From: Olivibacter sp. XZL3
Lineage (GTDB): Bacteria; Bacteroidota; Bacteroidia; Sphingobacteriales; Sphingobacteriaceae
Assembly (NCBI RefSeq): GCF_004368405.1
Contig: NZ_SBJH01000010.1
Span: forward strand, 186,001-250,000
DNA: 64,000 nt
Direction: 5' to 3'
Shown here: piece by piece, positions 1 to 64,000 of the stretch
Numbering within the stretch: position 1 is the stretch's first letter
How the letters are laid out: each line of letters begins with the position of its first letter
Translations under genes and position numbers: made by a program
The notes under the pieces: generated by a model
The model's database searches: none
Told to the model about the DNA's origin: nothing
The model's input: only the letters and a program-made list of their open reading frames with translations

Positions 1-69
1 CGCTTATCTCATGAGGTCATTGCGCTTGCGAGCCAGCACATCTTTGAGCCGCTGGGGTACTACCCATAA
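1..69 (+). CDS. C-terminal end of an unidentified protein
   Basis: The window opens inside a reading frame that codes for about 22 residues, ending ...FEPLGYYP, and stops with TAA at 67-69. The upstream part lies outside the window, so the product cannot be identified. It converges on the leftward GTPase operon, and the hairpin at 96-120 separates the two. Confidence 0.5.
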   Translation, partial: RLSHEVIALASQHIFEPLGYYP

Positions 70-95
70 GAAATAGCGCTAAAAACTATTGAAAA

Positions 96-120
96 GGGCG
101 CCGGAAAAATATCGGCGCCC
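96..120 (-). terminator. Rho-independent terminator of the leftward GTPase operon
   Basis: An 8-bp perfect GC-rich stem (96-103 with 113-120) encloses a 9-nt loop. Read on the minus strand the stem is followed by TTTTC, so it fits as the terminator of the operon ending at 139. On the plus strand no T-run follows. Confidence 0.7.
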
Positions 121-138
121 AATCACCAACCAACTCAA

Positions 139-1338
139 CTAAATATTTTCTGGAAAGGCATCTTCCCAGTGCTTATGTTCCCAGTGTTCCGATTCTTCAT
201 CAGTTAACAGACAGGTTTCCAGTTCGCGGAGACATTCGTCCTTGTTTAGGTGCTGTCCAATGAATACCAATTCATTTTGCCGGTCGCCCCACTTCCCGCT
301 CCATCTGCTTTCGATTTCTTCCTTAAACTCGTGATAGGAAGGATACCTGATGCGGTCTTTATAAGGCATGCTACACCACCATGAACCGGCAGGTTCGATT
401 CGTAAACTGCCTCCGGCTTGACTGAAGCTTATTGCAAAATCCGGTCGGGAGGGTATCCAAAAGAGCCCTTTTGCCCGTATTATCGAACTCGGGTAGCGGT
501 CGTTCAGGTAGTTGAGCCAACGAACCGGATGAAAAGGACGCTGCGATTTGAATACAAATGAGGAAATTCCGTATTCCTCCGTCTCGGGCACATGTTCATT
601 GGCAAGTTCCTGCTGCCATCCTGCCATAGAAGAAGCCGCATCAAAATCGAACATCCCCGTATTGAGAATGGCCGACGGCGGCACCGTTCCAAAACTGGAA
701 CGTAAAATAGATGCTTGCGGATTGAGTTTTCGGATAGCCGCTTCCAAGGTGCCGACAGTCGATTCCGCAACGAGATCCGTTTTATTGAGCACAATGACAT
801 TTGCAAATTCCAATTGGTCCGTTAGTAAATTGACAATAGTCCGGTTATCGTGTGCGTCGTCGGTAAGTGCTCGATCAAGAAGTGTTTCATTTGTGCCAAA
901 ATCCTTAAAGAAATTGAAGCAGTCTACAACGGTCACCATGGTATCGATGTAGCTAAAGGAGCTTAGATCAATGTCTTGCTGCTCATCGACGTAACTCCAG
1001 GTCTGCGCCACGGGAATAGGTTCGGAGATGCCGGTGCTTTCAATCAGTAGGTAATCAAAGCGATTTTCCTTTGCAAGTTTTTCGACTTCAACTATCAGAT
1101 CTTTCCTGAGCGTGCAACAAATGCAGCCATTGCTCATTTCTACCAACTTTTCCTCCGTTCTCGAGAGCACGTTTTCGCGGCCCACCGTCTGCGCATCAAT
1201 GTTTATCTCGCTCATGTCGTTAACTATTACAGCCACTTTGAGGTTATCCTTGTTATGCAGAATGTGGTTTAAAAGCGTCGTTTTACCAGCTCCTAAAAAG
1301 CCGCTCAGTACCGTTACGGGAAGTTTTCTTAATGTCAT
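139..1338 (-). CDS. COG0523/CobW-family GTPase, putative zinc metallochaperone
   Basis: G3E P-loop GTPase of the CobW/COG0523 family, 399 aa. The N-terminus carries the Walker A motif GFLGAGKTT (about residues 13-21). The family's metal-binding CxCC motif follows as CICC near residue 73, then ESTGISEP and the NKTD guanine-specificity motif near residue 185. A CobW C-terminal domain makes up the rest. Members bind GTP and zinc or another metal and are thought to pass metal to client enzymes in the cytoplasm; many are induced by zinc starvation. The start overlaps the stop of the small upstream gene in an ATGA arrangement, so translation is probably coupled. The shared divergent operator at 1550-1603 and the metal-related rightward operon favour zinc, but the metal is an inference. 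Confidence 0.9.
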
Positions 1339-1544
1339 ATATCATTTGCATTTACAATCCGTTCAAACCATGATCGTATTCTCCTATAATGATCTATTCC
1401 GTATAAACGAATAAATTCGATCGTCTCTGGGTGCTGCGCTTGCCGATAGACCGCTAATCTCGACTGCGCGAAATCTTTCGTAAGCGCTAGCTTACACTTC
1501 TTTGTAATACAGTCATGCCAGCTTTCAAAATCTTGTGGTATCAT
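1335..1544 (-). CDS. Small hypothetical protein co-transcribed with the COG0523 GTPase
   Basis: A 69-aa protein when started at the ATG at 1544. A longer frame would begin inside the inverted repeat at 1604 and is less likely. It has a DxxxC...KKC motif near the N-terminus and a basic, aromatic C-terminal half ([15 protein letters not shown]). No signal peptide or membrane segment is visible and I do not recognise a domain. Its TGA overlaps the GTPase ATG, so the two are almost certainly one transcript. The start codon lies only 6 bp from the operator half at 1550-1566, so the operator must cover the transcription start. A role in metal handling is guessed from context only. Confidence 0.65.
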
Positions 1545-1549
1545 TTTGT

Positions 1550-1603
1550 TGCAATTGAGTTGCAAACATAAATAACTATTTGTTAATTTGCAACTCAATT
1601 GCA
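1550..1603. promoter_or_regulatory. Divergent operator: perfect 17-bp inverted repeat, Fur/Zur-like
   Basis: Two 17-bp arms, 1550-1566 and 1587-1603, are exact reverse complements separated by 20 bp. Each arm is itself partly palindromic (TGCAA-N5-TTGCA, with CAATTG inside). One arm faces the GTPase operon, the other the MerC/ABC operon. The size and AT-rich dyad fit operators of Fur-superfamily regulators such as Zur. The metal is inferred from the genes on either side. Confidence 0.65.
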
Positions 1604-1630
1604 TTTGTATATTAAAATAAAAGACGAGCT

Positions 1631-2053
1631 ATGAAAGTTAGTTTATTAGGAAAAATGGACCGGGTGGGGTTTACCGCATCAGCGCTATGTGCTATTCATT
1701 GTGCATTAATGCCTTTTTTGATCACGTTGTTACCCTTAGTGGGCCTTGAGTTTCTTTCCAGTCTATGGGTAGAAATCTGTGTAATCGCCTTGTCGGTGCT
1801 AATCGGGATAAGCTCGCTTATACCATCCTATCTGAGGTATCATCGAAAGCTGTCGCCTGTTTTGATGTTTATTGCCGGACTCATCTTGATTTTTGGTGCC
1901 CATTTTTTGGGCTTTCATGAACAGGAATTCATCCTAGTGCCTATCGGAGGGTTTACCATTGCAGGAGCGCACTTCTTGAATTGGAAGCTAAACCGGCCTT
2001 TTCATGAAGATGCCTGTGTTACGCATCATGAAAAAAATAAGTTAAATGAATAG
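1631..2053 (+). CDS. MerC-domain membrane protein
   Basis: A 140-aa protein with about four hydrophobic helices. It has the MerC-type start, in which the first helix carries a CxxxC pair (ALCAIHCALMP, near residues 19-25). MerC was named for mercury uptake. Bacteroidota homologues are often found outside mer operons, and no merA, merR or merP is seen here. The C-terminus is hydrophilic with HEDACVTHHE, which could bind a soft or borderline metal. It is first in a four-gene operon, overlaps the ATPase gene by 8 nt and sits directly downstream of the operator arm at 1587-1603. I infer a role in zinc or related metal uptake or sensing. Confidence 0.8.
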   Translation: MKVSLLGKMDRVGFTASALCAIHCALMPFLITLLPLVGLEFLSSLWVEICVIALSVLIGISSLIPSYLRYHRKLSPVLMFIAGLILIFGAHFLGFHEQEFILVPIGGFTIAGAHFLNWKLNRPFHEDACVTHHEKNKLNE

Positions 2054-2684
2054 ATCAATCATCTCCCTTGAGGGAATCGAAGTCAATTATAATGATGGCG
2101 TCAGGCTTGCCTTTGCTGAATTAAAGGTGGAAGAGGGAGCGCATTGTTTAATTCTTGGTAATTCTGGCAGCGGAAAAACTACTTTACTTCACGTAATGTG
2201 TGGTTTGCTCACGCCGTCAAGCGGCAGGGTGCTATTACGCGGCGTTGATATTTATAAGCTTTCAGCAAGAGAAATAGACCATTTCCGTGGGCAGAATATT
2301 GGCTTCGTCTTCCAACAAAATCATCTTATAAAGAGTTTAACCGTTCTTGAAAACCTCAAACTGGCTAGATGGCTCGCTGGAGTAAGGGACGATTATGGTG
2401 AGCTTCAAGACATCTTGAAGCGATTGAACATGGCCGATAAATCATCCAGCTATCCCTTTCAGTTAAGTCAGGGCCAACTGCAGCGGGTAGCTATTGCGCG
2501 GGCACTGGTAAACAGACCTTTGTTTGTAGTGGCCGATGAGCCTACCTCAGCCTTGGATGATCAGCATACAGAAATAGTGACAGAACTGTTGTCAGAGCAA
2601 GCGGAGGCCTATGGTGCCACATTGATTATTGCCACACACGATAAACGGATCATGGACAAATTTTCAAGTACCTATCAATTATAG
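2046..2684 (+). CDS. LolD/MacB-type ABC transporter ATP-binding protein
   Basis: A 212-aa ABC ATPase. Walker A is GNSGSGKTT (about residues 38-46), with a Q-loop near FVFQQNH. The signature is LSQGQLQRV and Walker B is VVADEPTSALD; the switch histidine is in IIATHD. Length and sequence style match the LolD/MacB/FtsE class, whose partners are FtsX-fold permeases that act mechanically on periplasmic or envelope substrates and do not move solute through a channel. The next gene, 3 bp downstream, is such a permease. The ATG at 2046 overlaps the MerC stop, which supports the start. It resembles the zinc-regulated MacB-type ABC modules (zrg-like) that I recall from Vibrio. Confidence 0.9.
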   Translation: MNRSIISLEGIEVNYNDGVRLAFAELKVEEGAHCLILGNSGSGKTTLLHVMCGLLTPSSGRVLLRGVDIYKLSAREIDHFRGQNIGFVFQQNHLIKSLTVLENLKLARWLAGVRDDYGELQDILKRLNMADKSSSYPFQLSQGQLQRVAIARALVNRPLFVVADEPTSALDDQHTEIVTELLSEQAEAYGATLIIATHDKRIMDKFSSTYQL

Positions 2685-2687
2685 CAG

Positions 2688-3938
2688 ATGAAGATATTAT
2701 ATGTTTCCTACAGGAGTATCGTTTATAATTGTTCATCTTCTGCCTTAGGCATCTTGCTGTCCTCACTCGGAACAGCTATTTTTTGTCTGACATTATTACT
2801 GTCTTCACAACTGAATCAGCACCTTTCACTTAATAGCCGGAATATAGACCTTGTCGTCGGCGCAAAAGGAAGTCCGCTGCAGCTGATACTGAATAGTATC
2901 TATTATGTTGATTATCCTACAGGAAATATTCTGCTGCAGGACGCGCAGGAAGTTGCCAAGCACCCCTTGGTTAAATTCGCTGTACCACTATTGCTTGGCG
3001 ACAACTATCAAGGCTTTCGGATTATAGGAACTGATTCCAACTTCCTTCATTTTTATCATGCAAGCTTCTCTTCTGGCAGATGGATCGCGCGCGACTTTGA
3101 ATCGGTTGTGGGATATCAGGTGGCGCGAGATAAACACTTGAAGTTAGGCGATAAAATAGTTGGGGCACACGGCTTAGCAAGCAACGAGGATCTGCATGCC
3201 GATCATCCATATACTGTTGTCGGAATTCTGGAAAAGAATAACAGTGTGACGGACCGGCTCGTCTTAACCAATATGTCAAGTGTTTGGCACATGCATGGGC
3301 ACGAACATGAAGGTAAGCGGCATCATCATGAAAGCGAGGAGGAAGAACATGAAGCAGGTGAAGACGGGCACAGGCTTCATGATTTATTGACAGTTGCAGG
3401 CGGGGGAAAGGAAATCACCAGTATGTTGATCCGATATAAAAATCCGACCGCTGTGGCTATGTTTCCTAGAATGGTCAATCAAACGACGAACATGCAAGCG
3501 GCTTCACCTGCTATCGAGAGCGCCCGTTTGTTTTCGATAATGGGGCTGGGGCTCGATGCCCTCCATATTTTGGCTGTGGTGTTGATGCTAATGGCAGCGG
3601 TGAGCGTATTCCTCAGTCTGTTTAATTCGTTTAAAAGTCGCAGGTACGAATTGGCAATTATGCGGACAATGGGCGCGTCTAGACGCACATTATTTAAGTT
3701 AATGATGATGGAGGGGGTCCTGATAACCATTATAGGTTCGATATTGGGAATCCTGATTGCACATACTACAGCTTTGGTCATCTCTACGAAAGGCGGGGCG
3801 GCCTTTATCGAAGCTTGGCATTTTGGTTTAACAGAGGTTACGGTTGTTCTTGTCGGATTATTGCTTGGTTTTACGGCTGCCCTGATACCGGCAATAAAAG
3901 CATATGCAACGCCGATTTCCCGTACTTTATCCGAATAA
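2688..3938 (+). CDS. FtsX-family ABC permease with a His-rich periplasmic segment
   Basis: A 416-aa permease. One N-terminal membrane helix (about residues 20-42) is followed by a MacB-type periplasmic domain. Three helices of the FtsX domain lie at about residues 285-410, with the typical SRRYELAIMRTMGASR loop. An acidic, histidine-rich stretch at about residues 200-232 holds ten His and many Glu, a likely metal-binding loop in the periplasmic domain. The gene lies 3 bp after the ATPase and 3 bp before the DUF3299-like gene, so all three make one unit. I infer that the complex handles zinc or a zinc-loaded envelope partner. A lipoprotein exporter (LolCE-like) is the alternative, but the His loop and regulation argue for metal. 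Confidence 0.88.
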   Translation: MKILYVSYRSIVYNCSSSALGILLSSLGTAIFCLTLLLSSQLNQHLSLNSRNIDLVVGAKGSPLQLILNSIYYVDYPTGNILLQDAQEVAKHPLVKFAVPLLLGDNYQGFRIIGTDSNFLHFYHASFSSGRWIARDFESVVGYQVARDKHLKLGDKIVGAHGLASNEDLHADHPYTVVGILEKNNSVTDRLVLTNMSSVWHMHGHEHEGKRHHHESEEEEHEAGEDGHRLHDLLTVAGGGKEITSMLIRYKNPTAVAMFPRMVNQTTNMQAASPAIESARLFSIMGLGLDALHILAVVLMLMAAVSVFLSLFNSFKSRRYELAIMRTMGASRRTLFKLMMMEGVLITIIGSILGILIAHTTALVISTKGGAAFIEAWHFGLTEVTVVLVGLLLGFTAALIPAIKAYATPISRTLSE

Positions 3939-3941
3939 ATT

Positions 3942-4406
3942 ATGCTGTTTTACAGAATTTTTGGTGTCATATTGATGGTTTTCGTAAGCCTTACCGCGCG
4001 GGCTCAGTTCTTACCCGATCATAAACCGATGATGAACGACGTATGGGAAGCCTTTGATCAGCTTATGTATAAAGTGACCACGGAGGACGATGGCACCACG
4101 GTTTACACACCCCATTTTCCGAAGATATTAAAAGATTTAGATAATACGGTGGTCACACTACCGGGTTATATGGTTCCTTTTGAGCTAGGGCGTGATCATC
4201 ATATGTTCATGCTTTCCGTTCTACCGGTTATGCAATGTATGTTTTGTGGACAGAATGGAATTCCTCCTTTAGTTCAGGTTACTATGAAAAGCGGAAAAGT
4301 CAGATTTTCAAACGATCCCTTTAAAATCAGAGGAAAAGTTCATTTGAACACGAATCTGGAGAAGGGAGCGGAAATACAGCTCGTGGATGCGGAAATTATC
4401 AAATAA
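3942..4406 (+). CDS. Secreted DUF3299-like protein of the metal ABC operon
   Basis: A 154-aa protein with an N-terminal signal peptide ending near ARAQ. The mature part has the DUF3299-like pattern: a LDNTVVTLPGYMVPFE stretch, then a CMFCG motif (residues about 99-103), then a small beta-rich C-terminus. The CxxC pair could bind metal or form a disulfide. DUF3299 proteins are typically encoded beside FtsX/MacB-type ABC genes in metal-regulated loci, as here. It ends the operon begun by the MerC gene. The exact role is unknown; a periplasmic partner of the permease is the simplest reading. Confidence 0.75.
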   Translation: MLFYRIFGVILMVFVSLTARAQFLPDHKPMMNDVWEAFDQLMYKVTTEDDGTTVYTPHFPKILKDLDNTVVTLPGYMVPFELGRDHHMFMLSVLPVMQCMFCGQNGIPPLVQVTMKSGKVRFSNDPFKIRGKVHLNTNLEKGAEIQLVDAEIIK

Positions 4407-4519
4407 ATCGCAATTAAGTCCGTTTATTTAAGCCTTAATAATTTTCTCATTGGCTGAATGTGAATGCGCAAAATTGAATTTAATTTCTATTTTTACGGAG
4501 GTGTAAATAAAATGAAAAT

Positions 4520-5401
4520 ATGGCTTCAGGTTTTTTTGCAATTCTGGATGATATAGCTTCTTTGATGGATGACGTCGCCGTTACCAGTAAACTGGCGGCG
4601 CGTAAAACCGCAGGCATCTTGGGCGACGATTTAGCCGTTAATGCAGAAAAGGCAACGGGCTTTCTCGCAACACGAGAGCTGCCGATATTATGGGCCATCA
4701 CCAAGGGCTCTTTCGTTAACAAGCTGATTATCGTTCCTATCGCACTGATCCTGAATATCTTCTTTCCGATCGCCATAAAAGTCATCTTGATTTTAGGTGG
4801 GCTTTATTTGGCTTATGAAGGAGCTGAAAAAATTGTTGAGTACTTTTTTCATCGAAAAAAGCCGGGCCATCAGGTGATTGAAGAGCGTGAAGAGGAAAAC
4901 GGCGATATCGAAAAGGATCGGATTAAATCGGCCATTACAACGGATTTCATCCTTTCGATAGAAATTGTAATCATCGCTCTAGGAACTGTTTTAGACCAAA
5001 GTTTAACGCTACAGATTATAACAGTTTCAATTGTGGCCATTTTAGCCACGGTGGGAGTTTACGGTATTGTTGCACTCATTGTCAGGATGGACGATATCGG
5101 TTATCGACTGATTAAGCGTTCAAATGACAGAGGGTGGCTATCAAAACTTGGTCACGGACTGATTAACGCGCTGCCATTGGTTATTAAGTTTCTCAGTATT
5201 ATCGGCACCATCGCCCTTATCCTGGTGGCGGGGGGAATCTTTGTTCATAACATCGACTATTTACACCATATATTGCCGCAGTTGCCTGCTATCATTAAGG
5301 AGCTTACCGTCGGTTTAGTAGCCGGATTAGTGGTATTGGCAATTTTCTCTGGTGGCAAAAAGCTGTTTTCATCCGCTTCCCATGGCGAAGCAAATCACTA
5401 A
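4520..5401 (+). CDS. DUF808 (YedI-like) membrane protein
   Basis: A 293-aa integral membrane protein that matches the DUF808/YedI family throughout. It opens with the family's MASGFFAILDDIA and continues with LAARKTAGILGDDLAVNAE, ending in several hydrophobic helices (about residues 70-100, 135-185, 210-245 and 255-280). The family is widespread and of unknown biochemical function. It stands alone here, about 110 bp after the metal ABC operon and 58 bp before the GH43 gene. A GGAGGTG lies 16 nt upstream of the ATG, too far for a normal ribosome site. Confidence 0.85.
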   Translation: MASGFFAILDDIASLMDDVAVTSKLAARKTAGILGDDLAVNAEKATGFLATRELPILWAITKGSFVNKLIIVPIALILNIFFPIAIKVILILGGLYLAYEGAEKIVEYFFHRKKPGHQVIEEREEENGDIEKDRIKSAITTDFILSIEIVIIALGTVLDQSLTLQIITVSIVAILATVGVYGIVALIVRMDDIGYRLIKRSNDRGWLSKLGHGLINALPLVIKFLSIIGTIALILVAGGIFVHNIDYLHHILPQLPAIIKELTVGLVAGLVVLAIFSGGKKLFSSASHGEANH

Positions 5402-5459
5402 CCAAAGCTGGTCCGTTTCAATATAAAGTTGAAGCCATGCATAGTAATAGACGCTAATT

Positions 5460-6977
5460 ATGATAACGAAAATGAATTTGCATAGTATAAAGCTGTTTTT
5501 TCTGGTATACCTCGGGATGTGTCGGGCCCTTTCGGCCCAACAAACAAAAGCCGTTATTGCTGGTGATTTTGCCGATCCTTCTATTATTCGAAAAGAGGAT
5601 AGCTATTATGCCATTGGTACATCGAGTGAATGGGCTCCTCATTTCCCCATTTTTAAGGCAACGGACCTGAACGACTGGCAGCAAGTAGGCTTTTTATTTG
5701 AAGAAACTCCTGCGTGGACAAAGGGGTCATTTTGGGCTCCAGAGTATTATTTTCATAACGGAACCTATTACGTTTATTACACAGCACGCAGAAAAAGCGA
5801 CGGCGTTTCTTGCATCGGGGTCGCCACTTCAAAATTTCCTGATCATGGATTTAAAGATCACGGCATTTTAATCGAATATGGAAGTGAAGCCATCGACGCC
5901 TTTGTTTTTAACGATGACGGTCAGCTCTATATCAGCTGGAAGGCTTACGGTTTAGACAAAAGGCCCATAGAAATCTTAGGAAGTAAACTCGCTGCTGATG
6001 GACTTTCCCTAGCGGGCGCGCCCTTTACCATGCTGAGGGATGATCAGGGGATAGGGATCGAGGGACAAAGTATCCTGAAGAAGGATGGTTATTATTATTT
6101 GTTCTATTCTGGCGGTGCTTGCTGTGGATTGGAGTGCACTTACCATGTGAGCGTAGCGCGCGCTAGTACGATTACAGGGCCATATGAAAATTTCGATCAA
6201 AATCCCATTCTTAGCGAAGCAGGCGGATGGAAGTGCCCGGGGCACGGAACCTTTGTAGAAGACAAAGAGGGAAAGACCTTTTATATGTACCATGCTTACA
6301 GCAAAAAGAGCCACGTATTTACAGGACGAGAAGGCCAAATAGCCGAATTAAGATGGAAGGATGGATGGCCGGTTTTTGCGAGTGCTATTCCCGCTAAAGC
6401 GGACTATTCAAATATTCATGTAGATTTTGCAAAAAGCGAAGACCAAGCCTATTGGCAGTGGGACTTCCGATACATGCAGCCGCGAGTTCACCGGCAAGCA
6501 GGAGAACTGAAACTTTCCGGAAAATATGATGCAGCCTCCAATGCCGGTATTGCCTTAACCTTAAGGCCGTACAGCGCGTCCTATCAGATCAGCACATCCG
6601 TTCTAAATAATAATAAAGCCGAAAAAGGCCTGATTATTTATGGAGATGAAAAGTCATCAATCGGCGTTTCCGCTCAAGGTGAAAACGCAGTGTTCTGGGT
6701 AATGAAGGATGGAAAGAAGCAGGTACTTGCTCAGCAACACCTGTTACAAAAGGATCTTCCTGTTTACCTTAAGATGCAGATGTTTCCTAATTTTACCTGT
6801 AAAGCCTATTGGAAACAAAGCGGTGACTGGAAGGAGTTGGTGGCGGACAGTGCGGGCTATGCGATTAGTTTTTTACCTCCGTGGGATCGCAGTCCGCGAC
6901 CCGGTTTGCATTTTAAAGGACCGGAAACAAGCAATGCGAGCTTTCAATTCTTTGATCTCACATATTTAAAAGAATAA
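5460..6977 (+). CDS. Secreted glycoside hydrolase, family 43
   Basis: A 505-aa protein with a signal peptide cleaved near ALSAQ; an alternative ATG at 5472 gives a tidier signal. A five-bladed beta-propeller GH43 domain occupies about residues 30-320. The three expected acidic residues are visible: the base Asp in ADPSI (D39), the pKa-tuning Asp in SEAIDAF (about residue 145) and the acid Glu in GIEGQS (about residue 200). The remaining ~170 residues look like a beta-sandwich accessory domain. GH43 enzymes act mainly on arabinofuranosides, xylosides or galactans; the subfamily and substrate cannot be told by eye. It is not inside either Sus locus and appears monocistronic. Confidence 0.85.
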   Translation: MITKMNLHSIKLFFLVYLGMCRALSAQQTKAVIAGDFADPSIIRKEDSYYAIGTSSEWAPHFPIFKATDLNDWQQVGFLFEETPAWTKGSFWAPEYYFHNGTYYVYYTARRKSDGVSCIGVATSKFPDHGFKDHGILIEYGSEAIDAFVFNDDGQLYISWKAYGLDKRPIEILGSKLAADGLSLAGAPFTMLRDDQGIGIEGQSILKKDGYYYLFYSGGACCGLECTYHVSVARASTITGPYENFDQNPILSEAGGWKCPGHGTFVEDKEGKTFYMYHAYSKKSHVFTGREGQIAELRWKDGWPVFASAIPAKADYSNIHVDFAKSEDQAYWQWDFRYMQPRVHRQAGELKLSGKYDAASNAGIALTLRPYSASYQISTSVLNNNKAEKGLIIYGDEKSSIGVSAQGENAVFWVMKDGKKQVLAQQHLLQKDLPVYLKMQMFPNFTCKAYWKQSGDWKELVADSAGYAISFLPPWDRSPRPGLHFKGPETSNASFQFFDLTYLKE

Positions 6978-7001
6978 AGATTAGCGGAAGAAGCTGCCTC
7001 T

Positions 7002-8744
7002 TTACCGACGCTCGCCAACCTGTTGGCGCCACATAGAGTAATAGAGTCCTTTTTTTTCTAATAAATCCTTATGAGATCCGATTTCGACGATCTTGCCTTT
7101 TTCCAGCACATAAATCTGGTCGGCATGCATAATCGTCGACAAGCGGTGAGCAATTAAAATTGTCATGCGTTCTTGACTGCCGGAGACATCCCTTATGGTG
7201 TTGGTTATTTCTTCTTCGGTCAATGAATCGAGCGCAGAAGTAGCTTCATCAAAAATTAGCAAACGAGGTTGGCGTAGCAAGGCTCTGGCAATCGAGATGC
7301 GTTGTTTTTCTCCTCCAGAAAGTTTCATTCCGTTTTCGCCTAAGACCGTATTTATTCCTTGCGGCGCTTTCGCTACAAGTGCCGTTGCCGATGCTTGATG
7401 TAAGGCTGTGTGGATTTCTTCCTCCGTTGCGCTGGGCTGCACAAACAGAAGGTTGTCTTTGATCGAGCCGGCATACAACTGCGTATCCTGCGTTACAAAA
7501 CCGATCTGTCTCCTCAAAGGGTTATATCGTACCTGTGTAGAGGCCGTATCGTTGAAGTAGATGTTTCCGCTTACCGGTATATAAAGCCCCACAAGCAGTT
7601 TGACAAGCGTGGACTTGCCTGAGCCGGAAGGGCCGACAAAAGCGATAGTTTGACCGGTTTGAACAGCAAATGATATATGGTCAATGGCATTGTGTTCACT
7701 GGTACGGTGTTTAAACACCACATTCTCAAAACGCAGTGTGGTAAGTTCCCGGATTTCGACAGCGTTTTCGGGTCGCTTTTCTATCGGTTTCTTCATCAGC
7801 CGGTCGAATGTATTGAGGGAAGCATCTGCTTCGCGGTAGAGTATAATTAAATTCCCTAATTCCTGCAGCGGCGTAAAAATAGCGGTGGAGATGAATTGCA
7901 TAGCAATCAATTCGCCGGTCGTTAACACTTTGCGGAAAATGAGCCAGAGCAGGATGAACAGCACCGATTGCTTCAGGAGGTTCAGCAAGTTCCCTTGCAA
8001 AAAAGAAAGCGAGCTCACCTTTTTTGCTTTCAACATTTCCAGATTGAAAATCCGCAAGGTTTGCTCGTTAAGCCGCCTCACTTCAGAGAAAGTCAGGCCC
8101 AAGCTCTTAACCAATTCAATATTACGAAGACTTTCGGTTATCACCCCCGCCTGTTGATCGGTTTGCCGATTGATGGAGCGCTGGATCTTTTTAATTCGCT
8201 TCGACACCAGCCCGGTTAATGAGCCTAAAAGCAACACCCCTACAAAAAAGACGGGCACTAGCATCCAATTTTTATTTAGGCTGTACCACAGCAAAAATCC
8301 AACCCCAACGAGTGAAGCGAACAGCACATTTATAAACGCGTTAATAAAACGTTCCGCGTCCGTTTTTACTTTTTGCAACACGGAGAGCGTCGTACCGCTC
8401 CTGCTCTCTTCAAATTCCTGGAAAGAGAGCCGCAGCGTTTGCTTCAAACCGTCATTGAAAATTTGCATGCCAAATCGGGCAACAGCCTTACGGGTCAGGT
8501 ATTCCTGAGCAGATTTACAGAGCTTGGCAATAATCGCAATCACCAATGCCAAGGATAGCCAAAGAAGAACTTCTTCAATCAATTCATTTTCACTTAAGTT
8601 GTTTTTGTTTGTGGCATACTGGTCTATCACTTTTCCAAATATTACGGGATCTAAGAGGTTGAGCAATTGGGCGAATGCTGCTAACAAGAGTGATATAATA
8701 ACCAGCTGCCGATGCGGTTTGAGGTATTTCAAAAGTATCTTCAT
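7002..8744 (-). CDS. ABC transporter, fused permease/ATPase (MsbA/exporter type)
   Basis: A half-transporter of 580 aa from the ATG at 8744 (ATG at 8777 would add 11 residues). The N-terminal six-helix domain covers about residues 1-310 and the nucleotide-binding domain about 335-575. Walker A is GPSGSGKST, the signature LSGGEKQR, Walker B LLIFDEATSALD, and the H-loop is in LIAHRLST. It would act as a homodimer in the inner membrane, as no second half-gene is adjacent. Lipid, drug or peptide export are all possible. It converges with GH43, with only 24 bp between stops and no clear terminator. Confidence 0.9.
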   Translation of the reverse strand: MKILLKYLKPHRQLVIISLLLAAFAQLLNLLDPVIFGKVIDQYATNKNNLSENELIEEVLLWLSLALVIAIIAKLCKSAQEYLTRKAVARFGMQIFNDGLKQTLRLSFQEFEESRSGTTLSVLQKVKTDAERFINAFINVLFASLVGVGFLLWYSLNKNWMLVPVFFVGVLLLGSLTGLVSKRIKKIQRSINRQTDQQAGVITESLRNIELVKSLGLTFSEVRRLNEQTLRIFNLEMLKAKKVSSLSFLQGNLLNLLKQSVLFILLWLIFRKVLTTGELIAMQFISTAIFTPLQELGNLIILYREADASLNTFDRLMKKPIEKRPENAVEIRELTTLRFENVVFKHRTSEHNAIDHISFAVQTGQTIAFVGPSGSGKSTLVKLLVGLYIPVSGNIYFNDTASTQVRYNPLRRQIGFVTQDTQLYAGSIKDNLLFVQPSATEEEIHTALHQASATALVAKAPQGINTVLGENGMKLSGGEKQRISIARALLRQPRLLIFDEATSALDSLTEEEITNTIRDVSGSQERMTILIAHRLSTIMHADQIYVLEKGKIVEIGSHKDLLEKKGLYYSMWRQQVGERR

Positions 8745-8908
8745 ATAAGAGGACCTACCTGGGTTTTTACTAAGCAATACATTTTTTATGAGAATATGTT
8801 TTCGGCCGACCTTTGTTCTGTAGGTGAAAGCCTTCTATTCCGTAAAGTCAATCCTAAACACTTTGGCCTGATGCTTGTTATGAGAGAAAGAACGGAATAA
8901 CTATCCTC

Positions 8909-9379
8909 ATGAGTAATTTTAGCAAAAAATTTGAGCATGTCGCCAACAAGTTCACGCAATGGAGTGGATCTTCGTGGGCTTTTGGAATCGCCTTTGGGCT
9001 TATAATCGGATGGGCTATCTCTGGACCGGTATTTGGCTTTTCCGATACATGGCAGCTTGTGATAAATACCGGTACAACCATAGTCACTTTCCTAATGGTT
9101 TTTCTTATACAGAAAACGCAAAATAAGGACTCGAAGGCCATCCACCTCAAATTAAACGAACTGGTTGCGGCCAGCTATAAAGCAAGTAACCGCTTGGTTG
9201 ATGTTGAGGATCTCACTGAAGAAGAGCTCGACACATTGCATAAATATTATCAGCTTATTGCCGACAGAGCGGAGACGGAAAAGGATATCCATAAATCTCA
9301 TTCCATTGAAGCGGCCGAACGCTTGCATAAATATAAGGCCAGTAAGGAAGCAACAGATCCATCGGAATCTACGTCTTAA
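8909..9379 (+). CDS. Low-affinity iron permease family protein
   Basis: A 156-aa protein with two hydrophobic helices (about residues 22-42 and 48-67), then a soluble helical tail. The first helix region (WSGSSWAFGIAFGLIIGW) and the FLIQKTQNKDSKAIHLKLNEL stretch are hallmarks of the small bacterial proteins annotated as low-affinity iron permease (Fet4-like). Most such proteins have not been tested, so iron transport is a family label only. It is divergent from the ABC exporter and is probably monocistronic. Confidence 0.8.
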   Translation: MSNFSKKFEHVANKFTQWSGSSWAFGIAFGLIIGWAISGPVFGFSDTWQLVINTGTTIVTFLMVFLIQKTQNKDSKAIHLKLNELVAASYKASNRLVDVEDLTEEELDTLHKYYQLIADRAETEKDIHKSHSIEAAERLHKYKASKEATDPSESTS

Positions 9380-9466
9380 ATATTGCCTCTAAGGCTTTGA
9401 CTTCATGATGCCGCACGGTAATTTAAGTTGATCTTTAATTTTTCAGGCGAAGCCAGCTTCGACGCA

Positions 9467-11188
9467 TCATTCACTCCGCAAGCTTTCTATAGGACTGTCC
9501 AATGCCGCCTTAACTGCCTGGAAGCTTATGGTAATTAGGGCAATGAATATGGCCAATGCCCCCGCCGAAACAAACATCCACCATGAAAGGTTAATGTGGT
9601 ATGCGAAATTATTTAGCCAAATACTCATTATCCACCATCCAATCGGAATTGCTAATAATAAGGCAAGGAATACGAGCTTGAGAAAGCCTACAGAAAGCAA
9701 ATAGGCTACATTGGCTACCGACGCTCCCAAAACTTTTCGAACACCAATTTCCTTTACTCGGGATGTAACCGAAAACACGGTTAAACCAAATAATCCCAAA
9801 CAGGATATGAAGGTAGCAAGTACAGCAAAACAGGTGGCGATGCGGCTCACCGTTTGCTCGCTCTGGTACAATTTTGAGAACTCCCAGTCAGAAAACTGAT
9901 AAGTAAAAGGCACCGCCGGATTCATTCGTTGATGTATAGTCTTAAGCCCCTGTAATGCCTTTTCTATTTTTTGGGGAGCTAGGCGAATGAGAACCGTTCC
10001 CCAACCCCAATCGTCATCGAGTCGTATAATAAGCGGTTCAATGACTTGATGCATGGAATTAAAATGAAAATCTTTTAACACGCCAATAACATGCCCTTCG
10101 CGTCCGTTCCAGTTTAGCATTTGTCCAATGGGCTGTTTAAGTCCCATCGCCTTTACCGCAGTTTCATTGATTAGAAAGGCCGCGGTGTCTGTACCGAAAA
10201 CAGCGGAAAAGTCACGCCCTTCTTCGAGCTGGAGACGCATAGTCTTGATGAAATCATAGCCCACTATAGCGTCGGTAAACGATAAGGTGGTTTCTTCCGA
10301 TTTGCCCGGCATAGCCAAGATTGTAAACAAACGAACATACGCTATACGCCCTCCACTGGGGTAGCCATTTTTGAAAACGCTGTACAGGTATTTATCGGTA
10401 TAAGCCAATAAACCGAGCTCGTGTTCAATTCCGTTTTCGCGACTAATGTACTGATAAAGAAAATCCTGTATTTTGGATTCCAATAGGTATAAATCAGCCC
10501 CCTTTTTTAGTAGGATAAAGGTTGCCGGCGAAGCACTTCCCCAAGTTGAGGCCCATTTATTTTTAGCGATGAAAGGTTTCCAAGCTCTTAGAAAATCAAA
10601 CTGCTGCGACGAGTTGGCCGGAATATCTTCAAAAACCGCTGTAACCTCTAAATCTTCCTCTGCTTCCAATCGTATCGTTTGTCCGATGGCCTCTTCCGGG
10701 CTACCGAAAAAATAGGTCGCCATTCGTCGAGAAATCGCTATACCATCTGGAGCAGCAAGTGCAAATGTCTTATTCCCTAATAATAAAGGGTAACTGAACA
10801 TCGATAAAAAATCGTTCCCTGCAAAAAAGCCGACCATTTTGCCTGTCTTTCCCTTTACCTCCAAATTACTACCCGTACCCGGAGCGGCAATATATTCAAA
10901 ACCACTAGCCATTTCAATTTCAGGAAATTTGCGCTTAAGTTCATCTGCCAAAAGGCCCTGTGTGGCAAAACCTGCTTCCGACTTTCCCTCATAAGTGTTG
11001 CGGCTATATACCTGAAATAAGCGGTCGCTCTGTTTATGGAAATGGTCCATCTGTCTTTCATCCTGCACCCAAAGCAATAAGAAAATACTGCTACAAATGC
11101 CCAGGGCTAAACCGGCCACGTTGAGCATCGACGTGAGTCGGTCCTTCATCAGAAAACGCCAAACGCTTTTAACTTGCTGCATTACCAT
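9467..11188 (-). CDS. MacB/FtsX-type permease with a large in-frame internal deletion
   Basis: A 573-aa protein. The N-terminal helix (NVAGLALGICSSIFLLLW) and first periplasmic domain are normal. At about residue 290 (near 10305-10318) YVRLFTILA runs directly into PGKSEETTLSF and the second periplasmic domain. In full-length relatives such as the gene at 15123 about 220 residues stand here, holding the rest of the first FtsX domain and its helices. The second FtsX domain is intact (SRVKEIGVRKVLGAS and three helices). The frame stays open across the junction. Such a protein keeps one of two FtsX domains and is probably non-functional or altered. A sigma54-like promoter and paired palindromes lie upstream. 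Confidence 0.85.
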   Translation of the reverse strand: MVMQQVKSVWRFLMKDRLTSMLNVAGLALGICSSIFLLLWVQDERQMDHFHKQSDRLFQVYSRNTYEGKSEAGFATQGLLADELKRKFPEIEMASGFEYIAAPGTGSNLEVKGKTGKMVGFFAGNDFLSMFSYPLLLGNKTFALAAPDGIAISRRMATYFFGSPEEAIGQTIRLEAEEDLEVTAVFEDIPANSSQQFDFLRAWKPFIAKNKWASTWGSASPATFILLKKGADLYLLESKIQDFLYQYISRENGIEHELGLLAYTDKYLYSVFKNGYPSGGRIAYVRLFTILAMPGKSEETTLSFTDAIVGYDFIKTMRLQLEEGRDFSAVFGTDTAAFLINETAVKAMGLKQPIGQMLNWNGREGHVIGVLKDFHFNSMHQVIEPLIIRLDDDWGWGTVLIRLAPQKIEKALQGLKTIHQRMNPAVPFTYQFSDWEFSKLYQSEQTVSRIATCFAVLATFISCLGLFGLTVFSVTSRVKEIGVRKVLGASVANVAYLLSVGFLKLVFLALLLAIPIGWWIMSIWLNNFAYHINLSWWMFVSAGALAIFIALITISFQAVKAALDSPIESLRSE

Positions 11189-11212
11189 TTTTTATCCGTT
11201 TACTAGGAGGCT

Positions 11213-11228
11213 ATCAAAGGAGCTGCCA
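11213..11228 (-). promoter_or_regulatory. Sigma54-like -24/-12 promoter of the FtsX gene
   Basis: On the minus strand the sequence reads TGGCAGC, 4 nt, TTGAT. It matches the sigma54 consensus TGGCACG-N4-TTGCW at the -24 element and in spacing, with GA in place of GC at -12. It ends 24 bp before the start codon. The palindromes at 11281-11318 lie 52 bp further upstream, a plausible activator position. Confidence 0.5.
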
Positions 11229-11280
11229 GATGATAAAATGGCTGTAGGTATGTATTAACAAAGGGAATCGGTTTTTCTAT

Positions 11281-11318
11281 TGTCCGTAAACGGACACTTT
11301 TTTGTTCGGTATCGAACA
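11281..11318. promoter_or_regulatory. Paired 16-bp palindromic activator sites (TGTNCG-N4-CGNACA)
   Basis: TGTCCG-N4-CGGACA at 11281-11296 and TGTTCG-N4-CGAACA at 11303-11318 are perfect palindromes whose centres lie 22 bp, two helical turns, apart. The same pair with the same spacing occurs upstream of the full-length FtsX gene at 15123. I read them as binding sites of an NtrC-family dimeric activator. Confidence 0.65.
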
Positions 11319-11403
11319 GCGATATACTATTTTCAATTTTCACCCTATAAAATATACATTTTATTGTGCTTGGATTGTGTATACAACACTATCTAATCCT
11401 GAT

Positions 11404-11411
11404 TAACTTTG
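11404..11411 (+). promoter_or_regulatory. Bacteroidota -7 element for the tRNA gene
   Basis: TAACTTTG fits the TAnnTTTG -7 consensus and lies 13 bp before the tRNA, as expected for a short leader. A matching -33 TTTG at the usual spacing is not obvious. Confidence 0.45.
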
Positions 11412-11424
11412 TACTATAACAAAA

Positions 11425-11495
11425 GGTCGGATGGCCGAGCGGTTAGGCAGAGCTCCGCAAGAGATCCCACAGTGGTTCGAATCCACTTCCGACCT
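11425..11495 (+). tRNA. tRNA-Cys (GCA) with atypical anticodon arm
   Basis: A 71-nt cloverleaf. The acceptor stem is GGTCGGA with TCCGACC and there is a GCC/GGC D-stem. A perfect T-arm (AGTGG/CCACT) carries the loop TTCGAAT, and the discriminator is T73 as expected for Cys. The anticodon is GCA. Two features are odd: position 33, almost always T, is C, and the anticodon stem has one G-A mismatch (29-41). CCA is not encoded. It may be functional or a decaying copy. It is followed by the strong hairpin at 11528-11563. Confidence 0.85.
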
Positions 11496-11527
11496 CCTAT
11501 TGAACTGACTCTTTCCTGATTTTGATT

Positions 11528-11563
11528 AAGCCTGTATTTCTGCCGAAGCAGAAATACAGGCTT
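11528..11563. terminator. Strong bidirectional terminator hairpin
   Basis: A perfect 16-bp stem (11528-11543 with 11548-11563) closed by a CGAA tetraloop, followed by ACATTTT on the plus strand. It lies between the tRNA and the end of the leftward rtcB gene and can serve both. Confidence 0.8.
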
Positions 11564-11608
11564 ACATTTTAAAAACATCAGTTATTTCCGGAATGCAAAG
11601 AAACTGCA

Positions 11609-13039
11609 TCAGTCTTCTCTGCTACCGTCATCCGCCATGCGGACCATCTTTGGCGTGAACGTTGCCACAATATCCACCAGATCTTGCTGTGCCGCCATCA
11701 CTTCGTGGATGTCTTTATAGGCCATAGGGGCTTCGTCGCGCCCGGCACCTACCAATGTGACTCCATGGGCGTTCAACACTGCTTGCATGTCTGCGCGACT
11801 GATTGTTTTGATTGCTTGCGTGCGGCTCATTTGCCGACCGGCGCCATGTGCCGCCGAGTTGATAGAGTCAGCCTCACCCTTGCCGCGTACCAGAAAGCCC
11901 GGGGCTGTCATCGAACCTGGAATGATGCCCATTACGCCTTCTCCAGCCGGTGTAGCGCCCTTTCGGTGTACCACCACTTCACGGCCATTCCATGTTTCTT
12001 TCCAAGCAAAATTATGGTGATTTTCTACGCGGGCCAGTACCGTTGAACCGAGGGCCGTGGCCATCTTATGATGGATGACTTCGTGATTAGCCGAGGCATA
12101 GTCGCCGGCTAAATTCATCGCTTGCCAGTAGGCTTGGCCTGCCTCGGTGTCCAGACCGAGGTACGCCAAATTACTTGCCTCCTGCGGCAGTCGGCACAAC
12201 TCTTTTGCCAGTTTCGTAAAGTGACCAGCTATGGTCGCGCCGAAGCCCCGTGAACCGGAGTGGGAGAGGAGTGCCAAATATTTTCCGGCCGGAACACCTA
12301 ATGCTTTATCAGCTTGTAGAAATTCGATGATGCCAAATTCGGCAAAGTGATTGCCGCCTCCAGATGTGCCGAGCTGCGCCCATGCTTTATCTTTCAGGCC
12401 TGAAATAAAAGGCGATAAGTCAAATGCAGGGTCGCTTAATACAGCGTGGTCGGCACGTTCGGATTGCTTAAAGCCCTGTCCCGCTCCAAAGCGAGTCTGC
12501 GCAATTAACTCTCTTTTAAATTTTGCCTGATGTTCCGTAAAGAAAGCTTCCGGGATATCGTAAATGGATAACGCCATCCGGCAGCCAATATCTACCCCTA
12601 CACCGTAAGGAATCACGGCGTTTTCCACGGCAAGCACGCCGCCAATCGGCAAACCATAGCCTTGGTGGGCATCGGGCATCAGTGCGCCGGCAACCGTCAC
12701 GGGCAATTGCATGGCGATGTCCATTTGCTTACGCGCACCTTCCTCAATTTGTTCAGCGCCGTAAATAGCGTAGCTGTCCGTTTGTTGTCGCAAAGGAATA
12801 GAGACATCGCCCTGCATATTCGCCTCTTCTATTAATGCCCCGGCAAGCTTACCATATACAGTATGCCCAATATACTCCTTCGGCGTTGCCAGCACATCCG
12901 TTAATTGCGCTAGTAGTGTCTTTTTCTCTATTTGCATATTCTGGTCGGCCGTTCGTAATGCGATGCCAAAAGCACGTCCGGGCATATAACCGATGGCGAG
13001 CAGTTCTTCGCTGCTGATGCGTTCGTTTGTTGTACTCAT
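11609..13039 (-). CDS. rtcB: RtcB-family RNA ligase
   Basis: A 476-aa protein that matches RtcB, the GTP- and Mn-dependent ligase that joins 2',3'-cyclic phosphate or 3'-phosphate ends to 5'-OH ends. The metal-binding motifs are visible: MPDAHQGYG (near residue 120), GVDIGC with the conserved Cys (near 147), and GGGNHF. The nucleotidyl-accepting His is in HGAGRQMSR (near residue 398). In bacteria the enzyme repairs cleaved tRNA or rRNA. No rtcA or RtcR-like regulator is adjacent. The gene ends beside tRNA-Cys but is transcribed toward it, so co-transcription is excluded. Confidence 0.93.
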   Translation of the reverse strand: MSTTNERISSEELLAIGYMPGRAFGIALRTADQNMQIEKKTLLAQLTDVLATPKEYIGHTVYGKLAGALIEEANMQGDVSIPLRQQTDSYAIYGAEQIEEGARKQMDIAMQLPVTVAGALMPDAHQGYGLPIGGVLAVENAVIPYGVGVDIGCRMALSIYDIPEAFFTEHQAKFKRELIAQTRFGAGQGFKQSERADHAVLSDPAFDLSPFISGLKDKAWAQLGTSGGGNHFAEFGIIEFLQADKALGVPAGKYLALLSHSGSRGFGATIAGHFTKLAKELCRLPQEASNLAYLGLDTEAGQAYWQAMNLAGDYASANHEVIHHKMATALGSTVLARVENHHNFAWKETWNGREVVVHRKGATPAGEGVMGIIPGSMTAPGFLVRGKGEADSINSAAHGAGRQMSRTQAIKTISRADMQAVLNAHGVTLVGAGRDEAPMAYKDIHEVMAAQQDLVDIVATFTPKMVRMADDGSRED

Positions 13040-13258
13040 CTGTAATCAGTTTAACACTTCTCTTTTTACTATTCACCATGTTCCTTGTCATCTTAACCGT
13101 TTTCTTCAGGTTATTGTTTCTTTAGCGTTAGGGTGCTTGCTTGGCGAATAACCGATAACCACACTTAATATCGTGTAAGCGAAGTAGGCCATGGCGATCA
13201 AGTCGTTAAAAGCTGTTAAATTTTTATAAAGTTGCTGCAGAATAAGCAATTTTATAGA

Positions 13259-14908
13259 ATGAAACGTATTTCCTTGTTCTGCTTGCTTTTAGCTGTCGGC
13301 TTTCCATTCGGTTTATGGTCGCAAGTCCGGTTTACCGGCCGTGTGATCGATTCACAGCATAAGAAACCATTGGCCTATGTCAATGTCGGTATTCGAGATA
13401 AAAATATAGGCACGCTTGCGGACCAGACGGGTGTCTTTTTACTGCTTATCCCGCCAGGACATGAAGCCGATACGCTTAGTTTTTCGTTGGTGGGCTATAA
13501 AAACAGCAATATTCCAATCAAGAATTTAGAATCAGGGGGCCAACAAATCATTGCATTAGAAAAGAAGAGTATAGAATTGGATGAGGTGGAAGTGGCTGCG
13601 CGCCAGTCGGAAGAGCGGCGATTCGGTATAAAGCGGCGGGGGCTGCTGATGCACTTTGCAGACGGCATGTTCAATAAAGACGATAGCTTTGAGATTGGGC
13701 AGCTTATCAAACTCGGAGCTCATCCCGTAAAAATCAATACCGTGAATCTTTATTTGCTCGAATCCCGACCAGACAGCGCTATCTTTCGGATAAATTTTTA
13801 TGGATACCGAGATGGTAAGCCGGCTGAACGCATCGTCGAAAAAAGCATCGTGCAGCGCAAAGCAATTAAAAAAGGTTGGTTGTCCTTCGATTTGTCCAAA
13901 GAACATATTCAGCTGTCTGGTGACGTCGTAGTAACCTTGGAGTTTTTACCCGATCAGCCCGCGAAATTCCAACCGATCAGTTATGAGGTAAAGCTGGGAG
14001 GCAGTTCAAAAAGTTTCTATCGTCGCAGCAGCCTGGGTTCCTGGAGCACACCGCCTCATCATTATTGTCTTAACCTAAGTGGAGTAATAGACAGAGCAGC
14101 GCCTGTACAGGCCGAGGAAGATGTTGCGTCCGAACCCACCTTTATATTACCGTCGGCCGTGACGAATACGGCGTATAGTATCTTTTTGCATCTACCTGAA
14201 GGTTACACCAGAGACACCAGCAGTCGGTACCCCCTGCTATTGCTTCTTGATGGAAATGCCTATTTCGACGCCATGAAAGAGGCAGTTATTAAACGCAAAA
14301 ACAAAGTTCCGAATTCAATACAGCCAATCCTAGTAGGTATTGGCTATGAAAATGCATACGTGATGGATTCGCTTCGCGTACGCGATTATACCTTTCCGAA
14401 CGCACTTCCTGCTGATAGTTTCGCCACTAGTGGTGGTGCGGCACGATTCTATCGCTTTATAAATGATGAACTGCTGCCGCATATAGACAGCGGCTATCGA
14501 ACACAACGTAATGCGGGCACCATAATGGGGCATTCATTCGGGGGGTATTTTGTGTTATACGCCTTTGCCCGTCAGCTCGAGGAGGAAGCCGATCGGCTCT
14601 CGGAGTTGACCAACTATGTGGCAGCCAGCCCATCCATTAGCTATCGGGACGGATATATTGTGAGGCAATTGAGGCAGCAAATGGAAAAAACGCCGCCGAA
14701 AAAAAAACTTTATAAAAAGTTGTATTTAACTATGGGTGAAGAAGAATTGGCGGATGATACAACCGGCCTTTTCAATCAATTAAAAGTGATGCCGACTAAA
14801 GGTGGCGGGATGGAAATCAAGACCAAAGAATACAAGCATACCGATCATATGGGCACCGCGATCCCTTCTTTCGAGGATGCTCTTAAAGAAGATCACCGAT
14901 TTCGATGA
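13259..14908 (+). CDS. Secreted two-domain protein: carboxypeptidase-regulatory-like domain plus esterase
   Basis: From the ATG at 13259 the product has 549 aa and a signal peptide ending near GLWSQ. About residues 20-105 form a CarboxypepD_reg-like beta-sandwich (FTGRVIDSQHKKPLAYVNV), and a middle region of about 150 residues is unassigned. From about residue 300 to the end is an alpha/beta-hydrolase of the Fes/IroE/esterase-D (COG2819) type, with the nucleophile in GHSFGG and a late His in HTDHMG. Family members hydrolyse siderophore or other esters. The N-terminal pairing is common in Bacteroidota exported enzymes. It is monocistronic. Confidence 0.8.
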   Translation: MKRISLFCLLLAVGFPFGLWSQVRFTGRVIDSQHKKPLAYVNVGIRDKNIGTLADQTGVFLLLIPPGHEADTLSFSLVGYKNSNIPIKNLESGGQQIIALEKKSIELDEVEVAARQSEERRFGIKRRGLLMHFADGMFNKDDSFEIGQLIKLGAHPVKINTVNLYLLESRPDSAIFRINFYGYRDGKPAERIVEKSIVQRKAIKKGWLSFDLSKEHIQLSGDVVVTLEFLPDQPAKFQPISYEVKLGGSSKSFYRRSSLGSWSTPPHHYCLNLSGVIDRAAPVQAEEDVASEPTFILPSAVTNTAYSIFLHLPEGYTRDTSSRYPLLLLLDGNAYFDAMKEAVIKRKNKVPNSIQPILVGIGYENAYVMDSLRVRDYTFPNALPADSFATSGGAARFYRFINDELLPHIDSGYRTQRNAGTIMGHSFGGYFVLYAFARQLEEEADRLSELTNYVAASPSISYRDGYIVRQLRQQMEKTPPKKKLYKKLYLTMGEEELADDTTGLFNQLKVMPTKGGGMEIKTKEYKHTDHMGTAIPSFEDALKEDHRFR

Positions 14909-14942
14909 AGAAAGCTACACGTCGGCATAACAATAAGGAAGG

Positions 14943-14980
14943 TGTACGAGTACGGACAAACCGGTGTTCGAATACGAACA
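14943..14980. promoter_or_regulatory. Paired palindromic activator sites upstream of the full-length FtsX gene
   Basis: TGTACG-N4-CGGACA at 14943-14958 (one mismatch) and TGTTCG-N4-CGAACA at 14965-14980 (perfect, extendable to a 12-bp stem) have centres 22 bp apart, exactly as at 11281-11318. The second is also a hairpin that could terminate the upstream esterase gene, but the pair spacing argues for protein binding. Confidence 0.65.
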
Positions 14981-15033
14981 CCGGTTGAAAAGATCAAAGT
15001 GTCAGTTCTTTGATTATCAGTGTTTTGTTTCTT

Positions 15034-15049
15034 TGGCAACTTTTTTGGA
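15034..15049 (+). promoter_or_regulatory. Sigma54-like -24/-12 promoter of the full-length FtsX gene
   Basis: TGGCAAC, 4 nt, TTGGA follows the sigma54 pattern with GG in place of GC at -12. It starts 53 bp after the palindrome pair, matching the 52-bp gap at the other FtsX gene, and 73 bp before the start codon. Confidence 0.5.
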
Positions 15050-15122
15050 ATCCGTCATTGACAATAATAGACCAAAGTATTTAGACGGTCTTTAACAGTT
15101 TTCGAAGACACCCACGATACCC

Positions 15123-17516
15123 ATGATAAAAAACTACTTCAAAACCGCATGGCGCAATTTATGGAACAGTAAAATGTTCAGCGCATTGAATATTTTCGGA
15201 TTGGCTGTCGGCCTTGGCGTAGCCTTGTTACTTTCGCTCTTTATCATTCAGGAGCGCTCGTATGACGCTTTTCCTAATCGGGAAAAAATCTTCCGCTTCC
15301 TTGCACATATAAAATATGAAGGAAGCAATATGGTATGGGCCGGTGTGCCCAACGCTGTCGGACCGACAGTGCAGCGCAACAGACCAGAGGTAGTTTTAGC
15401 TGCCCGTACGTTGTTAAATGGCTTCGGTGATAACGCAAATATTACCGTTGGACATGACGCTTATATTGAAAGCCGCTTATATTGGGCCGATCCGGGCATT
15501 CTGGATATATTTGATTTCCAATTTATCCATGGCAGTCGGAAAACAGCACTGAACGAACCCAATACCATTGTGCTGTCCCAAACCAAAGCGAAACAGTATT
15601 TTGGCGATAAAAATCCTGTCAATAAAACCGTAGAATTAGATAGAAACACCACATTGAAAGTAACGGGAGTCTATGCAGATTTGTCGGCTACCAGTACCTT
15701 TGATGCGGAACTGATTGCCTCTTTCAGTACCTCGCATTTTTCGAAAAAAATGACTTGGGACAATGCCAGCTTCGAAACCTGGGTGATGTTGAAAGATGCC
15801 GACGATCGCCTTAAACTGGAGGCTTACCTTCCTAAGATGATCGAGGAGCACGTCGGCGCCGAGGGCACTTATTATGATCTGTCACTTCAGCCGTTGAGTG
15901 AAGTGCATTTAAATTCCACCGGAATTAATAGTTATAGCGACCGGAAGGGTGATGCCGCACAACTTCGGCAATTGACGTATTTAGCCATTGCCTTGCTGTT
16001 GATGGCGGCTATCAATTATATGAATCTCGCGACTGCACGTGCACAGCAGCGCAGTAAAGAAGTAGGAGTAAGTAAGACCCTCGGCGCTAGCAGGAAAGTT
16101 TTGTTGGGGAAGTTTTACGTCGAAACAGCCGTATTGACGCTTATCGCCATTAGCTTCGGCTTGGCGCTGACCGTTTTGGGTATACCCATATTCAACGCGC
16201 TATCCGGCAAGAATTTGGTTTACGGTACACTATCACATCCTGTGTTTTGGGTAGGTTTGCCGATATTGTGGCTTTCGCTCACGCTGTTTTCGGGCCTTTA
16301 CCCAGCAATTATTCTCTCCTCTTATACGCCGCTGGAAGCCCTCCAGAAAGGGAAGACGGTGCGTACCGGATCGGCGCTTTTCCGTCGCTCGCTCGTTGTA
16401 TTGCAGTTTACCGCCAGTATTGTCCTCATTGTAGGTGTTGTTATCATGCACCGGCAGATGGACTTTCTAAGCCACCGTAAACTCGGTTATAATCCGGAGA
16501 ATGTCATTGCAATCGGTCTGAGTTCGCTGAAAAATGAGCAGGAAATAGATGCCCTGCGAAACCAGATAGGTGCATTAGCCTCCACCCAGAGCATGGTGTT
16601 GTCTCAAGCGTTTCCGGGAAAAGGTGAGAGTGGTCATTTCATTCGTAAAGACGAAGCAGATAAGCAGGGTGCTAATTTGTACACGAGTCGAGTGGATGGC
16701 GACATTGAAAACGTACTGCAGCTGAAGCTGCTGGCCGGAAGGATGGTTAAGGAGCGTGTAAACAGCGATACGACAGAAAATGGCGGATGGATTTTCGAGG
16801 TGGTACTTAACAAATACGCGGTTGACTATCTTGGTTTAACACCAGAAGAAGCCATCGGGAAAAAGCCCTTGATAGGGATGGGAGACCATACCTATGTCGT
16901 TGGCGTTGTGGATAACTTCAATTATTCCTCGCTGCACAATCCCATGGGCGCATACGCTTTTACAAACGTGCCCGAAGCACTTCGGTACCTAATGGTGCGT
17001 TTCTCTACGGGCGATCTGCGGAACACGCTTATCCAATATGAAGAGGCATTTAAGCAGGTAGTGCCAAATGCACCTTTCGACTATACCTTCTTAGATAGCC
17101 ATCTGAAAAGTCTCTATTTGGCCGATCGGCAAACGGCATCGGTGCTCCTGGCTTTTTCGGCGCTCGCAGTATTGGTAGGTTGTTTGGGATTGTTTGGCTT
17201 GGCAGCATTTACGGCAGAAAAGCGGACCAAAGAAATAGGTGTGCGCAAGGTGCTCGGTGCCACGGTACCATCCCTGGTTCGTTTACTAAGTATCGACTTT
17301 GTCAAATTAGTATTGGTCGCATTCCTCATTGCCTGTCCTTTGGCATACTGGGCTTTCAGCAAATGGCTGGAAAATTTTGCCTACCGTATTGATATGGAGT
17401 GGTGGATGTTCGGGCTGGCGGGCTTGACAGCTAGCTTCATCGCACTGGCAACCGTAAGCTGGCAGGCGATACGGGCGGCCGTGGCCGACCCAGTGAACAG
17501 TCTGAGGGACGAGTGA
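15123..17516 (+). CDS. MacB/FtsX-type ABC permease, full length
   Basis: A 797-aa inner-membrane permease with the duplicated layout usual in Bacteroidota. A first N-terminal helix (about residues 20-42) and periplasmic domain are followed by a first FtsX domain with three helices at about 280-395 (SKEVGVSKTLGASR). A helix near 430 leads into a second periplasmic domain, then a second FtsX domain at about 675-790 (TKEIGVRKVLGAT). No ATPase is adjacent; such permeases often use an ATPase encoded elsewhere. It shares sigma54-like control with the shortened paralogue at 9467, so both may belong to one envelope-stress or export regulon. It serves as the reference showing what the paralogue has lost. 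Confidence 0.9.
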   Translation: MIKNYFKTAWRNLWNSKMFSALNIFGLAVGLGVALLLSLFIIQERSYDAFPNREKIFRFLAHIKYEGSNMVWAGVPNAVGPTVQRNRPEVVLAARTLLNGFGDNANITVGHDAYIESRLYWADPGILDIFDFQFIHGSRKTALNEPNTIVLSQTKAKQYFGDKNPVNKTVELDRNTTLKVTGVYADLSATSTFDAELIASFSTSHFSKKMTWDNASFETWVMLKDADDRLKLEAYLPKMIEEHVGAEGTYYDLSLQPLSEVHLNSTGINSYSDRKGDAAQLRQLTYLAIALLLMAAINYMNLATARAQQRSKEVGVSKTLGASRKVLLGKFYVETAVLTLIAISFGLALTVLGIPIFNALSGKNLVYGTLSHPVFWVGLPILWLSLTLFSGLYPAIILSSYTPLEALQKGKTVRTGSALFRRSLVVLQFTASIVLIVGVVIMHRQMDFLSHRKLGYNPENVIAIGLSSLKNEQEIDALRNQIGALASTQSMVLSQAFPGKGESGHFIRKDEADKQGANLYTSRVDGDIENVLQLKLLAGRMVKERVNSDTTENGGWIFEVVLNKYAVDYLGLTPEEAIGKKPLIGMGDHTYVVGVVDNFNYSSLHNPMGAYAFTNVPEALRYLMVRFSTGDLRNTLIQYEEAFKQVVPNAPFDYTFLDSHLKSLYLADRQTASVLLAFSALAVLVGCLGLFGLAAFTAEKRTKEIGVRKVLGATVPSLVRLLSIDFVKLVLVAFLIACPLAYWAFSKWLENFAYRIDMEWWMFGLAGLTASFIALATVSWQAIRAAVADPVNSLRDE

Positions 17517-17644
17517 TACTATGTCATGCCTTAGCTCATGTAAGGGTATGCTTAATCCGGTCTTTTTCCCAGCGATAGGTGCGGGAGGCAAGGGCCAGAT
17601 ATAAAACATTTTACCTGTTCGGAATCCAATGGAATGGAGAGCAA

Positions 17645-18091
17645 CTAGGCATCCGGAATTTCAGGCTCTACTAATTTGATCAGCTTATCCAGTGATTCCT
17701 GCCAGCCTAGGTAACACATTTCTACAGGTATGACGGCCGGTATTCCGTCCTGCAATATGTTCAATTCCGTACCTACCGATGTTTGAGTAAGCCTTACGGT
17801 TGTTGTCATAACGCCGGGCAGATTGGGATCGTCAAACTTGTCCGAGTATTTCAGGGATTCGTTTGGCTTCACCTCTAAATACTCTCCTCCGAACGAGTGA
17901 CTATTTCCGGTGGTAAAATTCTGGAATGACATTTTAAAGGTGCCGCCGACCTGTACATTCATATCATGTACGGTACAAAGGAAACCATAAGGTGGCAACC
18001 ACGATGCGATCGCTAAAGCATCAGTAAAAGCGCGGTAGACTTTTTCAGGAGACGCTTTAACAACTCGGTGCAATGAAACTTTATTCGACAT
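17645..18091 (-). CDS. SRPBCC/AHSA1-type protein
   Basis: A 148-aa soluble protein of the START-like SRPBCC superfamily, AHSA1 type. The diagnostic opening is VVKASPEKVYRAFTDALAIASWLPP. It continues with GGTFKMSFQNF and the C-terminal helix MCYLGWQESLDKLIKLVEP. These proteins form a hydrophobic ligand cavity; most bacterial members have no known ligand. It converges with the FtsX gene and is monocistronic. Confidence 0.88.
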   Translation of the reverse strand: MSNKVSLHRVVKASPEKVYRAFTDALAIASWLPPYGFLCTVHDMNVQVGGTFKMSFQNFTTGNSHSFGGEYLEVKPNESLKYSDKFDDPNLPGVMTTTVRLTQTSVGTELNILQDGIPAVIPVEMCYLGWQESLDKLIKLVEPEIPDA

Positions 18092-18305
18092 AATCTGCTG
18101 TTTTTTTGTTGTTCCTACTCATCTGGCTTTTCGGTCCGCCCGTTTTTTAGGTGCTTGCTGCTCCACCTCTTGCATATCGATATCAATTTCGATTTAACAA
18201 AGGTCATAACAAAATTTCATCTCGAAGAGGGGTGGATGCGACAGTTTAAGGGGGCAGAACGTTTTTACAGCTGCACGAAAATAAGTATTGAAGAGGCGGT
18301 ATACA

Positions 18306-19469
18306 TTATTCAAATTCGAAGTTGTTGATCATTTCCAGGCACATACGTCCGTTATGATAAGGGCACTTCCAGAAGCCAGCCTTATCGTCGTCTCTATTGG
18401 GTTGTCCCTTATAGTTCACACTCCAAAACCACTCGCCCGACGCATAATCGATTAAATGGCTTTGAATATAAGCCCATAAATTTTCAGCAAAGCCAAGGTA
18501 ACGGGCATCATGGGTAGTCCAATAAATATACATAAAACCCACTACCGCTTCCGCTTGAACCCACCAATGTCTGTCCGTATCAATCTCCGTGTAAGTTTTC
18601 TCATAGATCATACTCCCGTCGTTCTGTAGGCCCTCTTGAGCAGCAGCGGCCACGTTCAGGGCTAAAACCCGTATTTGCTCTTTCAAAGCAGGTTCATCCA
18701 ATGCTGCTGCCGCTTCAAGCAGCAGCCAGGCGCTTTCGACGTCGTGTCCATAAGAAATGCTGGTAGATTTTACCGCCCAGGTTTCATCAAAAAACAAATT
18801 AAGATGAGAAGAGGTTGGGTTAACTATTTTATTTTCGAAAATAACGAGGAGGTCTCGCAATGCCCTTTGTAGCCGTTCATCTTTCCATATACGATAAAGA
18901 TTTGTATAAGCCTCCAAAACATGCAAGTGCGTGTTCATTGATTTTTTTTCGTTGGCATCTTTAGGGCTTAAACGCATATCGGACAAAGGCTGCCAATCTC
19001 GACGAAAAGCTTCAAAATAACCTCCATGATGGGCATCCTTATAGTTTTCAAGTAAACGGAAAAGATCGATGGCCAGTTTCAGCGCCTTCGCATTGGAAGT
19101 TGCCAAGTAAAATTCCGTCAGTCCGTAGATCGCAAAAGCCTGGGCATAAATCTGTTTTTTTGTTTCTGAGACCTCGCCTTTTGCATCCAGTTCCCAATAC
19201 AAGCCGCCATAAGTTTTATCGACAAAATAATTCAGCATATAATGAAAGGCGCGTTCGGCAACCTGTAAGTAAGTCGGACTTCCGAAAGTCCGATACGCCG
19301 CTGCAAAAGTCCATAAAATCCGGCAATTCAGTACTGCGCCTTTATTAGCATCCGGATGCAGCTCATTCTCCCCATCTATTCTGCCATAAAAGCCGCCATA
19401 CTGATGATCTATCATCCGTTCGCTCCAAAAAGCGAGTATACGGCTTGCTTCCGCTTTAAACCCTTCCAT
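18306..19469 (-). CDS. AGE-family epimerase, probably cellobiose/mannobiose 2-epimerase
   Basis: A 387-aa (alpha/alpha)6-barrel protein of the N-acylglucosamine 2-epimerase family. Conserved catalytic and substrate residues are visible in SYGHDVESAW (about residue 240), HWWVQAEAVVGF (about 305) and FWKCPYHNGRMCLEM near the end. Length and motifs fit the cellobiose/mannobiose 2-epimerase branch, which converts beta-1,4-linked disaccharides at the reducing sugar. It lies 4 bp downstream of the GPH symporter gene. A symporter-epimerase pair is also known from the Bacteroides mannobiose operon, where a mannosylglucose phosphorylase follows; none is present here. Confidence 0.85.
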   Translation of the reverse strand: MEGFKAEASRILAFWSERMIDHQYGGFYGRIDGENELHPDANKGAVLNCRILWTFAAAYRTFGSPTYLQVAERAFHYMLNYFVDKTYGGLYWELDAKGEVSETKKQIYAQAFAIYGLTEFYLATSNAKALKLAIDLFRLLENYKDAHHGGYFEAFRRDWQPLSDMRLSPKDANEKKSMNTHLHVLEAYTNLYRIWKDERLQRALRDLLVIFENKIVNPTSSHLNLFFDETWAVKSTSISYGHDVESAWLLLEAAAALDEPALKEQIRVLALNVAAAAQEGLQNDGSMIYEKTYTEIDTDRHWWVQAEAVVGFMYIYWTTHDARYLGFAENLWAYIQSHLIDYASGEWFWSVNYKGQPNRDDDKAGFWKCPYHNGRMCLEMINNFEFE

Positions 19470-19473
19470 TCAT

Positions 19474-20871
19474 TTATTGATTTCGTTTGATTTCCAATTC
19501 GGCCGTAATCTGTAGCAGCTTGCCTTTCGTCAGCGGGTAATAGTATATCAAGAAGATAGATAGAAAGGCACCCGCGGCAGGTAGAAAGCTTAAAAATAGC
19601 TTTATGCCGCGGATGGTTTCTGCATTTTGCACTTGATTGGCCTGGAAGCCGAAATAAGTCAGCAACCATCCCGTTAAAGCACTTCCAATGGCCCAGCCGA
19701 TCTTTTGGCTCATAGAAGAAGAGCTAAAAATCAAACCCGTTGCCCGATGCCCCGTTTTCCATTCGGAATAATCTGCGCAGTCGGCGTACATCGACCATAA
19801 CAAAGGAAATACACACCCTGCACAAATGCTTATCACTATCTGTAAGAAGAAGATCACCCATAAATCACCCCGTTCTAGCCAAAAAAACAGCACACTGAAC
19901 ACGGTTGCAATAGCCATCACCAACATATAGGTATTCTTTTTTCCTATACGGTTACTTACTGGAGCCGCCAGCATAACCCCTATTATATTAGATAATTGTC
20001 CTACCGCCAAATATAATCCACTTAGAATAAAAGGGATGTTAAAAACGTGAACAGCACCCAATTGCTCTTCATTGACATAATATTTAAAATAATAAACGGT
20101 GGCACCATCCCTTATGGAATTAAAAATCAAAGTGCAAATGCCTGCACCCAATAAAATCCACCAAGGCTTATTATGACTCAAGTCGCGCAGGTCTTTTTTG
20201 AGCGAAGAATGATCATTTCCTTTGGGCTTAACCCGCTCGCGTGTGAGTTTAAAACATCCCAAAAAAAGCATACTGCTAAGTACAGCAATAACGGCAACGG
20301 CCGCCACCCAACCGTATTGTTGATCGATAATTAGTTTGCTGTTCTTGCTGAAATAATTAACCAAAGGAATAAAAAGCAGCAATGCCAAGAAGCTGCCCAG
20401 ATAGGCGAAGGCCATGCGATAGGTAGATAAGTTGTTGCGGTCGGCCGGATAAGGGCTCATTACGCCTAAAAGAGAGGCATAAGGCACGTTAATTGCCGAA
20501 TATACCATCATCATTAATGAATAGGTAATATAAGCATAAAGGAGTTTCGCTGGTGGACTTAACGGAGGTGTATAGAAAGTGAATATGCCGATAATCGCTA
20601 TAGGAATCGCTAAAAAAAGAAGGTAAGGCCTAAATTTTCCCCATTGCGTCCGGGTTCTGTCGGCCACAATCCCTACGATCGGGTCGAAAAAAGAATCCCA
20701 TATCCGGGTAACCAAAAACATCGTCCCTACTGCGGCGGCTTCCAGTCCGAAAATGTCCGTATAAAAGATCAAGAGGTAAGAGCCGAATAATTTCCAAAAC
20801 ATAGAAGAGGCGGCGTCTCCCAAACCGTAGCCGATGCATTCTTTTAGGTTTATACTTGATTTTCTGTTCAT
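19474..20871 (-). CDS. GPH-family sugar:cation symporter (MFS)
   Basis: A 465-aa transporter with about 12 helices. Its opening, LKECIGYGLGDAASSMFW, and the RIWDSFFDPIVGIVADRT stretch after helix 2 are typical of glycoside-pentoside-hexuronide:cation symporters (MelB/XylP type). It would import a di- or oligosaccharide across the inner membrane with Na+ or H+. It forms a two-gene operon with the epimerase and faces the SusC/SusD operon across a 413-bp gap. Mannobiose or cellobiose is the likely substrate from the partner gene, by inference. Confidence 0.88.
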   Translation of the reverse strand: MNRKSSINLKECIGYGLGDAASSMFWKLFGSYLLIFYTDIFGLEAAAVGTMFLVTRIWDSFFDPIVGIVADRTRTQWGKFRPYLLFLAIPIAIIGIFTFYTPPLSPPAKLLYAYITYSLMMMVYSAINVPYASLLGVMSPYPADRNNLSTYRMAFAYLGSFLALLLFIPLVNYFSKNSKLIIDQQYGWVAAVAVIAVLSSMLFLGCFKLTRERVKPKGNDHSSLKKDLRDLSHNKPWWILLGAGICTLIFNSIRDGATVYYFKYYVNEEQLGAVHVFNIPFILSGLYLAVGQLSNIIGVMLAAPVSNRIGKKNTYMLVMAIATVFSVLFFWLERGDLWVIFFLQIVISICAGCVFPLLWSMYADCADYSEWKTGHRATGLIFSSSSMSQKIGWAIGSALTGWLLTYFGFQANQVQNAETIRGIKLFLSFLPAAGAFLSIFLIYYYPLTKGKLLQITAELEIKRNQ

Positions 20872-21284
20872 CGTTTATGCGTCTCTAACAGCGAACTGTT
20901 TTTGTCGACAATAGCGTTTAAGTGTTGTTTAAATCGGTTAAATATACAGAAAGTATAGCAGGTAAACTAACGCGACATTTGGTGTGGGCGCCTGCTGATA
21001 AAACTTGTTGCGCCAATATTATTTTTGCTATTTATGATATATATAAACGGATCTTAATCAAATGTCCGGAGCGGTTAATTTTTAGCCATTTCCTCCGATA
21101 ACGTGCTCGTAGGTGGGAAGGGAGCTGTTTAAGCTCCTATTAAATCTCCTTGTTTTAAGATGAAAGGACATGTTAAATAAGTATCGGTTATTGTTAAGAT
21201 TATACATACTAGAAGAAAAACAAAGCCTTACATTTGCTTGCAGAATTATAAGCAATTATCCTTTTATCCTAATCTTAAATCTAA
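20872..21284. other. Intergenic region between the divergent symporter and SusC operons
   Basis: A 413-bp gene-free region. It holds a small hairpin (GGAGCT/AGCTCC) at 21121-21137, of unclear use, and a -7 element before susC. No ORF, tRNA or clear riboswitch is seen. The operator for the AraC regulator at 27129 probably lies here, but I cannot point to a convincing direct repeat. Confidence 0.5.
21229..21236 (+). promoter_or_regulatory. -7 element of the SusC operon
   Basis: TACATTTG matches TAnnTTTG and lies 49 bp before the susC-like ATG. A -33 TTG at the normal distance is not clear, which would fit an activator-dependent promoter. Confidence 0.5.
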
Positions 21285-24200
21285 ATGGAATCTAAAATTT
21301 ACAAAAAAGGGGGGAGAGCTTCGCTATGCTTTGCTTTGAAGTGGGCTGTAACGTCGCTTGCACTGTTTCCGATTGCGCCTCATTCCCATGCAGCGATGCC
21401 AATGAAGCTGCATGATGAACGTGGAATAAGTGTGCAAAGAACCATTAACGGTAGAGTTACCAACAACAAAGGCGAGCCTTTGCCCGGCGTGAGTGTAAAA
21501 GAGTCCGGATCGTCCAGAGGTACAACCACCGATACGAACGGCAGGTACAGCATGGAGGTTGGCGATGCGAATGCGACCTTAATTTTTTCTTATCTCGGTT
21601 ACCTCAGTCAAAGCGTCAGCGTTGGCGGTCAAGTCACTTTAGACGTTACTTTGGAAGATGCCGTTAACAGTTTGGATGAACTGGTGATTATCGGATACGG
21701 TACCCAAAAGAAGAAGTTAACAACCGGAGCTTCGGTGCAGGTAAAGGGAGAAGATCTACAAAAACTCAGTACTTCCAATGTAATGACCGCGCTGCAGAGC
21801 CAATCGCCCGGCGTTCAAATCACGCAGGGATCCGGCATGCCGGGGGAGGGCTTTAAAGTGACGGTGCGCGGTTTAGGGACGATAGGAGACTCGTCTCCGC
21901 TTTACGTCATTGATGGCATCCCGGGAGGCGATATCAATACACTTAACCCCTCGGATATTGAATCGGTCGACATTTTGAAAGATGCTGCCTCAGCGGCGAT
22001 CTACGGTTCGCGTGCCGCCAACGGCGTGGTGCTCGTTACTACCAAGCAAGGCAAGGCCGGAAAGTTGGCCCTGAGTTATGACGCTTTTGTGGGCTGGCAA
22101 AATCCATATAAAATACCGTCGCTGCTGAATGCGCAGGAATATATGACCATCCAGAACGAGATCCGCTTCAATGAAGGGCAAGCTCCATACGATTGGGCAA
22201 ATCTCATTCCCAAACAATATCAACAAATTGTGGATGGCACCTGGAACGGAACAAACTGGCTCAAAGAAATCCGCAATGAGCATGCTTTAACACAGAATCA
22301 TGCCATCAACCTCAATGGCGGCAATGAGCAGTCTAAATTCACCTTAGGCTATTCTTTTTCCGATCAGGATGGTATTCTCGGTAAACCGGTTCAACCGAAT
22401 TTTACGCGGCATAACTTCCGGATTAATTCCGAGCATATCTTATTAAAGAACGACGATTTCAATATCATTACACTGGGCGAAAACCTAACCTACTCCTATA
22501 ATGAAAAATCAGGGATTGGCATCGGCGATATTTACTGGAATGATATTCACAACATGTTAGTAGGAAACCCTTTAATGCCTGTTTACAACGATGCAGGAGC
22601 GTTTTACGACCAAGCGAGCAAAACGGCCGATGGCTGGGCCTTAGATGGCGCGACAGCCAACCCGATTGCAGACATGGTGTACAGACGTGGACAAAATATC
22701 AGCCACAATCATTCGCTCTTTGCCAATGCCTCTTTAGAGATACAGCCCATCCAAAACCTACGTTTTAGAAGCACTTTCGGTTATAAGATGACAGCCTCCT
22801 CTTACCGCCAATATACCCCGGCTTTTACATTGTCGACAACAAACACCAACCCGCAAGACGATGTACAACAAAGCCAAGGTAGCGGTAATAACATCACCTT
22901 GCAGAACACCCTTTCTTATCTTTGGGAGTTGGGTGAAGGACATAATTTTGATGCGGTACTTGGCCAGTCTATTGAAAAATGGGGTATGGGTTCCGATCTA
23001 AGCGCTACTAATTCCAACTCCATATTTCCGGGATCTTGGAAAAATGCCTGGATTACGAATACCAAGGGAGTTGCCGAGGGAGTCACTATTTTGTCCGGCG
23101 CACCGTGGGGAGAGGGCTCGCTCGCCTCTTTCTTTGGCCGATTAAACTATAACTACAACGAGACCTATATGGCTACCCTGATCTTAAGGGCCGATGGTTC
23201 GTCCAACTTTGCCAGCAATAACCGCTGGGGATATTTTCCTTCTGTGGCGGCAGGATGGGTAATAAGCAACGAGTCCTTTATGCAGGGCAGCAAAGGTTGG
23301 TTAGACTTTTTAAAACTACGGGCGAGCTGGGGGCAGAATGGTAATCAGAATATAGACGGCTGGCAGTACCTGGCAACGGTGGCCTTTGATACCCAAAACG
23401 GTTATTACTTTGGTAACAATAAAGGCTCTTTGCAAACCGGCGCCTATCCAAATATCCTACCCAATCCCGATATTACCTGGGAGACCTCCGAACAGCTCGA
23501 CATCGGTTTTGACGCTCAATTTGCAGGCGGTCGCCTCGGCTGGACCTTCGATTGGTATAAAAAGACCACTAAAGATTGGCTGGTTGCCGCGCCAACGCTT
23601 GCCATTTACGGAACAAATGCGCCCTTTATCAATGGGGGAGATGTTGAAAATAGTGGTATTGAATTAGGTCTAACCTGGAACGAAACGATCAACGATTTTC
23701 GCTATGGCATCAGCCTGAATGGTGCCTACAATAAAAATAAGGTGTTGCGTATAGCAAATGCCGAAGGCATTATCCATGGCGCAGAAAACGTGCTTAGCCA
23801 AGGAACAACCGAAATGTATCGCGCACAGGTTGGTTATCCAATCGGCTATTTTTACGGTTACAAAACGGACGGTATTTTTCAGAACGTGCAGCAGATAGAA
23901 GACTATAGGAACCGCGGTTTAGGGGTGCTGTCAACCGCGCAGCCGGGCGATGTGATTTTTGTTGACACGAACGGCGACGGAGCGATTACCAATGCAGACA
24001 GAACCATGATCGGTAACCCACATCCCGATTTTACCGGTGGTTTAAATCTGAATGTCGGCTACAAAGGTTTCGATCTTTCCGTCACTGCAACCGCGGCATT
24101 TGGACACCAGATCGCAAAATCATATCGTTCCTTTGCCGACAGTCCTTTGCAAAACTATACAACCGAAGTTTTTCAGCGCTGGCATGGGGAAGGCACATCG

Positions 24201-24515
24201 AATCGATACCCACGCTTAACTATGGGTAGTCACACCAACAGCCAATACATTTCAGATATATACATAGAAGACGGTGATTACGTAAAAATTCAGAACATCA
24301 CGTTCGGTTACGACCTAAAATCCTGGTTCCCTAAAATGCCCTTTGCGCAGGCCAGACTGTATGTTACCGCGCAAAACCTATACACCTTCACGGGATACTC
24401 AGGCATGGATCCTGAGATCGGTTATGGATTTGATCAGTCTTGGGTGTCAGGTATTGATCTGGGCTTTTACCCAAGTCCGCGAACTTACCTGATTGGTTTA
24501 AACCTTAAATTCTAA
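21285..24515 (+). CDS. SusC/RagA-type TonB-dependent outer-membrane transporter (no STN domain)
   Basis: A 1076-aa protein. The signal sequence ends near HSHAA (about residue 37). A CarboxypepD_reg-like domain follows (GRVTNNKGEPLPGVSV, about 57-130), with the TonB box region DELVIIGYGTQ (about 132-142). The plug domain shows LYVIDGIPGG and IYGSRAANGVVLVTTK, and a 22-strand barrel ends in LIGLNLKF. It works with SusD to import oligosaccharides across the outer membrane. It lacks the STN extension that talks to FecR, so control is not by anti-sigma; the AraC gene at the far end of the operon is the likely regulator. Confidence 0.95.
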   Translation: MESKIYKKGGRASLCFALKWAVTSLALFPIAPHSHAAMPMKLHDERGISVQRTINGRVTNNKGEPLPGVSVKESGSSRGTTTDTNGRYSMEVGDANATLIFSYLGYLSQSVSVGGQVTLDVTLEDAVNSLDELVIIGYGTQKKKLTTGASVQVKGEDLQKLSTSNVMTALQSQSPGVQITQGSGMPGEGFKVTVRGLGTIGDSSPLYVIDGIPGGDINTLNPSDIESVDILKDAASAAIYGSRAANGVVLVTTKQGKAGKLALSYDAFVGWQNPYKIPSLLNAQEYMTIQNEIRFNEGQAPYDWANLIPKQYQQIVDGTWNGTNWLKEIRNEHALTQNHAINLNGGNEQSKFTLGYSFSDQDGILGKPVQPNFTRHNFRINSEHILLKNDDFNIITLGENLTYSYNEKSGIGIGDIYWNDIHNMLVGNPLMPVYNDAGAFYDQASKTADGWALDGATANPIADMVYRRGQNISHNHSLFANASLEIQPIQNLRFRSTFGYKMTASSYRQYTPAFTLSTTNTNPQDDVQQSQGSGNNITLQNTLSYLWELGEGHNFDAVLGQSIEKWGMGSDLSATNSNSIFPGSWKNAWITNTKGVAEGVTILSGAPWGEGSLASFFGRLNYNYNETYMATLILRADGSSNFASNNRWGYFPSVAAGWVISNESFMQGSKGWLDFLKLRASWGQNGNQNIDGWQYLATVAFDTQNGYYFGNNKGSLQTGAYPNILPNPDITWETSEQLDIGFDAQFAGGRLGWTFDWYKKTTKDWLVAAPTLAIYGTNAPFINGGDVENSGIELGLTWNETINDFRYGISLNGAYNKNKVLRIANAEGIIHGAENVLSQGTTEMYRAQVGYPIGYFYGYKTDGIFQNVQQIEDYRNRGLGVLSTAQPGDVIFVDTNGDGAITNADRTMIGNPHPDFTGGLNLNVGYKGFDLSVTATAAFGHQIAKSYRSFADSPLQNYTTEVFQRWHGEGTSNRYPRLTMGSHTNSQYISDIYIEDGDYVKIQNITFGYDLKSWFPKMPFAQARLYVTAQNLYTFTGYSGMDPEIGYGFDQSWVSGIDLGFYPSPRTYLIGLNLKF

Positions 24516-24526
24516 CACGAACGACC

Positions 24527-26218
24527 ATGAAAAAGCTATTATATATTGCAGCGATGATGATTTCACTTACAGGCTGCGAGAAATTTTTAGATTCTGAAGA
24601 TTATACCAAGAAAAACACGGGAAACTTTCCACAGACGGTAGCCGATGCCAACCAGATGATCACGGGGATTTACTCCACCTTAAGTCAGGCAATTTCTAAT
24701 CCGCAAAACACCCACTTTTATGCGGCAGAGCTCGCTTCCGACGATCGCTTTGGAGGAGGGGGCGAGAATGACAAAGATATGCAAGGACTTGATCATTTGA
24801 TGAACACCAAGCCTAGTCGCTTCGAAACCTATTGGACCGCCCGCTATCAGGGAATTTATAGAGCAAATACGGCGCTGGCCAATTTTGATAATATCGAAGG
24901 TTGGGAGAGCGAAGCTCAGAAAAATCAGCTAAAGGGCGAGGCCTATTTTCTTCGGGCCCTATTCTATTTCGAGCTGTCGCAAATGTTCGGCGAAGTCCCC
25001 TTGGTCATTAGCCTCGAAGCACAAAATTTACCCAAGGCACCGGCGGATGAAACCTATGCGCAAATCGCTTTTGATCTACAAGAGGCGATAAATCTGATGC
25101 CTAACACAGCCTACACCAATACCGTGGCCGGCCACGCCACAAGGTGGGCGGCCGAAGCCTTAATGGCCCGCGTATTTTTATTCTATACCGGTTATTACCA
25201 AAAAACCTCTCTGCCAGTGGCTAATGGGAATGCCATTGAAAAAAGTCAAGTGATAAGCTGGTTGGAAGATTGTATCAATAACAGTGGGCACGATTTAGTG
25301 AGCGATTTCCGCAATCTATGGCCCTATACCAATGAGTATACTGCGTTGGATTATGATTATGCAAAAAATAACAACCTCAAATGGGAAGGCGACGGCAATA
25401 AAGAAACCGTCTTCGCTGTTAAGTTTGGCATTTCGGTGGATTGGGGTACCGACTACCAATTAGGATATTCCAATCAATATGTATTGCATTTCGGCCTCCG
25501 ATCTAATAACGGCGGTGCAGCCACTTTTCCTTTTGGTGCGGGCTGGGGGGCAGGTCCTGTAAACACCGGTTTATGGAATGCCTGGCGACAGGCTGAGCCT
25601 AACGACATCCGGCGTACCGGCTCCATTTTAAATGTAGAAACTGGTGTAGCCGATTACATATACGGCGCTGATGCCCAAATGGAAGAAACCGGCTTTTGGC
25701 AAAAAAAATACATCCCCATCCGGGCTTACAGCAACGGCACCTTAATTAATTCCTATGCGGTATTAAAAGACAACGCTATTGACGATATGCAGCGGAGCCA
25801 TATGCAAGATCTCATACTTATTCGCTTTGCGGATGTGCTGTTAATGCATGCCGAGCTGAAGGAAGATGCAACCAATCTCAATCGTGTACGCGCGCGGGTC
25901 AATCTCCCTACGGTTTCCTATTCCCTGGACGCCCTAAAAAGAGAGCGCCGTTGGGAGCTGGCTTTCGAAGGACTTCGCTATTTCGATTTGATGCGCTGGG
26001 GTGATGCAGCGAATGCTTTGGCCGCCCAAGAAGGCGTTGACATCAAAAACAAAGGCGTCGATACAAGAATGAGAGCCTTCGGAGGCGGTTATCGGGCGAG
26101 GTATGAAGCCACCGGCGGATTCTGGCCGCTGCCCGAGTCTCAAATACAATTGTCGGAAGGTGTGATGACCCAAAATAGAGGTTGGGGTACACCAGAGGCG
26201 GAATTTCCAGGATGGTAA
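24527..26218 (+). CDS. SusD/RagB-type surface lipoprotein
   Basis: A 563-aa lipoprotein with the lipobox LTGC (Cys17). SusD features include RYQGIYRANTALANFD, LKGEAYFLRALFYFELSQ (TPR-like helices), and the C-terminal KRERRWELAFEGLRYFDLMRWGD signature. It would cap the SusC barrel and bind glycan on the cell surface. It lies 11 bp after the SusC gene and 17 bp before the next lipoprotein gene, so the three form one operon. Confidence 0.95.
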   Translation: MKKLLYIAAMMISLTGCEKFLDSEDYTKKNTGNFPQTVADANQMITGIYSTLSQAISNPQNTHFYAAELASDDRFGGGGENDKDMQGLDHLMNTKPSRFETYWTARYQGIYRANTALANFDNIEGWESEAQKNQLKGEAYFLRALFYFELSQMFGEVPLVISLEAQNLPKAPADETYAQIAFDLQEAINLMPNTAYTNTVAGHATRWAAEALMARVFLFYTGYYQKTSLPVANGNAIEKSQVISWLEDCINNSGHDLVSDFRNLWPYTNEYTALDYDYAKNNNLKWEGDGNKETVFAVKFGISVDWGTDYQLGYSNQYVLHFGLRSNNGGAATFPFGAGWGAGPVNTGLWNAWRQAEPNDIRRTGSILNVETGVADYIYGADAQMEETGFWQKKYIPIRAYSNGTLINSYAVLKDNAIDDMQRSHMQDLILIRFADVLLMHAELKEDATNLNRVRARVNLPTVSYSLDALKRERRWELAFEGLRYFDLMRWGDAANALAAQEGVDIKNKGVDTRMRAFGGGYRARYEATGGFWPLPESQIQLSEGVMTQNRGWGTPEAEFPGW

Positions 26219-26235
26219 CCACAAAATTTAACATT

Positions 26236-27072
26236 ATGAAACGTTTTATTGCATATATAATCGTATTAATTGCAGGCCTCCCATTCATCGGATGCGATCC
26301 CATGGAAGATCGACTCGGTATAGGCGGTGCTATTACGGCCGAACAGCTTGATATCAGCGCAACACCCATCGTAATTGATGGAAAAAACACCAATAAAGTG
26401 GTGCTTGACAACAGGAGCCCGGTATTATCGTCGTGGGATTTCGGCGTAGGAACCTCTTCAAAAAAGACCGATACCGCCTTATTAGTGGTTACCGGGCAGA
26501 ACGAAATTACCTTCACCGGCCGAAATCCGGACGGAACAGAGGTCGTTAAAACGCTCAACGTAAATGTCGATGAGCTATATTTTGACGTACCCTTGGAGTG
26601 GGGTTACTTAACCGGTGGCTCGGAAAAAGAATGGGTATGGGATGATACTCAACCCGCGGTATGGGGCAATGGTGGGTATATAACAAATGCATCGCCCGCT
26701 TGGTGGACACTGCAGATCGCCGATATCGATGACCAAGCGCCCAACGAGGGGGCAGGAGCGAAGATGATTTTTTCCATCCGCGGGGCAACGTTTACCAAAG
26801 TCAAATCGGACGGTTCTACTGAAACCGGTACTTTCACCTTTGATATGACCAAGACGATCACGCAGGATGACGGCACGGTATGGGCTAAAGGCAAGCTCAC
26901 GCTCAAAGGGGCGACTGTTCTTTGCGGCAAATCACCCAATGAGGGAGGTGCCCCCGTATATGAATATGACATCCTGCTGCTTGACGACGGAAGTATGGCC
27001 CTCAGCTACCCCGAACCGGGCGCCGGCGCGGGAGGAACTGCTTGGTTTTGGATGTTTAGAGCAAGCGAATAG
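26236..27072 (+). CDS. Surface glycan-binding-type lipoprotein of the SusCD operon
   Basis: A 278-aa protein from the ATG at 26236 with lipobox FIGC (Cys20); an upstream ATG at 26182 overlaps susD and is rejected. After an Ig/PKD-like segment (about residues 35-115) comes a tryptophan-rich part (WGYLTGGSEKEWVWDD and AWFWMFRASE) that looks like a beta-sandwich carbohydrate-binding domain. Position after SusD and the lipid anchor suggest a SusE/SGBP role in holding the polysaccharide. No enzyme motif is visible. Confidence 0.75.
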   Translation: MKRFIAYIIVLIAGLPFIGCDPMEDRLGIGGAITAEQLDISATPIVIDGKNTNKVVLDNRSPVLSSWDFGVGTSSKKTDTALLVVTGQNEITFTGRNPDGTEVVKTLNVNVDELYFDVPLEWGYLTGGSEKEWVWDDTQPAVWGNGGYITNASPAWWTLQIADIDDQAPNEGAGAKMIFSIRGATFTKVKSDGSTETGTFTFDMTKTITQDDGTVWAKGKLTLKGATVLCGKSPNEGGAPVYEYDILLLDDGSMALSYPEPGAGAGGTAWFWMFRASE

Positions 27073-27091
27073 CATGCACGTGTTGTGAAGC

Positions 27092-27133
27092 TTTAATAAC
27101 AGGAGGCGATTTGCATTACCTCCTGTTATTAAA
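27092..27133. terminator. Bidirectional terminator between the SusCD operon and araC-type gene
   Basis: A perfect 15-bp inverted repeat (27092-27106 with 27119-27133) with a 12-nt loop. A-rich and T-rich flanks make it work in both directions. It includes the stop codon of the leftward regulator. Confidence 0.85.
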
Positions 27134-28010
27134 CTAAAACTTTCTTCTTTAGGTAATTATCCCGAAATTCGGAAGGCGTATATTTTTTACTTTTCTTGAA
27201 AAGTCGGTTAAAGTTTGAGACATTATTAAAACCACATTCGTAGCAAATTTCCGCCACGGTCATTCTGGATTCGATCAATAGCCGGGTGGCATGCCCCAAC
27301 CGGATTTCAATGATGTAATCCGTAAGTGAGCGCCCTGTTCGCAATTTAAAGAAGCGACTAAAAGCAACCGGAGACATCCCAGTTAAATCCGCCATTTGAT
27401 GCAAGCGTATATCCTTCTTATAGTTTTCATGCACATAATGTTGAACCTTCTTTATCCTACGACTGCTGTTATCAATGGTTACCTGCGCAAAGGAAGTGCT
27501 CGACAAGCGTTTGGCGGTGTCGGTAAAAGCCGATAATTCATGCAGAATGGTGAGAAATCTTATTACCGTATAAAAGCCTTGTTCGCCATGGGCAATTGTA
27601 TCTAATAAATGGTATACTTTCATAATCGCTTTCAGCGGAAAAGAAATGCCGTTCTGCGCTTTTTCGAGCATATCTTTAATACGGTTAAATTGATTTTTCT
27701 GAAGAAAGTTACTGAAAAATAGATCTGGTGAAAATTGGATCGTAATCTCCCGTACATTCGTCAGCTCACAATTATTCTGCAGCCAGGCGTGTTCCAGGTC
27801 TTTTCCCGTGATAAGAACCAAATCGTAATTCCCTATAATTTCGATGGAGTCGCCAACAATACGTTTAATCCCCGCGGCGCGTTCTATAAAGTTAAGTTCG
27901 TATTCTTGGTGACTATGTATAGGATAAGTAAACTCACTTTTCACCCGATCGGCTATATAAAGACAATCTTTCGGTGAAAGCGGTGTAATCTCGCGTAATA
28001 TAGAAGACAT
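27129..28010 (-). CDS. AraC-family transcriptional regulator
   Basis: A 293-aa regulator. The N-terminal half is cupin-like (FTYPIHSHQEYELNFIERAAG), a probable sugar-sensing domain. The C-terminal ~100 residues hold two helix-turn-helix motifs (IRLHQMADLTGMSPVAFSRF and VAEICYECGFNNVSNFNRLF). It converges on the SusCD operon and is the best candidate for its activator. Effector unknown. Confidence 0.9.
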   Translation of the reverse strand: MSSILREITPLSPKDCLYIADRVKSEFTYPIHSHQEYELNFIERAAGIKRIVGDSIEIIGNYDLVLITGKDLEHAWLQNNCELTNVREITIQFSPDLFFSNFLQKNQFNRIKDMLEKAQNGISFPLKAIMKVYHLLDTIAHGEQGFYTVIRFLTILHELSAFTDTAKRLSSTSFAQVTIDNSSRRIKKVQHYVHENYKKDIRLHQMADLTGMSPVAFSRFFKLRTGRSLTDYIIEIRLGHATRLLIESRMTVAEICYECGFNNVSNFNRLFKKSKKYTPSEFRDNYLKKKVLV

Positions 28011-28170
28011 AAGTGTAGGTTTGTTGCTAAATTAAGTATAAAGTTCCGATACAGCAACGGTTTTAAGGCAGGAAACTGAATCGCCGGTTCAGCATCGCTG
28101 TAACCTTCAAACTCGAGATAAGGTGTAAATCGGGACAAATCGTTAACTTAGCTACATAAAACGGCTCGCT

Positions 28171-28847
28171 ATGCTATTAGGGTCACCTACTTTTTATGTT
28201 ATTACGACCATTATCTGTCTGACTACCGGCTCTTGCGCTGAACGTTCAAAACACTACGAAGCAGCTCTGGCCGATACCTTAACGGCAATTTATCATAGCG
28301 ATCAAGGCATACGAACCCGATTTTTCGATACGGCGGATGAATTTGGCTGGCAAGCAGATACAACGATTAAGATCGGCCAGATGATGTGGTATCAAGACTC
28401 CTTAAACCTACTTTTTGTAGACAGTCTGTTAAATGCACGGGGCTGGCTGGGCGCGGAAGTGATTGGCGAACGGGGTAACCAAACACTTTTTCTGGTTATC
28501 CAACATGCCAATAACAGTATCAGAGCGCGTTATCTACCGCTTATGCGCGAGGCAGTAACAGAAGGGAAGGCTCAAATGAGTGATTTAGCGCTCCTGGAAG
28601 ATCGCGTCGCTTTAGCCAAGGTAGAAAGCAAATCTATGGAAGTCAGATCGAATCCGATGGAAAGGGGCACACTTTTGTCGCTCCTATGATAGCCCCCGAC
28701 CAAGTGGATCAACGGCGGAAGGCCGCGGGACTAAACTCCATGAGCGAAAACCTTAAACGCTTTAATATGGAGTGGGACGTCGAAACCTATAAACGAATGT
28801 TGCCTCAATATGAAAGCTGGATGCAGAATATGAGACAAATCGACTAA
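28171..28847 (+). pseudogene. DUF6624-like lipoprotein, broken by a one-base deletion
   Basis: The first frame runs 28171-28689 and gives a lipoprotein-like start (TTGSC, Cys22) and the family-like segment IRARYLPLMREAV. After LAK near 28620 the similarity jumps to another frame, GRKQIYGSQIESDG, and continues through FVAPMIAPDQVDQRR and LKRFNMEWDVETYKR to TAA at 28845-28847. One extra G in the GG at 28620-28621 restores a single frame of about 225 aa. No slippery heptamer supports programmed frameshifting. Function unknown; DUF6624 is a Bacteroidota-typical label that I give with moderate certainty. Confidence 0.7.
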
Positions 28848-29066
28848 AACTTGACACGACTATGCTAAATCGGATTAGCTAGGAGCATTAATTTTACCCG
28901 CAGCATATATTAACTCATTGTAACACCAATTATCGAATGAAACCTGCATACATTGCCATAAACAAAATGATAAAAATAATTTATGCAAGCTTCATCGCCA
29001 TTAAAACCGCCGAAGGCAGCATGAATGCCTTAAAAGTAAAAAAGTATGAATAAACAATTTATTCTG

Positions 29067-31559
29067 ATGAAAAAATTCAAAAAACTGAAGGTTTGGGGCT
29101 TGCTGGCTTGTTTTTTTACCATAGGCCAAGCCCAAGCGCAGGATAGAAAAGCCCCCGCTTACCCACTTATTACACACAATCCGAATTTTAGTATCTGGTC
29201 GACTACCGATCAGCTGAACGCTTCTACCACCAAACACTGGACAGAAGCCGACCATTCCCTGTTAGGGTTGATCAACGTAGATGGTACGATCTATCGTTTT
29301 CTGGGCAAAGAAGAACCTCGCTACGAAACCGTCCTTAACACATCCGACGAAGAAACCTATACCGTACAGTATACGGAAACCGAGCCGGAAGGCGAGTGGA
29401 CTTCCCCCGGTTATGCTGCAAGCAACTGGGAATCAGGTTCAGCACCTATTGGTGATGACGAAAAGAACGTAAAGACCCTTTGGAAATCAAATGATATCTG
29501 GGTAAGGCGTACTTTCCAGATCAGCAATCCGGCTAACATCGACGAGCTTTTATTAAAATTGAACCACGACGATAATGTTCAGGTGTTCTTAAATGGCAAA
29601 CAGGTGTACGAGAAAACCGGGTGGACTAACAACTTTCAATATTTGCCTATTAACAAAGCGGATTTGAAGAAAGGCGAAAACCTGATCGCTATTCACCTGG
29701 CAAATACCGCCGGAGGCCGCTTCCTGGATTTTGGTTTAGTAGATAAACGCAAAGAAACCGGTCCGAAAATTCAAACGGCCCTGCAAAAAAAGGTAGAGGT
29801 TACGGCCACACAAACAATATACAAGTTTGAAGCCGGCAAGGTAAATTTGAAGCTGACTTTTACCTCGCCACTGTTATTGGACGATCTCAGTTTGTTGTCG
29901 CGGCCCGTATCTTACATCACGTACAGTGTAAGCGCCAATGATGATAAAGATCACGCGGTGAAAGTATTCTTGGGCGCATCGTCAAACATTGCGGTCTATC
30001 GGCCCTCGCAGGAGGTGACCGCCCAAAAGTATACGACCGATCAATTATCCATCCTCAAAACCGGTACCGTTGAGCAGCCTATTCTGCAAAAAGCCGCCGA
30101 TGACATGCGTATCGACTGGGGATACTTCTACGTCGCTGCGCCAAAAGAGAATGGTGTAGAACAGTTTATAAGTCCGGCCACAGCGGCTGTTGACGCCTTC
30201 AGAAAAGGCACTGCCTCTTCTATCACGTCGAAAGGCAAATCACTATCGTTGAATACCGTGATCCCTTTTGGTAAGGTTGGTAAGACCGAAGTAGCGCGTT
30301 TTATGGAGCTGGGCTATGATGAGATCTATGCGATCCAATATTTTGAAAACAATCTCAGACCCTGGTGGAACAACTCGGGCAAGGAAACCATCGAGAAGCA
30401 ACTCGATGATGCCGCAGCTGATTACCAATCTGTTATGAGTAAATGTGCCGCATTTGACAAAGAGGTGTATGCCGAAGCTCTTAAATCGGGCGGTAAAGAC
30501 TATGCACATCTGTGCGTGCTGGCCTATCGTCAAAGCATTGCTGCACACACCTTGGTTCAGAGTCCGCAAGGCGAACTCTTATGGCTGTCTAAAGAGAATA
30601 ACAGTGGCGGATTCATTAATACCGTGGACGTAACGTATCCATCAGCGCCCTTATATCTGATCTATAATCCCGAGCTACTACAAGGCATGTTAAACGGTAT
30701 TTTCTACTTCAGCGAAAGCGGTAAATACCCCCATCCATGGGCCGCACATGACTTAGGTACCTATCCATTGGCCAACGGCCAAACCTATGGTGAGCCCATG
30801 CCGGTAGAAGAGTCGGGCAACATGATCATTTTAACGGCGGCCATCACGAAAGTACAGAACAATGGCAATTATGCTAAAAAGCACTGGGAAACCCTTTCCA
30901 AATGGGTCGATTACCTCACGAAAGAAGGCTTTGATCCTAAAACCCAGTTATGTACCGACGATTTTGCCGGTCACCTCGCCCGCAACGCCAATTTATCGGT
31001 AAAAGCCATTGTAGGCATTGCCTGCTACGCACAAATAGCCGAGATCTTGGGAGAAACAGAAACCGCTAAGAAATACCGTGCCATTGCCGAGAATATGGTG
31101 CCAAAATGGATGGAGATGGCCAATGCCGGCGACCATTATGCGCTCACGTTCGACGATAAAAACACCTGGAGCCAGAAATACAATTTGGTTTGGGATAAGG
31201 TATTAGGGCTCGACCTGTTTCCGCAAAAAGTATACGATACCGAAACGAAGTATTACCTCACCAAGCAAAACAAATTCGGCATCCCATTGGATAGCAGAAA
31301 AGCCTATACAAAGAACGACTGGATTTTGTGGACAGCAAGCTTTGCACCTAGTCGGGAGGAATTCGAAGCGTTAGTGAAACCCGTTTACCAACATGCAATT
31401 GAGACTGCATCGCGTGTTCCCTTGAACGACTTTTATGATACAAATACCGGTATCCGCGAGAATTTCAAAGCGCGCAGCGTAGTAGGTGGTTTCTACATGA
31501 AACTCTTAGCCGATAAGCTCCACGGCAAATCATCCTTCGAAGTAGTGGAGAAGCGATAA
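29067..31559 (+). CDS. Secreted glutaminase-A-like protein (DUF4965/DUF1793 type)
   Basis: An 830-aa exported protein from the ATG at 29067, with a signal ending at GQAQAQ. The N-terminal part (PAYPLITHNPNFSIWSTTD) and the long C-terminal alpha-barrel (YALTFDDKNTWSQKYNLVWD, GIPLDSRKAYTKNDW) are typical of the DUF4964/5127/4965/1793 family related to fungal glutaminase A. At about residues 110-225 a galactose-binding-like beta-sandwich (RTFQISNPANIDELLLKLNH) is inserted. The true substrate in Bacteroidota is uncertain; many members sit near glycan loci, so a glycan or glycopeptide role is possible. Confidence 0.85.
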   Translation: MKKFKKLKVWGLLACFFTIGQAQAQDRKAPAYPLITHNPNFSIWSTTDQLNASTTKHWTEADHSLLGLINVDGTIYRFLGKEEPRYETVLNTSDEETYTVQYTETEPEGEWTSPGYAASNWESGSAPIGDDEKNVKTLWKSNDIWVRRTFQISNPANIDELLLKLNHDDNVQVFLNGKQVYEKTGWTNNFQYLPINKADLKKGENLIAIHLANTAGGRFLDFGLVDKRKETGPKIQTALQKKVEVTATQTIYKFEAGKVNLKLTFTSPLLLDDLSLLSRPVSYITYSVSANDDKDHAVKVFLGASSNIAVYRPSQEVTAQKYTTDQLSILKTGTVEQPILQKAADDMRIDWGYFYVAAPKENGVEQFISPATAAVDAFRKGTASSITSKGKSLSLNTVIPFGKVGKTEVARFMELGYDEIYAIQYFENNLRPWWNNSGKETIEKQLDDAAADYQSVMSKCAAFDKEVYAEALKSGGKDYAHLCVLAYRQSIAAHTLVQSPQGELLWLSKENNSGGFINTVDVTYPSAPLYLIYNPELLQGMLNGIFYFSESGKYPHPWAAHDLGTYPLANGQTYGEPMPVEESGNMIILTAAITKVQNNGNYAKKHWETLSKWVDYLTKEGFDPKTQLCTDDFAGHLARNANLSVKAIVGIACYAQIAEILGETETAKKYRAIAENMVPKWMEMANAGDHYALTFDDKNTWSQKYNLVWDKVLGLDLFPQKVYDTETKYYLTKQNKFGIPLDSRKAYTKNDWILWTASFAPSREEFEALVKPVYQHAIETASRVPLNDFYDTNTGIRENFKARSVVGGFYMKLLADKLHGKSSFEVVEKR

Positions 31560-31579
31560 AAAGGTGATAACAATAGGGT

Positions 31580-31613
31580 AAAAGTAAAGGCTTAATTCCG
31601 TGCCTTTACTTTT
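31580..31613. terminator. Bidirectional terminator
   Basis: A perfect 12-bp stem (31580-31591 with 31602-31613) with a 10-nt loop between converging genes. It has TTTT on the plus side and, read in reverse, also TTTT. Confidence 0.85.
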
Positions 31614-31623
31614 ATCTTTAAGC

Positions 31624-31950
31624 TTACATCGCCCTGCATTCAGCGGCACATTGTTTACACATATCCGCGCATTCTTTGCAGTGCTCGGTATCGTGCTTAG
31701 CGCATTCGTTGCTGCATTCTTCACATATATCCGCGCAAATACGGCATATATCTTTTGCTTTATCGCTGCCCAAGCTCATAAGTTGGGCTGCGGCGTAACA
31801 GATAGCTGCACATTGCATGTCCAGTTCAATACATCGTGCCATCATTTTAATATGCTCTTCCTTGGTGCAGGAAGACGCACAATGATTACAGATTGCAGCA
31901 CACCTGAGGCACGCTTCAATACATTTCTGATACTCATGGTAACCGTTCAT
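31624..31950 (-). CDS. Four-helix-bundle copper-storage protein (Csp/DUF326)
   Basis: A 108-aa protein with about 17 cysteines spread through four amphipathic helices in CxxC/CxxxC spacing (CIEACLRCAAICNHC, CRICADICEECSNEC). This matches Csp proteins, which hold many Cu(I) ions inside the bundle. No signal peptide is present, so it is the cytosolic Csp3-like type. It is monocistronic and no copper exporter is adjacent. Confidence 0.92.
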   Translation of the reverse strand: MNGYHEYQKCIEACLRCAAICNHCASSCTKEEHIKMMARCIELDMQCAAICYAAAQLMSLGSDKAKDICRICADICEECSNECAKHDTEHCKECADMCKQCAAECRAM

Positions 31951-32144
31951 AATTAGCTGTTTTGAAGGTTAGAAATGAAAATTAGTGTTAATTCAGCCGC
32001 TTTTTGCAGTAATAAACGGCATTGTTTTTTTATACGTTACAACTTCCGAGTGACGTTATTTTGTTATTTTCTGGGTTTAACAGCGTGGTTCTAAATCTGT
32101 TTAGAATTTTTGCAAATTGGTTAATTGCTGACAGGTAAAAAATA

Positions 32145-32164
32145 CATGTTTAACCATGTTTAAC
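32145..32164. repeat. Tandem 10-bp direct repeat
   Basis: CATGTTTAAC occurs twice head to tail in the gap between the Csp gene and the Nudix gene, just past the Nudix stop. It could be a regulator site for Csp, but it is about 200 bp from that start. Confidence 0.35.
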
Positions 32165-32172
32165 CGCAAACG

Positions 32173-32565
32173 CTAAACAGCACGGTATTTAGCTAATAAC
32201 TCCTTTACAATGGGGATGTCCGCATCAGCCCAGTCGTATTGGAGCAAATCATCAATCGCTACCCAAATGGCTTGCGCATGTTCTGTCGGCCGAAGATCAC
32301 CTCCTATAAAAAGACAAACAAAAGGGTACAAGGTGAGGGTGCCGTCCGGATAGCTATGTGTCACGGGTGTATAGGCTTCCAGTACCCTTATATCAATCAG
32401 CAATTCCTCCTTAATTTCCCGCACAATACAATGTGCTAAAGATTCTCCCGACTCCACCTTCCCACCGGGAAATTCCCACTTCAGCGGCAGGCGCATCTTT
32501 TCTGAACGTTGGCAGATCAAGACCTGATTGTTTTTTATAATGATGGCACAGGTAACATGTAACAT
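32173..32565 (-). CDS. MutT-like Nudix hydrolase
   Basis: A 130-aa Nudix protein. The Nudix box reads GGKVESGE...REIKEEL (about residues 35-55), with the metal-binding REUxEE glutamates intact and Leu at the usual Gly near the end of the box. It resembles (deoxy)nucleoside triphosphate pyrophosphohydrolases of the MutT/8-oxo-dGTP type, which clean oxidised nucleotides. It is a single gene. Confidence 0.88.
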   Translation of the reverse strand: MLHVTCAIIIKNNQVLICQRSEKMRLPLKWEFPGGKVESGESLAHCIVREIKEELLIDIRVLEAYTPVTHSYPDGTLTLYPFVCLFIGGDLRPTEHAQAIWVAIDDLLQYDWADADIPIVKELLAKYRAV

Positions 32566-32737
32566 AGCGATGAGCGAATATAAGACTAATTAGGGTAAAT
32601 AATACATGGTGTACATGGATATGCACGTACTTTCATTCCGAAGCGAGCTAAATAAATGCATTTATTTAAATTAGGTAGCCGTTTTTCTTACTTCATTTCC
32701 TAAATTGCGCGCCGAGAAAAAAGACAATTTACATTTT

Positions 32738-33877
32738 ATGCAAAAAATCTCTTCTGCTGCGTTTGCAGACACTAAACCGCATTATGTTCTTCTTGACGGA
32801 TTGAGAGGCGTGGCGGCTCTGATGGTGATTTGGTATCATATATTCGAAGGCTTTGCCACGAGCCCCATAGACCAAGGATTCAATCACGGATATTTGGCGG
32901 TCGATTTCTTCTTTATTCTCTCGGGCTTCGTTATAGGCTACGCTTATGACGACCGTTGGAAAACGATGACGACCAAAGACTTTTTTAAACGCAGACTAAT
33001 CCGATTACATCCCATGGTGGTTATGGGCGCCGTTTTGGGTGCCGTTACCTTTTATATACAAGGTTGTGAAAAATGGGATGGATCTAAAGTTTCCTTATCC
33101 ATGTTGATGGTGGCTTTGCTCATCAATCTTTTCTTGATTCCCGCTGCACCTGGCTCCGGCGCTGAAGTCCGCGGAAATGGCGAGATGTATCCGCTGAATG
33201 GCCCCAGTTGGTCCCTATTCTTCGAATACATTGGAAACATTCTTTATGCTTTGTTTATTCGTCGACTGTCTACAAAAGCACTGATGGTGTTGGTTCTGGT
33301 AGCAGGAATCGGATTGGCTTCTTTCGCTATATTCAATTTTTCCGATTATGGCCATTTAGGGGTAGGCTGGACACTGGCAGATCATAACCTAATCGGTGGT
33401 TTTCTGCGTTTGTTGTTTTCATTTTCGGTCGGAATATTAATGTCGCGCACCTTTAAACCAGTTCGGGTCAGAGGCGCTTTTTGGATATGTAGTTTATCCA
33501 TTGTTGTTTTGCTTTCTATACCCCATATTGGCGGAGAGGAAGCTCTCTGGATGAACGGTATCTATGATTCGCTATGTACCATTGTTATTTTTCCCATACT
33601 TGTCTATCTCGGCGCTTCGGGAAGTACTTCCGACAAAAAGCCTTCTAAAATCTGCAAATTCTTAGGGGATATCTCTTATCCGCTGTACATGGTACATTAC
33701 CCTTTTATGTACTTGTTTTACGCCTGGTTATGGAGCGAAGAACTCACATTCTCCCAAACATGGCCAATAACCTTGGTTCTGTTTTTCGGAAATATATTGT
33801 TAGCCTACCTCTGCCTCAAATTATATGATGAGCCGCTAAGAAAATGGCTGAGTAAGCTTTTTTTGATGAAGAGGTAG
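32738..33877 (+). CDS. Acyltransferase 3 (OafA/YrhL-type) membrane protein
   Basis: A 379-aa protein from the ATG at 32738 (an earlier ATG at 32705 is possible), with about ten helices. The catalytic-type motif LDGLRGVAALMVIWYHIFE and AVDFFFILSGFVIGY are diagnostic of acyltransferase family 3, which O-acylates sugars or antibiotics at the membrane. No polysaccharide biosynthesis gene lies near, so the acceptor is unknown. Confidence 0.92.
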   Translation: MQKISSAAFADTKPHYVLLDGLRGVAALMVIWYHIFEGFATSPIDQGFNHGYLAVDFFFILSGFVIGYAYDDRWKTMTTKDFFKRRLIRLHPMVVMGAVLGAVTFYIQGCEKWDGSKVSLSMLMVALLINLFLIPAAPGSGAEVRGNGEMYPLNGPSWSLFFEYIGNILYALFIRRLSTKALMVLVLVAGIGLASFAIFNFSDYGHLGVGWTLADHNLIGGFLRLLFSFSVGILMSRTFKPVRVRGAFWICSLSIVVLLSIPHIGGEEALWMNGIYDSLCTIVIFPILVYLGASGSTSDKKPSKICKFLGDISYPLYMVHYPFMYLFYAWLWSEELTFSQTWPITLVLFFGNILLAYLCLKLYDEPLRKWLSKLFLMKR

Positions 33878-33916
33878 GAATTGTTTTGGTACAGGGATTG
33901 TAAATGGGCCTTGTGC

Positions 33917-33924
33917 TAAGTTTG
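33917..33924 (+). promoter_or_regulatory. -7 element of the two-gene zeta-type locus
   Basis: TAAGTTTG matches TAnnTTTG, 24 bp before the ATG of the small gene. Confidence 0.4.
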
Positions 33925-33947
33925 TTTTAGGCAAATTATGAAGTCAA

Positions 33948-34199
33948 ATGGGAACGATTGAAGAATTAAAGACAGTAAGTAATTCTGTTGTCAGAAGATT
34001 GAGAAGACAAAAGCTTGAAAAAGGAAAGCCTTTTTTAATTTGGTCTAACAAATTGCCAAAAAACCAAAGCTATTTGGAATACCCTGATAACTCTATTAAA
34101 ATTGTGATGGTTTCGCCAGACTTAAAGTCTTCTACGGTCGTTCGCGAGCTGACAAAGCTACAAGAACAAGCCATCCGTAACGAATTAGACTTGTTTTAG
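33948..34199 (+). CDS. Small protein paired with a zeta-type kinase
   Basis: An 83-aa basic protein (SNSVVRRLRRQKLEKGKPF, ending NELDLF) with no recognised domain. Its TAG overlaps by one base the GTG that begins the zeta-type kinase remnant. The layout, small first gene coupled to a P-loop kinase, resembles a toxin-antitoxin pair, and by position this would be the antitoxin. It is not epsilon-like in sequence, so that role is inferred. This gene is intact while its partner is broken. Confidence 0.65.
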   Translation: MGTIEELKTVSNSVVRRLRRQKLEKGKPFLIWSNKLPKNQSYLEYPDNSIKIVMVSPDLKSSTVVRELTKLQEQAIRNELDLF

Positions 34200-34824
34200 T
34201 GCCGAGTCTGTACATTATCACTGGCTCAAATGGAGCGGGAAAATCTACAGTAGGGCCTGAATATCTTCCCGTAGCTATCCATAAGATTATCCTGTTTTTG
34301 ATGGGGACTTGCTCTACACCAAAAGATTAAAAGAGTTAATCCTGCTATTGTAAAATCTACTAAATATGCGCGACATGAGGCGTTAGACTATGTTGTAGAT
34401 CTATTTGAACACCAAACTTCGGCAGCATTGGCCAATAATTATCATTTTGTTTACGAAGGCATTTTACCAATAACGAAACTTGGAATAAACCTAAACATTT
34501 TAAAGCAGCTGGATACAAAATACATCTTCTCTTTTTTGACTTGGATAATCCAGAACTTTCGCAATTTAGGGTTACGGAAAGGTGACGGAAGGCGGGCATT
34601 ATGTTGATCCTGATACACTGCGTAATAATTTCTTTGGAAACCTGGAAAAATTAAACACTTACCACAAGCTGGTTGATGATATGACAATTGTTGATACCTC
34701 TCAAATTAATAATAAGATTTTATTCAGAAGTGTTGATCAGCGAGTAGAATTTGCTGCACCACGTCACGAACTACCGGAGTGGTTTACTCAATATCTTCTA
34801 GATATAGTGGCGTTAATTCCTTAA
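34199..34824 (+). pseudogene. Zeta-toxin-family kinase, disrupted by four one-base deletions
   Basis: Starting at GTG 34199, the frame gives SLYIITGSNGAGKSTVGPEY with a Walker A. It then shifts near 34285 (to DYPVFDGDLLYTKRLK), near 34335 (to NPAIVKSTKYARHEALDYV), near 34459 (to HFTNNETWNKPKHF through LSQFRVTER) and near 34582 (to VTEGGHYVDPDTLRNNFF through to the end). Joined, these make a continuous zeta-like protein of about 208 aa. Each break is a loss of one base; three are best repaired by one G, and the third (34459) by G or C. There are no stops apart from those produced by the shifts. Confidence 0.8.
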
Positions 34825-34885
34825 TGAAGTGTGTTGGACGTTTTAGGAAGTGAATGTTTTCACCGCCGGGCCGTAAACCGAACTT

Positions 34886-35484
34886 TTATCTCTCTTGACT
34901 ATATTGGTTATATAAGTGTACATACTTGGTGATGGTTTCTTCATTAAAAGAGCCGTCGTTATTGATACGGGCTATTAAATCAGTGGCTTCAGGCATCAGG
35001 CTAATCAATGTCGAACGTTTTTTTTAATTCTGATCAACGGGCCACCATCTTTCCGTACATATAAAAGATTTGATTTTCCACCATAACCACCAACCATTCT
35101 AGTAGGGCCGAATCCGCCTGTAAGAAACATTGCGTCTCCGGAATTTTGCTCATAGACAAATAAGTCTATTCGTCCTCGTTCTTTTAACCGGAGGAAAGTA
35201 GGTTGGTCCCCTGTTTTTATGATTACAGGAATGTTTGCTGCTTGTCTTTTATTTACATAGTAGCATTTAAGGTCGTGTACAGTATAAGTTTTAAACGATG
35301 TATCACCTGTTTGTTGGAACCGGATGCGTCGTTCCTTCTCGGATTTAACTCGCCCTTTTAAAGTGTCTCCCTGTGAGGTTACAATGTAATCGTCAGTTCT
35401 TGAAGGTTTTTGACCATAGACTAGTGGTGCCCAGCTTAGGCTTAATACAGCTAGAAAAAGATAGAGTAGCAAGTTAAACTGCAT
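34886..35484 (-). pseudogene. Secreted hypothetical protein, frame broken in a poly-A run
   Basis: The first frame (35005-35484) codes for 159 aa with a signal peptide ending LVYGQ and a beta-rich domain (DDYIVTSQGDTLKGRVKSE) seen in many uncharacterised Bacteroidota proteins. It ends ...IRIKKNVRH at TGA. One more A in the run of eight at 35018-35025 would carry it on in frame through LISLMPEATDLIARINNDG and YVHLYNQYSQER to the stop at 34886. That gives the usual C-terminal helix with a final YNxY-like motif. It may be a frameshift mutation or a homopolymer sequencing error. The function is unknown. Confidence 0.6.
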
Positions 35485-36080
35485 AATAAACTTAAAGTAA
35501 AAATATCTTTTTTTGAGAACATGCCTTGGCCGCTGTTCTTAAGGATGGCGTGGCGGGCCTATTAATACAAAAATAATAGATTATAAAAGACTTTAAAAAT
35601 TATTCAGCATAATTTAACCCATATTTGCTTTTCCTTTTTCACAGCGGCCTTTCTATGTACTTGGTCTGTCCACGGCAAGGTGACAGTGCTGCTTGCAGTT
35701 TCTATACTGTACTTACTCGTATTTTACATCTTTACAGTAAATTCCTCAAGCATTTTGCCATGTCTAATGAACGAACAGAATAATGAAATGACTCATAATT
35801 TACCAACGAAAGCCATTCAACATTATTTTAAGGAGTTAACGGATATTTCCGAAAGCGATTCGCTGCGATTGAAAAACTTCTGTAAATAGGTTAAGCGTGC
35901 TAGGTTCGGCGCCCACCGTATATTCTCGTTTACTCAAAAAGCAAAGTATAGCAGTGGAAGCAAGCCTACTTTAATAATCATCGCTAAAAAGCCTTTTTTT
36001 CTTTATATAGAAATGATTTAGTAGATTCGTGTCGACGAACCAATAAAAAACTATTCAATCCAGTTAATGTCACCTAGCGT
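35485..36080. other. Gene-poor region upstream of the sigma factor
   Basis: About 595 bp with no strong gene. It contains one weak ORF (35680-35889), AT-rich DNA, and a short dyad TTCGT-N4-ACGAA at 36026-36039 just upstream of the sigma-factor gene. No tRNA or repeat was seen. Confidence 0.5.
35680..35889 (+). CDS. Doubtful small ORF or gene remnant
   Basis: An open frame of 69 codons. The last 40 residues (from ATG 35767) contain AIQHYFKELTDISESDSLRLKNFC, which faintly recalls the N-terminal helix of Crp/Fnr-type regulators of Bacteroidota. The frame then stops, and no effector or HTH domain follows. It may be a remnant, or not coding. Confidence 0.25.
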   Translation: MTVLLAVSILYLLVFYIFTVNSSSILPCLMNEQNNEMTHNLPTKAIQHYFKELTDISESDSLRLKNFCK

Positions 36081-36665
36081 ATGTCATCCTATAAGCTATA
36101 TACGGATAGTGAACTAATTCATTTGTTAAAAGCGGATGATACAACCGCTTTTTCCGAAATTTACCTGCGCTATGGTGAGCGCTTATATAAGCAGGCCTAT
36201 CATGTATTAAGGAACCGGGAAGATGCAAAAGATATTGTGCAAGACATTTTTACCGCCCTATGGAATAAAAGAACCGAGCTGTATATCAATAACCTGGCGG
36301 GGTACTTGTACATTGCTAACCGTAACCAAGTGATTAAGTTGATGGCACATAGGAAAACTAGCGCTGTTTATTTCGACTGGCTCCAAACCGTGACGAAGGA
36401 GGTGCCTGATGTAGCCAATCACGGTTTCCTTGAAAAACAGCTTCAGGAGTTGGTGGAAGATGAAGTCGGCAAATTACCGTCAAAAATGCGATTGGTGTTC
36501 AACCTCAGTAGAAAAGCACATCTTTCACATAAAGAAATTGCTGTCAAATTGCATTTATCAGAAGCAACGGTTAAAACACAGGTGAAGAATGCTTTACGGA
36601 TCTTAAGGAGCAAATTGGAAGCCTATCTATACGCCGTCCTGCTCTTTCTTTACTGCCTGTTTTGA
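36081..36665 (+). CDS. ECF sigma factor (SusCD/FecR-linked)
   Basis: A 194-aa sigma70-family protein. Region 2 is DTTAFSEIYLRYGERLYKQA...REDAKDIVQDIF (about residues 18-70). Region 4 is LPSKMRLVFNLSRKAHLSHKEIA...SEATVKTQVKNALRILR (about 130-180). The last 15 residues are hydrophobic. It lies 87 bp before fecR. In such loci the sigma factor is held by the FecR protein until the SusC STN domain signals ligand. Confidence 0.93.
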   Translation: MSSYKLYTDSELIHLLKADDTTAFSEIYLRYGERLYKQAYHVLRNREDAKDIVQDIFTALWNKRTELYINNLAGYLYIANRNQVIKLMAHRKTSAVYFDWLQTVTKEVPDVANHGFLEKQLQELVEDEVGKLPSKMRLVFNLSRKAHLSHKEIAVKLHLSEATVKTQVKNALRILRSKLEAYLYAVLLFLYCLF

Positions 36666-36752
36666 GTCACTAATAAAAAAATATTTTTTTTTCTACCCCC
36701 AAGTAGCTCTTTACCGTACTTTACTTTTAACGGTCCTTATTTATCCGAGCTT

Positions 36753-37898
36753 ATGGAGAAAGAAAGAATAAAAGAGTTACTTCATAAATACAGAAACGGT
36801 CAGTGTACCGATGCTGAAAAAGCTTGGGTAGAATCCTTATATGATAAATTAGCTAATTCATCATCTTCCGATCTGACGGATGAAATGATACAAGTAGATT
36901 TAGCGGATATCTATCAGCGCCTACCTGCACTATCAAAAAGCAAAGCTTTTACCATATGGCCCAGAATTGTCGCGGCGGCGGTATTCTTAGTTTTTGTTTC
37001 CATTGGTTTTTATTTTTTCAAAGGAGAAGATACGAGCCAACCACTTGTTCAAGTCGTTGACAGGTCGGAGATCAATCCGAATGATTTTGCACCCGGCACC
37101 AATAAGGCCCTGTTGACTTTGGCCGATGGATCGGAAATAGCCTTGGATCATACCATAGACGAAAAGATACTGGACAAAGAAGGAATAAGAATCACCAAGA
37201 ATGAAGATGGTTTAATTACTTATCAAATCAATCCGGGTATTAAAGAAGCAAAATCAAATACATTGAGTACACCAAAAGGGGGGCAATATCAGGTCATTTT
37301 ATCAGATGGTACGAAGGTTTGGTTAAATGCAGCTTCCTCCCTCAGCTATCCTACCGTATTTACGGGAAATGAGCGGAAGGTTCTATTAAAAGGGGAGGCT
37401 TACTTTGAAGTAGCCAAAAATGAAAAACAGCCCTTTAAGGTGCTGACTGATCGGCAGGAACTGGTGGTACTCGGCACCCATTTTAATATCAATAGCTATG
37501 AAGACGAACCCGACATTAAGACAACTTTATTAGAAGGAAGCGTTAAAGTTTCAGCACTTCAGACCAAGCAGACCATACTTCTTAAACCGGGAGAGCAATC
37601 CGCCTTAAAGAAAAGTGGGAAATTAAAGGTCGATCAGATAAATGCCGAAAATGCAGTCGCCTGGAAAAGCGGCCTTTTTCAGTTCCAAGGTTCAAGCATT
37701 CAGGAAGCGCTACGGCAGATGGCGCGCTGGTATGATATAACGATTGATTTTGAAGGAGATGTGCCTGATATTCAGCTTTGGGGAGAGGTGCATAGAAATG
37801 CCAATGCCATAGAGGCTTTGGATATTTTAAGCTATTTCGATGTCAAGTATAAAGTTTTAGCAGCCGGGAACGCCAAGAAAATCATTATTATCCAATAA
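36753..37898 (+). CDS. FecR-type anti-sigma factor
   Basis: A 381-aa single-span protein. The cytoplasmic N-terminus (about 1-75) carries a YRNGQCTDAEKAWVESLY segment and a membrane helix lies at about 72-92. The periplasmic FecR domain includes TPKGGQYQVILSDGTKVWLN, and a DUF4974-like C-terminal domain (FQFQGSSIQEALRQMARWYD) ends the protein. It would relay ligand binding from the STN-bearing SusC at 38082 to the sigma factor at 36081. Confidence 0.93.
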   Translation: MEKERIKELLHKYRNGQCTDAEKAWVESLYDKLANSSSSDLTDEMIQVDLADIYQRLPALSKSKAFTIWPRIVAAAVFLVFVSIGFYFFKGEDTSQPLVQVVDRSEINPNDFAPGTNKALLTLADGSEIALDHTIDEKILDKEGIRITKNEDGLITYQINPGIKEAKSNTLSTPKGGQYQVILSDGTKVWLNAASSLSYPTVFTGNERKVLLKGEAYFEVAKNEKQPFKVLTDRQELVVLGTHFNINSYEDEPDIKTTLLEGSVKVSALQTKQTILLKPGEQSALKKSGKLKVDQINAENAVAWKSGLFQFQGSSIQEALRQMARWYDITIDFEGDVPDIQLWGEVHRNANAIEALDILSYFDVKYKVLAAGNAKKIIIIQ

Positions 37899-37918
37899 TA
37901 AACTTAAATCAATAAATT

Positions 37919-37948
37919 ATGAGAAAATCAAAAACGAACAGCACTTAA
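37919..37948 (+). other. Possible 9-codon leader peptide before the STN-type SusC
   Basis: ATG plus eight codons (MRKSKTNST, then TAA) start 21 bp after fecR and are followed directly by the hairpin at 37972-37998. It could be a leader or a chance ORF. Confidence 0.3.
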
Positions 37949-37971
37949 GTAAGCATGGGGTTAACAAAAAA

Positions 37972-37998
37972 CCGTTTCCTAACGCCATTAGGAAACGG
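37972..37998 (+). terminator. Hairpin between fecR and susC (possible attenuator)
   Basis: A perfect 11-bp stem (37972-37982 with 37988-37998) with a 5-nt loop. No T-run follows. A second small hairpin (CCGGAT/ATCCGG) lies at 38021-38035. These may separate expression of the regulators from the transporter genes. Confidence 0.5.
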
Positions 37999-38081
37999 AA
38001 TACATTGAGTTAACTCTTCCCGGATAAAATCCGGAACGCCAATTTGTTAAAACCTTTATTAACTCAAGCTCTACAAAAATA

Positions 38082-41000
38082 ATGAAAATTAGACCTAAGA
38101 CAATGGCCTGGGGTAGGCCATTATCCAATTTTTTTGGAAAATCAAGCCCAGTTCAATACCGAACAGCCAATAGTAAAAGGGAAATTATAATGCACTTAAA
38201 TCTTACATTTTTCTTTTTGTTCACTGCTTTGATGCAGCTGCATGCAGCAACATACGCACAAAAAATCTCTGTAAATAAACAAAATGCAACCTTAGAAGAA
38301 ATTTTTCGGTCCATTAAACAGCAGAGCGACTATGTCTTCGTTTACAACAGCAAAGAAATCAAAAGCTTAAAGGTGAGCGTAAATGCGCAACATGCCACGG
38401 TAGAAGAAGTCATGCGTGAATGTCTCAGAAATCAACCTTTTACCTATAAGATTACGGGGCACAATGTAATGATCAAAAGGAAAAGTGATTCCTTTCAGGC
38501 TAGTGCGCCTTCACAACAGCGGGAAGTGAAAGGAAAAATAGTCGACGCGCAAGGTTTACCTGTACCTGGCGTAAGTGTTAAAATCAAGGGCACAACAGCA
38601 GGCACCACCAGCAATGCAGAGGGTTTATATACATTGCAGGTGCCGGGAGCTGATGCAACCTTAGTATTTAGCATTTTAGGCTATTCACTGCAGGAAATCA
38701 ATGTAGGTACCAATACCGTGGTCAATGTAACGCTAACGGAAGAATCCTCTGCGCTGGATGAAGTCGTCGTTATTGGTTATGGAACCCAAAGGCGAGCCGA
38801 CGTTACAACAGCCGTTGCTTCCGTATCGGCAGAAAACATCCAAAATCGTCCTGTTCAAAACTTCGGTGAAGCCATAGCCGGCCAAATGGCCGGTGTTCAG
38901 GTACAGCAAACCAATGGTGCGCCCGGAGGGGAAGGGTTATCCATCCGGATAAGAGGTACCGGCTCCATCACCCAATCAAGCGATCCCCTGTATGTGGTAG
39001 ACGGCTATCCCATGGAAGGAAATGCATTCCGCCTCATCAATCCGTCTGATGTTGAAAGTATACAGGTGCTAAAAGATGCCTCGTCAACAGCTATCTACGG
39101 TTCGAGAGGCGCAAATGGAGTCGTCGTAATCACCACTAAAAAAGGTAAAAAAGGACCTCCTGTCATTAATGTCAATTCGTTTGTTGGTTTTCAGCAACGC
39201 GGAAAAGAGATCAAAATGATGAACCGCGATCAATATGTCGATTGGTTTGTTGATGGCAGAAATCAAGCTTGGTTAGATGCGGCCATTATCCCGAATGATC
39301 CGGATCAATCGCCGCATACGATCAACGATCCCAACTCACGGAGAAATCTCTATCCCGGAGCGACCGGTCAGTACATCATTCCAGACGGTACAGGCGGTTA
39401 TCTCTATAACTTTTTAGATCCCGCATCGGTTGCCACCATGCCCGATAATAACTGGCAAGATTTATTATACCGGAACGCCTTAACACAGCAAAGTGAACTT
39501 TCCGTTAATGGTGGATCCGAAAACACGCAGTACAACTTTTCGGGAAGTTATATGAAACAGGATGGGATTGTGATCAATACCAATTATGATCGCTTCAATT
39601 TCCGTTCGAGTGTAAATTCCAAAATAAGTAAAACCATCAATCTGGGTGCTAATCTCATGGCTTATTCAGCCCGTGGTCGCGAACAAGATCAGGGTAAATA
39701 TTCAGCCGTTATGTATGCGCTGCAATTACCGCCTATTTATCCCGTTAGAAACGCCGATGGCACCTATGGATCAATGGTTCGAAATCCTGAAATCCTGGTA
39801 GGCGATGTAGCCAGTCCGATCGGTGTGGCAGACTTGGTAAACATCAACAGACGACGTTATGGTTGGTTAGGAACACTTTCGGGCGATTGGCAGATATTCG
39901 AAGACCTGAGCTATCGTTTAAGTATCAACGGCGGCATTGAGGACGATCATTTAAAGCGGTTCGAACCTTCAACGGTGGATTTGGACGCCTCGAAGGCTCC
40001 TCGTCCGGCGAGAGGCGTGGATACGCGGTATACGGATTATGATTGGGTGATTGAAAACACTTTAAATTACACCAAACGTTTTGGGGCTAAGCACCAGTTT
40101 TCTGCCTTAATTGGTTATACAACCCAAAAGCATACCGAACATTATATGAACGGCGAAGCCCGGGGTTTTGCGAACGATAATATTGAAACCTTAAATGCCG
40201 GCAATATGTATGCGCTTTCGAGCACCGAATCGGCGTACTCCATGATTTCTTATTTAAGTAGGGTTAATTACTCGTACGACGACCGTTACCTTTTTACCGC
40301 TACTTTACGGAGTGACGGCTCTTCGCGCTTTGGCCAAAACCGAAAGTGGGGTACCTTTCCTTCCGTTTCGGTAGGATGGAGAATTTCGGAAGAAGCCTTC
40401 ATGAAAAATGTCAATCAGATCAGCGATTTAAAAATCAGGGCCGGATTTGGTATTTCCGGCAATAACCGGATTGGGGATTACGCTTCCATCGGTTTATTGA
40501 ACCCGGGCTACTATCCAACAGGAGGTACCTTGCAAAACACCGTAGATGTAGATGAAGAATCCATGGCCAATACGAATTTAGGTTGGGAAAAAACCCGGCA
40601 ATATAATTTGGGTTTCGAATTTGGTTTGGCCAATGATCGGGTACGGATAGAGGGCGATTTCTATGATAGTCAATCCCTTGATTTATTGCTGAATGTGCCG
40701 GTGCCTACTATTACCGGTTATATGTCTCAGTTTCAGAATATTGGTAAAGTGCAGAACCGAGGGATGGAGTTCTCGGTCACTACCAGAAACTTTATCAATG
40801 CATTTCAGTGGAGTACCAATTTTAACATCTCCTTCAACAAAAATAAGGTGCTGGAAGTGGGCCCAGATCAACGGCCTATCTATGGAAGTGCTCCAAATGC
40901 CAATAATGCGTTCATCACCACCATTGGGTTGCCTATCGCAAGCTTTTACGGCTACAAACAAGAGGGCGTTTTTATGTCGCAGGAAGAATTGGACCGCTAC

Positions 41001-41603
41001 CCCCATTTAGCTGCAGATAAAGTAGGTGATGGCCGTTATGCTGATATCAATGGCGATGGTAAATTGGACCAAAACGATAAAACCATTTTAGGTAATAACA
41101 TGCCCGATTTTACCGGTGGGATTACCAATAACTTCTCCTACAAGAACTTCTCCTTGAGTGTGCAGTTTACCGGATCTTACGGAGCAGAAGTGTTTAGCTT
41201 TTTTAAACGCATGGTGGGCATTTACCATGGCGACCGGAATGGTATGATCGAACAGATCGATCGCTGGCGATCGCCGGAAGAACCGGGCGACGGCATTCAC
41301 TTCCGCGCTACCCGGAATCCTACCGGTTGGCAACGCGATCCTTCATCGGCATGGGTACAAAATGCGTCCTTCCTTCGTTTACGTAATGTAAACTTCTCTT
41401 ATAACTTCGGACAATCCGTACTGGATAAGCTAAAAATTAAAGGATTGCGCCTATATGTAACCGGTAGTAATTTATTTACCATTACCGATTACTCAGGCTA
41501 TGATCCGGAAACCAGCAGTGAAAGCGGGCTTCAAAAAGGAGGCGATTACCTGGGTTATCCGACGGCCCGCTCCTTTATTTTCGGCGTTAATCTCACATTT
41601 TAA
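38082..41603 (+). CDS. SusC-type TonB-dependent transporter with STN signalling domain
   Basis: A 1173-aa protein; the signal peptide begins at the internal Met37 (ATG 38190), which may be the true start. The STN domain (KISVNKQNATLEEIFRSIKQ, about residues 60-130) is followed by a CarboxypepD_reg-like domain (GKIVDAQGLPVPGVSV). The TonB box is DEVVVIGYGTQ, the plug shows LYVVDGYPMEG and IYGSRGANGVVVITTK, and the barrel ends in FIFGVNLTF. The STN domain links substrate binding to FecR and the sigma factor. The substrate is probably a glycoside, from the downstream enzymes. Confidence 0.95.
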   Translation: MKIRPKTMAWGRPLSNFFGKSSPVQYRTANSKREIIMHLNLTFFFLFTALMQLHAATYAQKISVNKQNATLEEIFRSIKQQSDYVFVYNSKEIKSLKVSVNAQHATVEEVMRECLRNQPFTYKITGHNVMIKRKSDSFQASAPSQQREVKGKIVDAQGLPVPGVSVKIKGTTAGTTSNAEGLYTLQVPGADATLVFSILGYSLQEINVGTNTVVNVTLTEESSALDEVVVIGYGTQRRADVTTAVASVSAENIQNRPVQNFGEAIAGQMAGVQVQQTNGAPGGEGLSIRIRGTGSITQSSDPLYVVDGYPMEGNAFRLINPSDVESIQVLKDASSTAIYGSRGANGVVVITTKKGKKGPPVINVNSFVGFQQRGKEIKMMNRDQYVDWFVDGRNQAWLDAAIIPNDPDQSPHTINDPNSRRNLYPGATGQYIIPDGTGGYLYNFLDPASVATMPDNNWQDLLYRNALTQQSELSVNGGSENTQYNFSGSYMKQDGIVINTNYDRFNFRSSVNSKISKTINLGANLMAYSARGREQDQGKYSAVMYALQLPPIYPVRNADGTYGSMVRNPEILVGDVASPIGVADLVNINRRRYGWLGTLSGDWQIFEDLSYRLSINGGIEDDHLKRFEPSTVDLDASKAPRPARGVDTRYTDYDWVIENTLNYTKRFGAKHQFSALIGYTTQKHTEHYMNGEARGFANDNIETLNAGNMYALSSTESAYSMISYLSRVNYSYDDRYLFTATLRSDGSSRFGQNRKWGTFPSVSVGWRISEEAFMKNVNQISDLKIRAGFGISGNNRIGDYASIGLLNPGYYPTGGTLQNTVDVDEESMANTNLGWEKTRQYNLGFEFGLANDRVRIEGDFYDSQSLDLLLNVPVPTITGYMSQFQNIGKVQNRGMEFSVTTRNFINAFQWSTNFNISFNKNKVLEVGPDQRPIYGSAPNANNAFITTIGLPIASFYGYKQEGVFMSQEELDRYPHLAADKVGDGRYADINGDGKLDQNDKTILGNNMPDFTGGITNNFSYKNFSLSVQFTGSYGAEVFSFFKRMVGIYHGDRNGMIEQIDRWRSPEEPGDGIHFRATRNPTGWQRDPSSAWVQNASFLRLRNVNFSYNFGQSVLDKLKIKGLRLYVTGSNLFTITDYSGYDPETSSESGLQKGGDYLGYPTARSFIFGVNLTF

Positions 41604-41631
41604 CTCATTGTTTATGCTATATATAACAGCT

Positions 41632-43200
41632 ATGAAAAAGATTCTTTTATTATGCTTAGGCGTTTTGGTGCTATCCTCTTGCAGCAAGGATTTTATTGCG
41701 CTGACACCGCCTTCTAACCTAAACAGTACGGACTTTTATAAAACTCAACAGGATATTAACCAGGCTACTTTATCGGCCTATGCCAGTCTTCGTGAACTAT
41801 ATAACGGTACTTACTATCGGTTAGGCGAAATTCGTTCCGATAACACCACGTATTCCTGGTTAGCCGGTAATCCGGCGAATGAAAAAGGAGTAGACGAGTT
41901 TGCTTCTCCTCTTCTTCCTGAGAACAATTTTTTAATGGACTGCTGGGATGACAGTTACAATACCATTTTAAGGTGTAACCTGGTTTTGGGGCGGAGTGAC
42001 GGCGCTACCTTTACGGACGAAAACCTAAGAAGCCAATATAAGGCAGAAGCCAGTTTCATAAGAGCATCCACCTATTTTTGGCTAAATAGGGTGTTTGGCG
42101 GTTATGCACTGAACGGTGAGCTCTTAGGCGTCATCAAAGTAGATAAAGAACTGACGCCTGAAGAATCCTATCAATTACGCCGCGCACCATTGGAAGAGAT
42201 TTATGAATTGATTATCGGTGATCTCCAATTCGCTGAAACCAACCTGCCGGAAAGTTATGGCGGTAGTGATAAAGGACGCGTTGCCAAAGCGGCCGCCAGC
42301 GCTTTGTTAGGAAAGGTTTATATGACGATGGCAGGGTATCCGCTAAACAAAGGAAATGAGTACTACACAAAAGCTATTGAAAAATTCCAGGAGGTGATTA
42401 ATAACGGACAGTACGCGTTGGTGGCAAACTATGCAGATCTGTTTGATGTGAACAATAAAAATAGTGTGGAATCACTCTTTGAAATTCAGTACATGAAAGG
42501 CTCGCCAAATGGTGCTACGGGAAGCCCGTGGAATAATAATTTTGCTCCCCGTTTCTCGGATAAGGAGGTGGTACTGGTGGGAGATAAAAGCGGGCAAAAT
42601 GCCCCGACGCAGGACATGTCCAATGCTTACGAAATAGGCGATCCGAGAAAATATGTATCCATGCGCGATGGTTGGGTGAACGCTTCTACCGGTGTTTTCG
42701 AGCCGGATAAATATGTACGTAAATATTATGACGTAGCCACAAGTGGTTCCGACAACGGGAATAACTGGATTGAACTGCGTTTAGCCGATATTTATTTGCT
42801 TTATGCCGAGGCCTTAGTGCGTACCGGGACCGACCGTGGAACCGCGTTGATCTATCTAAATAAGATCCGTGAACGGGCTAGAAACACACCCGGTGATCCA
42901 ACTGTGCCTGCACCAGCTAATTTGTTAGCCGACTACCAATTAGCCGATTTTGTGAATGACGAGGCCTTCCTATTGGCCATCGAAAAGGAGCGCCGTGTAG
43001 AGCTTGCTTTTGAAAACCACCGATGGTTTGACCTCGTTAGAACGGGAAGGGCAAAGGATGTGATGATCGCCGAGCAGAAAGCAGATGGTTTCAGTAATTT
43101 TACCTGGAGTGATGATGCACTTGCCTATCCGATCCCTATGACCGTCATGCAAGCCAATGCACAACAGATTATCCAAAATAAAGGTTATACACAATTATAA
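41632..43200 (+). CDS. SusD/RagB-type surface lipoprotein
   Basis: A 522-aa protein when started at 41632, which gives a clean lipoprotein signal (LSSC, Cys17); longer frames run into susC. SusD signatures are LRSQYKAEASFIRASTYFWL, NNWIELRLADIYLLYAEALV and the end motif KERRVELAFENHRWFDLVRTG. It pairs with the SusC 28 bp upstream and is followed 10 bp later by the first DUF1080 gene. Confidence 0.95.
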   Translation: MKKILLLCLGVLVLSSCSKDFIALTPPSNLNSTDFYKTQQDINQATLSAYASLRELYNGTYYRLGEIRSDNTTYSWLAGNPANEKGVDEFASPLLPENNFLMDCWDDSYNTILRCNLVLGRSDGATFTDENLRSQYKAEASFIRASTYFWLNRVFGGYALNGELLGVIKVDKELTPEESYQLRRAPLEEIYELIIGDLQFAETNLPESYGGSDKGRVAKAAASALLGKVYMTMAGYPLNKGNEYYTKAIEKFQEVINNGQYALVANYADLFDVNNKNSVESLFEIQYMKGSPNGATGSPWNNNFAPRFSDKEVVLVGDKSGQNAPTQDMSNAYEIGDPRKYVSMRDGWVNASTGVFEPDKYVRKYYDVATSGSDNGNNWIELRLADIYLLYAEALVRTGTDRGTALIYLNKIRERARNTPGDPTVPAPANLLADYQLADFVNDEAFLLAIEKERRVELAFENHRWFDLVRTGRAKDVMIAEQKADGFSNFTWSDDALAYPIPMTVMQANAQQIIQNKGYTQL

Positions 43201-43210
43201 ATTTTAGATC

Positions 43211-43936
43211 ATGACAATTCGCGTAAATTTCTTTCTTTCATTCCTATTAATCAGTGTTTTCGGTTTAAGTAGTCAGCGTGCTTATGCCCAAGATAATAGC
43301 TTAACGGCAAAAGAAAAGGCAGCTGGCTGGCAATTGCTTTTTAACGGAAAAGATCTGACAGGCTGGACGTCCACCAAAGGTGTATCACCCGATGCAAGCT
43401 GGAAAGTTGAAAACGGCCAACTCTCGCTAAAGGAAGCCGGAGGTAAACAACATCTGGATATTATCAGTGCGGACGAATATAGTGATTTTGATCTGCGCGT
43501 AGCGTTTAAATTAACCGAAGGAGCCAATAGTGGTATCAAATATTTCTTCACCCCTTATGATGAGGGGGGATGGCTCGGTATGGAATACCAGCTTATTGAC
43601 AATGACCGTCACCCCGATGCTAAACTTGGTCGGGACGGTAATCGCCAGCTCAGCGCCTTGTATGATATGTTGGCGGTCGAGAAAAAAGTGCCAGTTAAAG
43701 TAGGCGAATGGAATGAGGCCCGCGTGGTATCAAAAGGCAGTGAAGTAAGCCATTATTTGAACGGTCAGGAAGTACTGCGTTATGACCGGAAGAGCGCGGC
43801 CTTTGAGAAAGCGCGGCAGCTGAGCAAATTTAAAGAAGCAAAACCCGCTTTTGGTTCAGTCAGTAAAGGCCATATTTTGTTGCAGGACCATGGCGACATC
43901 GTCTATTTTAAAAACGTGAAAATAAAAGCTTTGTAA
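43211..43936 (+). CDS. Secreted DUF1080 protein, 3-keto-disaccharide hydrolase type (first copy)
   Basis: A 241-aa protein with a signal ending at RAYAQ. The mature part is a concanavalin-like jelly roll of the DUF1080 family: WQLLFNGKDLTGWTS, EYSDFDLRVAFKLTEGANSGIKYF and LGMEYQLIDNDRHPDAK are diagnostic. Characterised relatives cleave glycosides after the sugar has been oxidised at C3, by an elimination/hydration route. It follows SusD by 10 bp and precedes the Gfo/Idh oxidoreductase by 22 bp, so the three would be made together and the oxidoreductase could supply its substrate. Confidence 0.9.
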   Translation: MTIRVNFFLSFLLISVFGLSSQRAYAQDNSLTAKEKAAGWQLLFNGKDLTGWTSTKGVSPDASWKVENGQLSLKEAGGKQHLDIISADEYSDFDLRVAFKLTEGANSGIKYFFTPYDEGGWLGMEYQLIDNDRHPDAKLGRDGNRQLSALYDMLAVEKKVPVKVGEWNEARVVSKGSEVSHYLNGQEVLRYDRKSAAFEKARQLSKFKEAKPAFGSVSKGHILLQDHGDIVYFKNVKIKAL

Positions 43937-43958
43937 AATTCTATAAAAAAAAGACATT

Positions 43959-45326
43959 ATGAGTGCTAAATCAAGAAGAGAGTTTATAAAACAAATGGGA
44001 ATAGGCACTGCTGCCTTAACCGTGGGCACCAGCGTATTCAATTATCATCCGGCAATGGCCTTTAGTGCCAAAAGTTACCGAAACATCGTGGGTGCAAATG
44101 AGCGCGTTCAGCTTGCCATGATAGGCGTAAACAGTCGCGGCAGTAGCATGAGTGGCACCTTTGCCAGGCAAAAAAATGCAGCGGTAGCCTGTATTTGTGA
44201 TGTAGATGAAAGAGCCATTCCAAAGGCTATGAAACGCGTTACAGATGCCGGACAAAGCAATACACCGCGTTCCGAGAAAGATCTACGAAAAGTGTTGGAA
44301 GACAAAAGCATTGATGCCATCTATACAGCAACACCCGATCATTGGCATGCGCCATTAACCATCATGGCTTGTCAGGCAGGCAAGCATGTGTACGTTGAAA
44401 AACCAATGGCACATAATCCAGCAGAGGGAGAAATGGCGGTAGCAGCGGCCCAGAAGTATAATCGTGTCGTGCAAATGGGTGCACAACGTCGTTCTGCGCC
44501 CACACTCACCAAAGGTATTGAACTCTTGCACGATGGAATCATTGGTAAGGTCTATATGGCTAAAACTTGGTATACCAACACCCGTAAGGAAACTTATTTG
44601 AAACCCGGCGCTGTTCCTTCATGGCTCGACTATGATCTGTGGCAAGGTCCTGCACCGCGGATGCCTTATCAGGAGGGCTTAATCCATTACGACTGGCACT
44701 GGTTCTGGCATTGGGGAACGGGCGAAGCCTTGAATAACGGTACCCACGAGGTCGATGTTGCCCGTTGGGGCCTAGGCGTAGATTTTCCGACACGGGTAAG
44801 CTCTACCGGAGGACGCTACCAATTTAAGGATGACTGGGAAACACCCGACACGCAGGTCGTAACCGTAGAATACCCAACGGCTACATTAGTATGGGAAAAC
44901 AGAAGCTGTAACGGGCGACAAGTAGAAGGTTTAGAACGGGGAGTCATTTTCTATGGCGAAAAGGGAAGTTTGGACACGGGAGAAGATGCCTACAAGCTAT
45001 ATGATTTACAAGGTAAACTCATCAAAGAAGAAAAATCAGCTTCCGCCACCGAAGGTTTAGCCGGTAGAAATACGGCAAGCCCCAGTTTAGGGATGGACAG
45101 CTTGCATGCGGCAGACTTTTTGGATGCCATTAAAAATAACAGACGGCCTAATTGCGACATTGAACTGGGGTATAAAAGTACGGTGGCCATGCTCTTAGGA
45201 AACATATCCTGGCGAGTGGGGCGCGATTTAAAGATTGATCCTAAAAATGGTCATATCATGGGCGATGCGGAAGCAGAAAAACTGTGGAGCCGTAGCTATG
45301 AACCAGGGTGGGAACCTAAAATTTAA
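43959..45326 (+). CDS. Exported Gfo/Idh/MocA oxidoreductase, probable glycoside 3-dehydrogenase
   Basis: A 455-aa protein with a Tat-type N-terminus (SRREFIKQMGIGTAALTVG). The NAD(P) Rossmann fold starts at VQLAMIGVNSRG, and the EKP motif is VYVEKPMAHN. The active-site region GTHEVDVARW and a C-terminal alpha/beta domain follow. Exported family members are linked to oxidation of sugars at C3. Being flanked by two DUF1080 genes it would create the 3-keto-glycosides that they cleave. The periplasmic NAD-binding fold with Tat export suggests a tightly bound cofactor. Confidence 0.9.
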   Translation: MSAKSRREFIKQMGIGTAALTVGTSVFNYHPAMAFSAKSYRNIVGANERVQLAMIGVNSRGSSMSGTFARQKNAAVACICDVDERAIPKAMKRVTDAGQSNTPRSEKDLRKVLEDKSIDAIYTATPDHWHAPLTIMACQAGKHVYVEKPMAHNPAEGEMAVAAAQKYNRVVQMGAQRRSAPTLTKGIELLHDGIIGKVYMAKTWYTNTRKETYLKPGAVPSWLDYDLWQGPAPRMPYQEGLIHYDWHWFWHWGTGEALNNGTHEVDVARWGLGVDFPTRVSSTGGRYQFKDDWETPDTQVVTVEYPTATLVWENRSCNGRQVEGLERGVIFYGEKGSLDTGEDAYKLYDLQGKLIKEEKSASATEGLAGRNTASPSLGMDSLHAADFLDAIKNNRRPNCDIELGYKSTVAMLLGNISWRVGRDLKIDPKNGHIMGDAEAEKLWSRSYEPGWEPKI

Positions 45327-45334
45327 CGGAAAAA

Positions 45335-45383
45335 AGACTGCAGGGATGTTCAGCGTTTAGGGCGATGATCATCTCTGCAGTCT
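45335..45383 (+). terminator. Hairpin between the oxidoreductase and second DUF1080 gene
   Basis: A 14-bp inverted repeat with one mismatch (45335-45348 with 45370-45383) and a 21-nt loop, followed by moderately T-rich DNA. It may partly end transcription and lower the level of the second DUF1080 gene. Confidence 0.55.
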
Positions 45384-45426
45384 CCATACCATTTGATTTA
45401 TTTGTCAAAATATTAAATCAACGCAA

Positions 45427-46149
45427 ATGAATAGGCTGAAAATAATGGTCTTACTTTTCTTACTATCCATGTATGAAGTAGAGGCCCAAACACAAAACAA
45501 ATTAACGGCGGAAGAAAAAGCGGATGGATGGCAATTGATTTTCGATGGAAAAAGCTTTGCCGGTTTGCAAAAACTAGCCGACGGAGGTTGGGCTGTGAAA
45601 GATGGCCTACTGATGGCAACGCCCATCCCGCATGGAAAACAAATGGATATTATCACCATCGCCACTTTTGATAATTTTGAACTGACTTTTGAATTTAGAG
45701 CAGCAAAAAACACCAACAGCGGTGTTAAATATTTGGTTACTAACACATTTACTGGTCAAAAAGGCGCTTATCTCGGATTGGAATATCAGATTCTGGACGA
45801 CCTAAATTACCATTATCCCGAGCGGGGCGAATTACGGTCGGTAGCCTCACTTTATGATCTCATTCCTGCTGATCCAGAAAAAGAAGTGAAAGCACTTGGC
45901 GAATGGAATACAGGAAAGATTATTGTTAACGGTCATCACATCAGTCATTGGTTAAATGGCAAAGAAGCGGTCGTGTACGATCGGAGCAGCCCTTCATTTC
46001 AGCAATTGATTCAAACGAGTAAATACAAGGATCTTCCAAATTTTGGAAAAACAGAAAAAGGGCATCTCCTTTTTCAGAATGAGGGTACACCGGTTGATTT
46101 TCGGAACATCAAAATCAAGCCTTTGGCAACGGCTAGCCATTCGAACTAA
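45427..46149 (+). CDS. Secreted DUF1080 protein, 3-keto-disaccharide hydrolase type (second copy)
   Basis: A 240-aa paralogue of the protein at 43211 with a signal ending EVEAQ. It shares the WQLIFDGKSFAGLQ opening, the NFELTFEFRAAKNTNSGVKY core and LGLEYQILDDLNYHYPE, but differs clearly elsewhere (longer VTNTFTGQKGAYL loop). Two divergent copies suggest different bonds or anomers. It lies 100 bp beyond the oxidoreductase behind a hairpin and is the last gene of the locus. Confidence 0.9.
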   Translation: MNRLKIMVLLFLLSMYEVEAQTQNKLTAEEKADGWQLIFDGKSFAGLQKLADGGWAVKDGLLMATPIPHGKQMDIITIATFDNFELTFEFRAAKNTNSGVKYLVTNTFTGQKGAYLGLEYQILDDLNYHYPERGELRSVASLYDLIPADPEKEVKALGEWNTGKIIVNGHHISHWLNGKEAVVYDRSSPSFQQLIQTSKYKDLPNFGKTEKGHLLFQNEGTPVDFRNIKIKPLATASHSN

Positions 46150-46192
46150 AGAACAAACCGCTCCGATTATAAAGAAGCCCCATGTCCTAATC

Positions 46193-46230
46193 TGTTCGAT
46201 ACCCCACATCATTTGGTTCGCTGTCGAACA
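46193..46230. promoter_or_regulatory. Possible degenerate copy of the paired palindromic site
   Basis: TGTTCG-N4-CCCACA at 46193 (half-site only) and GGTTCG-N4-CGAACA at 46215 stand 22 bp apart, the same distance as the pairs at the FtsX genes. No convincing sigma54 -12 element follows, so this is tentative. Confidence 0.35.
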
Positions 46231-46255
46231 TGTTGGTTTAAAAATAGACCGTCGT

Positions 46256-46288
46256 TTTGGCTACAAATGTTCCCGATTTGGCTACAAA
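46256..46288. repeat. 12-bp direct repeat upstream of the SDR gene
   Basis: TTTGGCTACAAA occurs at 46256-46267 and 46277-46288, 21 bp apart, two helical turns. Direct repeats on one helix face are typical of AraC-family binding. The AraC gene at 47174 lies just past the SDR gene. Confidence 0.5.
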
Positions 46289-46342
46289 GAGGGTCGTGAC
46301 TATGTCGAACTTTGTTGAAACAATTTAAAAAGCATTAAAACG

Positions 46343-47101
46343 ATGGAAGCACAACAAAGCAAGATAGCCCTGGTTACGGGAGCCAATCAAGGTGTGGGAT
46401 TTCAGATTGCCAAAGCCCTTGCCGACCACGGGTATACCGTATATGTAGGATCCCGCAATTTTCAGAACGGCGTGGCGGCTGCCGAAAAAATCGGCGGCAA
46501 AGCACAGCCTATTCAGTTAGACGTTACGGATAAAAAGTCCATCGAAAATGCGGTAAGCAAAGTGAAGCAGGACTTTAACCGGCTCGATCTGTTGGTAAAC
46601 AACGCGGCCATTTCACACGCCGGGGCGCCAGGGAGAACATTGGAGGAAATCCTCGAAGCCAATCGGCCAAGCGTTTGCTCGGTGGACGAAATGCGTACGG
46701 TTTGGGAAACGAACGTATTTGGCGTCGTGGAGGTAACACAGGCTTTTCTGCCCTTACTGCGCAAAGCAAGCGGTGCACGCATTGTCAATGTATCGAGCGG
46801 CCTTGGCTCACTAACCCTAAACAGAAACCCGGAAAACCCCTATGCAAAGCACTTTGAGTTGATTTACGGCGCCTCCAAAACCGCCCTCAATGCCGTTACC
46901 GTGGCTTTTGCCAATGAGCTCGAAGCCAGCAGCATTAAGGTAAGTGCGGTGAGCCCCGGTTTTACGGCTACGGCGCTGAACAATTTTCAGGGAACGGATA
47001 CCGTAGAAGAAGGCTCCCGTGAACCGATACGCGTCGCTTTGGAAGAAGGCGGTCCAACCGCATTGTTTACAGGTCCTAATCAAGAAGTTTACCCTTGGTA
47101 G
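46343..47101 (+). CDS. SDR-family oxidoreductase
   Basis: A 252-aa classical short-chain dehydrogenase. The cofactor motif is TGANQGVG (residues about 14-21), NNAA follows near residue 87, the catalytic Ser is in VNVSSG and YxxxK is YGASK. It resembles carbonyl-reductase-like SDRs with an insertion before the active site (RPSVCSVDEMRTVWETN). It sits upstream of the AraC gene and behind a direct repeat, so it is probably the regulated target. The substrate is unknown. Confidence 0.92.
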   Translation: MEAQQSKIALVTGANQGVGFQIAKALADHGYTVYVGSRNFQNGVAAAEKIGGKAQPIQLDVTDKKSIENAVSKVKQDFNRLDLLVNNAAISHAGAPGRTLEEILEANRPSVCSVDEMRTVWETNVFGVVEVTQAFLPLLRKASGARIVNVSSGLGSLTLNRNPENPYAKHFELIYGASKTALNAVTVAFANELEASSIKVSAVSPGFTATALNNFQGTDTVEEGSREPIRVALEEGGPTALFTGPNQEVYPW

Positions 47102-47113
47102 CCTATCCTCTGC

Positions 47114-47151
47114 AACAAAACCTGTGGTAATAGATTGCCACAAGTTTTGTT
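47114..47151 (+). terminator. Terminator of the SDR gene
   Basis: A 14-bp stem with one mismatch (47114-47127 with 47138-47151) and a 10-nt loop, followed by TTATTTATATTT. Confidence 0.7.
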
Positions 47152-47173
47152 TATTTATATTTAAATTTATAGC

Positions 47174-48091
47174 ATGAAAAAAGAAGAAAGGCTGCTCCGG
47201 TTCCGTTCCATTTCCGCCATACATCAAGCCTTTGGTTTGCCCAAGCCACAACATCCGCTGGTAAGTCTTACGTTATGCAATGGGAATAATCCTTTCAATG
47301 TTGATAAGGTGCCAAGTTATGATGTGTTGGATTTTTACAAAATCACCTTCATCACACAGAACGGTGGCAGATTGAAATACGGGCAGCATTATTACGATTT
47401 CGAAGAGGGGAGTATGATGTTTATGGCGCCCAATCAGTTGGTCGGCACGTCGTATCAAACCAATGACGCATCATCTTATGTGTTGCTCATCCATCCCGAT
47501 TTTTTGCTGGGTTACCCTTTGGCAAAAAACATTAAACAGTATAATTTCTTTTCGTATGCGGTAAACGAAGCCCTGCATTTGTCTGATCAGGAGAAGGAAA
47601 TTATTTTGTCCGTTTATCACATCATCGAGCAAGAGCTCAACAGCCGGGTAGACGAGTTCAGTCAGGATGTAATCATTGCACAGATTGAATTATTACTAAA
47701 CTATGCCAACCGCTTCTACAAGCGACAATTCATAACCCGAAAAGCCATCAATAATGATTTGTTGCAAAAAATCGAAACCATTCTGGATGATTACCTGAGC
47801 AATCAACAATCGCTTTATAAAGGTTTGCCTACGGTGCAATATCTGTCGGAACAGCTACATATTTCCACGGGTTATCTCAGCGATGTGCTGCGGTCGCTCA
47901 TTGGGCAAAATGCCAAACAATATATCCATCAGAAGCTGATTGACAAAGCCAAAGAAAAACTTTCCACCACCGGGCTCACTGTTAGCCAAATCGCCTACGA
48001 ACTAGGCTTCGAACATTCGCAAAGTTTCAGCAAATTATTCAAAAGCAAAACCGCCATGAGCCCGCGCGAATTTCGGGAGCAATTTAACTAG
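47174..48091 (+). CDS. AraC-family transcriptional regulator
   Basis: A 305-aa regulator with a cupin-type N-terminal half and two C-terminal HTH motifs (YLSEQLHISTGYLSDVLRSL, VSQIAYELGFEHSQSFSKLF). It is of the type often found beside an SDR gene in Bacteroidota, as here. It follows the SDR terminator by 22 bp. The direct repeat at 46256-46288 is a candidate operator. Confidence 0.92.
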   Translation: MKKEERLLRFRSISAIHQAFGLPKPQHPLVSLTLCNGNNPFNVDKVPSYDVLDFYKITFITQNGGRLKYGQHYYDFEEGSMMFMAPNQLVGTSYQTNDASSYVLLIHPDFLLGYPLAKNIKQYNFFSYAVNEALHLSDQEKEIILSVYHIIEQELNSRVDEFSQDVIIAQIELLLNYANRFYKRQFITRKAINNDLLQKIETILDDYLSNQQSLYKGLPTVQYLSEQLHISTGYLSDVLRSLIGQNAKQYIHQKLIDKAKEKLSTTGLTVSQIAYELGFEHSQSFSKLFKSKTAMSPREFREQFN

Positions 48092-48332
48092 CAGCATGCT
48101 TCCTCTTATATTAAGCGAACTAGTTGAGCGCATTATTTGATTCGCCATTGTACCCACCTTTTTGCCTATTCTGCTGCAAAACTGTTACATCTGCTGTCGC
48201 AATTTTTAAATTAATGCCACGTTATAACGTTATACTTTACCTAAGAGATTAAAACAGCATTATCATGATGTGTTAGCGGGATCACAGCGTTTTGCTATCG
48301 ATTAATCTAATATAATACGCTAAAACTGCTTT

Positions 48333-49397
48333 ATGGAGCCTTTTGACGATATTGCGATTCCTATCGCTTGGCCTGAAAAAACGGCTTATGGTGATGAATC
48401 TTGGATGGCTTTTCTAAAGAAATGTGGAATTGTCAAGAACTTAAATTTTAAAGTAGGGCACGCAGCTATCCTACTTGTTGAAAAGAAGAGTGGCTATGTG
48501 CGATACTTCGATTTTGGACGCTATATTGCTCCCAGGGGGTACGGGCGAGCCCGCTCCAAAGATTTTGATCCACGCTTGGAGATGAATACGCGAGCGGTTT
48601 TCGGATCAACCTTTGAGATCGTGAATTTGAAAGAGATCCTGGAGGAGCTTACAGGAAAGCAAAAAGCAACACATGGCGGAGGGCGATTACTCTTTGTGGT
48701 CTGTCAGCGTATCAGTTTTAAAAAAGCGATGACCTATGCGGCGAGTCTAGTTGAAAAAGGTCCTATATTATACGGTGCGCTCGCCGCCAATAATAACAGC
48801 TGCTCCCGGTATGTTGCGCAAATACTTGCATCCGGGATGCGGGCATCAGATAAACGAATTCGGAGAATCTTCTATCCTGAATGTTTAAAAGCTAGTCCCA
48901 CGAGCAATGTGGTAAATGCCTCTGATGACGGTAATATCGGTTGTTATCAAGACGGGAAATTATCCTGGTTCAGGATGGCCCGCCGGGCTTCTTTAAGGTT
49001 TCAGTGGAGTTTAATAACCGAGAACCTATATTCCAAAAAGGCGCAACTATTGGGTCGCGATGATTGCCCTGGCTTTATAACAGAACCGAAACGTCCCAGC
49101 TTTTTGCCAGCCGAAGCACAATGGTTAGGCGGAATAGGCGAAGGAGTTTGGCTGCTGCTCATTGAACAAACAGAAGCCTACTGTGTTGTTTGCTACGGTG
49201 CTGATGGACAAATTATATATAGCATGCAAACAATCTGTACAGATAATTTCGATATTAAGCTTCCCTATTCCTTTACGATGCAGTTCAGCGGGAATTTTTT
49301 CGTAATACGGCAGCGTGAAAAGAACTATACCTTTAAAAAAGTTAGCCAAAACAAAATCAATAATAACAATAAGACAATCCTGGCGCAACACAACTAA
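48333..49397 (+). CDS. DUF6695-like protein, possible permuted papain-fold hydrolase
   Basis: A 354-aa cytoplasmic-type protein without a signal peptide. I assign it to DUF6695 with moderate confidence. VGHAAILLVE (His near residue 42) followed by a beta-strand region, and later NNNSCSRYVAQIL (Cys near residue 153), has the His-then-Cys order of permuted NlpC/P60 or LRAT-like cysteine hydrolases. The C-terminal 120 residues look like a separate beta-rich domain. It lies only 4 bp before panD, so the two are probably one transcript. No substrate can be proposed. Confidence 0.65.
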   Translation: MEPFDDIAIPIAWPEKTAYGDESWMAFLKKCGIVKNLNFKVGHAAILLVEKKSGYVRYFDFGRYIAPRGYGRARSKDFDPRLEMNTRAVFGSTFEIVNLKEILEELTGKQKATHGGGRLLFVVCQRISFKKAMTYAASLVEKGPILYGALAANNNSCSRYVAQILASGMRASDKRIRRIFYPECLKASPTSNVVNASDDGNIGCYQDGKLSWFRMARRASLRFQWSLITENLYSKKAQLLGRDDCPGFITEPKRPSFLPAEAQWLGGIGEGVWLLLIEQTEAYCVVCYGADGQIIYSMQTICTDNFDIKLPYSFTMQFSGNFFVIRQREKNYTFKKVSQNKINNNNKTILAQHN

Positions 49398-49401
49398 TAA
49401 T

Positions 49402-49770
49402 ATGGAATTAACCCTTTTGAAATCAAAAATTCATACCGTAACCGTAACCGAAGCTAACGTAGCTTATAATGGTTCCATCACAATTGACGCAGATTTGTTA
49501 GACGCTGCTGGGATAAAAAAATATGAGCAAGTGTATGTCAATAATGCCGTAAATGGCAGTAGAATTATGACCTATGTACTGCCTGGCGAACGCGGCGGTG
49601 GTGAAGTGTGTTTGAATGGAGGTGCGGCATTACATGCCAATGTTGGTGACACGATTCATATTTTGTCTTTCGTGCGCTTGAGCCCGGAAGAGGCTGATGA
49701 CTATCGGCCGACGTTGGTGTTCACAGAAGAAAATAATCGGCTGAAATCTGTCGAACAGTATAATTACTAA
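49402..49770 (+). CDS. panD: Aspartate 1-decarboxylase
   Basis: A 122-aa PanD, which makes beta-alanine from aspartate for pantothenate and coenzyme A. The self-cleavage site Gly24-Ser25 in AYNGSITID is intact, giving the pyruvoyl cofactor. Other family segments are EQVYVNNAVNGSR and NGGAALHANVGD. Start at ATG 49402; a longer frame from 49315 overlaps the upstream gene and is rejected. No other pantothenate gene is adjacent. Confidence 0.95.
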   Translation: MELTLLKSKIHTVTVTEANVAYNGSITIDADLLDAAGIKKYEQVYVNNAVNGSRIMTYVLPGERGGGEVCLNGGAALHANVGDTIHILSFVRLSPEEADDYRPTLVFTEENNRLKSVEQYNY

Positions 49771-49897
49771 ACTGGAACATAAACCACGTGCCCGGATCCT
49801 CATAACTTCGCTAGTTGTAAAGCCATGGGTCAGCTTAATGAGTGCAAAATTGTGAAAGAGGAGGGCGGTACAACGATGGCAAACGATAAAAAAGGCG

Positions 49898-49911
49898 TTG
49901 ACCTGTGTCAA
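49898..49911 (+). terminator. Weak terminator after panD
   Basis: A 5-bp stem (TTGAC/GTCAA) with a 4-nt loop, followed by TATATTTTTTTATC. The T-run is good but the stem is short. Confidence 0.4.
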
Positions 49912-49989
49912 TATATTTTTTTATCATTTGTTATCTTCTAAGCCTCAAATTATCGCTAACTTTAAATTCATATTGTTTATGAATTTGTT

Positions 49990-50904
49990 ATGCTTGATAT
50001 TGTTATAGAATCCAGACGTGCCGAAATTGCAGCAGGCTTTGCAGTTAAACGTATACTTCCCTATCAACTTCGCAGAATGGTTGGCCCGTTCATTTTTATG
50101 GATCATGGCGGCCCGGTAAACATCCCGGCAGCGTCTGCAAATAACCTTGACGTATTGCCGCATCCGCATATCGGCCTATCCACCGTCAGCTATTTATTCA
50201 GTGGTCATGTGACCCATCGGGACAGCCTTGGAGTAGAGCAGGTAATAAAACCCGGCGAGGTAAATTGGATGACCGCCGGGAAAGGCATTTCCCATAGTGA
50301 ACGTTTCGAAGATCCGGCGATGCTGAACGGAGGAGAATTAGAATTGCTACAGACATGGGTGGCACTTCCGGAAAAGGATGAAGAAAGCGACCCCTCGTTT
50401 GACAACTATAAGTCTGATCAATTGCCCATATATACCGATACAGGTGTCTGGATGCGGTTGATTGCAGGTGATGCCTATGGCTTAAAAAGTAGCGTTAAGA
50501 CACATTCTCCCTTGTTCTATGTGCATGTCGTACTGGAGCCGGGTGCTCGTTTTGGCTTGCCTCAGGGACATAGTGAGCGAGGAGCATACATCGCCAAGGG
50601 CAGCGTCGAGGTAAATGGCAACACCTATACAGCCGGAAAACTGATCGTATTCACCAAAGGCGTTGATCCGCTGATTATTGCCAGAGAACAAGCCACGTTG
50701 ATGATGCTAGGCGGTGAACATTTGGGAGACAGGTACATTTGGTGGAACTTTGTTTCCAGTAGAAGAGAGCGGATTGAACAGGCCAAAGAGGACTGGAAAC
50801 AGGGGCGCATTGATCTGCCACCCATGGATAATGAAGAATTTGTGCCCTTGCCTGAAAGTAAAGGAAAACCTGCGGGAGGCCCTCCTCCGAACGCCCTTTC
50901 TTGA
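49990..50904 (+). CDS. Pirin-family bicupin protein
   Basis: A 304-aa pirin. The N-terminal cupin contains the metal motif PHPHIGLSTVSY (about residues 56-67) and later GKGISHSER; the second cupin covers about residues 170-275. Bacterial pirins bind Fe and some act as quercetin dioxygenases or sensors of redox state. The gene is single and converges on the HxlR gene, with 30 bp between the stops. Confidence 0.93.
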   Translation: MLDIVIESRRAEIAAGFAVKRILPYQLRRMVGPFIFMDHGGPVNIPAASANNLDVLPHPHIGLSTVSYLFSGHVTHRDSLGVEQVIKPGEVNWMTAGKGISHSERFEDPAMLNGGELELLQTWVALPEKDEESDPSFDNYKSDQLPIYTDTGVWMRLIAGDAYGLKSSVKTHSPLFYVHVVLEPGARFGLPQGHSERGAYIAKGSVEVNGNTYTAGKLIVFTKGVDPLIIAREQATLMMLGGEHLGDRYIWWNFVSSRRERIEQAKEDWKQGRIDLPPMDNEEFVPLPESKGKPAGGPPPNALS

Positions 50905-50934
50905 AATTCGATGTGCTGCCTGTTTTATCCGCGT

Positions 50935-51291
50935 TTATCGAGCGTCCCTGGTAATCACCTTTTGCAACCTTTCCGCGTTCATGTCGCCCCATTCGCCAAT
51001 AGCTCCTATTACAGGAATCAACGTTTTCCCGAAATCGGTAAGACTGTATTCAACTTTCGGTGGTACGACAGGATAAATTTTCTTCGTTATAAGCTCGTGT
51101 CCTTCTAATTCTTTCAGTTGCATATTCAAAACCCGGCGTGAAGCATCGGGAATTTTGCGCTGCAACTCACTTGGTCTTTTATTGCCTTGCTCAATAAACC
51201 AAAGCAAGCGCATTTTCCACTTGCCATATAATACTTCACCTATCAGGTCAAGACCACAATTTAAGTTCAAAGGAATTTTCCGTTCATACAT
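50935..51291 (-). CDS. HxlR-family transcriptional regulator
   Basis: A 118-aa winged-helix regulator. The family signature reads CGLDLIGEVLYGKWKMRLLW, then RPSELQRKIPDASRRVLNMQ (recognition helix) and the wing VVPPKVEYSLTDFG. Such proteins often respond to reactive electrophiles or quinones through an N-terminal Cys, here Cys13. It is divergent from the SDR/DUF1330/NTF2-like operon and probably controls it. Confidence 0.92.
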   Translation of the reverse strand: MYERKIPLNLNCGLDLIGEVLYGKWKMRLLWFIEQGNKRPSELQRKIPDASRRVLNMQLKELEGHELITKKIYPVVPPKVEYSLTDFGKTLIPVIGAIGEWGDMNAERLQKVITRDAR

Positions 51292-51325
51292 TTTGCAAAA
51301 TTACCGCAATGTTCCAAAATGCACA

Positions 51326-51348
51326 ATAGGGGAAATATTTATCCCTAT
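51326..51348. promoter_or_regulatory. Possible HxlR operator
   Basis: ATAGGG at 51326-51331 and CCCTAT at 51343-51348 form a dyad with an AT-rich centre in the divergent gap between hxlR-type gene and its neighbour operon. Assignment rests on position only. Confidence 0.35.
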
Positions 51349-51469
51349 GCAATTCGGTTTTCCATACTTGTAGGAGCTAAACATACTTCTCAATTTTGTG
51401 CCAAGGTATTAAAATGACGTCGACAACCTTAGTCAAACGCCACGTATTTAACGTCAAAAAGTAAGAAAA

Positions 51470-52264
51470 ATGGATTTATACTTAAATTATCAAAACGAAT
51501 TATCAGGCAAAATTGCCCTGGTAACCGGAGGGACGAAAGGTGCCGGAAAAGCCATTGCCGAAAGGTTATTAAATGCTGGTGCAACCGTTATCGTTATAGC
51601 AAGAAAGGCACCTGAACAGCCCAACAAAAAACTGCATTTTATTTCGGCCGATTTAAGCCAATCGCTAGGAACGCAAAAAGTAGTGAGCGAAGTATTATCG
51701 AAATTCGGCAGATTAGACATTTTGGTAAACAACTTGGGTGGTTCCGAAACGCAGGGCGGTGGCTTTGTTGTTTTGAGTGACGAAGATTGGGAACACGCTA
51801 TTCAAACCAATTTGCTTGCACCCGTCCGTTTAGATAGAGGCTTTTTACCACAAATGCTGGAACGTGGAAACGGTGTTATCATTCACATTGCATCTATACA
51901 AGGTAAATTGCCGTTATACGACTCCACTTTGCCTTACGCAGCAGCAAAAGCAGGCTTAATCAATTACAGCAAAGGCTTATCCAACGAAGTTTCGCCCAAA
52001 AGCGTTCGTGTTTTAACCGTTTCGCCGGGTTGGATAAATACAGAGGGTTCAACCGGTATGATGAAAGAGATCTCAGAACGAACAGGCGTTACCATTGATG
52101 AAGCCAAACAACAGGTAATGAAAAGTTTGGGTGGTATTCCTTATGGCAGACCTGCGCAACCCGAAGAAGTTGCCGAACTGATAGGCTTTCTGGTTTCGCC
52201 AAGAGCCAATTACCTCACAGGGACAGAATTCGTAATTGACGGTGGAACGATTCCAACAATTTAA
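51470..52264 (+). CDS. SDR-family oxidoreductase
   Basis: A 264-aa classical SDR. TGGTKGAGKA is the cofactor loop (about residues 19-28), followed by NNLGG. The catalytic Ser is in IIHIASIQG and YxxxK is YAAAK. The C-terminus LTGTEFVIDGGTIP is typical. It is first in a three-gene operon with the DUF1330 and NTF2-like genes, divergent from HxlR. An induced detoxifying reductase is likely, by context. Confidence 0.93.
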   Translation: MDLYLNYQNELSGKIALVTGGTKGAGKAIAERLLNAGATVIVIARKAPEQPNKKLHFISADLSQSLGTQKVVSEVLSKFGRLDILVNNLGGSETQGGGFVVLSDEDWEHAIQTNLLAPVRLDRGFLPQMLERGNGVIIHIASIQGKLPLYDSTLPYAAAKAGLINYSKGLSNEVSPKSVRVLTVSPGWINTEGSTGMMKEISERTGVTIDEAKQQVMKSLGGIPYGRPAQPEEVAELIGFLVSPRANYLTGTEFVIDGGTIPTI

Positions 52265-52274
52265 TAAAAAAATT

Positions 52275-52574
52275 ATGCCTGCATATATTGTATTTACACG
52301 AACAAAGACGCTCGACAGAAAAGAGTTAGAAACATATTGGGCAATGATCCAGGAAACAATGGAAGGACACCCAATAGACGTTTTAGTTCCTTACGGAAAT
52401 TTTGAGATTTTAGAAGGAAGGAAAATTCAAGGGATTGTCATTGCTAAATTCCCCGATATGGAAACCGCCAAAAATTGGTATCATAGCGAATCTTATCAAA
52501 AAGCGGCCAAACACAGACAGAAAGGTGCTGTTTATGACGGTATTCTTGTTGAAGGCATCTCGCTGAATAATTAA
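52275..52574 (+). CDS. DUF1330 protein
   Basis: A 99-aa ferredoxin-like (dimeric alpha/beta-barrel) protein of the DUF1330 family: PAYIVFTRTKTLDRKELETY at the start, EGRKIQGIVIAKFPDMETAKNWY in the middle. Start at ATG 52275. It is the second gene of the HxlR-flanked operon. Function unknown; small monooxygenase-like folds of this type often act on aromatic or quinone compounds. Confidence 0.88.
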   Translation: MPAYIVFTRTKTLDRKELETYWAMIQETMEGHPIDVLVPYGNFEILEGRKIQGIVIAKFPDMETAKNWYHSESYQKAAKHRQKGAVYDGILVEGISLNN

Positions 52575-52591
52575 CAACTAAAAAATAAGAA

Positions 52592-52915
52592 ATGAACATA
52601 CCAAAAGTGATAGCAAATTTAGTAGAAGCGCAAAATAACCACGACAGCATTGCTTATGCAAATTGTTTCTCCGAAACAGCTGTAGTTTTTGACGAAGGCA
52701 AAAAACACAACGGACGAAAGGAAATTGAACGTTGGATTGCAGATGCCAACCAACAATTCAACACGATAATGAAGCCTGTCAGCTTTAAAGAACAAGAAAC
52801 AACAAGCATTTTAGAGGCAGAAGTATCCGGAACATTTGACGGTAGCCCCGTCATTTTGAGTTACCATTTTGAAATTGTTGACGAGCAGATACAGTCGTTG
52901 AAAATTACAGGATAA
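52592..52915 (+). CDS. NTF2/SnoaL-like protein
   Basis: A 107-aa small cone-shaped NTF2-like protein: VIANLVEAQNNHDSIAYANCF, then HNGRKEIERWIADANQQFN and a beta-rich end. Such proteins act as isomerases, cyclases or binding proteins. It is third in the HxlR-flanked operon, 17 bp after the DUF1330 gene. Confidence 0.88.
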   Translation: MNIPKVIANLVEAQNNHDSIAYANCFSETAVVFDEGKKHNGRKEIERWIADANQQFNTIMKPVSFKEQETTSILEAEVSGTFDGSPVILSYHFEIVDEQIQSLKITG

Positions 52916-53141
52916 ATCATGGTTTAGCTAGAAAAAAAGCCCCAGCAAATTGTGGTTCAGGAAGTGTCGTCGTGCCGAGGTTGCATGTTATAGGTGTGCG
53001 AAAATGTTTTAAAAGATCAATTAATGACAATTATTTCAGCCCCTATAGCCCCCCTCAAAAAGTCAGTTTTTTATTGTTTTTTTCCGTCGCTTACAGATAT
53101 TTATTCTTTACTTTGAGAAGAAAATTCAAAAAACCTACTTT

Positions 53142-53651
53142 ATGATCGTACAACACTTAATTGCCGAATTCGAACACGAGGTAAACAGCACGAGAAAATT
53201 ACTGCAGGCCGTGCCTGAGAAAGATCTTGCTTATAAGCCTGCACCAATATCATGGACAATGGGCGAGCTTGCGCAACATATTGCCACGATCTATTACTGG
53301 TATGTGGGAACGTTAACCAAAGACGTATACGACTTGGCTGCAGATCACCTTGATCGGGGAGAACCCAGCGACCTTCAAGCTACGCTAAAGCTTTTTGAAG
53401 AAAACGTTGAAAAAGCGCGGGCGGCATTGCAGGCCATCACTGACGAACATTTACAGGAGCAATGGACGATGAAATTTGGTGATCGTACCGTACTCGGTCC
53501 CATGCCTAGAGGGCTTGTTGCCCGTAGTTTTCTTTTCAACCACCTTTACCACCACCGCGGGGAAATGATCGTTTACCTACGGGCTACCGGCAACAAGGTG
53601 CCTGGACTCTATGGGCCAACATATGAAGAAAGCCAAGCAAGCCAAAACTAG
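53142..53651 (+). CDS. DinB-family protein
   Basis: A 169-aa four-helix-bundle protein. The three metal-ligand histidines of the DinB/YfiT fold are visible: one in GELAQHIATIYYW (about residue 48) and two in HLYHHRGEMIVYL (about 138-142). The family includes thiol (bacillithiol or mycothiol) transferases, but members in Bacteroidota are mostly uncharacterised. It is a single gene. Confidence 0.9.
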   Translation: MIVQHLIAEFEHEVNSTRKLLQAVPEKDLAYKPAPISWTMGELAQHIATIYYWYVGTLTKDVYDLAADHLDRGEPSDLQATLKLFEENVEKARAALQAITDEHLQEQWTMKFGDRTVLGPMPRGLVARSFLFNHLYHHRGEMIVYLRATGNKVPGLYGPTYEESQASQN

Positions 53652-53811
53652 CATTCAGGTTATTAGGCGTTATGCATTATTCAGAAACGTTCGCTTACCT
53701 ACAAGGCATTGATGAGCCTTTCAAAAATGTCCGCACGATAATAATAAAAAAATTACCTTTTTAATTTCAGATAGGGTTGCGTAGTTTATTACTTAGCTTT
53801 ACTTTTGCTGC

Positions 53812-54189
53812 GTGAAAAGGTTTTTTCTCTATATAATGCTTATACTATTGATAAGCGAGGCAACCTCACTCTATCAACTTGCAAAGCTGCCAAGTTTATA
53901 CACGCATTTTATAGAACATAAAGCGCTTTCGCCAACGGTTAGTTTTACCGAGTATCTTTCAATGCACTATTGGGGGCAAGACCTCAATGACGATGATGAC
54001 GCAAAGGATATGCAACTGCCGTTTAAAAAGTTCGATATCCATACTCCTGTTTTCCTTTTCGTAGCTTTCGATAAATCATTTGCAATCAAGCCTCAGTACT
54101 GGCCGGTTAATCTCGACTTTGCATGGGATCGGCTTGTTGTATATTTCAATCCCGAACAGAACTCGCTCTTTCGGCCCCCCAGAGTCTAA
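53812..54189 (+). CDS. Hypothetical protein upstream of the heavy-metal RND genes
   Basis: A 125-aa protein starting at GTG with an N-terminal hydrophobic helix or signal (FFLYIMLILLISEATS), then LAKLPSLYTHFIEHK and an acidic DLNDDDDAKD segment. Similar small proteins precede czcA-type genes in Bacteroidota. A TACTTTTG (-7-like) at 53800-53807 would start the mRNA almost at the GTG, so ATG 53836 or leaderless translation is possible. Likely part of the metal-resistance locus; role unknown. Confidence 0.7.
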   Translation: MKRFFLYIMLILLISEATSLYQLAKLPSLYTHFIEHKALSPTVSFTEYLSMHYWGQDLNDDDDAKDMQLPFKKFDIHTPVFLFVAFDKSFAIKPQYWPVNLDFAWDRLVVYFNPEQNSLFRPPRV

Positions 54190-54291
54190 ATACATGTAAC
54201 TATTATCTGCGGGTAATATTCCCTGCAAAAGCGCTGTCCGCCGTAAGGGGGCCGGTATGTGTTTTCATGTATTTACACTTCAAATTCCATG

Positions 54292-57200
54292 TTAGATAAA
54301 ATCATTCAGTTTTCAGTTAAGCATAAACTGGCAATTGGTATATTCATGTTACTGTGGGTAGTTTATGGCGGCTACCAGATCACCCAACTACCCATCGATG
54401 CCGTTCCTGATATAACCAACAACCAGGTCCAGATTATTACCACAGCCCCGTCACTTGGCGCAGAGGACGTGGAACGATTAATTACATTTCCGATAGAACT
54501 AGCAATCAGTAACGTTCCCGGCATACAGGAGAGTAGGAGTATGTCCCGATTCGGACTTTCCCTTATCACGATTGTGTTTGACGAAGGTACCGATGTGTAC
54601 TGGGCGCGCCAACAGGTTACCGAGAGGCTTTCGCAGGTAGAAATCAACGAAAATGCCAATGTTCCGTCCCTTGCGCCGGTAACTACCGGTCTGGGCGAAA
54701 TATATCAGTATGTGTTAAAACCCAAAAAGGGGTATGAAGATAAATTCACCTTGGCTGATCTCCGTTCTACACAGGATTGGCTCGTAAGAAGGCAGCTATT
54801 GGGCACACCCGGCGTAGCTGATGTCTCTACCTTCGGAGGTGAACTTAAGCAATATGAAGTTTCGGTAAACCCGGCAAGGCTCAAGGCACTTAACCTAACC
54901 ATAAGCGATGTTTTTACCGCCCTGAGCAGAAATAACCAAAATACCGGAGGGGCCTATATTGAAAAAGGCCCCTCCGTTCTATATATCCGAAGCATTGGAC
55001 TTACCAAATCAATCGAAGACATTAATAAAATTGTAGTAAAAAGTAACGGCGGGCAGCCCATACTCATCAGCCATGTGGCCGAAGTCCGTTTGGGTTCAGC
55101 TATACGTTATGGAGCATTAACCATGGCCGGTTTGGGGGAAGTAACCGGCGGCATTGTGATGATGCTCAAAGGCGGAAATTCTTCGGAGATTATCAATAAC
55201 GTTAAGCAACGGATCGCCGAGATACAGCAAACCCTTCCCGAAGGATTAGCGATCGAACCTTTCCTTGACCGCACCAAGATGGTTAATAATGCTATTGGCA
55301 CCGTGGAGCACAACTTGCTTGAGGGCGCGCTGATCGTCGTACTCGTGCTAGTACTCTTTTTAGGTAACCTAAGGGCGGGATTAATTGTCGCCTCCGTTAT
55401 CCCCTTATCCATGCTCTTTGCGGTAACCATGATGAATACCTTCGGGGTCAGCGGCAATCTGATGAGCTTGGGGGCCTTGGATTTTGGACTCATTGTGGAC
55501 GGTGCCGTCATTATCGTAGAGGCAATTCTGCACCATATACATTTTTCCAAAAAATATGGCGCCGTCAATAGCCTCTCACAGGAGGAGATGAACCGTGAAG
55601 TAACCGGGGCAGCATCGCGCATGATGAACGCGGCCGTCTTCGGTCAGATCATCATCCTGATTGTATATTTACCCATTCTTTCCCTTACGGGGATAGAGGG
55701 GAAAATGTTCAAACCAATGGCTCAGACGGTGGCATTTGCCATTCTGGGGGCCTTTATCCTTTCGCTCACCTACGTGCCGATGGTAAGTTCGCTGTTCATC
55801 AGTAAAAAGATAACGCATAAGCCGAATCTGTCCGACCGTATCATGACACGGATAGAAAACGGGTACCAGCAAATGTTGGAGAAGGCTTTATCGATCCGTC
55901 GGTCACTGGTCATGTTCGCGTTTATATTGTTCGGTGTATCAGTGTTTATGTTCATGCGCATGGGCGGCGAATTTATACCCCAACTGGAAGAGGGCGATTT
56001 TGCCGTCGAGACCAGATTGTTGGTGGGCACCAACCTCAGTACCACCATTGATGCCATTGGCCGTATCGCCGAAACATTGCAGGCGCAATACCCCGAAGTT
56101 GAAAAAGTGGTATCTAGAATCGGCAGTGCCGAGATTCCGACCGATCCTATGCCTATTGAGGGGGGAGACATGATTGTTGTGCTGAAGCCGAAATCAGAAT
56201 GGATCAGCGCGGAAAGTTTTCCGGAGCTTGCCGGTAAAATGGCTGCAACCGCACAGGAAGTTGTGCCCGGTGTAACCACGGGCTTCCAGTATCCCGTTCA
56301 AATGCGGTTCAATGAGCTCATGACCGGCGCGAAACAAGACGTTGTCTGTAAAATCTTTGGTGAGGATCTCGAGAAACTGGCAGCTTATGCCGACCAGCTG
56401 GGAGACATTGTGAGAACGGTAGATGGAACAGCTGATCTTTATGTTGAAAAAGTGACCGGTATGCCTCAGATTGTCATTGATTTCAACCGTAGTGAGATTG
56501 CCAAATACGGCATGGATATCGAAAGCCTAAACCGTACCATCAACGCAGCCTTTGCCGGTGCCGAAGCTGGAAAAGTTTACGAAGGCGAAAAAAGCTTTGA
56601 TTTGGTGGTAAGAGTTGGCAGCGAGGGGAGGAAAAGCGTAGAAGATGTCCGTAACCTGCCAGTATCTACCCCTACGGGGGTGCAGGTACCACTCTATCAG
56701 GTGGCCGACATACAAGAGATCGAAGGGCCAAATCAGATACAACGCGAAAATGCGCGTAGGCGGATTATTGTGGGCTTTAATGTACGGGGACGTGACGTGC
56801 AAACCATCGTTGAAGAGCTCCAGCAGAAGATTGGTGCTAAAATGAAGTTAGATGCAGGTTATAGCATAACCTACGGAGGGGCCTTTGAAAATTTACAACA
56901 GGCCAAGAGCAGGTTGAGCATCGCTGTCCCTGTTGCGCTTTTACTCATTTTTGTAATGCTATATTTTGCGTTTTCGTCCTTTAAGCAGGGCGCACTGATC
57001 TATACTGCCATACCCTTGTCAGCCATCGGCGGTGTATTTGCCCTAACCTTAAGAGGCATGCCCTTCAGTATTTCCGCCGGTGTCGGATTTATTGCCCTCT
57101 TCGGCGTAGCGGTACTGAATGGAATCGTGCTGATTTCCGAATTCAACCGAATAAAAAAAGAAGGTGTGATCAGCGATCCAATGCAGCTCGTAATGATCGG

Positions 57201-58653
57201 AACGCGTAACAGGTTACGTCCTGTACTGATGACGGCGGCGGTAGCTTCACTCGGTTTCCTACCCATGGCACTCAGCAATGGCGCCGGGGCAGAAGTACAG
57301 CGGCCTTTGGCCACGGTGGTGATCGGAGGGCTTATAACAGCCACCCTGTTAACATTATTTGTTCTGCCTTCCCTGTACCTCCTCTTTAACAAAACCACTA
57401 AGCTCAACATGAATAAAAATTTAAGCGCGATCGTTGTATTCGCGTTCCTTGCTTATCCGGCTACCGCACAGGAGCAGCCAATAAAAATAAGCCTCGACAG
57501 CGCTTTGAAGGTAGCATCACGGAATAATAGGCAATTGCAGAGTACACGGATGGAACAGCATGCCGTTGAAGAACTGCAGCACAGCGGGTTCGATCTGCCC
57601 AAGACGCAACTGTCCGGCGATTACGGGAAATTTAACAGCATATACAATGATAATAGAATCGGCCTGAGCCAATCTTTCAACTTTCCCACCGTATATACTA
57701 ACCAGAAAAAGATGCTACAGGCAAACTTCGAGGCCTCCCGTGCCCAAACTAAGTTGAGCGAGCAGGAGCTCAGGGCAGGGGTCAGGCTAGCATTTTTCGA
57801 TTACGCCGTTATGAATGAGCGGAAACAGCTACTGCTCTATGCAGATAGTATCTACCGATTATTCGAGGCCAAATCACTGAAGCGTTTTGAGAGCGGCGAG
57901 GCCAATATCCTTGAAAAAACGGCTGCGCAATCCCACAGGCAGCAAATTAGCAATCAGCTGAATATGCTTGAAAAAGACCTTGCTATTGTGAAAAAACAGT
58001 TTAATCTGTATCTACAGGATAGTATTATGTACGTTCCTGATCCCGGCCACTCGAAGGTTACCTTTACTCAATCATTAATAGATGATTCCGTTGTGACCGG
58101 TGAGCTTCCGGCGGCCGCGCTGGCCAAGCATGCGGAAGAAGCTGCCCGCAGCCGGTGGCGGGTAGAGCGTGCCCGCCTTCTTCCCGATTTCACAATAGGT
58201 TACAACAACCAGAGTCTGCAAGGAGTTCAGAATGTGAACGGGCAGGATGTTCTTTTCAGCGGCAGAGATCGCTTCAATTATTTTAGCGCGGGGATAAGTA
58301 TTCCATTGTTCTTCAAGGCCCAATCGTCCAAAGCAACGGCAGCGAAGCTGCAATGGCAGAGTCAAATAAAAAAAGCCGATCAGGCTCAATTACAGTTACA
58401 TGCTGAAATCATGAACGCCCGCGCACAGGTACAGAAATTTACAGAAAGTCTCGCATATTACGAAAATCAAGGCCTTCGCAACGCAGATTTGATCATTGCT
58501 ACGGCAGACCAACAGTTTCAGGGTGGAGAAATCGACTATCTACAGTGGGTTATCTTGGTCGATCAGGCCATTACCATCAGAAATGAATACATCAATATGC
58601 TCGGCAGCTATAACCAGGCCGTTATCCAATTACAAAAATTAAACGATCAATAA
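54292..58653 (+). CDS. CusA/CzcA heavy-metal RND pump fused to a TolC-like outer-membrane channel
   Basis: A 1453-aa protein from ATG 54292. About residues 1-1035 are a full heavy-metal RND pump: DAVPDITNNQVQI, LGALDFGLIVDGAVIIVE (helix 4, with a charged residue typical of metal pumps), GGEFIPQLEEGDFAVET and GGLITATLLTLFVLPSLY. From about residue 1040 a signal-like segment (VVFAFLAYPATAQ) leads into an outer-membrane factor with two coiled-coil repeats. The join is one open frame with no stop. Metal (Co/Zn/Cd or Cu/Ag) cannot be told. The adaptor gene follows after 6 bp. Confidence 0.93.
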   Translation, partial: LDKIIQFSVKHKLAIGIFMLLWVVYGGYQITQLPIDAVPDITNNQVQIITTAPSLGAEDVERLITFPIELAISNVPGIQESRSMSRFGLSLITIVFDEGTDVYWARQQVTERLSQVEINENANVPSLAPVTTGLGEIYQYVLKPKKGYEDKFTLADLRSTQDWLVRRQLLGTPGVADVSTFGGELKQYEVSVNPARLKALNLTISDVFTALSRNNQNTGGAYIEKGPSVLYIRSIGLTKSIEDINKIVVKSNGGQPILISHVAEVRLGSAIRYGALTMAGLGEVTGGIVMMLKGGNSSEIINNVKQRIAEIQQTLPEGLAIEPFLDRTKMVNNAIGTVEHNLLEGALIVVLVLVLFLGNLRAGLIVASVIPLSMLFAVTMMNTFGVSGNLMSLGALDFGLIVDGAVIIVEAILHHIHFSKKYGAVNSLSQEEMNREVTGAASRMMNAAVFGQIIILIVYLPILSLTGIEGKMFKPMAQTVAFAILGAFILSLTYVPMVSSLFISKKITHKPNLSDRIMTRIENGYQQMLEKALSIRRSLVMFAFILFGVSVFMFMRMGGEFIPQLEEGDFAVETRLLVGTNLSTTIDAIGRIAETLQAQYPEVEKVVSRIGSAEIPTDPMPIEGGDMIVVLKPKSEWISAESFPELAGKMAATAQEVVPGVTTGFQYPVQMRFNELMTGAKQDVVCKIFGEDLEKLAAYADQLGDIVRTVDGTADLYVEKVTGMPQIVIDFNRSEIAKYGMDIESLNRTINAAFAGAEAGKVYEGEKSFDLVVRVGSEGRKSVEDVRNLPVSTPTGVQVPLYQVADIQEIEGPNQIQRENARRRIIVGFNVRGRDVQTIVEELQQKIGAKMKLDAGYSITYGGAFENLQQAKSRLSIAVPVALLLIFVMLYFAFSSFKQGALIYTAIPLSAIGGVFALTLRGMPFSISAGVGFIALFGVAVLNGIVLISEFNRIKKEGVISDPMQLVMIGTRNRLRPVLMTAAVASLGFLPMALSNGAGAEVQRPLATVVIGGLITATLLTLFVLPSLYLLFNKTTKLNMNKNLSAIVVFAFLAYPATAQEQPIKISLDSALKVASRNNRQLQSTRMEQHAVEELQHSGFDLPKTQLSGDYGKFNSIYNDNRIGLSQSFNFPTVYTNQKKMLQANFEASRAQTKLSEQELRAGVRLAFFDYAVMNERKQLLLYADSIYRLFEAKSLKRFESGEANILEKTAAQSHRQQISNQLNMLEKDLAIVKKQFNLYLQDSIMYVPDPGHSKVTFTQSLIDDSVVTGELPAAALAKHAEEAARSRWRVERARLLPDFTIGYNNQSLQGVQNVNGQDVLFSGRDRFNYFSAGISIPLFFKAQSSKATAAKLQWQSQIKKADQAQLQLHAEIMNARAQVQKFTESLAYYENQGLRNADLIIATADQQFQGGEIDYLQWVILVDQAITIRNEYINMLGSYNQAVIQLQKLNDQ

Positions 58654-58659
58654 TTTAAA

Positions 58660-59811
58660 ATGAAAGCATTTATATTCAGTTGCATCTGCCTTTGGTTTTT
58701 GGCGGCATGCAGCAATGAAAACAAGCAAGAAACGGAAGTGACCAGCCAAAAAGACAGTATTACCAATCCGGTTACTGAAACTGTACGACTTACTTCGCAG
58801 CAGCTAAAAAGCGTCGGCATCGAAGTTGGCAATCCTGATTCCGGCCGCGTGAGTGGCAAGCTTACATTGCAAGGAGCAGTCGAGGTGCCGCCCCAGAATA
58901 TTATTAGTCTGAGCTTCCCTATGGGAGGATATTTGAAATCCACAGCGATGTTACCCGGAACTCATGTGAGCAAGGGACAAGTGTTGGCCATCATGGAAGA
59001 TATGCAGTTTATTCAATTACAGCAGGATTACCTAACGGCGAAGACCGACTTTGAGCTAGCAGAAAAGGAGTTTATTCGTCAACGTGAACTTAATAGCAGT
59101 AAAGCAAGCAGCGATAAGGTCTTCCAGCAGGCAAATGCCCAGATGGAACGCCAAAGGATTTTAATGAATGCGTTGGGTGAAAAGCTAAAGCTGATCGGTA
59201 TCAACATCAATAACCTGAACGCATCCAATATATCAAAAAGTGTAGCGGTATTATCACCCATCAATGGCTTTGTGTCCAAAGTAAACGTAACGGTCGGTAA
59301 ATATACCGCTCCGACCGATGTACTATTTGAGCTGGTAGATCCGCGCGATATCCATTTGGTATTAAACGTATTTGAGAAAGATTTAGCGAGCGTGGCTGTT
59401 GGAGAGCAAGTGGCCGCCTATTCCAATAGTGAACCGGACCGAAGATTTGATGCCGAAGTCATCCTGATCAACAAGACACTTGATGCCAATCGCATGGCAG
59501 AGGTGCATTGCCATTTCAAAAAATATGACACCTCGCTTGTGCCCGGAATGTTCATGAATGCCGAAGTTTCAATCAAGGATATGCCAGCACTTACCGTACC
59601 GGAGGATGCAGTTGTCAGGTGGGAGAACAAACATTATGTATTTGTGGCCCAAAACACCGGAGAATTCCGGATGGTGGAGGTAAACGTCGGAATGCTGAAT
59701 GATAAACAGCAGCAAATAGAGAGTAATGAGATTAGCCCGGCATCTAAAGTAGTGCTCAAAAACGCATATACATTACTTATGAAAATCAAGAATACAGAAG
59801 AAGAAGGTTAG
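58660..59811 (+). CDS. RND efflux periplasmic adaptor lipoprotein (CzcB/CusB type)
   Basis: A 383-aa lipoprotein (LAAC, Cys17) of the HlyD/membrane-fusion family. The biotinyl-lipoyl-like part contains FPMGGYLKSTAMLPGTHV and SPINGFVSKVNVTVGKY, split by a coiled coil (about residues 115-180); beta-barrel and membrane-proximal domains follow. It would link the pump half and channel half of the fused protein across the periplasm. It is transcribed with that gene. Confidence 0.93.
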   Translation: MKAFIFSCICLWFLAACSNENKQETEVTSQKDSITNPVTETVRLTSQQLKSVGIEVGNPDSGRVSGKLTLQGAVEVPPQNIISLSFPMGGYLKSTAMLPGTHVSKGQVLAIMEDMQFIQLQQDYLTAKTDFELAEKEFIRQRELNSSKASSDKVFQQANAQMERQRILMNALGEKLKLIGININNLNASNISKSVAVLSPINGFVSKVNVTVGKYTAPTDVLFELVDPRDIHLVLNVFEKDLASVAVGEQVAAYSNSEPDRRFDAEVILINKTLDANRMAEVHCHFKKYDTSLVPGMFMNAEVSIKDMPALTVPEDAVVRWENKHYVFVAQNTGEFRMVEVNVGMLNDKQQQIESNEISPASKVVLKNAYTLLMKIKNTEEEG

Positions 59812-59813
59812 AT

Positions 59814-60135
59814 ATGCAAAGGTATTACCGCGTTAAAGTGACTGATCTGGTGCATTGTGTCAGACAACAAGATTCTCTTCGAAACAATCAATTTAGTGAT
59901 ACAGCGCTTTTTAAACAAACCACTTTGCGGGCCTGTCAGCTACTCGCCGATTTAGAGAATGAGAATCAAATAATATGAAGAAAGGCAGGTAAGCTAAACC
60001 TAGCGGATTGAAGACCCTGATTTTCCAAAAGACGTCGAGTACAGGCTAACTCCTTATTGTGAATTCCTATATCCGCTAGTAGAAAGTCTGATCAGCTGGG
60101 GGAAACAGCGCCGAAAAGTATTTAGTGAAGAATAA
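59814..60135 (+). pseudogene. Degenerate HxlR-type regulator
   Basis: A 54-codon frame (59814-59978) ends in TTLRACQLLADLENENQII, which fits the recognition-helix end of an HxlR protein. After stops and a shift, the frame 60004-60135 gives RIEDPDFPKDVEYRLTPYCE and then FLYPLVESLISWGKQRR, clearly the HxlR wing and C-terminal helix. The middle is disrupted and the N-terminal part is hard to recognise. This is a remnant, 2 bp after the efflux adaptor. Confidence 0.6.
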
Positions 60136-60198
60136 TTGTTTCTTTATACCCGATATGATATAAAGTTTGAGTAGAACGGATTTTATTACCTAATCGGG

Positions 60199-60303
60199 TA
60201 TAGTTGGGCTGGATATCTTGCCGAAGATGATAACGGCTATTCGTTTGCTTACTCGGACGACTATCTCCAATCGGCAGATCCGAACCCTATCAGCTTAACG
60301 TTG
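60199..60303 (+). pseudogene. Fragment of a HipA N-terminal domain
   Basis: About 35 codons read AGYLAEDDNGYSFAYSDDYL and QSADPNPISLTL, the typical N-terminal (HipA_N) segment of HipA-family kinases. The similarity stops abruptly at about 60303 and no kinase domain follows. No HipB-like HTH gene is intact nearby. Its end overlaps a truncated exported ORF on the other strand, which suggests a deletion junction. Confidence 0.65.
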
Positions 60304-60443
60304 GTTGGCTCATTTAATGCGATGAGAAATGGATTTCCATTGTTGACGACCCCTTCTTGTGCGGAGACTTCGGGTCCAAAAAAAAGGACGATACCCGTCA
60401 GCAGAAGGAATGATGTGATATAGAGCGGTTTTGATATCATCAT
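60261..60443 (-). CDS. Small exported ORF, probably truncated
   Basis: A 60-codon frame starts with a convincing signal peptide (MMISKPLYITSFLLLTGIVL, cleavage near EVSAQ). Its last 13 or so residues are only the antisense of the HipA fragment. I read it as the 5' part of an exported small protein joined to unrelated DNA. No domain is recognised. Confidence 0.35.
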   Translation of the reverse strand: MMISKPLYITSFLLLTGIVLFFGPEVSAQEGVVNNGNPFLIALNEPTNVKLIGFGSADWR

Positions 60444-60684
60444 AACTTGGTTTAAACAAAGGGTGTCTGCTTTAAAGATACTAAAATAAAAATGAAATTA
60501 ACAGCATAACTTGGCGGTCATGACTGTGCTTGTCTCCAAATTGCAACGCGCTCCGACGTAATCTTCAGACCGCGTTGTTTTCTTATAGCTAACGTACGCC
60601 GAACCTTCGTCTTTAGCGTCAGTCCGGACGGGATATTGTTCGTCAGTAATAATAACTGACTGTTTTATATTAACTTTTAATAGA
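60444..60684. other. Intergenic region, one doubtful ORF
   Basis: No firm gene. A TTG-started minus-strand frame (60498-60695, 65 codons) overlaps the end of the HxlR gene and has a fairly natural composition but no recognised domain. No clear terminator or repeat is seen. Confidence 0.35.
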
Positions 60685-61068
60685 TCAATCGTCAATAAAT
60701 TGAAACGATTTGTAGGTCAAATCTTTATTCGGTTTTTGCTGGTTCCGGATTTCAAGATGCCGGTAACCCCATTTTCTCATTTCTCTCACGATTGGGTATA
60801 GACTTTCTCCATATTCGGTTAAATAATACTCAACCCTCATTGGTACTTCTGCAAAAACCTTTCGGGTCAGTATACCATCCTTTTCGAGCTCATCCAATTG
60901 CTTTGCGATCATCCTTTCGCTAATGGTAGGCAGCGTTTTCTTCATCTCGCTGAAGCGGTTACGTCCTTTTTTGATCAGGGCGATTAGTGTGGTCTTGCAT
61001 TTTCCCTTAATGACCTGTAAAAAGACGTCCGATGGGCATATCGTTTCAATTTTTTCTATATCCGACAT
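60685..61068 (-). CDS. HxlR-family transcriptional regulator
   Basis: A 127-aa winged-helix protein: CPSDVFLQVIKGKCKTTLIA with Cys11 and Cys24 (family redox-sensing position and an extra one), the recognition helix in TISERMIAKQLDELEKDG, and the wing VPMRVEYYLTEYG. It is divergent from the MDR oxidoreductase gene, 115 bp away, and is the likely controller of the cluster that follows. Confidence 0.92.
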   Translation of the reverse strand: MSDIEKIETICPSDVFLQVIKGKCKTTLIALIKKGRNRFSEMKKTLPTISERMIAKQLDELEKDGILTRKVFAEVPMRVEYYLTEYGESLYPIVREMRKWGYRHLEIRNQQKPNKDLTYKSFQFIDD

Positions 61069-61183
61069 AAATTTATTTGCTTGATTCTCAACAGAACTGC
61101 ATTTTATTTCAGTAGCTGATAAGATTGTAAGTTATTGTTTCACAATTATTTATTATTCAAATTTACAAAAAAAATATTACATT

Positions 61184-62176
61184 ATGGTAGATCAATTTAA
61201 AGCATTGATGGTCCGGGAAGACAACGGGCATTTCAAATCAGCGGTAGAATATGTCCCTATGATCGCATTGCCACCGAATGAGGTGCTTATAAAAGTAAGC
61301 TACTCATCCATCAACTATAAAGATGCGCTCTCCGCCTCGGGCAACAGAGGTGTTACACGGAAATTTCCCCATATACCGGGAATAGATGCCGCAGGTCAGG
61401 TTATTTCCTCCACCGTCGATCGGTTCGGTGAAGGGGATCAGGTACTGGTTACCGGATACGATCTGGGAATGAATACCTGGGGCGGCTTTGGCGAATACAT
61501 CCGCGTTCCCGCGGATTGGATCATCAAGCTCCCTGAAGGCCTTAGCCCTTTTGAGGCCATGTGTTTCGGCACCGCCGGCCTAACCGCGGGACTGTCGGTT
61601 TTCAATCTGGTTCAATCGGGAATTGACAAGGGTAAAATTGCCGTTAGCGGGGCAACAGGCGGCGTCGGAACGATTGCCGTTTCCATCCTGTCCAAATTAG
61701 GTTATGAAGTTGTCGCCATTTCGGGTAAGGATGAAGGCAATTATCTAACAGAGGTATTGGGGGCTTCATCGTTTCTGGCACGGGATGCATTTATTGAAAA
61801 AAATGACGCAAAAGCGCTGTCTGCAGCCGAGTTCGACGGCGGGATTGATACCGTTGGCGGCAATATGCTATCGGCCATGCTCAAATCGTCAAAATATAAC
61901 GCTGCCGTCACCTGTTGCGGCAACGTAGCTGCTGCCCAATTCACCACGAGTATTTTTCCCTTTATTCTGAGAGGAGTAAAATTGATCGGGATTGATTCGG
62001 TCGAGCAGTCAGTGGATGTTAAAGCGGAGATCTGGAATTTACTGGCGCGTGACTGGAAGCCGGTGCGACTGAAAGAGATGGTTGAGGAAATTTCCCTGGA
62101 ACAAGTTCCCAATGTCCTCGAAATCCTTTTGAAAGGAAAGGCCAGGGGAAGATTTGTTGTCAACCATTCGCTATGA
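61184..62176 (+). CDS. Zinc-free MDR oxidoreductase (YhdH/AcuI acrylyl-CoA reductase-like)
   Basis: A 330-aa medium-chain dehydrogenase/reductase. SSINYKDALSASGNRGVTRKF is diagnostic of the YhdH/AcuI subfamily, with the nucleotide loop GATGGVGTIAVSIL (about residues 160-175). The ligands for catalytic and structural zinc are absent. Relatives reduce acryloyl-CoA or other activated alkenes with NADPH. Control by HxlR fits removal of reactive electrophiles. Confidence 0.9.
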   Translation: MVDQFKALMVREDNGHFKSAVEYVPMIALPPNEVLIKVSYSSINYKDALSASGNRGVTRKFPHIPGIDAAGQVISSTVDRFGEGDQVLVTGYDLGMNTWGGFGEYIRVPADWIIKLPEGLSPFEAMCFGTAGLTAGLSVFNLVQSGIDKGKIAVSGATGGVGTIAVSILSKLGYEVVAISGKDEGNYLTEVLGASSFLARDAFIEKNDAKALSAAEFDGGIDTVGGNMLSAMLKSSKYNAAVTCCGNVAAAQFTTSIFPFILRGVKLIGIDSVEQSVDVKAEIWNLLARDWKPVRLKEMVEEISLEQVPNVLEILLKGKARGRFVVNHSL

Positions 62177-62304
62177 TTTGAACACGATTTTTTAATGATA
62201 AAAATGTAAATAAAAAGGGGTTAGTTATGAAATGTCCATGATTGCCAAAATACGAACAAGATAATCTGAACATTCATATGGCCTTTAAAAGAGAAAATAT
62301 TTAT

Positions 62305-62946
62305 ATGAAAAAGATTCTCATTCTGGGTGCCGCAGGAAAGATCGCGCGGTACGCCATTCAACAGTTTATTGAGCGGAGCGACAGTCAACTGACGCTTTAT
62401 CTAAGAAATGCACAACGTTTGCAGCAATTAGCAAGTGATCGCGTTACGGTCATCGATGGGGATGTTACAGATACCCCACACCTGCAGGAAGTGGCAAAGG
62501 GGCATGACCTGGTGTATGCCAACCTGGGCGGTGATGACATCGTAGAACAGGCCAAGTCTGTTGTAGCTGCACTGGAAGCCGCCGATATTAGACGGCTGAT
62601 CTGGATATCGACTTTGGGTATATACGATGAGGTTCCCGGTGCGTTCGGCGAATGGAACCACAGGATGCTTGATGGCGGATATCTGGAACCTTACAGTGCC
62701 GCTGCCAGCGTCATCGAAGCCTCGGAACTCGACTACACCATCGTGCGGCCCGCGTGGTTAACCAATAAGGACGAGGTAGATTATGAGCTTACGCAGAAAG
62801 GCGAACTGTTCAAAGGTACCGAAGTGTCCCGTAAGAGCATTGCCGATTTTGTGGTGAAAGTCGCCTCGGATCCTACGCAAGAAGTTCGGGCTTCCGTAGG
62901 TGTAAACAAGCCGGGGACAGATGGTGATAAGCCGTCCTGGTACTGA
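62305..62946 (+). CDS. NAD(P)-binding atypical SDR (NmrA/YwnB-like)
   Basis: A 213-aa Rossmann-fold protein from the ATG at 62305, which gives MKKILILGAAGKIARYA at the N-terminus. There is no YxxxK-type catalytic tetrad, though DYTIVRPAWLTN is typical of this atypical SDR group. Such proteins sense NADP or reduce quinone-like compounds. It follows the MDR gene by 128 bp and is followed by a terminator. Confidence 0.88.
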   Translation: MKKILILGAAGKIARYAIQQFIERSDSQLTLYLRNAQRLQQLASDRVTVIDGDVTDTPHLQEVAKGHDLVYANLGGDDIVEQAKSVVAALEAADIRRLIWISTLGIYDEVPGAFGEWNHRMLDGGYLEPYSAAASVIEASELDYTIVRPAWLTNKDEVDYELTQKGELFKGTEVSRKSIADFVVKVASDPTQEVRASVGVNKPGTDGDKPSWY

Positions 62947-62981
62947 TAGCTTTTAGCACAGATCATGTTTATCGAATAATC

Positions 62982-63017
62982 AGGGATCCCTATCAACGCG
63001 ACCTCACAGGGATCCCT
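62982..63017 (+). terminator. Terminator formed by two copies of a palindrome
   Basis: AGGGATCCCT, itself palindromic, occurs at 62982-62991 and 63008-63017. The two copies can pair as a 10-bp stem with a 16-nt loop, followed by TTTC. Confidence 0.6.
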
Positions 63018-63190
63018 TTCAATAAAACTGGCGGTAAGGTGTTAATCATCAAGGGACATCAATTTATCGCAACCGGAATAACAGGCTCGACATATTTACT
63101 GCAAAAAAATTAAAATGCTTTGTAAGGATTGCTGAAGACTGACGACTAAGCAGGTAAAGAACAGATAAATATCACGTTAAAACAAAGGAA

Positions 63191-63655
63191 ATGGAAACGA
63201 ATAAAACGAGAACTGTATCAGAAAAAAAGCATGTCATTGGCTTTTATGTCTCACTCTTTGGTGCCGTTCTTATCCTGCTATGGATAGGTGCGCTCAAATT
63301 TACCCTCGCGGAGGCCCAGGCAATTAAACCCTACATCGAACATCATCCGTTTTCCGGCTGGATGTACCGTGCGTTTAGTATTCAGACAGTATCCAATATC
63401 GTGGGCATGGTGGAAATTATCGTCGCAGTACTTGTCCTTATCAGTTTAAAAGTTCCTTCTATAAAAAGGTATGCCGGAATTGGCGTATGTATTATTTTTT
63501 CAGTAACACTCAGTTTCCTTTTCACTACACCAAATATTTGGAGAACGGTTGAATGGATGCCCGTGACAGATTTCTTTATTCTCAAAGACATCCTATTACT
63601 GGGCTTTGGTATCACCCTGCTTGAAACAGCTAAAACAAACCGTCATGCGAATTAG
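63191..63655 (+). CDS. YkgB-family (DUF417) membrane protein
   Basis: A 154-aa protein with four helices. LLWIGALKFTLAEAQAIKPY and NIVGMVEIIVAVLVLI are typical of YkgB/DUF417. E. coli relatives (RclC) are induced by reactive chlorine. It overlaps the msrA start by 11 nt, so both are co-translated, which fits oxidant defence. Confidence 0.9.
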   Translation: METNKTRTVSEKKHVIGFYVSLFGAVLILLWIGALKFTLAEAQAIKPYIEHHPFSGWMYRAFSIQTVSNIVGMVEIIVAVLVLISLKVPSIKRYAGIGVCIIFSVTLSFLFTTPNIWRTVEWMPVTDFFILKDILLLGFGITLLETAKTNRHAN

Positions 63656-64000
63656 CTTACCAACGCTGTGCCTGGCTCTGATCATCATGGCTTGCCAGCA
63701 TCCCGCTCAATCGTCGAACTATTTTTCACGTTATAATAACAACAAAACAAATAATATCATGAACAGTAAAAACAGAGAAATATACTTCGCAGGTGGCTGT
63801 TTCTGGGGAACAGAACACTTTTTCAAACAAGTCCGCGGCGTAGTTGCAACCGAGGTCGGCTATGCCAACGGCAATTTGGAAGCGCCCTCTTATCAGCAGG
63901 TGTCCACAGGAAGAACCGGTTTTGCCGAAACGGTCAAGGTAGTATACGATCCGGAGATCATCGGTTTAGACTTATTAATCGATTTGTTTTTCAAGACCAT
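63645..64000 (+). CDS. msrA: Peptide methionine sulfoxide reductase A, exported (3' end outside window)
   Basis: The first 118 codons of MsrA preceded by a lipoprotein-type signal (LIIMAC). The catalytic motif GGCFWGTEHFF follows at about residues 52-62, with EVGYANG and SYQQVSTGRTGFAE after it. It reduces oxidised methionine in envelope proteins. The window ends inside the gene. Start at ATG 63645; ATG 63759 would give a cytosolic form. Confidence 0.93.
   Translation, partial: MRISLPTLCLALIIMACQHPAQSSNYFSRYNNNKTNNIMNSKNREIYFAGGCFWGTEHFFKQVRGVVATEVGYANGNLEAPSYQQVSTGRTGFAETVKVVYDPEIIGLDLLIDLFFKT

Follow-up and report, generated by a model that had tools for sequence, protein, structure and literature searches.

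The locus considered here raises a question of control: two permease genes in the window, by which we mean the whole 64,000-nucleotide stretch of Olivibacter sp. XZL3 DNA that was analysed, are each preceded by a pair of palindromes and a sigma54-type promoter element, and it is asked what reads these sites, which genes they serve, and where their reader is encoded. The two promoters and the genes that they face comprise the following features:

9467..11188, minus strand: MacB_PCD/FtsX permease, 573 aa, predicted target of the first promoter (open reading frame, Pfam, paralogue comparison)
11214..11228, minus strand: sigma54-type -24/-12 element TGGCAGCTCCTTTGA, read as TGGC AGCTCCT TTG A, with a predicted start near 11202
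11281..11296, no strand: candidate promoter-proximal activator palindrome TGTCCGTAAACGGACA (pattern scan and genome-wide model)
11303..11318, no strand: candidate promoter-distal activator palindrome TGTTCGGTATCGAACA (pattern scan and genome-wide model)
14943..14958, no strand: candidate promoter-distal activator palindrome TGTACGAGTACGGACA, with the arm mismatch TGTACG/CGGACA (pattern scan)
14965..14980, no strand: candidate promoter-proximal activator palindrome TGTTCGAATACGAACA (pattern scan)
15015..15027, plus strand: IHF-like element TATCAGTGTTTTG, one mismatch to WATCAANNNNTTR, 19 bp before TGGC (enrichment over the promoter set)
15034..15048, plus strand: sigma54-type -24/-12 element TGGCAACTTTTTTGG, read as TGGC AACTTTT TTG G, with a predicted start near 15060
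15123..17516, plus strand: full-length duplicated MacB_PCD/FtsX permease, 797 aa, predicted target of the second promoter (open reading frame, Pfam)

At the first promoter, both palindromes (TGTCCG-N4-CGGACA and TGTTCG-N4-CGAACA) lie where they had been predicted, each is perfect, and the coordinates give the expected 22 bp between their centres and 52 bp from the nearer palindrome to the TGGC element. The original prediction read that element as TGGC-N8-TTG, which is incorrect; both window elements are TGGC-N7-TTG, the canonical sigma54 spacing. The arrangement had also been said to recur at the other FtsX gene, and this holds for the 22 bp between palindromes (14943-14958 and 14965-14980) and for the promoter element, but one palindrome there has a single arm mismatch, leaving three of the four in the window perfect. 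The gap from the TGGC element to the nearer palindrome is 52 bp before the gene starting at 11188 against 53 bp before the gene at 15123, and the IHF-like element is absent from the former promoter. A chance origin had been thought unlikely, and the counts agree, with four occurrences of TGTNCGN4CGNACA in the window against 0.02 expected from shuffles. A further pair at 46193-46230, which has two mismatches and is followed by no credible -24/-12 element before the next gene, is probably due to chance. Between the first promoter and a gene at 11609-13039, whose product resembles an RtcB-type RNA ligase when judged by eye, lies a tRNA-Cys gene (11425-11497).

The predicted targets are MacB_PCD/FtsX proteins of ~800 aa built in two halves. 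The permease encoded at 9467-11188 had been described as shortened, and rightly so: at 573 aa against ~800, it lacks ~227 aa in frame relative to its full-length paralogues, the missing part being the first FtsX module, and the promoter of the gene is complete. The window's own assembly (G000; 5.36 Mb in 122 contigs, scored 100% complete) holds 56 MacB_PCD matches. Many of the permease paralogues are clustered on one contig, C115 (the cluster being given as 45-121 kb and as 71-121 kb), together with a MacB/LolD-type ATPase (C115:121525), and the cluster is followed by a TolC gene with its own palindrome pair at C115:124857. Two MacB_PCD/FtsX halves, a length of ~800 aa, many paralogues and, mostly, no adjacent ATPase are traits shared with the ADOP family (NCBIfam TIGR03434). 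However, none of three proteins tested reaches its cut-off of 622.3 bits (245 for the 15123..17516 protein, 138 and 290 for the others), the full-length proteins scoring 245-290, and the proteins considered here belong to Bacteroidota and carry the present promoter.

Across the assembly, the single palindrome is found in 20 places, against four for the reversed control, and pairs at 22 bp with at most three mismatches are found seven times, against none for the control. Nearly every credible pair in a relaxed scan of the fetched contigs faces a permease operon, and one faces a TolC gene. When a model of the entire promoter (R1), built from 18 promoters and using sequence only, was run over the whole assembly, it recovered the known promoters and two further permease promoters (on C77 and C62); its other matches were the same palindromes on the opposite strand, or weak. 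The total is about 20 promoters, with 19 before permeases (the C110 one broken) and one before TolC, and in their layout two palindromes, spaced 21-22 bp, are followed after 51-56 bp by an element of the TGGC-N7-TTG type. Enrichment of the pair before permeases, which the original prediction implied, is seen both at these promoters (19 of 20) and in congeners and near relatives, where 31 of 40 sites precede permeases and the rest include TolC twice and the ATPase once.

Over the 20 promoters, a -24/-12 match at a gap of 51-56 bp, counted to TGG from where the proximal palindrome ends, was found in 16 instances on the gene side and in none on the other. The GG of this element is invariant in the promoter alignment, and the -12 element is weak in many promoters, with TTG followed by A, G or T instead of C. 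The palindrome pair lies ~80-150 bp upstream of the predicted start and is specific to the regulon. The sigma factor itself, RpoN, is encoded in the assembly (PF04552 at C78:25827-26306, 190 bits). Of 18 promoters of this genome, 9 have the IHF-like motif WATCAANNNNTTR with one mismatch allowed, usually 19-20 bp ahead of the TGG; shuffled sequences averaged 1.8, and none of 300 shuffles reached the observed number. These promoters were picked on palindromes and position only; relatives were found with a promoter model that includes this stretch, which makes the same test on them partly circular.

The neighbours of the pair in other genomes point to its reader. A scan for the bare pair across a public genome collection of 84,980 species gave at least 119 stretches, of which 80 were made into loci. 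Among the matches listed there are 83 pairs. For 70 of them a neighbouring gene encodes an NtrC-type response regulator, HlyD adaptor, ABC ATPase, TolC, PadR or permease, and 17 of the 83 sit in the gap between a response regulator gene and an HlyD gene. The taxa among these matches are Bacteroidota, Proteobacteria, Acidobacteria, Aminicenantes and Ignavibacteria, with Colwellia, Bowmanella, Aliiglaciecola, Kordiimonas and Niveispirillum among the genera outside Bacteroidota. The response regulator beside the pair is of NtrC type and often divergent, and regulators from different phyla have a common C-terminal HTH of the form NIS.AA..LGLTRAALYRRMEK. The congener regulator has receiver (REC), Sigma54_activat and HTH_8 domains (Pfam), and the activator loop reads GAFTDA in Bacteroidota regulators, against GAFTGA in the Aliiglaciecola regulator and in canonical activators. 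The pair also has other settings: together with a -24/-12 element it precedes a 124-aa, probably secreted protein in Spirosoma and Larkinella (L118:4046, L139:4207, L175:5161), the one such protein tested having no Pfam match, and in Cytophagales (L152:5415, L160:2539, L179:2554, L182:840) it stands before PadR-family-like genes, sometimes with an adjoining permease.

All four congeners have the regulator (~590 bits) together with 15-22 promoter matches, and in at least three of them (G148, G150, G151) a site lies in the regulator's own divergent promoter. The gene order in G148 and G151 is LMW phosphatase, kinase, regulator, sites, HlyD, ATPase, permease, permease, and the regulated genes in congeners and relatives encode the adaptor, the ATPase, TolC and permeases. 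The kinase appears, when its sequence is judged by eye, to have two TM segments near the N-terminus with a short loop between them, a layout that would fit a sensor of membrane state. Among 101 genomes of the family, regulator and motif occur together in 35, the regulator only in 22, the motif only in 2 and neither in 42 (Fisher p ~1e-9), while a control pattern gave 0 matches in the same 101. The Fisher test treats genomes as independent, and the sounder part of the comparison is therefore the agreement within genera: inside four of them (g2, g3, g84, g90), presence and absence of regulator and motif match species by species. Every sampled genome of another genus, g4, has the regulator without the motif under the pattern used, and the site in this genus may have changed; given the 22 regulator-positive genomes without the motif, which include all those sampled from g4, it is likely that some orthologues recognise a different site or spacing. 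The proposal of an NtrC-type regulon of FtsX-type permeases is supported by these results, the pairs lying mostly before permeases and an NtrC-type response regulator being tied to them by adjacency and co-occurrence. It is highly probable, in our judgement, that the palindrome pair is an upstream activating sequence for an NtrC-family regulator acting via sigma54 on a permease regulon.

The regulator was expected to be absent from the window, as it is, and it is missing from the whole assembly too: a profile search of the assembly found no match to the dedicated regulator, and the strain is one of the two motif-only genomes among the 101. The second of these (G197, genus g86) has motif pairs and no regulator match, and may represent another recent loss or gap. 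Near C115:44985 (L062:4985), a truncated phosphatase without its first ~38 residues is joined, with no N, to a permease remnant consisting of the last 213 residues, after which comes an orthologue of the next permease (89% identical). Relative to congeners, the kinase, regulator, HlyD, ATPase and most of one permease are lost at this junction, and no HlyD adaptor orthologue was found in the assembly (best 26% identity). The reading frames of both junction remnants remain open, and all 20 target sites have been kept intact. Since it is absent, the regulator cannot act in the strain as assembled, and the missing locus means either that the regulon lost its regulator recently or that the assembly is at fault at this point. 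We incline to a real deletion. An assembly error or collapsed region, with the strain in fact a normal regulator-bearing member, is compatible with control by an NtrC-type regulator and is in our estimate a little on the improbable side. The palindromes are all intact, motif and regulator go together elsewhere in the 101-genome comparison, and the same contig has a visible assembly join at C115:54652, where a single N stands between two exact copies of a 31-bp sequence; however, the junction near C115:44985 contains no N and joins two colinear genes, the adaptor is likewise missing, and the assembly is scored 100% complete.

With the dedicated activator absent from this assembly, any control in the strain must come from something else, and the pairs could be operators for a different DNA-binding protein, for example a repressor or a remaining sigma54 activator, the likeness to a -24/-12 element then being secondary. 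The assembly does encode three other sigma54 activators (C92, C93, C111), for which the regulator profile gives no score above 355 bits. However, these were rejected as regulators of the sites, as their HTH recognition regions differ, no strong R1 promoter adjoins them, and in congeners the dedicated regulator is accompanied by further sigma54 activators in the same score range. The motif moreover tracks the dedicated regulator across genomes and is found in that regulator's own promoter in many phyla, and we regard a different binding protein as very unlikely. That the repeats are the leftover of a recent duplication of the permease genes along with the DNA upstream of them, and regulate nothing at present, is barely credible, for although the permeases are paralogues and many are clustered at C115:71-121 kb, the stretches separating the conserved promoter elements can essentially not be aligned, the same site stands before unrelated genes (TolC, HlyD, ABC, PadR, response regulator), and the pair spacing is preserved across phyla among the matches listed.

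Control by the dedicated NtrC-family regulator would then proceed as follows. The regulator, which combines a receiver with an AAA+ domain and a Fis-type HTH and whose recognition region resembles LGLTRxALYRR, would be phosphorylated, presumably in response to an envelope signal, and would bind as one dimer per palindrome, the two lying about two helical turns apart. Once bound it would oligomerise, with IHF/HU-type bending assisting at many promoters, and contact sigma54-RNA polymerase at the -24/-12 element, leading to open-complex formation. The predicted regulon comprises the duplicated MacB/FtsX permease operons and TolC, and in relatives the ABC ATPase and the HlyD adaptor would belong to it as well, as would the divergent locus of the regulator itself, including the two-TM kinase, such that one two-component system could switch on the whole orphan-permease family together with its energy and outer-membrane parts. 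The role of the regulon is probably an envelope-stress or efflux response.

Several known systems resemble the one proposed. NtrC, ZraR, AtoC and the PEP-CTERM regulator PrsR are likewise REC-AAA-Fis proteins with paired palindromic enhancers upstream of a -24/-12 element and an IHF-like site between, but the present system has its own palindrome, TGTYCR-N4-YGRACA, and its own target set; PrsR, AtoC and ZraR were ruled out as the identity of the regulator, all named NCBIfam equivalogs being under their cut-offs. In relatives the regulated set amounts, on sequence grounds, to the parts of a tripartite exporter of ABC type and is similar to MacAB-TolC and the darobactin exporter DarBCD, the HlyD adaptor, ATPase and permease of the congener locus being like DarC, DarD and DarB. 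However, all three are under the equivalog cut-offs (304 bits against 375 for the DarD-like protein, 178 against 450 for the DarC-like and 139 against 700 for the DarB-like), and the ATPases here are few next to the many permeases. In Flavobacterium psychrophilum, -24/-12 sigma54 promoters have been mapped experimentally and three predicted activators are present, but the targets named in the available extracts of that work are chaperones, envelope stress and gliding genes, not the present permease regulon (PMC9723704). A 2025 in-silico survey in PLoS One predicts an enrichment of sigma54 promoters ahead of permeases of COG0577 in Bacteroidia, Gammaproteobacteria and Opitutia, an association that it calls a first link; in a term search of its text, neither activating sites nor an assigned bEBP nor a regulon of orphan permeases came up (PMC12316311). 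A name for the regulator, motif or locus was not found in the open-licence papers searched, in which the activator, site and regulon appear to be undescribed.

Duplicated MacB/FtsX permeases without an adjacent ATPase or known job number in the tens in Bacteroidota genomes and, via the ADOP family, in Acidobacteria; two Dyadobacter genomes, for instance, have 28 and 33 annotated copies (PMC11573002). With an activator site that is short, specific and easily searched for, and a regulator family that is defined, this orphan-permease puzzle becomes a testable regulon, in which all the permeases should respond to deletion of the one regulator gene or to its inducer. Tentatively, the permeases may be interchangeable specificity subunits of one modular exporter, sharing the co-induced ATPase, adaptor and TolC, and if this is true, ADOP-like families in several phyla would have a function and an inducer in common. 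If the deletion is real, the strain would be a natural regulator knockout with its target sites intact.
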